The notes below the pieces were generated by a model, which was given only the letters and a program-made list of their open reading frames with translations, did not search any database and was not told the DNA's origin. A stretch of DNA of 32,184 bases from an uncultured Bacilli bacterium (GTDB lineage: Bacteria > Bacillota_I > Bacilli_A > RF39 > UBA660): contig CALVQN010000003.1 in assembly GCA_944358135.1 (NCBI GenBank), positions 1-32,184 of the forward strand, in the 5' to 3' direction. Below are positions 1 through 32,184 of this stretch, piece by piece; within the stretch, counting starts at the first letter, position 1, and every line of letters starts with the position of its first letter. Position numbers and translations under genes: made by a program.

Positions 1-39
1 AGAGAAATAGATATTGATGTCATGTTAACAGCAAGTTAA
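1..39 (+). CDS. 3' end of an unidentified gene (partial)
   Basis: Frame 1 is open from the window edge and gives a 12-residue tail (REIDIDVMLTAS) ending at TAA. A rho-independent terminator starts right at the stop, which is why I read this as a real gene end. Too little is visible to name a family. Confidence 0.4.
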   Translation, partial: REIDIDVMLTAS

Positions 40-66
40 AAAAATCTCATTTGAGATTTTTTTAAT
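38..66. terminator. Bidirectional terminator
   Basis: An A-run, stem TCTCA (45-49), a 2-nt loop, TGAGA (52-56) and a T-run. The A/T runs on both sides let it serve the partial plus-strand gene and the minus-strand dehydrogenase remnant. Confidence 0.65.
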
Positions 67-575
67 TGCTAGAATCTTTAGATATTTCTTCTATAGACTT
101 ATTATTTTGATTAAGTAAAGCAGCATTAGTCCAACTAGAAGTAAGTCCATAGTCTATATAGATTAATTGTCCAGATATATAAGAGCAAATACAACTACCA
201 ATAACCACTAATGGATAACCCATATCCTCTGGTTTAGCAGGAAATCCATTCCAACTTTTAAGAAATATATTCTCAATCATACGAGCTCCTTCTTCTTTAT
301 CACCTGTAAGACTAGTTGATTTATTAAAACCATCTGTTAATCCAGTAACAGTATCCCCTGGATTTATAGCATTAATTCTTATTTTTTTAGAAATAAATTC
401 CTTACTCATACCCTTATATGTAACATAAGAACTGACTATCATTTAAAGCATAATTATTAAATTTCTATTTAGTTGTAGACATATCCATAGTAGGATTAAA
501 CATAGACCAATGTTGATAATGTTTATTAATGATTGCTTCTAAATCCATAGAGCTAATTTCACTAAATCATTTTAT
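62..575 (-). pseudogene. Decayed short-chain dehydrogenase/reductase
   Basis: The only intact stretch (62-442, 126 aa) matches the C-terminal half of a classical SDR: KKIRINAINPGDTVTGLT resembles the conserved segment after the active-site Tyr/Lys, and a GQLIYIDYG-like end closes the fold. The N-terminal Rossmann half with its glycine-rich NAD(P) motif is absent. Upstream on the same strand, other frames give SSMDLEAII, then NNYAL (possibly the old YALSK active-site segment), interrupted by stop codons. That pattern indicates frameshifts and point decay. The layout with a long insert before the Tyr resembles 3-alpha-hydroxysteroid/coniferyl-alcohol dehydrogenase-type SDRs, but the substrate cannot be assigned. 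The upstream limit is approximate. Confidence 0.55.
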
Positions 576-588
576 TTCCATAAATGCA

Positions 589-918
589 TCACTTTCCTAT
601 AACTTTCTCTAACAATAATCTTTTTTTAAAGCCACCATTCTTTTGTCTCTTCATATTTGCTTCATCTATAATTTCTTGTAAAGTAAAACCATTATATTCT
701 ACCATAGCGATAAGAAGCTCTAATTTATCTGCTAATTCTTTTTTTCTTTCTTCAATACTAGTTGCAGATCTAACTTCTTCTAATTCCTCAGTATCTTTAA
801 GAAGCAAATAATTCCAATATTCTTCATCGCTAAGTTTACGATAAATAGGAACTTCACCATTAGCTTCAATTATATTTGGGATATTATCTCTTACTAACTT
901 ATTATAAATCTGTTCCAT
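589..918 (-). CDS. MazG-like nucleotide pyrophosphohydrolase
   Basis: About 109 aa, all-alpha. It opens with YNKLVRDNIPNIIEANG, the usual start of the phosphoribosyl-ATP-pyrophosphohydrolase-like / MazG-like single-domain family. The metal-binding acidic pattern follows: EELEEV (about residues 44-50) and KELADKLELL (about 60-70), then NGGFKKR near the end. By family it would hydrolyse a nucleoside triphosphate to monophosphate and PPi (house-cleaning); the substrate is not readable from sequence. I place the start at the ATG at 918, because it lies about 9 nt from AGGAGG, whereas an ATG at 924 would be only 3 nt away. It is the second gene of a pair: the upstream 64-aa gene ends where this one begins, so the two are probably translationally coupled. 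Confidence 0.8.
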   Translation of the reverse strand: MEQIYNKLVRDNIPNIIEANGEVPIYRKLSDEEYWNYLLLKDTEELEEVRSATSIEERKKELADKLELLIAMVEYNGFTLQEIIDEANMKRQKNGGFKKRLLLEKVIGK

Positions 919-924
919 AAACAT

Positions 925-1119
925 TTACCTCCTATTTATTTTGATCATTAACCCATCTTCTGGAGTAATTCCACTTTTCTTACATTCCTCAATTTCTTCT
1001 TTAGTGAGCCCATAAGCTTTAGCTTCGTCCATAAATAATTTATTTTGAATTCTCTTATCTTTCTCTTGAGGAGTTTCTCCTTTACCTAATGCCTTTAATA
1101 TTTCTCCAAGCAATCCCAT
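925..1119 (-). CDS. Small hypothetical protein (64 aa)
   Basis: A charged, lysine/glutamate-rich 64-aa protein (MGLLGEILKALGK at the start) with no membrane segment; no family recognised. The middle, EAKAYGLTKEEIEECKKSG, is predicted helical. The last two sense codons (AGG AGG, Arg-Arg) are also the Shine-Dalgarno of the MazG-like gene downstream, and the TAA stop touches the next gene's first ATG, so the pair is one transcript. There is a purine-rich ribosome site (AAAGGGTTA) before its ATG. That coupling is the main evidence it is real. Confidence 0.6.
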   Translation of the reverse strand: MGLLGEILKALGKGETPQEKDKRIQNKLFMDEAKAYGLTKEEIEECKKSGITPEDGLMIKINRR

Positions 1120-1216
1120 AAAATTAACCCTTTCTGCAAAATTTTACCTCAATTAAATTATAAAAAAATAGTATCACATAATAACTAACGTGTCAATTAT
1201 ATAGAAAAATTTTACA

Positions 1217-1245
1217 TATAAAAAAACACAGATTAATTCTGTGCT
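1217..1245 (-). terminator. Terminator of the tRNA-Trp transcript
   Basis: Read on the minus strand: stem CACAGA / TCTGTG around a 5-nt loop, followed by seven U, just downstream of the tRNA CCA end. Confidence 0.75.
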
Positions 1246-1259
1246 TATATATCAAAAAG

Positions 1260-1333
1260 TGGCAGGGGATGAGAGAATCGAACTCCCAACTAAAGTTTTG
1301 GAGACTCCTATTATACCATTTAACTAATCCCCT
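1260..1333 (-). tRNA. trnW: tRNA-Trp (anticodon CCA)
   Basis: On the minus strand the acceptor stem AGGGGAT pairs with ATCCCCT, followed by discriminator G and an encoded CCA. The anticodon stem GGAGT/ACTTT encloses loop CTCCAAA, giving anticodon CCA. The T arm contains the GTTCGATTC core. It is a stand-alone gene with its own terminator. UGA acts as a normal stop in the neighbouring genes, consistent with this being the standard Trp tRNA. Confidence 0.93.
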
Positions 1334-1418
1334 AAATCTCTTAAAAAGATAAATAAATTATAACATTAAAAAAAACAAATGACAAGTATTTTCATATAAT
1401 AAAATAGGTGATTTAATT

Positions 1419-1838
1419 ATGTTAGTAAATTATACTACAAAAGAACTGGATCTACTGGCAAGAATTATGAGAGCAGAAGCTCAAACAGAGGGAGACTTAG
1501 GAATGCTTATGGTAGGAAACGTAGTAGTAAATAGAGTAATCGCCGATTGTTACACATTTAAAAATATAGATAGTATAGAAGAAGCCATATATCAACCTAA
1601 TCAATTTGTAGGAACAAGTTCTTCACTATTTTATGGTTCAGCAACAACAGCAGAAAAAAATCTTGCCGAAAGAACTCTTCGAGGAGAATATTATCATCCA
1701 GCAACCCATTCACTATGGTTTTACGCCCCAGGAAAAAATAGTTGTACATCTACATGGTATAGCCAACCTCTAGCAGGTAAATATAAAAATCATTGCTTTT
1801 ACAAACCTCAAAGTGGACAATGCCAAGAATTGTATTAA
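1419..1838 (+). CDS. SleB/CwlJ-type cell wall hydrolase
   Basis: A 139-aa protein that is essentially one Hydrolase_2 domain (SleB/CwlJ catalytic fold). It begins LLARIMRAEAQTEGDLGM (about residues 12-30), with the family's catalytic glutamate in RAEA, followed by VGNVVVNRV and IYQPNQF. The family cleaves peptidoglycan glycan strands (lytic transglycosylase); SleB and CwlJ act on spore cortex, but vegetative homologues exist. There is no signal peptide and no peptidoglycan-binding domain, so it would be released by lysis, act in the mother cell, or use another export route. The start follows an AGGTGA site. The gene ends in a terminator shared with dut. Confidence 0.85.
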   Translation: MLVNYTTKELDLLARIMRAEAQTEGDLGMLMVGNVVVNRVIADCYTFKNIDSIEEAIYQPNQFVGTSSSLFYGSATTAEKNLAERTLRGEYYHPATHSLWFYAPGKNSCTSTWYSQPLAGKYKNHCFYKPQSGQCQELY

Positions 1839-1863
1839 AAGGTCAAAAAGACCTTATTTTTTA
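1836..1863. terminator. Shared terminator between the SleB-like gene and dut
   Basis: AAGGTC (1839-1844), loop AAAAA, GACCTT (1850-1855), flanked by A-run and T-run. It lies between two convergent genes, directly after the plus-strand stop and overlapping the end of dut. Confidence 0.8.
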
Positions 1864-2312
1864 TCTGTAGAACCAAATCCACCATTACGCACACCACTAG
1901 CATTATCGTTATCACACAATAAATATTTTTGAAATATAACCTGACCTATAACATCACCCTTATGAATAGTAATATCATGGTCTAAAACATTATAATATTG
2001 AAAATAAAAATGTCCATCATTATCAAAATTACCATAATAATCAGAATCAATAATACCAATACTATTAGACATAACTAAACCCTTTTTAGGACCACTACTA
2101 CGATTAACAAGCATATAATATTCATCTTCCAAACAATATGCTTTTAATCCCGTAGGAATAAGAGTAGGCTTACATCCTAATTTAAAAGGGTGTATAACTA
2201 CATCTTCAGCCGCTTCAACATCATAACCAGCCGAATACTTAGTTTTTCTAACAGGTATATGAATATCTTTATCTTCATAACCTTTAACTACTTCAAAACC
2301 TCTAATCTTCAT
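1854..2312 (-). CDS. dut: dUTP diphosphatase (trimeric dUTPase)
   Basis: A 152-aa protein that hydrolyses dUTP to dUMP and PPi, keeping uracil out of DNA and feeding dTMP synthesis. All five motifs of trimeric dUTPases are present: SAGYDVEA (motif 1), RSSGPKKGL (2), NSIGIIDSDYYGNF (3, with the catalytic Asp), GDVIGQVIFQ (4) and NGGFGSTDKK (5, the P-loop-like tail that closes over the substrate). It is slightly longer than the ~145-residue norm, with a short insert before motif 4. The start is supported by a GGTGA site. It lies convergent to the SleB-like gene and downstream of, but separated by a terminator from, surface gene 1, so it probably has its own promoter. Confidence 0.92.
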   Translation of the reverse strand: MKIRGFEVVKGYEDKDIHIPVRKTKYSAGYDVEAAEDVVIHPFKLGCKPTLIPTGLKAYCLEDEYYMLVNRSSGPKKGLVMSNSIGIIDSDYYGNFDNDGHFYFQYYNVLDHDITIHKGDVIGQVIFQKYLLCDNDNASGVRNGGFGSTDKK

Positions 2313-2333
2313 ACAATCACCAAAATAAATATA

Positions 2334-2363
2334 TCAAAAAAACAGCTAAAGAACAAGCTGTTT
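2334..2363 (-). terminator. Terminator of surface protein gene 1
   Basis: On the minus strand: AACAGCT (plus coordinates 2356-2362), 8-nt loop, AGCTGTT (2341-2347), then a U-run. The hairpin abuts the stop codon. Confidence 0.8.
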
Positions 2364-3702
2364 ATTGAACTTTATAAGGGTCAAATACTGTTCCTGAACC
2401 AGTTATGGTTACATCAGCAGATAAATTTATAACAGGTCTGACACCAAATGAATCACTTACGAAATATCTGCTGAAATTACCACTCGAACTCACATAAAAT
2501 ACGAAAGGATAACTACCGTCAAAAAAAGAGGGAGTCATTGTCCAATAATTCTGTTCTGTATAAAGATAATTATTGATTGTTGTATCATTATATGCTAATC
2601 CTCCATATACTACTTCATCGGCGGTGATGAGTCCTATTGGATAATCTAAAACTTTATTCCCTTGACTACTACTTGCTACTGTGTATAAATCACTATTATT
2701 TTGACATTCGAAGGTTGGAGTTCTATTTGTAAGCAACCTTATAAATGCTCCATAGTAAGTTTGAGTCGTCCCTGTTCCACCTCCGACCGTAGTCCCTGAT
2801 GTGTTAGTATAGTTTGATCTATCTCCACAGAATCCTGCTTCTGTACTTAGATATTGTGCATAATCGGCTTGAATATTATCTTCATACCAAGTATCAAGTA
2901 CTCCTTTTATTGTACTATCATTTATGAGTCCATATACTTGTCCACTTTGATACATATATCCTACATACGCGTTGTTATTATCTGTACTATTAAATGCACT
3001 TTTCCCTATTTGTGTACCTTCTCCTGTTGATACAGGCCCACTAGAACTATTACCGCTATAAATTAATCTTATACTTCCATCTTCATTAATTCTTATAATT
3101 CTCCAGTAGAATCCTGCAAATTGTACCCAATTATCTGTTGGATTTCCTGCAAAATAATATGTTCTTCCGTTGCTTGTATCTTCATAATATATAGTTCCAG
3201 TTGTAGTATCTTCTACCGTTGTACTAAAATCTGCTCTTGTTAATTGATTAGTGGAATTAGCAAGTATTTGTTCTCCAGCAGTTATAGTTTGACCTATATC
3301 AAAATACAAATAACACTTAGTACCTTTTTTAGTTATATTATCTACACTTATTGAACCATTTTCATATATTATACTTACTGTATCATCTTTAACTATTTCT
3401 CCATTATTGGATCTGCCACAATAACTTTGTTCTGTATTTAATATATATCCACTTGAAGGTATCGTATCTGCTTCAACATAGGTTCCATCTTCATTTGCCA
3501 CATATAAAGATACCATATTTAAATCGGGTACTTTATAATTTATCTTACTATTAATTATAGGCACACTATCTTTTACTCTGTATTTTGCTAATGTATTACT
3601 TACTATTATCGTAATAAGAAGTACTACTACACAGACAATTCCAATAAAAAGATATAATCTATTTTTATTAGATTTTATTGTTTCAAATTCTAATTCTTTC
3701 AT
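2362..3702 (-). CDS. Membrane-anchored surface protein with variable lectin-like tail (paralogue 1)
   Basis: 446 aa. A lysine-containing cytoplasmic N-terminus and one hydrophobic segment (about residues 17-38) make it a signal-anchored protein with the rest outside the cell. The next ~110 residues (KVPDLNMVSLYVANEDG through TKKGTKCYLYFD) are nearly identical to the protein at 29235-30527, then sequence diverges. The C-terminal ~250 residues (FAGFYWRIIRIN, DGSIRLIY, YWTMTPSFF, GVRPVINLSADV) resemble C-type-lectin-like display domains found on diversity-generating retroelement targets; this fold call is inference from motif layout. Residues about 392-419 are the hypervariable stretch that aligns with the AAY-rich template at 5911-6014. 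Its ribosome site (GGAGGAGTT) is strong. It is divergent from the XRE pair at 3785-4376. Ligand unknown. Confidence 0.8.
   Translation of the reverse strand: MKELEFETIKSNKNRLYLFIGIVCVVVLLITIIVSNTLAKYRVKDSVPIINSKINYKVPDLNMVSLYVANEDGTYVEADTIPSSGYILNTEQSYCGRSNNGEIVKDDTVSIIYENGSISVDNITKKGTKCYLYFDIGQTITAGEQILANSTNQLTRADFSTTVEDTTTGTIYYEDTSNGRTYYFAGNPTDNWVQFAGFYWRIIRINEDGSIRLIYSGNSSSGPVSTGEGTQIGKSAFNSTDNNNAYVGYMYQSGQVYGLINDSTIKGVLDTWYEDNIQADYAQYLSTEAGFCGDRSNYTNTSGTTVGGGTGTTQTYYGAFIRLLTNRTPTFECQNNSDLYTVASSSQGNKVLDYPIGLITADEVVYGGLAYNDTTINNYLYTEQNYWTMTPSFFDGSYPFVFYVSSSGNFSRYFVSDSFGVRPVINLSADVTITGSGTVFDPYKVQ
2432..2532 (-). repeat. Variable repeat 1 (candidate retroelement target site)
   Basis: This tail of surface gene 1 aligns without gaps to the AAY-rich template over 48 bases (2464-2511 against 5942-5989). 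Nine of 18 template-adenine positions differ, against 7 of 30 other positions. The background has also drifted (GTA for GTG, GGT for GGC), so this copy is older or came from a related template. The conserved GVRPVI coding block follows. Confidence 0.65.
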
Positions 3703-3784
3703 AACTCCTCCAAAAAACTCAAGGTAATTATCTTATGTGATTTTCTTGCATTAAATTGTATCATAGTTTTAGGAGTTTGTAAAT
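3703..3784. promoter_or_regulatory. Divergent control region of surface gene 1 and the XRE pair
   Basis: An 82-bp AT-rich spacer between divergent start codons. It must contain both promoters, and facing ribosome sites form an AACTCCT...AGGAGTT inverted pair at its edges. The short length makes joint control by the XRE products likely (inference). Confidence 0.45.
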
Positions 3785-4105
3785 ATGAAAAAAATAGATT
3801 TTAATAATTTAGAAGAGCTGTTATCTTTTAATATCAAATATTACAGATATTTGAATGGTTTATCTCAAGAAAAATTATCAGAATTAACAAATTTAGTACC
3901 ATCATACATTTCTGATATTGAAAGAGGTAGACACATGCCTACCATCAAAAATATAGCCAATATAGCCAAAGCTCTAGATATAGAACCGTATATTTTACTT
4001 AAAAACGTAGAAAGAGATAATGAAATATTATCAAAAATAAACTCAACAAGACAATATAATCAAAATAATAGGAGAGATACAAACAATGACAAAACTAACC
4101 TTTAA
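3785..4105 (+). CDS. XRE-family transcriptional regulator (first of pair)
   Basis: 106 aa with one Cro/C1-type helix-turn-helix spanning about residues 12-70 (LSQEKLSELTNLVPSYISDIERG is the classic helix 2-turn-helix 3 pattern). A basic, asparagine-rich tail ends the protein. No ligand or protease domain is present. It overlaps the next gene by 20 bp and shares with it the domain and a tail containing RQYNQ, so the two arose by tandem duplication. It faces away from surface gene 1 across an 82-bp spacer, the arrangement repeated at 30.5 kb; control of the surface gene is inferred from that. Ribosome site: AGGAG. Confidence 0.85.
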   Translation: MKKIDFNNLEELLSFNIKYYRYLNGLSQEKLSELTNLVPSYISDIERGRHMPTIKNIANIAKALDIEPYILLKNVERDNEILSKINSTRQYNQNNRRDTNNDKTNL

Positions 4106-4376
4106 TAATCTAAAAGATTTATTAATATTTAACATTAAATACTATCGCTATGTAAATGATTATTCTCAAGAAAAGCTAGCGGAATTATCAGGTTTAAGCT
4201 CTAGATATATTACAGACATTGAAAGAGGACTCCATTGCCCAACTATTCCCAAACTAGAAGCTATAGCCAATTCCTTAAAAATTGAACCTTATATTCTATT
4301 TCAAAATCCTGATAGAGATGAAAAGATCATAGAAAAAGTAAATACAAATAGACAATATAATCAAAGAAGCAAATAA
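4086..4376 (+). CDS. XRE-family transcriptional regulator (second of pair)
   Basis: 96 aa and paralogous to the gene just upstream, with the same domain layout: Cro/C1 helix-turn-helix at about residues 12-70 (YSQEKLAELSGLSSRYITDIERG) and a tail containing RQYNQ. An AGGAG site lies inside the 3' end of the upstream gene and the coding regions overlap by 20 bp, so translation is probably coupled. The two proteins may bind as homo- or heterodimers; sequence alone cannot say. A terminator follows immediately. Confidence 0.85.
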   Translation: MTKLTFNNLKDLLIFNIKYYRYVNDYSQEKLAELSGLSSRYITDIERGLHCPTIPKLEAIANSLKIEPYILFQNPDRDEKIIEKVNTNRQYNQRSK

Positions 4377-4407
4377 TCCCATATACTTAAAGTAAATGGG
4401 ATTTTTA
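4375..4407 (+). terminator. Terminator after the XRE pair
   Basis: AATCCCAT (4375-4382) pairs with ATGGGAT(T) (4396-4403) and is followed by a T-run. It also stands between convergent genes, with only a weak U-tract for the minus strand. Confidence 0.75.
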
Positions 4408-4426
4408 CTTATTTCTTTTTAAATAC

Positions 4427-5626
4427 TTACTTCTTTAACTCTATATTTTCTAATGGTTCCCACTCAATATATTTATACATATTACTATTTAAATGTATAA
4501 ATTCAGTAGGTTTATATTTATGAAAAAATCCACTACATTCAATTGGTAAAACAGTATCAGGAACAATTCCTAAATGATCAATTCCTTTAAAAGCATTTTT
4601 TATTATTTCTACATTATATATTTGAATTGGAATATTATTCTTATGAAACGCTATAAATATTTTGGCTATTTCAATCTTTCTTAAGATTCTACTTCCATCA
4701 AGTGATAAATAAAAACCATTATCATCATGATCAATATATAAATTAACTCTAGCAAAAGAATGTCCTCTTATTATTTCCCAAGGATGTCCTCCAAATTTGC
4801 TATCATCATTGTACCATTGATCAAATTCAAAGCTACTTTCCTCAGATATTTTGCTTAAACCTTCATTTCTACCATCAGCATATTTTAAATATAACTCTTT
4901 ATCGGTTAAATCATTTATTTCATAACCAATAGTTTGATATGCTAATCCTACACACTTAAAATACATACCAGAAGTCATATTTTTAATTCTTTGATCGGTA
5001 TTTTCACAAGCATACTTTATAAAGTAATCTATTTCTTCTTGAGATATTTCATTTAATAATTCTTTTTTTACATCAGGAAATACCTGCCAATATTTACTCC
5101 TATTTATAAGTCCAAAACGATTTTTATAAGGATAATTATTATTTATATAATCATTATAAGTTCCTTCATTAAGTTTTACAAAACAGGTTTTTACGGTAGA
5201 TATTAAAAAATCTAATAATTCTTGTAATTGATAATTTTCAAAAGTATTATTTTCACTATTCATATCTGCATAAACAATAGTTTTAGAATTAATTGATATC
5301 ATACGATAATTTTTATACATCGTAGAAGTCATTTTATACCAATAAACATCATCAGGATAATCTTCATTAAACATATTTTCAAATTCTATATAATTATCTA
5401 CTTCGCCATCTTCTTTCAATTCTTCATAATTACCATATTCTTCAATTGCACCTTTTGGTAGATCAAAATATAATACTTTGTATTCATCGTCTGATAATGG
5501 TTTTATTTTATCAAGCAAATCATATAATATATTTAGTTTTTCTTTTACTTTAACATCATAATCCTCAGGATTATAATTTTTAATTTCTAAAATACTTATC
5601 AAAAAGTCTAACTTTATAGCTGTCAT
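4427..5626 (-). CDS. Hypothetical protein, 399 aa
   Basis: I do not recognise a named family. The protein is acidic and soluble with no signal peptide or membrane segment. The first ~60 residues are helical and charged, followed by an Asp/Glu/Tyr-rich region. The best-defined block is around residues 270-325: GGHPWEI, then a short stretch with alternating hydrophobics (VNLYIDHDDNGFYLSLDG) and a helix with FIAFHKNNIPIQIYN. Such a GGHPxEI...L.L.G arrangement reads like a compact enzyme or binding domain, but I cannot assign activity. There are no reverse transcriptase motifs (no YxDD), which matters because it lies next to the template repeat. Ribosome site GGGATTAGGAA precedes the ATG. It stands alone. 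Confidence 0.75.
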   Translation of the reverse strand: MTAIKLDFLISILEIKNYNPEDYDVKVKEKLNILYDLLDKIKPLSDDEYKVLYFDLPKGAIEEYGNYEELKEDGEVDNYIEFENMFNEDYPDDVYWYKMTSTMYKNYRMISINSKTIVYADMNSENNTFENYQLQELLDFLISTVKTCFVKLNEGTYNDYINNNYPYKNRFGLINRSKYWQVFPDVKKELLNEISQEEIDYFIKYACENTDQRIKNMTSGMYFKCVGLAYQTIGYEINDLTDKELYLKYADGRNEGLSKISEESSFEFDQWYNDDSKFGGHPWEIIRGHSFARVNLYIDHDDNGFYLSLDGSRILRKIEIAKIFIAFHKNNIPIQIYNVEIIKNAFKGIDHLGIVPDTVLPIECSGFFHKYKPTEFIHLNSNMYKYIEWEPLENIELKK

Positions 5627-5730
5627 TTCCTAATCCCCTCAATTCTTAATTACAGTAATATTGTATATTTTTTTATTTATAAAGTCAACAAAGTTATTTA
5701 AAGTAATCACTTTTCAGTAATAAATAAACA

Positions 5731-5760
5731 AATAACCCCAATACTTAAATTGAGGTTATT
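5731..5760 (-). terminator. Terminator-like hairpin downstream of the template repeat
   Basis: AATAACCCCAAT pairs with ATTGAGGTTATT with one mismatch around a 6-nt loop. On the minus strand the following bases are T-rich but interrupted (TTTGTTTATT), so efficiency is uncertain. Confidence 0.5.
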
Positions 5761-5896
5761 TTAATATTGTCCTAATTTTAAATGTCTGATTTAAAATATC
5801 AATACTATATATTTAGGTAATTTTCATTGGTTAATCTTGTATCCTAATGCTTTTTAACTCAACCTTAACCAAACTCTAAGTTTAAAAGGATATTGC

Positions 5897-5916
5897 CCTG
5901 TCAAGCGCCTAACAGG
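5897..5916 (-). other. Hairpin at the 3' end of the template repeat
   Basis: CCTGTC (5897-5902) pairs with AACAGG (5911-5916) with one wobble; the 8-nt loop is GC-rich. Structured sequence next to the repeat end is common in diversity-generating retroelements, but in known ones the functional hairpin is next to the target, so the role here is open. Confidence 0.4.
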
Positions 5917-6014
5917 ACATCATTATTTTATTATTCACCCAATTGTTGTTGAGGTTGCCATTCGAATTCACATTGAACACGTTAGCATTAGTTCCATTAA
6001 AGATATACGGAGAC
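5911..6014 (-). repeat. Candidate template repeat of a diversity-generating retroelement
   Basis: Read on the minus strand this aligns codon for codon with the variable tails of both surface genes. In its 16-codon core (5942-5989) nine codons are AAT or AAC and there are no other adenines. Against surface gene 2, 10 of 18 adenines are changed and only 1 of 30 other bases. This adenine-specific pattern is the hallmark of mutagenic retrohoming. The frame has stops on either side (TAG upstream; TAG after the TGT codon) and homology ends at the repeat limits, so it is not a translated gene. Two missing bases near the CCTGTTA end put that end out of frame with the targets, which could be the non-transferred priming segment. 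Confidence 0.8.
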
Positions 6015-6029
6015 TATAACACTTGCCCA

Positions 6030-6090
6030 AGTAATTAGATTAACCACTCTAATTATAGCACCACTAACCTTTAACTTAAAGTATATATTC
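6030..6090 (-). promoter_or_regulatory. Possible promoter for the template RNA
   Basis: On the minus strand TTTAAG, 17-nt spacer, TATAAT (plus 6052-6057) would start transcription about 30 nt before the template repeat. An 8-bp inverted repeat overlaps the -10. The -35 is poor, and read-through from the amidase is an alternative. Confidence 0.35.
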
Positions 6091-6106
6091 ATCAAAAATA
6101 CATTGA

Positions 6107-7465
6107 TTAAGGAATAACCAAAATCTGTCCAATAGAAAGCAAATCACTAGAAAGACCATTCGCTTGCTTTAAAGCATTTACACTAACACCATAAGTTGTG
6201 GCAATCTTCCATAAACTATCTCCTGATTTAACTGTATAAGTTCTTGCACCAGTAGTAGTAGGAATTACAAGTACTTCACCAATAGAAAGTAAATTAGAAG
6301 TCTTACCGTTTGCACTCTTTAAAGCATCGACAGTTATCCCATATTTCCTTGCAATACTATATAAAGAGTCTCCACTTTTAACAGTATAAGTATTCGATGG
6401 ATTAGATGGAGTTGTAGAGCTATTACTTACATTTAAAACCTGTCCAATACTTAAAGTATCACTAGATAAATTATTTAATAATTTAAGTTCACTAACAGTT
6501 AAACCATACTTATTAGCAATAGAATATAATGTATCTCCAGCTTTTACTGTATAAGCTTCAAGTGTAGCTGCATTACCTTCACTAACTACTAATTCTTGTC
6601 CTATAGACAAAGCATCACTAGTAAGATTATTCAATGATTTAAGTTCATTTACAGTCATACCATACTTATTGGCAATACTATATAAAGTATCTCCACTCTT
6701 AACTATATAGACATTCTCATCAGGTGTTTCAGGGACTTCTATTTCTGGAATAATTAAAACCTCACCAATAGTTAAAGTATTACTTGTTAAATTATTCTGA
6801 GCCTTAAGTTCATCCACACTTATTCCATATTTACTAGCAATACCATATAAAGTATCTCCCGCTTTTACTGTATAATAATTACCAGTAGTTCCACCTGGAG
6901 CTACATAAGGAACTCCTATATAACTAGCTAAAGCTCTTACAACTGCCTCAGCAAGTTCCTGCCAATTATTTTTAATTTGATTTACATCATCTCCTGTAGA
7001 ATCAAGAAATCCATACTCAACAATAATTGATTCATTATTAGGCGTTTCTCTTAACATATAATAATAATCTTTACTAGAATTACTAGGAAGTCTTCTTTGA
7101 TAATATTTTCTAACATTCTGACCAGATTTAATAAATTCACTAGCTATCTTACTAGATAAAGTATCACTATTTCTTAAAGCGTAAATAACTTCAGCTCCGT
7201 CCCCTCCACCTGCATTAATATGATTAGATACAAGAATTACATCACTACCTGTACCAAACAAACTTTGAGCAGTCTTAGGTCTAGTAGTAGAATCTAAAGT
7301 AACATCGCTATCTCTAGTTAAAGCATTTTCAATACCTAGTTCAGATAAACGATCAGCCATATACTGACTAATTTTTAAAGTATAATCTTTCTCAACTATA
7401 CCATTAGCACTTGCACCAGGATCTTCTCCACCATGCCCAGGATCAATAACAACCTTTTTAGCCAT
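6107..7465 (-). CDS. N-acetylmuramoyl-L-alanine amidase with five LysM repeats
   Basis: About 452 aa. An N-terminal zinc amidase domain (Amidase_3, residues ~1-185) carries the ligand set: His in DPGHGG, Glu in VEKDYTL, His in VSNHIN and the catalytic Glu in IVEYGF. It would cut the bond between MurNAc and the stem peptide. Five LysM modules follow, each starting YTVKxGDxLxxIAxxYG and separated by short Thr/Ser/Pro linkers; they bind glycan strands. No signal peptide is visible. The start at 7465 (MAKKVV) is chosen because it is 6 nt from AGGAGG, while an upstream ATG at 7471 touches the site. It lies after the jag terminator, so it has its own promoter. The template repeat begins about 90 bp downstream. 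Confidence 0.9.
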   Translation of the reverse strand: MAKKVVIDPGHGGEDPGASANGIVEKDYTLKISQYMADRLSELGIENALTRDSDVTLDSTTRPKTAQSLFGTGSDVILVSNHINAGGGDGAEVIYALRNSDTLSSKIASEFIKSGQNVRKYYQRRLPSNSSKDYYYMLRETPNNESIIVEYGFLDSTGDDVNQIKNNWQELAEAVVRALASYIGVPYVAPGGTTGNYYTVKAGDTLYGIASKYGISVDELKAQNNLTSNTLTIGEVLIIPEIEVPETPDENVYIVKSGDTLYSIANKYGMTVNELKSLNNLTSDALSIGQELVVSEGNAATLEAYTVKAGDTLYSIANKYGLTVSELKLLNNLSSDTLSIGQVLNVSNSSTTPSNPSNTYTVKSGDSLYSIARKYGITVDALKSANGKTSNLLSIGEVLVIPTTTGARTYTVKSGDSLWKIATTYGVSVNALKQANGLSSDLLSIGQILVIP

Positions 7466-7497
7466 AAACATCCTCCTCTAAAGTATTTTATGACAAA

Positions 7498-7521
7498 AGA
7501 AAAAAAGTGCGATTGCACTTA
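7498..7521 (-). terminator. Terminator of the rpmH-rnpA-yidC-jag operon
   Basis: On the minus strand AAGTGC, loop AATC, GCACTT, then seven U. The hairpin overlaps the jag stop codon. Confidence 0.85.
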
Positions 7522-8127
7522 TTTATCGTATTTAATCACTACATGTCTATTAGGTTCTTCTCCAACACTTTCAGTTTTAACACCTTTAAAATCAGTTAAA
7601 ACATTATGAACAATTCTTCTTTCATAAGAATTCATATTATCCATCTCTATATCAACTTTTGTCCTAACTACATCACGAGCAAGATTCTTAGCAAGTCGCT
7701 CTAATTTCTTTATTTGCCTATCTTTATAATCTTCAACATCAAGAATAATTCTTGGACCATTACTGGTGAGATTCTTAATAAATTGTCTAACAATAACTGT
7801 TAAAGCTTCTAAATTAGCTCCATTTTTACCAATAACAATTGGGTTATTAGAAGTATACATTTTAATAGTGGTAACTCCATCTTTCGTATTTACTTCAAAA
7901 TTAACTTCAAGACCCATACCATTTAAAATATTTTTTAAATATTCTTGAACTTCAGTAATAATATCAGTCTTTAAGAATCCACTACATTCATAAGTTACTC
8001 CTTTAAAAAGCCCACCTTTTACTTCTTTAAAAGAATAAGCTACTTCTTCTTCATTAGCATTTAACTTAGCCAAAACTAAATTTAAAGCTTCATCCTTTGT
8101 TTTTGCAACTTCTTTTACTACATTCAT
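7519..8127 (-). CDS. jag: RNA-binding protein Jag/KhpB (EloR)
   Basis: 202 aa with the full Jag layout: Jag_N domain (~1-50, with KEVKGGLFKG), a KH domain (~75-145, GxxG loop as IGKNGANLEALTVIV) and an R3H domain (~145-202, with the RRIVHNVL block). In Firmicutes the family (with KhpA) binds RNA and influences cell elongation and division. It sits in its canonical place immediately after yidC, starting 3 nt past the yidC stop with its Shine-Dalgarno (AAAGGAAAG) inside the yidC end. A terminator overlaps its own stop, so it ends the operon. Confidence 0.93.
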   Translation of the reverse strand: MNVVKEVAKTKDEALNLVLAKLNANEEEVAYSFKEVKGGLFKGVTYECSGFLKTDIITEVQEYLKNILNGMGLEVNFEVNTKDGVTTIKMYTSNNPIVIGKNGANLEALTVIVRQFIKNLTSNGPRIILDVEDYKDRQIKKLERLAKNLARDVVRTKVDIEMDNMNSYERRIVHNVLTDFKGVKTESVGEEPNRHVVIKYDK

Positions 8128-8129
8128 GA

Positions 8130-9152
8130 TTACTTTCCTTTCTTTTTATTATTTTCCTTCTTCTTTTTCTTATCTTTATGAGGAACAATAATTTGATCTT
8201 TCTTTTCTTCTTTCTCATCTATCTTTTTAAAGACAAAATTTTGAAGAACAACAAATCCATTCGTAGCAATCCAATATAATGCTATCGCTGTAGATAAATA
8301 TAAAGATGCTACCGAAATCATAATAATCATAAATTTAAAGATAAACTGCATTTGTCTCTCCATATCTGCATTACCTGTTTGAGTAGTAGACATAGAATTT
8401 TTAAATGACAAATATGTAGTAAGAATAATAAGTCCAATAATAATGATATAAGCCCATTGATGATACTCAAATAGTCCTTTCATCGGTGTTTGACCTAAAG
8501 TAAGACCCAAGAAAGTATCTTCAAATATTGCAGGAGTTCTATTAATCGCTTGTAAGAAAGCAAAGAATAGAGGAAGTTGAATAAAAGCAAGCAAACAACT
8601 ACCAAAAGGACTAATATTATATTTTTTATATACTAGCATCATCTCTTGAGACTTAGCAAGCATTGATTCATTATCTTTCTTATTTGCATACTTCTTTTCA
8701 ATTCTAGCTATTTCTGGTTGAGCTTTCTTCATATTACTAGATTGTTTCATAGTTTTTCTAGAAATAGGCATTAATATCAAACGAATAGCAAGACCAATCA
8801 ATATAACTGCTAAACCAAAACTATGAATTAAGTAACCCAACTTCATAATTAAGAAAGCAAGAGGTTTAACAAATATACCTTCCCAAATTCCATCAGATTC
8901 ATTACTTGATAAACTAAAATCAGAACATTTTGGCAAATCATCATAATTAATTTTAGTTTGATCTCCATACTCTTGATACAAAGCATCTAACTCTTCATCT
9001 TCTGGCCTACATAATATATCTTTTTGTAAAATCTGACCAGTTTTTTCAAATTCTACTGGAGTTCCATCTTCATTCATAATGTAATTACTATTACCACAAG
9101 CAGTAAGAGAAAATACCAATAAAACTAATATCCCTATTTTAATTTTTTTCAT
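8130..9152 (-). CDS. yidC: Membrane protein insertase YidC (lipoprotein type)
   Basis: 340 aa. It begins with a lipoprotein signal whose lipobox is SLTACG (cleavage before Cys ~19), as in the Bacillus SpoIIIJ/OxaA type. The insertase core has a first long membrane segment (~95-125, with LIGLAIRLILMPISRKTMKQSS, split here by its conserved Arg), a helical hairpin rich in Lys/Gln/Glu, and further membrane segments (SPFGSCLLAFIQLPLFFAF, then two more). The tail is very lysine-rich, as usual for ribosome contact. It inserts membrane proteins with or without SecYEG. It overlaps rnpA by 14 bp. Confidence 0.95.
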   Translation of the reverse strand: MKKIKIGILVLLVFSLTACGNSNYIMNEDGTPVEFEKTGQILQKDILCRPEDEELDALYQEYGDQTKINYDDLPKCSDFSLSSNESDGIWEGIFVKPLAFLIMKLGYLIHSFGLAVILIGLAIRLILMPISRKTMKQSSNMKKAQPEIARIEKKYANKKDNESMLAKSQEMMLVYKKYNISPFGSCLLAFIQLPLFFAFLQAINRTPAIFEDTFLGLTLGQTPMKGLFEYHQWAYIIIIGLIILTTYLSFKNSMSTTQTGNADMERQMQFIFKFMIIMISVASLYLSTAIALYWIATNGFVVLQNFVFKKIDEKEEKKDQIIVPHKDKKKKKENNKKKGK

Positions 9153-9480
9153 TCAAAAACCCTTTCTGTAATAAACGAACAAATTGTTCTTCCATTTCGG
9201 AGTAAGAAAGATCTTTAACTCCCTTTCTTACCATTATAATATAATTATTTGGTTTTGCAAATAAATTTTTATGTTGATCAATTAAACTTCTAAGTTGTCT
9301 TTTTATTTTATTTCGCTCTACAGCATGACCAATCTTTTTACTAACAGCAATTCCAAATTTAGGAAAATCAGTATTTCCATCCTTATAATATATATTATAA
9401 AAACGATTTTTTAAATATTTCCCTGTATTAATTATATCATTAAAATCATCATTTTTCTTAACAATTTCATACTTTTTCAA
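9139..9480 (-). CDS. rnpA: Ribonuclease P protein component
   Basis: 113 aa; binds RNase P RNA and helps position the pre-tRNA leader. The signature ERNKIKRQLR (~52-61) is the RNR motif, preceded by FGIAVSKKIGHA. I chose the TTG at 9480 (LKKYEIVKK) as start because it follows AGGAAGTGA at proper spacing and gives the usual length; upstream extension would run into the rpmH terminator. The 3' end overlaps yidC by 14 bp. Confidence 0.93.
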   Translation of the reverse strand: MKKYEIVKKNDDFNDIINTGKYLKNRFYNIYYKDGNTDFPKFGIAVSKKIGHAVERNKIKRQLRSLIDQHKNLFAKPNNYIIMVRKGVKDLSYSEMEEQFVRLLQKGFLNEKN

Positions 9481-9497
9481 AAAATCACTTCCTAAGA

Positions 9498-9527
9498 AAA
9501 AAAATACCACTACAAAAAGTGGCTATT
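9498..9527 (-). terminator. Terminator-like hairpin between rpmH and rnpA
   Basis: On the minus strand CCACT, 6-7-nt loop, AGTGG, then TATTTTTTTTC. It lies directly after the rpmH stop and before the rnpA Shine-Dalgarno. Partial termination here would give more rpmH than rnpA mRNA. Confidence 0.6.
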
Positions 9528-9645
9528 TAGATAAAACTTTACGACCTTTTTTACGTCTATTCTTTAAAATATTAGATTCTTTTCTTGAAAAGAATCCATG
9601 TTTTTTAGCTTTTTTACGATTATTTGGTTGAAATGTACTCTTCAT
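9523..9645 (-). CDS. rpmH: 50S ribosomal protein L34
   Basis: A 40-aa, strongly basic protein missed by length cut-offs. [18 protein letters not shown] and [12 protein letters not shown] match both ends of L34. Compared with the common MKRTYQPN/HGFRARM form it is slightly shortened and has FFSRKE in the middle. An AAGGAGGTG site precedes the ATG. Its place next to rnpA, divergent from dnaA across the origin, is canonical. Confidence 0.95.
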
Positions 9646-10141
9646 ATTAGCACCTCCTTAAAAACTCAGTGGTTTAATTATAATATTTTATTAGTATTTA
9701 GTCAAGTTTTTTTAAGGATTTACCTAAAGAGTCAAAAGTTTAATAGATTATCCACTTTTTATAAACATCCCTTACTTACCTTTAATATAAAATGAAAAAT
9801 ATTATCAACAATAAAAAATGCATTAAATGTGAATAAACAAAGAGTTATCCACAATTAACAAAATAGAAGAAATTCCTGTACCAACCGCCTCTTGTGTATC
9901 AAAAACAAAAGTTATCCACATTATCCACAATTTAATACAAAAACTAAAATGTGAATAAAAAAATAAAATTTCTAAAAAATTTGTGGATAGTGTTGATAAA
10001 TACTAAAAAGTAAGGTATTATAAGGATTAATTCATGTGAATAACATGTGAATAAAAAAAATTGTTATTTTAGACTTTAAATTACAAAAAAAATGCGATAC
10101 AATTATTGTGTTAAGAGTCCAGACTGTGGGGTGAGGTTTAG
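9646..10141. other. oriC: Replication origin, dnaA-upstream part (incC/oriC-like)
   Basis: A 496-bp gene-free stretch between divergent rpmH and dnaA, rich in DnaA boxes: TTATCCACA at 9845-9853, 9912-9920 and 9921-9929 (the last two head to tail), TTATCCACT at 9748-9756, reversed TGTGGATAG at 9982-9990, and variant TGTGAATAA at 9828, 9950, 10035 and 10046. Very A/T-rich. The dnaA promoter must lie near its right end (weak TTTAAA, 17 nt, TACAAT at 10098-10103). Genes point away on both sides. Confidence 0.88.
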
Positions 10142-11488
10142 TTGGGAAAGGAAACATTATTAAAAGAATTTCTAGATAACATTTATAAAGAGATCAATCC
10201 AGCATCTTTCCATGCCTGGTTCAATGATCTGGAAATAGTTAATCTAACAGAAGATAAAATAACATTTAAAGTGCCAATGGAAATTCATAAAAAAATGCTT
10301 GGCGACAACTATTATTCTCTAATAGAAAAAACACTGGCCAATATAACAAATATAAATTATGATATTGAATTTGTTTTAGAAAGCGATATAGAAGCAACAC
10401 CAGAAGAAGTTGTTAGTAAAGAAGAAGTTACTAACAATAATCGAGAAACTAATTTAAATCCAAACCTCAATTTTGATAACTTTGTTGTTGGGGATACAAA
10501 TAGACTTGCTAAAGTAGCTGCAATGGCGGTTGCCGAAGCCCCAGGAAGAATTCACAATCCACTTTTTATTTATGGTAAAAGTGGACTAGGAAAAACACAT
10601 CTAATGCATGCTATAGGCAATTTTATTACACAGAATTCTAACAGAAAAGTTCTATATTGTACCTGTGATGAATTCATGACAGAATATACAAATATAGCAA
10701 ATCCCGACAATGCAAAAAATACTGTCGAATACGCAAATGATTTTAAAAATAAATATCGAAATGTAGATGTATTAATTATTGATGATATCCAGTACTTAGT
10801 TGGTGCGGAAAAAACTCAACAAGAATTCTTCAATACTTTTAATTACCTACATCAATCAAATAAACAAATCATTATTAGTAGTGACCGTTCACCTGAAGAC
10901 TTAAAAATTTTAGAAGAGCGACTTAGAAGTAGATTTATGTGGGGCCTACCTGTAGATATTTATCCCCCTGATTTTGACTTACGATGTCGAATTATCAGAA
11001 AAAAAATAGAAAATACAAGTATAGCTAACCTAATCAAAGAAGAAAGTATCGAATACATTGCTAACGCTTGTCAAAATGATATAAGATTCCTAGAAGGAGC
11101 TGTAAATCGCTTAATGGCTTATACAGCTATGATTGTTCCAAAAACAATTGATCTAGAGTTTACATGCGAAGCATTAAAAGACTTTGTGAATAAAAACATT
11201 TATTCTAACAATAATATCACAAAGATTCAAAAAGCAGTCGCAGATCATTACAACATAACAATAGAAGATTTAAAAGGAAAGAAAAGAAGCAACAAAGTAG
11301 CACATCCAAGACAATTAGCGATGTATTTATGTCGAATAGAAACAGATGAAACTTTCCCGCGAATCGGCTTAGAATTTGGAGGTAGAGATCACTCAACAGT
11401 AATATTTGCTTGTGATAAAATTGAAAAAGAATTACTTGAAAATCATGAATTAGAGCAAACAATAAAAGAAATAAAAGCTAAATTGTAA
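10142..11488 (+). CDS. dnaA: Chromosomal replication initiator DnaA
   Basis: 448 aa. Domain I (~1-80) is the DnaB/SirA-type interaction module, then a short Asn-rich linker. The AAA+ domain (~110-320) has Walker A GKSGLGKTH (~145-153), Walker B VLIIDDIQ (~210-217) and sensor/arginine region ERLRSRFMWG. Domain IV (~350-448) has the DnaA signature GGRDHSTVIFA for box recognition. The start is TTG (MGKETLL), preceded by GGTGAGG; a non-ATG start keeps expression modest. Box clusters on both sides of the gene suggest autoregulation and a bipartite origin. Confidence 0.97.
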   Translation: MGKETLLKEFLDNIYKEINPASFHAWFNDLEIVNLTEDKITFKVPMEIHKKMLGDNYYSLIEKTLANITNINYDIEFVLESDIEATPEEVVSKEEVTNNNRETNLNPNLNFDNFVVGDTNRLAKVAAMAVAEAPGRIHNPLFIYGKSGLGKTHLMHAIGNFITQNSNRKVLYCTCDEFMTEYTNIANPDNAKNTVEYANDFKNKYRNVDVLIIDDIQYLVGAEKTQQEFFNTFNYLHQSNKQIIISSDRSPEDLKILEERLRSRFMWGLPVDIYPPDFDLRCRIIRKKIENTSIANLIKEESIEYIANACQNDIRFLEGAVNRLMAYTAMIVPKTIDLEFTCEALKDFVNKNIYSNNNITKIQKAVADHYNITIEDLKGKKRSNKVAHPRQLAMYLCRIETDETFPRIGLEFGGRDHSTVIFACDKIEKELLENHELEQTIKEIKAKL

Positions 11489-11634
11489 ATAACTTGTGAT
11501 AACATTGTGAATAAACAAACAGTTATAAACAGCAAAATAAGTAAAAAAATGAAGTAAATAAAAGAAAAAAAGAAGTTACAAACATTATCAACACTATTAT
11601 AAATAATAATAATTTTTAGAAAGAAGGAATAAAT
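11489..11634. other. Replication origin, dnaA-dnaN part with possible unwinding element
   Basis: 146 bp between dnaA and dnaN. Contains a variant DnaA box TGTGAATAA (11506-11514), a TTGTGATAA, and TTATCAACA (11585-11593) followed directly by an AT-only tract with TAT/TAA triplets (11595-11612). In B. subtilis the unwinding site lies in this spacer, next to DnaA boxes followed by DnaA-trios, so this is the best candidate. Confidence 0.6.
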
Positions 11635-12753
11635 ATGAAATTTACAATTGAAAAAAGTGTAATTTTAGAAGGACTAAGTAATGTAACCAGAGCAATCTCA
11701 ACTAAAAATGTAATCCCAGTATTAAATGGAATAAAATTTGAATTAAAAAATGAAGGATTATATTTAACTGCTAGTGATTCTGAACTAACAATTAAAGTAT
11801 TAATAGAATCTAAAGATATTAAACAAATAAGTAATGTAGGCGGAATTATTATCCAAAGTAAATATATCTTAGATATTGTAAGAAAAATGCCAAGTGATTT
11901 AATCAACTTTGAAGTAATTGATGGATTAAAAATCAAAATCTACACAGATAATAATCAATATAATCTTAATTGTTTAGATATAAATGATTATCCTGATGTA
12001 AAACTTGAGGAAAACAAAGATCCAATTATAATTAATGGCGAAGTATTTAAAACAATTATTAACCAAACAGTATTTGCTATATCTAACCAAGAATTAAGAC
12101 CAATTTTAACAGGTGTAAATTTTAAATTTACAAAAGATGTTTTAGAAACAGTAGCAACCGATTCATATCGTCTAGCTAAAAAGAACATTAAATTATCAAC
12201 ACCTGTAGAAAAAGATGTCGAAATTGTAATTCCAGGTAAAAATATCATGGAACTAGAGCGTATTATTACAGATGACAGTGATATAGAAATGCATATATTT
12301 AATAATAAAGTATTATTTAAATATAAAAATATCAATTTTCAAACCAATTTATTAAGTGGAAACTATCCAAACACATCAAATCTAATTCCAAGTGAATTTG
12401 CTTATATTATAAAAGTAAATAAAAAAGATTTTAATGATGCAATTGATCGTGCAGCACTACTTACCCAAGGAAAAGATAAAAACATTGTAAAAATGACTCT
12501 TGATAACACCAAAATGCTTATCAATTCTTATGCATCAGAAATTGGTAAAGTTGAAGAACAACTAGCAGTAGAAACAAACAATTTAGATCATTTAGAAATC
12601 TCTTTCTCTTCAAAATATATGTTAGAAGCGATCAAAACTTTAGGAGAAGAAGAAATATTATTATTGCTTAACAGTGATGTTAAACCACTAATTATTAAAT
12701 CCTTAACGGATGAATCCTTAATTCAGCTAATTTTACCTATAAAAACATACTAA
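11635..12753 (+). CDS. dnaN: DNA polymerase III beta subunit (sliding clamp)
   Basis: 372 aa, the normal length. Three clamp domains of ~120 residues each; domain 1 opens MKFTIEKSVILEGLSNVTRAIS and the last ends QLILPIKTY, the typical carboxy-terminal strand that docks partner proteins (canonical ILPMR-like). It forms a ring dimer that tethers the polymerase and mismatch and repair factors. An AAGAAGGA site precedes the ATG. It follows dnaA across the origin spacer. Confidence 0.96.
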   Translation: MKFTIEKSVILEGLSNVTRAISTKNVIPVLNGIKFELKNEGLYLTASDSELTIKVLIESKDIKQISNVGGIIIQSKYILDIVRKMPSDLINFEVIDGLKIKIYTDNNQYNLNCLDINDYPDVKLEENKDPIIINGEVFKTIINQTVFAISNQELRPILTGVNFKFTKDVLETVATDSYRLAKKNIKLSTPVEKDVEIVIPGKNIMELERIITDDSDIEMHIFNNKVLFKYKNINFQTNLLSGNYPNTSNLIPSEFAYIIKVNKKDFNDAIDRAALLTQGKDKNIVKMTLDNTKMLINSYASEIGKVEEQLAVETNNLDHLEISFSSKYMLEAIKTLGEEEILLLLNSDVKPLIIKSLTDESLIQLILPIKTY

Positions 12754-12764
12754 TTCAAATGGTT

Positions 12765-12829
12765 TTACACCGTTCGACAAAAAAATCCTTTTTCATGTGA
12801 TATAACGTTACATGAAAGGGGGCATTGGT
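12765..12829 (+). promoter_or_regulatory. Upstream region of the comK-like gene
   Basis: Contains an A-run/T-run pair fitting AAAA-N5-TTTT, the half-site of a ComK box (12779-12794), and a possible -10 TATAAC (12801-12806). In a genome this AT-rich such a match can be chance. GGGGG 7 nt before the ATG is the ribosome site. Confidence 0.35.
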
Positions 12830-13282
12830 ATGCCATATATAATTAATGAAAACACAATTGCACTTTTACCACTTGGTAAAAAAACCAAAATATTAGAGTT
12901 AGGAAGAACTCTAGAAGTCAAGGAAACGGTAATGAAGATTATTGATTATAATTGTTGTTTAAATGGCTCTACTTTAGAAGGAAGAAGAAAAGGTAGTTCA
13001 TATTTAATCGGAGCAAGCTATAAACCACCAATAATCGTCAATGAATTAAAAAGAATAATTTTAATTCCTACTCATTCCAGTAAAAATCCTAATTGTAGTT
13101 GGTTTATCTTAGAAAACATATCCAAATATTATTTAAATGAACAACATCAAGTAACAGTAATCTTTAAAAATGACCAAAAAATTAATTTAAATTTGTGTTA
13201 TACTAACTTTGATAAACAATTTTTTCGAGCCATGCGCTTAGAATCAGCCTTAAGAGGCCAAAAACACACAAAAAACCTTTAA
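12830..13282 (+). CDS. comK: ComK-family competence transcription factor
   Basis: 150 aa. Aligns with most of ComK: an N-terminal INENTIALLP strand, a middle LNGSTLEGRRKGSSYLIG (matching FFGSSYAGRKAGTYEV in B. subtilis), SYKPPIIV (matching SHKPPIMV), IPTHSSKNPNCSWF (matching FPTLSSTRPQCGWI) and CYTNFDKQFFRAMRL. B. subtilis ComK is ~192 aa; the missing part is the C-terminal tail that acts in MecA/ClpCP degradation. ComK activates DNA-uptake genes by binding A/T-run boxes. I choose the ATG at 12830 (MPYIIN) because it is 7 nt after GGGGG; an in-frame ATG at 12812 lies before that site. It occupies the dnaN-recF gap that normally holds the small S4-domain gene yaaA. Confidence 0.87.
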   Translation: MPYIINENTIALLPLGKKTKILELGRTLEVKETVMKIIDYNCCLNGSTLEGRRKGSSYLIGASYKPPIIVNELKRIILIPTHSSKNPNCSWFILENISKYYLNEQHQVTVIFKNDQKINLNLCYTNFDKQFFRAMRLESALRGQKHTKNL

Positions 13283-13297
13283 AAAGGTCTTTTTTTG
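13275..13297 (+). terminator. Terminator of the comK-like gene
   Basis: ACCTTT (13275-13280) pairs with AAAGGT (13283-13288), followed by CTTTTTTT. It overlaps the stop codon, separating this gene from recF. Confidence 0.75.
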
Positions 13298-13372
13298 TGA
13301 TATAATATAATCAGGTATAGGAGTACGATTATACCACTAATTTTTTTATATCAACAAAGTAGGGGCTAAAAA

Positions 13373-16377
<3,005 letters not shown>

Positions 16378-16387
16378 GAGGTTTTAT

Positions 16388-18838
16388 ATGGATAGATTAG
16401 AACAAAATAACATAGTAACCGAAGTTAAAAAATCATTCTTAGAGTATTCCATGAGTGTAATTGTATCTCGTGCTTTACCAGACTTAAGAGACGGTCTAAA
16501 ACCAGTACATAGAAGAATACTATATGATATGCTTCAAAATGGACTAACTCCTGATAAACAACATCGTAAATCAGCAACCATTGTCGGTGATGTTATGGGT
16601 AAATATCACCCACATGGAGACTCTAGTATTTATGAAGCAATGGTAAGAATGGCTCAAGATTTTAACTATCGTTATATGCTAGTAGATGGTCATGGAAACT
16701 TTGGTAATATTGAGGGTTATGGAGCCGCAGCTTACCGTTACACAGAAGCCAAACTTTCCAAAATTTCTATGGAATTACTTAGGGATATTAACAAAAATAC
16801 CGTTAATTTTAATCCAAACTACGATGAAACAACCAAAGAACCAGAAGTATTACCATCAAGATTTCCTAATATTTTAGTAAATGGAACAATGGGTATTGCT
16901 GTTGGAATGGCAACAAATATTCCACCACATAATCTTGGAGAAGTAATAGATGGCTGTATCGCTTATATAGATAATCCTGATATTGATGTAACAGGTTTAA
17001 TGCAATATATCAAAGGGCCAGATTTTCCAACAGGAGCCCTAATTCTAGGTAATAGTGGTATCAAGAAAGCCTATGAAACAGGACGTGGCACAATCACCAT
17101 TAGAAGTCGTGCTCATATTGAAGAGAAAAATGGTAGACAATATATTATTGTTGATGAAGTACCATATGGGGTAAACACTTTAGAACTTAAAAATAAAGTA
17201 GCAGAACTTGTTCATAATAAAGTTTTAGAGGGAATTACTGACTATCATGCTGATTTAAAAGATGGTATCAAAATTACAATTACATTAAAGAAAGATGCCA
17301 ATGCTGGGGTAATCTTAAATAAATTATATAAGCACACAGCATTTCAAACAACATTTGGTATTATTTTCTTAATGCTAGATAATGGTGTTCCAAAAACTTT
17401 AGGATTAAAAGATATTATTTCAAAATATATTGATTATCAAAAAGAAGTAATAATCAGAAGAACGCAATTTGACCTAGATAAAGCTGAAAAACGTGTTCAT
17501 ATTCTAGAAGGATTAAAAATAGCCTTAGATCATATCGACGCTGTAATTAAACTAATTCGAGCATCAGAATCTGATGAAGAAGCAAAACAAGGTTTAATGA
17601 ACAACTTCAATTTAAGCGATGTTCAAGCAGAAGCAATCCTAGAAATGCGTTTAAGAAGATTAACAGGTTTAGAAAGAGATAAAATTGAAGAAGAATTAAA
17701 TGAATTACTAAAATTAATAGAAGAATTAAGAAGCATTTTAGCTTCTGAAGAAAAGGTTTTAAATATCATTAAAGAAGAACTACTTGAAATTAAAGAAAAA
17801 TATGGTGATAAACGTCGTACAGATATTGATATGACCGCAATTGAATATATTGAAGACGAATCATTAATACCTGAAGAAAATGTGCTTATAGCAATGACAA
17901 ATAAAGGATATATTAAACGTACTACATCAGATACATTTAAAGCTCAAAGACGTGGAGGAATGGGTATAAAAGGTATGACAACTAATGATGAAGACTTTGT
18001 TGAACAAATCATTAATATATCCTCTCATGATCATGTTATGTTCTTTACCAATAAAGGTAAAGTATACCGAATCAAAGGTTATGAAATACCTGAATTTAAC
18101 CGTCAATCCAAAGGACTTCCAATTATTAATTTAATTCCAATCGAAAAAGACGAAACAATTAGTGCAATATTAGGTATATCTTCCAAAGAGGATACAAAAT
18201 ACTTACTATTTGTAACTAAACATGGCCTAGTAAAGAAAACATCAATTGAAGAATTTGCAAACATACGTACGTCAGGAAAAATTTGTATTAATCTAAAAGA
18301 AAGTGATGAATTAATTGCTGTAAAACGTACTAACGGAGATAATTATATATTATTAGGTAGTGAAACAGGTCGAATGGTAAAATTCAAAGAAGATAAAATA
18401 AGAGCAATGGGAAGAACTGCAAGTGGAGTAAAAGGTATTAATTTAGATGGAAGCAAATGTGTATGTGCTGAAGTAGTAAATGAAGATGACAAAATATTGT
18501 TGGTAACTGAAAAAGGATATGGAAAAAAGACATTAGTAAGTGAATTTAGAGAAACAAGCAGAGGAAGTAAAGGTGTAAAAGCTTTAAATATTACTGATAA
18601 AAATGGTAATATAGCCGCCGTAAAAGTTGTTGATGAAGATAAAGAACTTGTAATAATGACAAATACGGGAACAACAATGAGAACGACTTTAGATCAAATA
18701 AATACTTTAGGAAGAGTAACTCAAGGAGTTAGACTAATTCATTTAAAAGATGATCAATATGTTACTACAATTAGTTTAGTAGATAAAGAAGAAGCAGAAG
18801 AAAACATTGATACTTTAGAAGAATCTCCAACTGAATAA
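16388..18838 (+). CDS. gyrA: DNA gyrase subunit A
   Basis: 816 aa. The active tyrosine is in [11 protein letters not shown] (~120). The quinolone-determining segment reads [15 protein letters not shown], with serine at the position equal to E. coli Ser83, i.e. wild type. The coiled-coil region precedes a C-terminal beta-pinwheel that contains the GyrA box QRRGGMG (~520), diagnostic for gyrase rather than topoisomerase IV. It introduces negative supercoils with GyrB. TAGGAGG precedes the ATG, 10 bp after gyrB. A strong terminator follows. Confidence 0.97.
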
Positions 18839-18847
18839 AAGCAAACT

Positions 18848-18877
18848 AACTATCAGAATAATTCTGATAGTTTTTTA
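18848..18877 (+). terminator. Terminator after gyrA
   Basis: AACTATCAGAAT (18848-18859) and its complement (18861-18872) with minimal loop, then TTTTTT. End of the recF-gyrB-gyrA transcript. Confidence 0.9.
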
Positions 18878-18952
18878 ATGTTTTAAATTTTTATATCAAA
18901 AGGATGTAAAAATAAAAGTGGATAACTTAAAAAGTATAGGAAAAATAGAAAA

Positions 18953-18968
18953 TGTTTCACGTGAAACT
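18953..18968. promoter_or_regulatory. parS site 1
   Basis: TGTTTCACGTGAAACT: the ParB (Spo0J) target with the last base altered. Confidence 0.85.
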
Positions 18969-19019
18969 CTCTATAAGCAATTTTAAATAAAAAATGAAGT
19001 AATTAGTAAAAATTAGGCT

Positions 19020-19153
19020 TGTCAACTAAAAGTGGAATACATCGATTTGAAGTACCAAAATTACAATTTCAGTGCTCAAATTGATAGTTTTATAGATGAA
19101 TTTAACAATTTCATAGCTCAAAACGTACAAATTGGGATTTCATAAATTCGACA
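19020..19153. repeat. ~134-bp direct repeat, copy 1
   Basis: Starts TGTCAACTAAAAGTGGAATA and ends AAATTCGACA. Highly similar to 19429-19561. The inner part repeats a ~21-nt unit built on AATTTC-TAG-TCAAAT. The TGTC...GACA ends and iterated units resemble ends of IS21-like elements or a small non-autonomous element; no transposase is present. Confidence 0.7.
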
Positions 19154-19189
19154 CAAAAATAATAGAATTTTATAAATAAATATTCACAA

Positions 19190-19205
19190 CGTTTCACGTG
19201 AAACA
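19190..19205. promoter_or_regulatory. parS site 2
   Basis: CGTTTCACGTGAAACA, first base altered. It lies about 37 bp after repeat copy 1, the same placement as site 5 after copy 2. Confidence 0.85.
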
Positions 19206-19260
19206 TCAAAAAAAGAATTTTACATAAAAATAAGTTAATAGAAATTTAATATTTAAGATA

Positions 19261-19276
19261 AGTTCCACGTGAAACA
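19261..19276. promoter_or_regulatory. parS site 3
   Basis: AGTTCCACGTGAAACA; differs from the B. subtilis consensus only at the first base. Confidence 0.85.
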
Positions 19277-19357
19277 TAGAAATGTATTAAAAGAAAAAGA
19301 TAAATTATAAAAAATGTTATAAAAAGTATTTCCTTCATCAAGAAAAGTTATTAACAA

Positions 19358-19373
19358 TGTTTCACGTGAAACA
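19358..19373. promoter_or_regulatory. parS site 4 (perfect palindrome)
   Basis: TGTTTCACGTGAAACA, perfectly symmetric; symmetry extends to 26 bp (19353-19378). Confidence 0.92.
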
Positions 19374-19428
19374 TTGTTTAAAAAAATATTTGGTAAAATA
19401 ATTAAAAAAAGTACTAATAATATGCCAT

Positions 19429-19561
19429 GTCAACTAAAAGTGGAATATATCGATTTTGAGTACCAAAATTGCAATTTCAGTAGTCAAATTGATAATTTCG
19501 TAGATGAATTTAACAATTTCATAGTTCAAATCGTATAAATTGGAATTTCATAAATTCGACA
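19429..19561. repeat. ~134-bp direct repeat, copy 2
   Basis: Second copy of the element at 19020, offset 409 bp, with scattered substitutions and the same TGTC...GACA limits. The similarity continues more weakly into the following parS. Confidence 0.7.
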
Positions 19562-19599
19562 TAATAATATAGCAATTTTTATAAAGAAGTTATCCACAA

Positions 19600-19615
19600 T
19601 GTTTCACGTGAAACA
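19600..19615. promoter_or_regulatory. parS site 5
   Basis: TGTTTCACGTGAAACA, exact palindrome. A DnaA box (19590-19598) is 1 bp away. Confidence 0.92.
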
Positions 19616-19667
19616 TTAAAATAGCTAATACAGAAATCTAAATAGCAAATTATTATAAAAAAGTATA

Positions 19668-19683
19668 TGTTCCACGTGAAACA
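19668..19683. promoter_or_regulatory. parS site 6
   Basis: TGTTCCACGTGAAACA, identical to the B. subtilis parS consensus. Flanked by AAGTATA/TATACTT arms extending symmetry to 30 bp with one mismatch. Lies just before the SRP RNA promoter. Confidence 0.93.
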
Positions 19684-19688
19684 TATAC

Positions 19689-19717
19689 TTGCATTTTATC
19701 CTAAAGTATGATAAATT
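19689..19717 (+). promoter_or_regulatory. SRP RNA promoter
   Basis: TTGCAT (19689-19694), 17-nt spacer, TAAATT (19712-19717), placing the start near 19724. The -35 is 6 bp from parS site 6, so ParB spreading could touch it. Confidence 0.5.
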
Positions 19718-19723
19718 ATATAT

Positions 19724-19800
19724 GTGCAACAAATATATTGTAACCTGGTCAGGACTGGAAAGTAGCAGCCACATCAATCCCTATTTGTGTGCACTTTTTT
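19724..19800 (+). ncRNA. ffs: Signal recognition particle RNA (small bacterial type)
   Basis: Contains the conserved Ffh-binding helix 8 segment: GGTCAGGACTGGAAAGTAGC followed by AGCC (19747-19770), with the GGAA-type tetraloop and symmetric/asymmetric loops. The ends GTGCA..ACAAATA and TATTTGTGTGCAC pair to close a single long hairpin, typical of the short (about 4.5S-like) form rather than the Alu-containing Bacillus form. T-run at 19795-19800 terminates it. Located directly before tadA-dnaX, as in B. subtilis. Confidence 0.93.
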
Positions 19801-19813
19801 ATTGGGTGATAAT

Positions 19814-20239
19814 ATGGAAGAAAAATATTTTAAACTATTAATAAAGTTAGCTGAAAGAGCTGTTAAACATAATGAAGTGCCAATAAGTGCAATTATTGTT
19901 AAAAACAACAAGATACTTGCAAAAGCATATAATAAAAGAGAAAGAAAACATGATGTTTTAAATCATGCGGAAGTGATTGCTATAAAAAAAGCAAGTAAAA
20001 AATTAAAAGATTGGAAACTATTTGATTGTGATCTATATGTCACTTTAAAACCATGTAGTATTTGTGAAAATATAATAAAACAATCAAGAATTAAAAATGT
20101 TTATTATTTATTAGAAAAGTTAGAAAATAAAAAAGAATATAATAAAACAAAATTTATAAAAAAAAACAATTGTACGTATGAACAAATATATGAATACATT
20201 TTGCATGATTTTTTTAAAAAGAAAAGAGACAAAAAATAG
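19814..20239 (+). CDS. tadA: tRNA-specific adenosine deaminase
   Basis: 141 aa; converts A34 to inosine in tRNA-Arg(ACG). Cytidine-deaminase-fold zinc site: HAEV (~52, with proton-shuttle Glu) and LKPCSIC (~80, two Cys ligands; the usual form is EPCPMC). The start is the ATG at 19814 because GGGTGAT precedes it; the in-frame GTG upstream lies in the SRP RNA. Next to dnaX as in many Bacilli. The C-terminal third is Lys/Asn-rich and less conserved. Confidence 0.9.
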   Translation: MEEKYFKLLIKLAERAVKHNEVPISAIIVKNNKILAKAYNKRERKHDVLNHAEVIAIKKASKKLKDWKLFDCDLYVTLKPCSICENIIKQSRIKNVYYLLEKLENKKEYNKTKFIKKNNCTYEQIYEYILHDFFKKKRDKK

Positions 20240-20272
20240 AGGAATATGATATAATGTTAAGGGGTGGATAAT

Positions 20273-21928
20273 ATGGATTATAAAGTATTATACCGTAAGT
20301 ATAGACCAGATAATTTTTCTAGCATCATTGGACAAGATTATATGGTTTCGATATTAAAAAATGCAATAAAAAATGATAAGATATCACATGCTTATATTTT
20401 TTCTGGCCCAAGAGGAACAGGAAAAACAAGTACAGCCAAAGTTTTTGCAAAAGCCATTAATTGTTTGAATCCAGCTGAAGACGGTCCATGTAATGAATGT
20501 GAAAGTTGTCTTCACTTTAAAGAAAATGCCGATATAATTGAAATAGATGCAGCTTCTAATAATGGTATAGATGAAATAAGAGAAATAATTAATAATATAA
20601 AGCTAGCTCCCGCATATTCCAAATATAAAGTTTATATTATAGATGAAGTTCACATGCTAAGTACTAGTGCTTTTAATGCACTATTATTAACCTTAGAGGA
20701 ACCACCAAAGCACGTTGTTTTCATTTTAGCAACTACGAATATAGAAGCTGTACCTATTACAATTTTATCCCGTTGCCAACGTTTTGATTTTCATAAAATT
20801 TCTATAACGGACATTATCAAAAGATTGCATTATGTAGTTTCAAATGAAAATATATCAATAAATGATGATGCCTTAGAAGAAATTGCTTATATTTCTGATG
20901 GAGGAATGCGTGATGCTTTAAGTATTCTTGATCAATTATCTAGTACTACTGAAAAAATCACAATTAATGATGTAATAGAACACTTTGGTTCTGTGTCTAA
21001 AAAACAAATAAGTGACTTATATAATTTGATCTTAGAAAATGATGTAGATAACTTTGATAGTATGATGAAAAAATTTAAAGAATTAGCAATAGATTATAAG
21101 GTTTTAATTAAGAAAATGCTAGAAAAAATAGAAGAAGAAGCAATAAAAGTTAAAAAAAATTATAATTATCAGGGTCTAACTTATGAATCTTTAAAAGAAA
21201 TGGCTTTTGAACTTGCTGACATTTCAAATTATATTAATATGAGCATTGATCCATATCTGTTAATTGAAATTACATTATTAAAATACTTTAAAGACAGCAA
21301 TTCTACTTCAAAAATATCAAAAGAAACTACTCAAATAGAGCAAAAAAATATTTCCCGGGAAATAATCAATAACAAAGAGAAAAAAATAGAAACACTAGAA
21401 TCTGTTTCAAATAAAAATAAGGAAGTAACAACAGAAATTATTTCCCAGGAAATAATTTCACCAATAGAAAATTATACAGAATTAATAAAAATAAGAGTAA
21501 ATAATTGCTTTGTAAATGCAAAAAAAGAATATTTACAAAATATGAAAGAATTGTGGAAAAACTTTATTGGTCAATTAAATGATAAAAGTATATTAAATTT
21601 AATAATTGACTGTAATGTTGTAACTGCAAGCGATAAAATAGCAGTCTTAACAAATCTGGTTGATGGAACAACTAATTTAATTAATAGTAAACTAATTGAA
21701 ATAGAATCACTATTTAATAAAGAATTTAAAACAGAATATAAATTTATTTGTTTAACAGAAAATGAATGGAATGAAGAAAAACAAGAATATATTACAAATT
21801 TAAAAAATAAACATGAATATCATTACATAGAAGAACCAAAAATAGAACAAGTTGAAGAAAATAATATTGATAATATTGAAAAAATCGCTTATGATATATT
21901 TGATAAAGAAAAAATAGAAATAGAATAA
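20273..21928 (+). CDS. dnaX: DNA polymerase III subunits gamma/tau
   Basis: 551 aa, the clamp-loader motor. The AAA+ domain shows Walker A SGPRGTGKTS (~42-51), a zinc module (CLNP...CNECESC), DEVHML (~125), and sensor 1/SRC (ATTNIEAVPITILSRCQRF). Domain III follows, then a linker and a C-terminal region too divergent to compare. ATG at 20273 follows AAGGGGTGG. Two Noc-type palindromes fall in the linker region (21350 and 21440), where protein constraint is low. Confidence 0.95.
   Translation: MDYKVLYRKYRPDNFSSIIGQDYMVSILKNAIKNDKISHAYIFSGPRGTGKTSTAKVFAKAINCLNPAEDGPCNECESCLHFKENADIIEIDAASNNGIDEIREIINNIKLAPAYSKYKVYIIDEVHMLSTSAFNALLLTLEEPPKHVVFILATTNIEAVPITILSRCQRFDFHKISITDIIKRLHYVVSNENISINDDALEEIAYISDGGMRDALSILDQLSSTTEKITINDVIEHFGSVSKKQISDLYNLILENDVDNFDSMMKKFKELAIDYKVLIKKMLEKIEEEAIKVKKNYNYQGLTYESLKEMAFELADISNYINMSIDPYLLIEITLLKYFKDSNSTSKISKETTQIEQKNISREIINNKEKKIETLESVSNKNKEVTTEIISQEIISPIENYTELIKIRVNNCFVNAKKEYLQNMKELWKNFIGQLNDKSILNLIIDCNVVTASDKIAVLTNLVDGTTNLINSKLIEIESLFNKEFKTEYKFICLTENEWNEEKQEYITNLKNKHEYHYIEEPKIEQVEENNIDNIEKIAYDIFDKEKIEIE
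21350..21363. promoter_or_regulatory. Noc-type binding site in dnaX (exact)
   Basis: ATTTCCCGGGAAAT, identical to the B. subtilis Noc consensus. Confidence 0.78.
21440..21453. promoter_or_regulatory. Noc-type binding site in dnaX (1 mismatch)
   Basis: ATTTCCCAGGAAAT; one mismatch, 90 bp after the exact site. Confidence 0.68.
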
Positions 21929-21944
21929 GAAAGAAGGAGAATTT

Positions 21945-22244
21945 ATGAATATTCAAAATTTAATGGCTCAAGCCCAAAAAATGCAAAAAGAAATAACAAA
22001 AAAGAAGGAAGAAATTGATAACTCAATTTTTGAAGGAACTTCAGAATGGGTTAAAGTAGAAATGAATGGAAAAAAGGAACTAGAAAAAGTAAATATAACT
22101 TTTGAAGGAACTATTGAACAAGATGATAAAGAAATGTTAGAAGATATGATAAAAATAGCAGTTAATGATGCAGTAAAAAAGATTGATAAAGAAGTAGAAA
22201 GTACGATGGGCACGTATGGTTCATCACTTAATGGTTTATTCTAA
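21945..22244 (+). CDS. ybaB: Nucleoid-associated protein YbaB/EbfC
   Basis: 99 aa; dimeric DNA-binding protein. Starts MNIQNLMAQAQKMQKEI, the family's N-terminal helix, and has FEGTSEWVKVEMNG then a C-terminal helix ending in GLF. AGAAGGAG precedes the ATG. Its TAA overlaps the recR ATG (TAATG), the normal ybaB-recR coupling. Confidence 0.94.
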   Translation: MNIQNLMAQAQKMQKEITKKKEEIDNSIFEGTSEWVKVEMNGKKELEKVNITFEGTIEQDDKEMLEDMIKIAVNDAVKKIDKEVESTMGTYGSSLNGLF

Positions 22245-22846
22245 TGAATTATCCTAAAGACTTAGAAAAGTTAATTAATTATTATCAAAAATTACCTGGA
22301 ATAGGTGAAAAAAGTGCTGAACGTCTAGCTATAGCCACATTAGAATTCAGTGAGGATGAAATACAAGAATTTAGTGATACGATTAAGTCTGCTAAAAAAA
22401 ATCTAACTAGATGTAGTATATGTGGCCATTTAACAGATAGCGAAATTTGTAATATCTGTAGCGATGAAAATCGCAATAAAAATATTATCTGCGTCATAGA
22501 AGATTATAAAAGCATTTTTTCATTTGAAAAAACTGGTACTTTTAATGGAACATATCATGTATTAAATGGTCTTATATCTCCAATGGACGATATCGGACCA
22601 GAAGACATCAATTTATCATCATTAATTAGTAGAGTAGAAAAATTGAAAAATCCTGAACTAATTTTAGCTTTAAAGCCTACAGTTGAAGGAGAAGCAACTA
22701 CTTTATACATTAAAAAAATTTTAGAAGATAAGAAAGTAACAATATCTAGACTATCTTATGGTATTCCAATTGGAGCAGAGATAGATTATTTAGATAATGT
22801 TACTCTTGAAAAAGCATTAGAAGATCGCAAAAAAATATCTGAATAA
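22244..22846 (+). CDS. recR: Recombination protein RecR
   Basis: 200 aa, normal length. Helix-hairpin-helix region (LPGIGEKSAERLA, ~16-28), a four-cysteine zinc finger (CSICGHLTDSEICNIC, ~57-72), a TOPRIM domain (ICVIEDYKSI ... YHVLNGLISPMDDIGPEDI) and a Walker-like C-terminal segment (SRLSYGIPIGAEIDYLD). Forms a ring with RecO to load RecA. Start codon overlaps the ybaB stop. Confidence 0.96.
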   Translation: MNYPKDLEKLINYYQKLPGIGEKSAERLAIATLEFSEDEIQEFSDTIKSAKKNLTRCSICGHLTDSEICNICSDENRNKNIICVIEDYKSIFSFEKTGTFNGTYHVLNGLISPMDDIGPEDINLSSLISRVEKLKNPELILALKPTVEGEATTLYIKKILEDKKVTISRLSYGIPIGAEIDYLDNVTLEKALEDRKKISE

Positions 22847-22883
22847 ATATAGTAAATAAACATATAATTTACTGTGATCAAAT

Positions 22884-23069
22884 ATGAAAAAAATTATTCT
22901 AAAGATTCTAAGTAAATTATGTTTTGCCTTTGTAAGCATATATGGTTTAAATTTAATTCTATCTGGGGTAAATATATTTATTCCAATTAATATAATTACA
23001 ATTGTACTAGTAACTCTACTAGGATCTCCAGGCATACTTGGATTAGTTACAGTATACTTCTTAATTTAA
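22884..23069 (+). CDS. bofA: BofA-like small membrane protein
   Basis: 61 aa, two hydrophobic segments (~8-28 and ~33-60) with the family's PINIITIVLVTLLGSPGILGL stretch (shown split: PINIIT, then LGSPGILGL). In B. subtilis BofA holds the SpoIVFB protease inactive until late sporulation. The position after recR is conserved there (recR-yaaL-bofA), with yaaL missing here. It may imply sporulation ancestry or ability. No strong ribosome site, only TGTGAT. Confidence 0.7.
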   Translation: MKKIILKILSKLCFAFVSIYGLNLILSGVNIFIPINIITIVLVTLLGSPGILGLVTVYFLI

Positions 23070-23081
23070 GGATGTGGTATT

Positions 23082-23936
23082 TTGTTTCCAAATAATAATT
23101 TAAAAGAAATATATGAAAAATATCGTGAGGGAAGACTAGCTCACGCTTATTTAATTGAAACAAATAATATTTCTAAATTAATAAATGATTTAACCAAATT
23201 AATAAAAGCCATTAATTGTCCAGAAGAATATCAAGAAGCTTGTCATAATTGTAATTTATGCAATTTAATTACAAAGAATAATTTACCAAGTCTAATTACA
23301 ATAGAACCTGATGGGACAAGCATAAAAAAATCACAAATAGAAGAACTAAAAGTATCATTTGAAACAAAGCCGATTTATAGCCGATTTAATACTTATATTA
23401 TAAAAAATGCTGAAAAACTAAACGGAAGCAGTGCCAATGCTATGCTAAAGTTTGTCGAAGAACCAACTGATGGTATTATTGGTTTTTTTATCACAAACAA
23501 TAAAGATGTTATTATTCCAACAATTAAAAGCAGATGTCAGGTTTTAGTAATTACATATGAAAGTGATAACTTGCTAGATAAATTAAATATCACTCAGGAA
23601 GAATTAGATAACTATCTAAAAATAGTTAAAGATTATTTAAAAAGAATTAAAGAAAACAAAATAATTAACCATAAAGATACTATACTAAGTAAACTAAAAG
23701 AACGTAAAGAAGTAGAAATAATGTTTAAAATTATATTCGAAATATATTATAATGAATTTTTAAAAGAAAAGAATAAACCATACAACAAAGAGCTATCAAA
23801 TAATAACGAACTAGATATAAAAAAAGAAGAAATTATTCATAAATTGAATATTATTGCTAAATTTCTTCAAGATTTGAGTTATAATGTTAATATGGAATTA
23901 TTATTAGATAAATTTGTAATTGAAATGAGGTGGTAA
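23082..23936 (+). CDS. holB: DNA polymerase III delta-prime subunit
   Basis: 284 aa. Clamp-loader protein related to dnaX: LAHAYLIET, zinc-finger-like CPEEYQEACHNCNLC (~46-60), and NGSSANAMLKFVEEPTDG ... IKSRCQ (the SRC element). As expected for delta-prime it lacks an intact Walker A (no GxxGxGK). Starts at TTG after AAGGATGTGG. Ends in GGTGGTAA, which is the ribosome site of ricT. Confidence 0.9.
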   Translation: MFPNNNLKEIYEKYREGRLAHAYLIETNNISKLINDLTKLIKAINCPEEYQEACHNCNLCNLITKNNLPSLITIEPDGTSIKKSQIEELKVSFETKPIYSRFNTYIIKNAEKLNGSSANAMLKFVEEPTDGIIGFFITNNKDVIIPTIKSRCQVLVITYESDNLLDKLNITQEELDNYLKIVKDYLKRIKENKIINHKDTILSKLKERKEVEIMFKIIFEIYYNEFLKEKNKPYNKELSNNNELDIKKEEIIHKLNIIAKFLQDLSYNVNMELLLDKFVIEMRW

Positions 23937-23938
23937 TC

Positions 23939-24736
23939 ATGGATAGATATTACATATATGGAGTCAATTTTAAAGACAATGGAAAAATTTACAATTTTAA
24001 AAGTAAAATACGTTGTCCAATTAATGTTACAGTAATTACTGAAACAGAAAAAGGACTTCAATTTGGAAAAGTTGTTAGTTACTTAGGAAATGATAGTAAA
24101 AACATAGACGAACTAAAAAGTATTATTAGAATTTCTACAAAAAAAGATTATGAAGAGCATTTAAAAAATTTAAGAGATGCTGATCTAGCACTAAAACAAT
24201 GTCGTGGGTTAGTAAAAGAATTAAACTTGGATATGAAAATGATCAATGCTAATTTTACTTTTGATAGAAAGCAACTAATATTTAACTTTCTAGCGGATGA
24301 AAGAATTGATTTTAGAGAATTAGCCAGAAAATTAGCAGCAATTTATCGTACTCGTATAGAGCTTAGGCAAATAGGAGCTAGAGATAAAGCTAGAGAAGTT
24401 GGTGGAGTTGGTATATGTGGTGAAAAAATTTGTTGTGCAAACTTTCTAAATCACATTGATTCTGTATCGATGAATATGGCTAAAAATCAAGGCTTAGCAT
24501 TAAATCCATCTAAAATTAATGGCTTATGTGGAAGATTATTATGCTGTCTAACATATGAAGATGAAGAATACTTAAGATGTAGTGAAGGACTACTTAGTAT
24601 AGGCGAAACCGTAACTACAGAAAAAGGTGAGGGACAAGTAATCAATGTAGATACATTAAATCGTACCTATAAAGTATTAGTAAATAATGAAAAAGTAGAA
24701 ATACATGCTGGTGATGAAGATGGAAGTGAAGAATGA
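23939..24736 (+). CDS. ricT: PSP1-domain protein RicT (YaaT)
   Basis: 265 aa. The PSP1 core with conserved basic residues (IYRTRIELRQIGARDKAREVG) and the C-terminal cysteine set (CGEKICCANF ... GLCGRLLCCLTYE) that in B. subtilis holds [4Fe-4S] clusters in the Y-complex with RicA and RicF. That complex aids RNase Y-dependent mRNA processing, and influences competence and sporulation. ATG 23939 follows GAGGTGG in the end of holB; stops overlap with the next gene. The holB-yaaT-yabA order is Bacillus-like, but yabA is missing. Confidence 0.9.
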   Translation: MDRYYIYGVNFKDNGKIYNFKSKIRCPINVTVITETEKGLQFGKVVSYLGNDSKNIDELKSIIRISTKKDYEEHLKNLRDADLALKQCRGLVKELNLDMKMINANFTFDRKQLIFNFLADERIDFRELARKLAAIYRTRIELRQIGARDKAREVGGVGICGEKICCANFLNHIDSVSMNMAKNQGLALNPSKINGLCGRLLCCLTYEDEEYLRCSEGLLSIGETVTTEKGEGQVINVDTLNRTYKVLVNNEKVEIHAGDEDGSEE

Positions 24737-25427
24737 TTTATATGATTATGGTTTAAAAATTTATCAAGATAATAAACTATTTAAATTTTCACTTGATTCT
24801 TTATTACTTGCTGAATTTGTAAGTATTGAAAAAAGTGATAAAAATTTATTAGATATATGTAGTGGAAATGCCCCACTACCTTTAATAATTGGTAAAAATT
24901 ATGATATAAAAATAACTGGTGTCGAAATAGACAAAGAAATATATGACTTAGCCGAAAAAAGCATCAAAGAAAATAACCTAACCAACATTAACATGCTAAA
25001 TTGTAATGCTAAAGACTTAAAAAATTATTTCCCAGGAAATAATTTCAATATTATAACCTGCAATCCACCATTCTTTAAAGTAACAGAAACTTCTTTAATT
25101 AATGAAGAACCAAAAAAAGCAATAGCAAGACATGAGTTAACTATTACCATTAAAGATATTTTTGACATAGTAAAATATTTGTTAAAAGATAAAGGAACTT
25201 TCTATTTAGTTCATCGTCCTGAAAGATTAGAAGAGATAATTAGTCTTGCAAACATGAACAATCTCCATGTTAAAGAGGTAGTCTTTATTTATTCTAATAT
25301 CAAAGAAGAAGCAATAATGGTACTATTAAAGATGAAAAAGAACGCTAGAATAGGTGTTAAGATAAAGTCAGTAGTAATAAACAGAGACACTAAAACATAT
25401 CAAAATATATTTAAGGAGGACAAATGA
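24720..25427 (+). CDS. trmN6: tRNA1(Val) (adenine37-N6)-methyltransferase family (YabB)
   Basis: About 235 aa, Rossmann methyltransferase. SAM-binding motif LLDICSGNAPLPLII (~40-55), acidic motif VEIDKEI, and the N6-adenine catalytic motif TCNPPFFK (~107-114). Two homologous families (TrmN6 and other NPPF methylases) are hard to separate; Bacillus context (yabB after yaaT) supports this one. The start is uncertain: ATGs at 24705, 24714 and 24720 are in frame and all overlap ricT; I prefer 24720 after GGTGAT. Overlaps pth. Confidence 0.82.
   Translation: MEVKNDLYDYGLKIYQDNKLFKFSLDSLLLAEFVSIEKSDKNLLDICSGNAPLPLIIGKNYDIKITGVEIDKEIYDLAEKSIKENNLTNINMLNCNAKDLKNYFPGNNFNIITCNPPFFKVTETSLINEEPKKAIARHELTITIKDIFDIVKYLLKDKGTFYLVHRPERLEEIISLANMNNLHVKEVVFIYSNIKEEAIMVLLKMKKNARIGVKIKSVVINRDTKTYQNIFKEDK
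25027..25040. promoter_or_regulatory. Noc-type binding site in trmN6 (1 mismatch)
   Basis: ATTTCCCAGGAAAT, encoding YFPGNN. Confidence 0.68.
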
Positions 25428-25981
25428 TGAAATTATTAGTAGGTTTAGGAAATCCTGGTAAAGAGTATATAAACACCCGTCATAATATAGGTTTTATGGT
25501 ACTTGATCATTTTACTGCAACAACTGAATGGAAAAGCAAATGGAATGCACTTTATACTGAGATAAATATTAATGGAGAGAAAATATTATTAATTAAACCT
25601 CAAACATATATGAATTTATCTGGAAATGCTTTAATAGAATTTGTAAATTTCTACAAAATAAATTTAGAAGATATTTTAGTAATCCATGATGACTTAGACT
25701 TACCTGTAGGATCGTATCGACTAAAAATAAATAGTAGCAGTGGTGGACACAATGGCATTAAATCCATAATTGAAAGATTAGGAAGTAATAGTTTTGCAAG
25801 ACTAAAAATAGGAATTGGAAGTAACAAACAAATAGATACAAAAGATTATGTTTTAGGCAAATTTACTAAAGAAGAACAAGATATATTAGAAAAATTATAT
25901 CCAACATTTAATGAAATAATTAATTCCTTTATTACAAAAGGAATTGATAATACAATGAATATGTACAATAGAAAGAGCTAG
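25427..25981 (+). CDS. pth: Peptidyl-tRNA hydrolase
   Basis: 184 aa; recycles peptidyl-tRNA released from stalled ribosomes. VGLGNPGKEYINTRHNIGFMV carries the catalytic His (~20, in RHNIGF) and QTYMNLSG the Asn; HDDLDLP and SSSGGHNGIKS follow. AAGGAGG precedes two adjacent ATGs; the second (25427) has the better 7-nt spacing. pth before mfd is the Bacilli order. Confidence 0.95.
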   Translation: MKLLVGLGNPGKEYINTRHNIGFMVLDHFTATTEWKSKWNALYTEININGEKILLIKPQTYMNLSGNALIEFVNFYKINLEDILVIHDDLDLPVGSYRLKINSSSGGHNGIKSIIERLGSNSFARLKIGIGSNKQIDTKDYVLGKFTKEEQDILEKLYPTFNEIINSFITKGIDNTMNMYNRKS

Positions 25982-25984
25982 AGT

Positions 25985-28900
25985 ATGAACTTTTTAGACA
26001 AGTATTTTAAATATGATAATAATTTAGTAATAACTGGGTTAACACATGAGTTAGCCTATCTTTACGTGTCTAAACTTTTTGAAGAGAAAAAGAAAAATAT
26101 CATTGTTTTATTAAGTACTTTATATGAAGCGAATACTTTTGCATCAGGTATAGGAAACTATGAAAAAGATACCTATTTATTTCCAATGGATGACTTTATT
26201 ACAAGTCAAGCTCTAGCTATTTCACCAGAACTTAAAACAACCAGAATAGACACATTAGAAGCAATAAAAAACAAAAAAGGAATAATTGTTACTAATTTAA
26301 TGGGATATTTAAAATTTTTAACAGACCAACAAGTTCAAGAAAAAATGAATATTGTCCTAAAAAAAGGAGATGAAATCAACAGAGAAAAACTAATAGAAAT
26401 ATTAGACAAACTAGATTATAAAAGAGATACAATTGTAACAACAACTGGCGAATATGCAGTAAGAGGATTTGTAATAGATATATTTGTAACATTAGAAGAA
26501 CATCCAATAAGAGTAGAGTTTTTTGGCAATGAGATAGAATCCATCCGTTATTTTGATGAATCTACTCAAATGTCAATCAAAGAAATAAATGAAATAAAAC
26601 TAGTAACAAATGGGGAAATTAAAACAGAAAAAAAATCTAGTTTGTTAGACTATGCTAAAGATGCTATCATAGTAACCATAGATGAGGCAAGAATAAAAGC
26701 TAATTATGAAAAACTAGAAGAAGAAATGTTTGAATTTAGAGTAGCTAAAGATTTACCTAAAGATACTAGATTTATGTTTTCATTAGACGAGATAAATCCT
26801 AAAGAAAATATCTATATAAATTTTATTGATAATTACAATAAAGGACCAAATACACTAAATTTAACCACCAAAGAAATACCAAATTTTCATTCTAACTTTG
26901 AGAAATTAAAAGAGCAAACAGAAATATGGCACAGACAGGGATACAAAATAATATTTTACTTAAGTAAAGAAAGTCAAATAAAGATTATTAAAGAACTAAT
27001 AACAGTTCCAATAACAATTGAAAATAAGTACCTATCTCAAGGTTTCATTGTGGATAAAACAGTTGTAATCAGTGAAAATGATATTGAACAAGTAAACAAA
27101 GAAAGAGTAAAATACCGCAATTCCTATAAAATCGGTACCAAAATTAAAGATTTAAATTCTCTTAATAAAGGCGATTATGTTGTTCACATGGCTCATGGTA
27201 TAGGAGTATACAACGGAATTAGAACTTTAACTAAAAGAGGGTTAGCCAAAGATTATATAGAAATTTTATATGCTGATAATGATAAAGTATATGTACCTGT
27301 CGAAAAAATGAATACTATCTTAAAATATACAAGCAAAGATGGATTTAAACCAAAGATTAATAAATTAAATTCAACTAGTTGGGCAAAAACCAAAAGAGCA
27401 GTAGAAAAGAAAATCAAAGATATATCACAGGAGCTATTAAAACTTTATGCTGAAAGAAAAGCTTTAAAGGGTGATGTGTACAAGACTTATGATATGGAAA
27501 CAGATTTTGCTAATTCATTTGAATATACACCAACTAAAGACCAAGAGAAAGCTATAAAGGAAATTGACACAGACTTAAAAGATCAAGTTCCAATGGATAG
27601 ATTATTATGTGGAGATGTCGGATTTGGCAAAACAGAAGTAGCATTCCGTGCAATGTTTAAAACAGTTTTAAATAACAAGCAAGTATTATATTTATGTCCA
27701 ACAACCATTTTATCAAACCAACAATATAAAAATGCTCAAGACAGATTTAAAGACTATCCTATAGAAATAGCTCTTTTAAACCGATTTACAACTCCAAAAG
27801 AAACAAAAAGAATATTAGAAGGCCTAGCAAATGGAACTATTGATATAGTTTTTGGAACCCATAGACTTTTAAGCGACGATATTTATGTCAAGAAACTAGG
27901 CTTACTTGTAGTAGATGAAGAGCAACGTTTTGGTGTAACACATAAAGAAAAAATCAAAAAACTTAAAAATGATGTCAATGTCTTAACTTTATCAGCAACT
28001 CCAATTCCAAGAACTATGAAAATGGCAATGTCTGGTCTAAGAGATCTATCAATTATAGATACACCACCAGTAAACAGATATCCAATTCAAACCTACGTAT
28101 TAGAAGAAAATGATTTAATTATTAAAGATGCAATATATAAAGAATTAGCAAGACAAGGTCAAGTATTTATTTTATATAACAACATTGATAAACTAGATAA
28201 TGTGGTTAATCATATCAAAACATTAGTTCCTGAAGCAAGAATCATTAGTGCACATGGTAAAATGAATAAAATAGAACTAGAAGATGTTATGCAAGATTTT
28301 ATTGATTATAAATATGACATTTTAGTATGCACGACAATTATTGAAACGGGAATAGATATTCCTAATACAAATACATTAATTATATATAATGCTGACAGAT
28401 TTGGATTATCCCAATTATATCAAATTAGAGGTAGAGTAGGCCGTTCTAATAAAATCGCATATGCTTACCTACTTTATGATAAGAGCAAAATGCTAAATGA
28501 TATAGCGATTAAAAGATTAGATGCAATAAAAGAATTTACAGAACTAGGTAGTGGTTATCGTATAGCTATGCGAGACTTAGCAATACGTGGAGCAGGAGAT
28601 ATTCTAGGAAGTGAACAAGCAGGTTTTGTTGATTCAGTAGGAATTAATTTATACATGCAAATGATTGAAGAAGAAATGCGTAAATTAAAAGGAGAAGAAG
28701 TTCAAACTGAGGAAGAAAAACAATCACTAGTAGATGTAAGTACCCATATTTCTGATGAATATACAACGGATGATGAAATAAAAATTGAAATCCACCAAAT
28801 GATTAATGAAGTAGAATCACAGGAAAGTCTAAAAAAAGTAAAAGAAGAATTAGAAGACCGTTTTGGTAAAGTAGATGAAACTATGCTTATTTACATGTAC

Positions 28901-29203
28901 GAAGAATGGTTTGAAAAATTAGCAAGATCCCTAAATATTACCAAAGTAACTCAAACAGAAAGATTTGTAGAAATAGAACTACCAGAAGAATTATCTAGTA
29001 ATATTAAAGCAGATAAATTATTCTTAGAAAGTTATAATATTAATCCCAACTTAAAATTTGCTTATTCTAATCATAGAATAAAAATAACTCTAATGTTAAA
29101 ACCAAATGATAAACATTTCTTATACACATTCGTACCAGTATTAGAATTAATCAAAGAAGATTATTTCCCGGGAAATAATTCTAACGAAAAAAGCACCAAT
29201 TAA
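25985..29203 (+). CDS. mfd: Transcription-repair coupling factor Mfd
   Basis: 1072 aa. The N-terminal UvrB-like module, a RNA polymerase-interaction domain (KGDYVVHMAHGIGVYNG, ~395-415), then a RecG-like helicase: Walker A GDVGFGKTE (~545), DEEQ box (VVDEEQRFG, ~640), TATPIPRTM, and motif VI (QIRGRVGRSN, ~815). The TRCF C-terminal domain contains the UvrA-binding-blocking part. It dislodges stalled RNA polymerase and recruits UvrA. Ribosome site weak (GAGCTAGAG), but the start is 4 bp after pth, so coupling is likely. Confidence 0.96.
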   Translation: MNFLDKYFKYDNNLVITGLTHELAYLYVSKLFEEKKKNIIVLLSTLYEANTFASGIGNYEKDTYLFPMDDFITSQALAISPELKTTRIDTLEAIKNKKGIIVTNLMGYLKFLTDQQVQEKMNIVLKKGDEINREKLIEILDKLDYKRDTIVTTTGEYAVRGFVIDIFVTLEEHPIRVEFFGNEIESIRYFDESTQMSIKEINEIKLVTNGEIKTEKKSSLLDYAKDAIIVTIDEARIKANYEKLEEEMFEFRVAKDLPKDTRFMFSLDEINPKENIYINFIDNYNKGPNTLNLTTKEIPNFHSNFEKLKEQTEIWHRQGYKIIFYLSKESQIKIIKELITVPITIENKYLSQGFIVDKTVVISENDIEQVNKERVKYRNSYKIGTKIKDLNSLNKGDYVVHMAHGIGVYNGIRTLTKRGLAKDYIEILYADNDKVYVPVEKMNTILKYTSKDGFKPKINKLNSTSWAKTKRAVEKKIKDISQELLKLYAERKALKGDVYKTYDMETDFANSFEYTPTKDQEKAIKEIDTDLKDQVPMDRLLCGDVGFGKTEVAFRAMFKTVLNNKQVLYLCPTTILSNQQYKNAQDRFKDYPIEIALLNRFTTPKETKRILEGLANGTIDIVFGTHRLLSDDIYVKKLGLLVVDEEQRFGVTHKEKIKKLKNDVNVLTLSATPIPRTMKMAMSGLRDLSIIDTPPVNRYPIQTYVLEENDLIIKDAIYKELARQGQVFILYNNIDKLDNVVNHIKTLVPEARIISAHGKMNKIELEDVMQDFIDYKYDILVCTTIIETGIDIPNTNTLIIYNADRFGLSQLYQIRGRVGRSNKIAYAYLLYDKSKMLNDIAIKRLDAIKEFTELGSGYRIAMRDLAIRGAGDILGSEQAGFVDSVGINLYMQMIEEEMRKLKGEEVQTEEEKQSLVDVSTHISDEYTTDDEIKIEIHQMINEVESQESLKKVKEELEDRFGKVDETMLIYMYEEWFEKLARSLNITKVTQTERFVEIELPEELSSNIKADKLFLESYNINPNLKFAYSNHRIKITLMLKPNDKHFLYTFVPVLELIKEDYFPGNNSNEKSTN
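29163..29176. promoter_or_regulatory. Noc-type binding site at the 3' end of mfd (exact)
   Basis: ATTTCCCGGGAAAT, identical to the B. subtilis consensus; encodes YFPGNN in the last residues of Mfd. Confidence 0.78.
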
Positions 29204-29223
29204 TCAAACATTGATGCTTTTTA
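29188..29223. terminator. Shared terminator of mfd and surface gene 2
   Basis: AAAAAGCACCAAT (29188-29200) and ATTGATGCTTTTT (29210-29222), one mismatch; the A/T tails allow both directions. Overlaps the mfd stop. Confidence 0.8.
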
Positions 29224-29234
29224 TATGATAAAAT

Positions 29235-30527
29235 TTATGAAACTAAATATGGATCAGTACTTGTTCCTGAACCTGATATTGTAACATCAGCAGAAAGATT
29301 AATTACTGGGCGTACACCACTCGCACCATGCACGTGATTGTTGCTGAAGCCGCCAGACGAATACACATAGAACACGACAGCATAACTGCCCGTAGAATTA
29401 AAGTAATACGGAGACATTGTCCAATAATATTGGTTATTATATAAGTAATAACTTGTATTATTTGTTCCATATACTCCTCCTGCAAAAGCTACTTCATCTG
29501 CCGTAATGAGTCCTACTGGTTCGGCGATGATATCACTAGTTGTACATGCCAAACTTGGGCTTTTATTACTATCTAATCTTCCATATGCTGCATAGTTGAT
29601 TGTGCTACTTGGTTGGCTACTCCACGAATATCCACTTGCCATGTTTCGATCACTACAGAATCCTACACTTGTATCGATATAATCTGCATAATCATCTAGA
29701 TTACTACTTGTATACCATGACTGTAGTGTATTGAGTATTGGACTATCTGTTGTTTGTCCATGTTGACTTCCTTCTGTATATTTTAATCCTACATACTCAC
29801 TCCGATCATGACTACTATTAAATTGTTGCTTTGCTCCATTATTGATCATTGTTCCTGTTCCTGTTGCTGTAGTACTTGTTCCATTATAGATGAGTCTTAC
29901 ACTTCCATCTCCATTTACTCTTACGATTCTCCAGTAGAATCCTCCAAATCTTACACAGTTATCGGTTGGTGCTCCTGCAAAGTAATATGAAGTTCCTTTC
30001 CAATCTGTTGTTTCATATATAACTCCTGTTGTTGTATCTGTAACTGGTGTACTAAAATCTTCTCTTGTCTGAATGTCTTTTCCTGCTAATATCTGATCTG
30101 CTGCTGGTAACTCTTCATCAAAATACAAATAACATTTAGTACCTTTTTTAGTTATATTATTTACATTTATTGAACCATTTTCATATATTATACTTACTGT
30201 ATCATCTTTAACTATCTCTCCATTATTAGATATTCCACAATGACTATGTTCAGTATTTAATGAATATCCACTTGAAGGTATAGTATCTGCTTCAACATAA
30301 CTTCCGTCTTCATTCGCTACATACAATGACACCATATTTAAATCGGGTACTTTATAATTTATCTCACTATTTATTATAGGTACACTATCTGTTACTCTAT
30401 ATTTAGCAAATGTATTACTTACTATTATTGTTATAAGAAGTACTACTACACAGACAATACCACATAAAAGATATAATCTATTCCTATTAGATTTCAATAT
30501 TTCAAATTCTAATTCACTCTTTTCCAT
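29235..30527 (-). CDS. Membrane-anchored surface protein with variable lectin-like tail (paralogue 2)
   Basis: 430 aa, paralogous to the protein at 2362-3702. Basic N-terminus, membrane anchor at ~18-40, then the near-identical stalk (NYKVPDLNMVSLYVANEDG, TKKGTKCYLYFD) up to ~137. The C-terminal domain contains VRFGGFYWRIVRVNGDG, AEPVGLITADEVAF, YYWTMSP and GVRPVINLSADV. Residues ~374-403 are the hypervariable stretch; they differ from the template repeat at 5.9 kb almost only at template adenines, with a 2-codon insertion just before. By position this is the exposed end of the protein and would vary ligand binding (inference). Divergent from XRE genes at 30680; a TTTTCC-rich leader precedes it, ribosome site weak. 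Confidence 0.82.
   Translation of the reverse strand: MEKSELEFEILKSNRNRLYLLCGIVCVVVLLITIIVSNTFAKYRVTDSVPIINSEINYKVPDLNMVSLYVANEDGSYVEADTIPSSGYSLNTEHSHCGISNNGEIVKDDTVSIIYENGSINVNNITKKGTKCYLYFDEELPAADQILAGKDIQTREDFSTPVTDTTTGVIYETTDWKGTSYYFAGAPTDNCVRFGGFYWRIVRVNGDGSVRLIYNGTSTTATGTGTMINNGAKQQFNSSHDRSEYVGLKYTEGSQHGQTTDSPILNTLQSWYTSSNLDDYADYIDTSVGFCSDRNMASGYSWSSQPSSTINYAAYGRLDSNKSPSLACTTSDIIAEPVGLITADEVAFAGGVYGTNNTSYYLYNNQYYWTMSPYYFNSTGSYAVVFYVYSSGGFSNNHVHGASGVRPVINLSADVTISGSGTSTDPYLVS
29305..29415 (-). repeat. Variable repeat 2 (candidate retroelement target site)
   Basis: Aligned to the template (29337-29384 against 5942-5989): 11 differences, ten at template adenines, giving A-to-T, A-to-G and A-to-C changes; one C-to-T. 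Unchanged words include GTG TTC, TCG and AAC AAT. Upstream there is a 6-bp insertion relative to the template. Distance from the template is about 23.3 kb, on the other side of the origin. Confidence 0.78.
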
Positions 30528-30552
30528 CTTTAATTTTACTCCTATTCTTATA

Positions 30553-30571
30553 AAATTAAAGATTCTTAACT
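30553..30571 (+). repeat. 19-bp inverted repeat, left arm
   Basis: AAATTAAAGATTCTTAACT; its exact reverse complement lies at 31145-31163, so the pair encloses the first XRE gene. Confidence 0.85.
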
Positions 30572-30601
30572 ATATTAATTATATATTAGAAATATATAAT
30601 A

Positions 30602-30635
30602 GTCAAGAGAAAACACACTATTACATGACAAATAT
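30602..30635 (+). repeat. 34-bp direct repeat, copy 1
   Basis: Identical 34-bp copy at 31196-31229, in each case about 45-50 bp before an XRE start; shared upstream control element. Confidence 0.85.
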
Positions 30636-30679
30636 AAAAAAGAATTCTATTTATGAGAGAATGAATTCAGGTGTTATTT

Positions 30680-31144
30680 ATGAGATATTACGGAGATAGA
30701 TTGAAATACATAAGAGAGGAGCATGACCTCAGTCAGTATGAAATATCCGAATTATTAGGTTTTAAAAAAAGAGTATATGGTAATTTTGAACGTGAGGAAA
30801 CTATTATTCCTTTAAAACATTTAAATTTTTTATGCAACTATTTTAATGTTTCTTTAGACTATATATTTGGTTTTAGTAATGAAAAAAAATATAAAAACAT
30901 GAAAGAAGAAGTGAATACAAACTTAATAAGAGAGCGATTAAGAAAATTGAGAGAGGAACATAATTTAACACAAAAAGATTTAGCTAAGATATTACATGTA
31001 TCCCCTTCTGCTATATCTGAGTATGAGAGAAAAGCAAAATTAATTGCTACTCCATTTCTCTATGATATATGTAAAAAATATCACATTAGTGCTGACTATC
31101 TTTTAGGTAAAATACATAAGCCACAGTATTATAAAAATGAGTAA
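30680..31144 (+). CDS. Double XRE-domain regulator
   Basis: 154 aa with two Cro/C1 helix-turn-helix domains in tandem (~5-62 and ~82-140). Domain 1: LSQYEISELLGFKKRVYGNFERE; domain 2: LTQKDLAKILHVSPSAISEYER (both quoted with 20 or so residues as helix-turn-helix). Each is followed by a DYIFGF/DYLLGK-like segment, so the gene arose by internal duplication. The ATG at 30680 follows AGGTG; an in-frame GTG at 30671 overlaps that site. It faces surface gene 2 as the other XRE pair faces surface gene 1. Likely regulator of that gene or of itself (inference). Confidence 0.82.
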   Translation: MRYYGDRLKYIREEHDLSQYEISELLGFKKRVYGNFEREETIIPLKHLNFLCNYFNVSLDYIFGFSNEKKYKNMKEEVNTNLIRERLRKLREEHNLTQKDLAKILHVSPSAISEYERKAKLIATPFLYDICKKYHISADYLLGKIHKPQYYKNE

Positions 31145-31163
31145 AGTTAAGAATCTTTAATTT
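31145..31163 (-). repeat. 19-bp inverted repeat, right arm
   Basis: AGTTAAGAATCTTTAATTT, exact reverse complement of 30553-30571, immediately after the XRE stop. Confidence 0.85.
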
Positions 31164-31195
31164 CTGATTTTATTATATCATTAATATTAAATACG

Positions 31196-31229
31196 GTCAA
31201 GAGAAAACACACTATTACATGACAAATAT
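31196..31229 (+). repeat. 34-bp direct repeat, copy 2
   Basis: Same 34 bases as 30602-30635, offset 594 bp, upstream of the frameshifted XRE copy. Confidence 0.85.
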
Positions 31230-31273
31230 TTAGCAATACATTAATTATGAGAAAATGAATTTGGTGTTTAATT

Positions 31274-31731
31274 ATGAGATATTATGGAAAAAGATTAAAA
31301 TATATTAGGGAAGAACATGAATTTAGTCAATATGAAATATCCGAATTATTAGGTTTTAAAAAAAGAGTATATAGCAATTTTGAACGTGAGGAAACTATAT
31401 TCCTTTAAAACATTTGAATTGTTTATGCAACTACTTTAATGTTTCCTTAGATTATATATTTAAATTTACTGATGAAAAAAATTATAAAAATATAAAAAAA
31501 GAAATCAATAAAAGCTTAATAAAAAAGCGATTAAAAGAGGTAAGATTAGAATATAATCTCACTCAAAAAAAGTTGGCCGACATATTACATATATCGCTTT
31601 CAACTATATCCAAATATGAGAGAGAAGCAAAATTAATTGCTACTCCATTTCTTTATGATATATGCCAAAAGTACAATATTTCAGCTGATTATCTTCTAGG
31701 TAAAATAGATAATCCCAAGTATTTGAAATAA
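31274..31731 (+). pseudogene. Frameshifted double XRE-domain regulator
   Basis: Near-copy of 30680-31144 with the same start context. A single base is missing near 31396-31402 (the intact copy has GAAACTATTATTCC, this one GAAACTATATTCC), which breaks the frame inside the first domain. The remaining open part (31414-31731, 105 aa) still encodes the end of domain 1 and a whole second domain (YNLTQKKLADILHISLSTIS), so a truncated one-domain protein could be made. The frameshift could also be a sequencing error, since it lies in an AT-rich repeat. Confidence 0.75.
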
Positions 31732-31753
31732 TGAAATATCTTGGGATTTTTAT
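31711..31753 (+). terminator. Terminator after the XRE pair
   Basis: AATCCCAAG (31711-31719) pairs with CTTGGGATT (31740-31748), an AT-rich interior, then TTTTTAT. Confidence 0.75.
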
Positions 31754-31804
31754 ATGTCGAATTTAATGAAAAATTTGTCGAACGGTTTTTCTTGCTTTTT
31801 TAAT

Positions 31805-31915
31805 TATAATCATTCATAATAGATAAATGTTATCTAGTATTGGCGGCGCCTGCTTCATTTTGTAAGTAGTTTAAACTACTTGAGTATTCAGGGGGTTTTT
31901 ACGAAAGCAGGTGAT
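31805..31915 (+). promoter_or_regulatory. Structured leader of the toxin-like peptide
   Basis: A TATAAT (31805-31810) is a possible -10. CCTGCTT (31849-31855) can pair with AAGCAGG (31905-31911), covering part of the AGGTGA ribosome site; inside lies the perfect 18-bp palindrome AAGTAGTTTAAACTACTT (31864-31881). Confidence 0.5.
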
Positions 31916-31919
31916 GTAA

Positions 31920-32003
31920 ATGAATGAAGAAATTAAGTATTTATTCATTATAATAATTATGCTAATCTCTATTATTAGAGATGACCATAAGAAAAAGCGC
32001 TGA
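31920..32003 (+). CDS. Small hydrophobic peptide, type I toxin/holin-like (27 aa)
   Basis: MNEEIKYLFIIIIIMLISII is followed by RDDHKKKR: an acidic start, one membrane helix and a basic tail. This is the layout of putative holin-like (Hol-Tox) and Fst/BsrG-like type I toxins in Firmicutes, which damage the membrane and are silenced by an antisense RNA. AGGTGA lies 5 nt from the ATG. A hairpin (GCGCT/AGCGC) spans the stop codon, and the leader may hide the ribosome site. Too short for confident homology; function is inferred from architecture. Confidence 0.55.
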   Translation: MNEEIKYLFIIIIMLISIIRDDHKKKR

Positions 32004-32051
32004 TATGTAGCGCCACAAACAAATTTGCAGGCGTTATCCAATCTGGATAAC
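31997..32051. ncRNA. Possible antisense/antitoxin RNA region
   Basis: Two hairpins: GCGCT/AGCGC (31997-32001, 32009-32013) and GTTATCCA/TGGATAAC (32033-32040, 32044-32051, 3-nt loop). Convergent antisense RNAs overlapping the toxin 3' end are usual for this class. I cannot locate a minus-strand promoter with certainty; hence low confidence. Confidence 0.3.
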
Positions 32052-32121
32052 ACTTACATATTTAATATATCATATTTTATATAAATTTACAAGTTCATTT
32101 CTGTATGATGTTAATCCTTTT

Positions 32122-32158
32122 TTAAAATGTTACCATATCATTAGTTAAAATGTTACCA
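32122..32158 (+). repeat. Two direct repeats at the window edge
   Basis: TTAAAATGTTACCA at 32122-32135 and 32145-32158, offset 23 bp. Paired short repeats of this kind are seen at ends of IS21-like elements; a TATAAT (32170-32175) follows. The element itself, if any, would begin beyond the window. Confidence 0.45.
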
Positions 32159-32184
32159 AACATATGTAGTATAATATATCTCTG

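Follow-up and report, generated by a model that had tools for sequence, protein, structure and literature searches.

Dispersed genes for structured template RNAs in Candidatus Caccenecus suggest a multi-template diversity-generating retroelement, with a probably inactive copy in one uncultured strain

The window analysed here is a 32,184-nucleotide stretch of DNA (contig CALVQN010000003.1) from an uncultured Bacilli bacterium. Its minus strand carries an element that is very likely the template repeat (TR) of a diversity-generating retroelement (DGR), embedded in a gene for a structured RNA (TR-RNA), and two surface-protein genes of one family (Table 1). The TR is non-coding, and the variable region (VR) is the 3' end of the target genes. 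The TR gene is followed directly, on its own strand, by a 399-aa ORF (4427-5626) that had no Pfam match. Small Xre-type HTH regulator genes, one or two and divergent, repeatedly adjoined variable surface genes, in the window at 3785-4376 and 30671-31731, and also at L091, L092, L094, L103, and L104. The target protein matched DUF6273 weakly, and a solved-structure profile search with it gave no match. Its AlphaFold model, built to look for a C-type lectin fold, had pLDDT <50 in the VR, too poor there, and Foldseek gave no significant fold match.

Table 1. Features of the template-RNA gene and of the two surface genes in the window
Feature	Position	Strand	Evidence
Promoter-like -10 box TATAAT of the TR-RNA gene	6052..6057	-	Consensus match alone
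GGTTAATCT, 5' strand of closing helix P1, likely RNA start	6037..6045	-	P1 paired in 99.8% of cells, 60 TRs
TR core, Asn-rich, non-coding	5930..6014	-	Homology to surface-gene 3' ends and other TR copies
Hairpin CCTGTTAGGCGCTTGACAGG occupying the position of the initiation-of-mutagenic-homing motif (IMH, GGTGTGCGCCC)	5897..5916	-	Pattern found 6 times in the genome, always within TR copies
Helix P2, 5' strand, TATCCT	5887..5892	-	Genus consensus structure
Helix P2, 3' strand, AGGATA	5840..5845	-	One position with UA, CG, and AU pairs across the genus
Helix P1, 3' strand, AGATTAACC	5829..5837	-	Genus consensus structure
Terminal hairpin P5	5775..5798	-	Compensatory changes within the genus in 8/8 pairs
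Structured 3' tail, full length	5771..5909	-	Covariance model R1, 95.5 bits, E 8.8e-16; sole match in the window
Terminator-like hairpin 3' of the RNA gene	5722..5760	-	Fold alone
Surface gene 2 of DGR target type, 430 aa with an N-terminal membrane segment	29235..30527	-	VR about 29305-29416
Surface gene 1, 446 aa, same family	2362..3702	-	VR about 2432-2536

When the minus strand of 5942-5989 was re-aligned directly with 29337-29384 in surface gene 2, the 48 bases showed 11 differences, of which 10 affected template adenines and the other was C>T. All 18 template adenines of this core lie inside nine AAT/AAC codons, as read from the sequence, and the alignment reported in the preliminary description was exact. 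By chance, 10 or more of the 11 differences would fall on these 18 of the 48 sites with a hypergeometric probability of 6e-5, a value that ignores the choice of this stretch by the earlier reader. Neither of the two findings that had been named as contrary to a template repeat was obtained, these being related genomes with differences as frequent at other bases as at adenines, or with 5911-6014 inside a full-length surface gene. The interpretation as a DGR template repeat was supported, a canonical DGR reverse transcriptase (RT) with an Avd gene being present in close relatives. The extent first given, 5911-6014, held for the presence of a template but not for its limits, in that the TR-core homology covers 5930-6014 (minus strand) and the whole RNA gene about 5771-6045. 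Over the full core, surface gene 2 differed from the window TR at 15/28 template A and 6/56 non-A positions with 6 gap columns, compared to 16/32 A and 4/58 non-A positions with zero gaps for a TR on contig C7 of the same genome. The TR on C7, not the window TR, is the better-fitting template. The VR of surface gene 1 was no longer traceable to the present TRs (non-A 15/56).

The genome of the window's strain (G000) is a draft MAG of 1.27 Mb in 109 contigs, 91% complete. Searching it revealed additional non-coding copies, two on contig C12 and one each on C7, C29, C63, and C39, together with a related surface gene on C67, and the RNA model found eight TR-RNA loci, one of them tail only. The single TR originally pictured near the origin thus gives way to eight dispersed loci, and since copies are scattered all over the genome, proximity to the origin has no special meaning. 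The copies have in common an Asn-rich core, followed by a tail without relation to surface genes. The TR-RNA gene, of about 275 nt, consists of TATAAT, a 5' strand that pairs with the 3' side, the Asn-rich TR, the IMH motif, and a covarying 3' tail. A TATAAT-like box was located a few bases 5' of GGTTAATCT in most of the TR copies examined (consensus match), and the TR-RNA genes would be transcribed from these promoter-like boxes of their own. TR genes alternating with DUF1016/YhcG-type nuclease genes formed gene-TR-gene-TR arrays at L088 (G000 C12), L072 (G014 C5), and L073 (G009 C30).

A consensus structure was obtained from 60 TR sequences of the genus Candidatus Caccenecus, which comprises uncultured Bacilli of animal guts represented by draft MAGs. 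It contains five helices outside the TR core, one of which joins both ends of the RNA. Pairing was maintained in 97.9% of cells, and double-sided changes were found in 19 of 33 pairs. Shuffled alignments gave 11.0 +/- 1.5 doubly changed pairs, none of 500 reached 19, and slid controls were far lower. An Rfam search with the TR-RNA matched no family. The tail structure is retained in the window copy, as its score with model R1 indicates (Table 1).

We further compared 81 variable genes from five genomes with the TRs of the same genome, using a cut-off of <12% non-A mismatch. With TR sampling incomplete, 19 of the 81 VRs, in four of the five genomes, traced to a TR. In these 19 pairs combined, 277 of 571 template A (48.5%) were mismatched versus 68 of 1238 other bases (5.5%), and the identical selection applied to C, G, or T yielded zero TR-VR pairs. 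The 19 VRs were assigned to 11 different TRs, three in G000 (C39, C7, C29), one in G028, six in G026 (where six VRs were assigned to six of seven TRs), and one in G017, each single assignment being approximate because the best and second-best TR were often 2-3 non-A bases apart. Examples were a gene on C84 of G000 with the TR on C39 (A 14/28, non-A 1/72) and L317 with L138 in G026 (A 18/31, non-A 1/68). In G004, none of the 11 sampled VRs traced to a present TR at this cut-off, and most of the remaining variable genes had no close match to any present TR; the sampling of TRs was incomplete, and older VRs diverge. When TRs of G000 were compared with each other, the rates were similar at all bases (A.11, C.16, G.15, T.12), and outside G000 there was at most a mild excess at A (in G004,.27 versus.16-.18 for the others). 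The presence of the A bias between TR and VR but not between TRs argues that A-specific change runs from the TR to the gene, as in DGRs. Candidate targets, recognised by the variable C-terminal domain, numbered 40-94 per genome. This domain had 94 matches in G004 (about 1.5 Mb) and 66 in G028 (about 1.3 Mb), a very large part of the gene set.

A DGR is usually pictured as a single RT and a single template in one cassette, and a TR beside the RT is usual although not strictly required. In close relatives of the window's strain, a DGR RT of 370-380 aa is present, preceded by an Avd gene and a MutS-I-like gene. The RT matched PHROG phrog_1423 (E 4.7e-86), and its best PDB match was 8ub7_A, a 328-aa RT (E 5.7e-27) that we take to be the bRT of BPP-1. 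Avd matched the PHROG entry "Avd protein of DGR" (E 4.7e-15), as well as Pfam bAvd (2.6e-9, 38 bits, cut-off 40) and NCBIfam DivGenRetAVD (1.3e-9), the latter two below cut-off. At the RT loci examined in the genus, only VRs and no TR were found next to the RT among the matches listed. TR-RNAs were present in 32 of 36 Candidatus Caccenecus genomes, at 1-25 per genome; G017 (99% complete), for example, has 11 TR-RNAs and a single type-1 RT. A type-1 RT or its remnant occurred with TR-RNAs in 25 genomes and without them in none, while seven genomes had TR-RNAs without a recognisable type-1 RT and four had neither (Fisher p 0.0056, 36 genomes). The RT is interrupted by an insertion in G001 and contains frame breaks in G012, G007, and G009; assembly errors are possible. 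The insert in G001 (C47, L106, about 7185-7295) is a palindrome of about 100 bases that splits the DGR RT, starting with GGTTGAGCAAAGTTATTTATTATGC and ending in its reverse complement. In a second genus, one genome (G137) combines a single RT with 12 dispersed TR-RNAs. In G229, G063, and G231, from other genera of the family, model R1 found a related tail close to the RT in single-TR DGRs, which makes a compact cassette the probable ancestral state.

The window's strain has lost most of this machinery. Its own RT locus was assembled on C51 with a deletion at C51:7576. Compared to G001, a segment that starts at the end of the MutS-I-like gene, includes avd, and reaches about RT residue 300 is missing, the flanks match at 78-79%, and the RT remnant consists of the last 60-70 codons. 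No intact DGR RT and Avd were found in the 91% complete draft; since the draft is incomplete, another RT might lie in an assembly gap. Two other RTs of G000, L001 (C8, 1120-2385) and L002 (C79, 3-434, cut by the contig end), had their best PADLOC scores with RT_VI and RT_Ec107-like. They were considered as the mutagenic engine and set aside, as these scores are of the retron/defence type and nothing links them to the TRs.

The IMH has also been exchanged in six TRs of this strain. It is present in most TRs of relatives, and in the TR on C39 the core still ends as the genes do, in GGTGTGCGCCC, ahead of the tail. In the other six G000 TRs (window, C7, two on C12, C29, and C63), the IMH is absent and a hairpin takes its place. 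This hairpin is GC-rich and identical in all six, and a pattern search found it nowhere else in the genome (6/6 occurrences inside TRs). Related hairpins replace the IMH in TRs of G001 (C44), G010 (C52), and G006 (C11 and C95). G010 has an intact RT yet carries hairpin TRs, so the hairpins are not simply a consequence of RT loss. The core of the C29 TR differs at 1 of 87 positions from a TR of G009 (L147) in which the IMH is still present, and the exchange in the window's lineage therefore looks recent. At the IMH site, the hairpin may serve as a lock or an alternative element, or it may be a relic. Integron-like cassettes, suggested by a GTTAGGC core in the hairpin and by the gene-TR-gene arrays, were dropped because the hairpin was found only in TRs and what is repeated is an RNA gene. 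With avd and most of the RT deleted and the IMH replaced, the window copy is most likely inactive, and probably a relic; of the template repeat and the recently active relic offered initially, the latter is the better option.

We consider it highly probable that this is a DGR whose templates multiplied into dispersed, autonomous, structured TR-RNA genes served in trans by one RT-Avd, and that the window copy is most likely inactive. The proposal builds on what can be read from the sequences, namely the TR family, its RNA structure, the A-specific TR-VR differences for several TRs, and the RT and Avd genes; transcription, RNP formation, and retrohoming would be its predicted steps. In intact relatives, any TR-RNA would be bound at its structured 3' tail by the one RT with Avd. 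Reverse transcription of the TR would introduce errors opposite adenines, and the resulting cDNA would take the place of the matching 3' end in one among dozens of surface-protein genes. The loop lengths and backbones encoded differ between TRs. On these sequence grounds, the multi-template architecture appears well supported in the genus. A stronger version, to which we give about even chances, is a combinatorial DGR in which one RT-Avd, 10-25 independently expressed TR-RNAs, and 40-94 surface genes combine template choice with A mutagenesis, and in which the IMH-hairpin exchange retires templates.

Other explanations account for parts of these data. The non-coding copies could be decayed 3' ends of surface genes, that is, pseudogene fragments spread by duplication or recombination, and they do contain the motif that the surface genes encode at their 3' ends, and some copies lie near such genes. 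However, every copy has a covarying tail foreign to the genes, with which its 5' strand pairs, the TR cores can be near-identical between species (C29 versus L147 of G009) whereas the genes are hypervariable, and the gene-TR differences are adenine-specific, which makes this the least credible of the readings. Only slightly more credible are silent donor cassettes acting by gene conversion without an RT, with the A bias produced by selection on Asn codons. Many donors and many recipients, as in silent-cassette antigenic variation, and the persistence of templates in some strains where no RT was found would fit, but plain conversion copies donor bases unchanged, whereas here about half of the template A differ while 94.5% of other bases match, and the TRs are accompanied by RT and Avd in most genomes.

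The ends GGTTAATCT and AGATTAACC resemble terminal inverted repeats, and together with the tandem arrays and the 1-25 copies they might indicate a MITE-like mobile element that captured a surface-gene fragment. The ends, however, form a covarying RNA helix enclosing further helices, TR copies track RT presence, and related tails lie near the RT in the single-TR DGRs of G229, G063, and G231, so that such an origin is highly improbable. That the window TR still works, with an RT from the unassembled 9% or the retron-like C8 RT acting on it in trans, is unlikely to a lesser degree. The RNA structure of the copy is intact, the VRs of the genes on C84 (A 14/28, non-A 1/72) and C43 of the same genome look recent, and the assembly is incomplete. 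Against it stand the conserved RT locus, which was assembled with a clean deletion, the retron/defence-type scores of the C8 RT, and the absence of the IMH.

The system resembles the DGR of the Bordetella phage BPP-1 in its related RT and Avd, A-specific TR-VR change, AAY codons, an IMH at the 3' end of TR and VR, and a structured RNA 3' of the TR, which in BPP-1 is described as recruiting bRT-Avd (PMC12875486). It differs in that the single TR of BPP-1 lies between avd and brt in one operon, whereas Caccenecus has 1-25 dispersed TR genes with promoter-like boxes and no TR detected beside the RT among the matches listed. DGRs with remote targets or acting in trans, described for Treponema denticola (PMC4891356), cyanobacteria (PMC7517822, PMC8867640), and Thiohalocapsa PB-PSB1 (PMC10907252), likewise have several target genes and targets far from the RT; they disperse targets, while Caccenecus disperses templates too, in the form of a gene family for structured RNAs. 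Genomes with more than one TR are also reported, in one case with up to 6 unique TRs (PMC6642488) and in two zeta crAss-like phages with several TRs (PMC12386605). The former is termed atypical there, with few A-to-N changes, and the passages of neither paper describe dispersed promoter-bearing RNA genes. Within the genus, the second DGR (G014 C2, L094, 6919-10513) is alike in having an RT, Avd, a MutS-I-like gene, a VR gene, and a TR (8802-8897) with a similar GGTTAAG motif downstream, and differs in being a compact cassette with one adjacent TR.

A search of the open-access DGR literature returned no description of one RT acting in trans with many separate templates. The new part would thus be the architecture, in which a single enzyme would serve many separate templates in trans, with 40-94 candidate targets. 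Such an arrangement would be overlooked by surveys that seek a TR beside the RT. The covarying TR-RNA family provides a natural many-sequence alignment for the RNA expected to be the substrate of the RT-Avd complex. Repeated RT losses that left the templates in place are a natural experiment on surface diversity after the engine stops. If the proposal is true, with promoter-bearing TR genes and dozens of targets per genome, the DGR would be an organised repertoire, nearer to gene-segment libraries.
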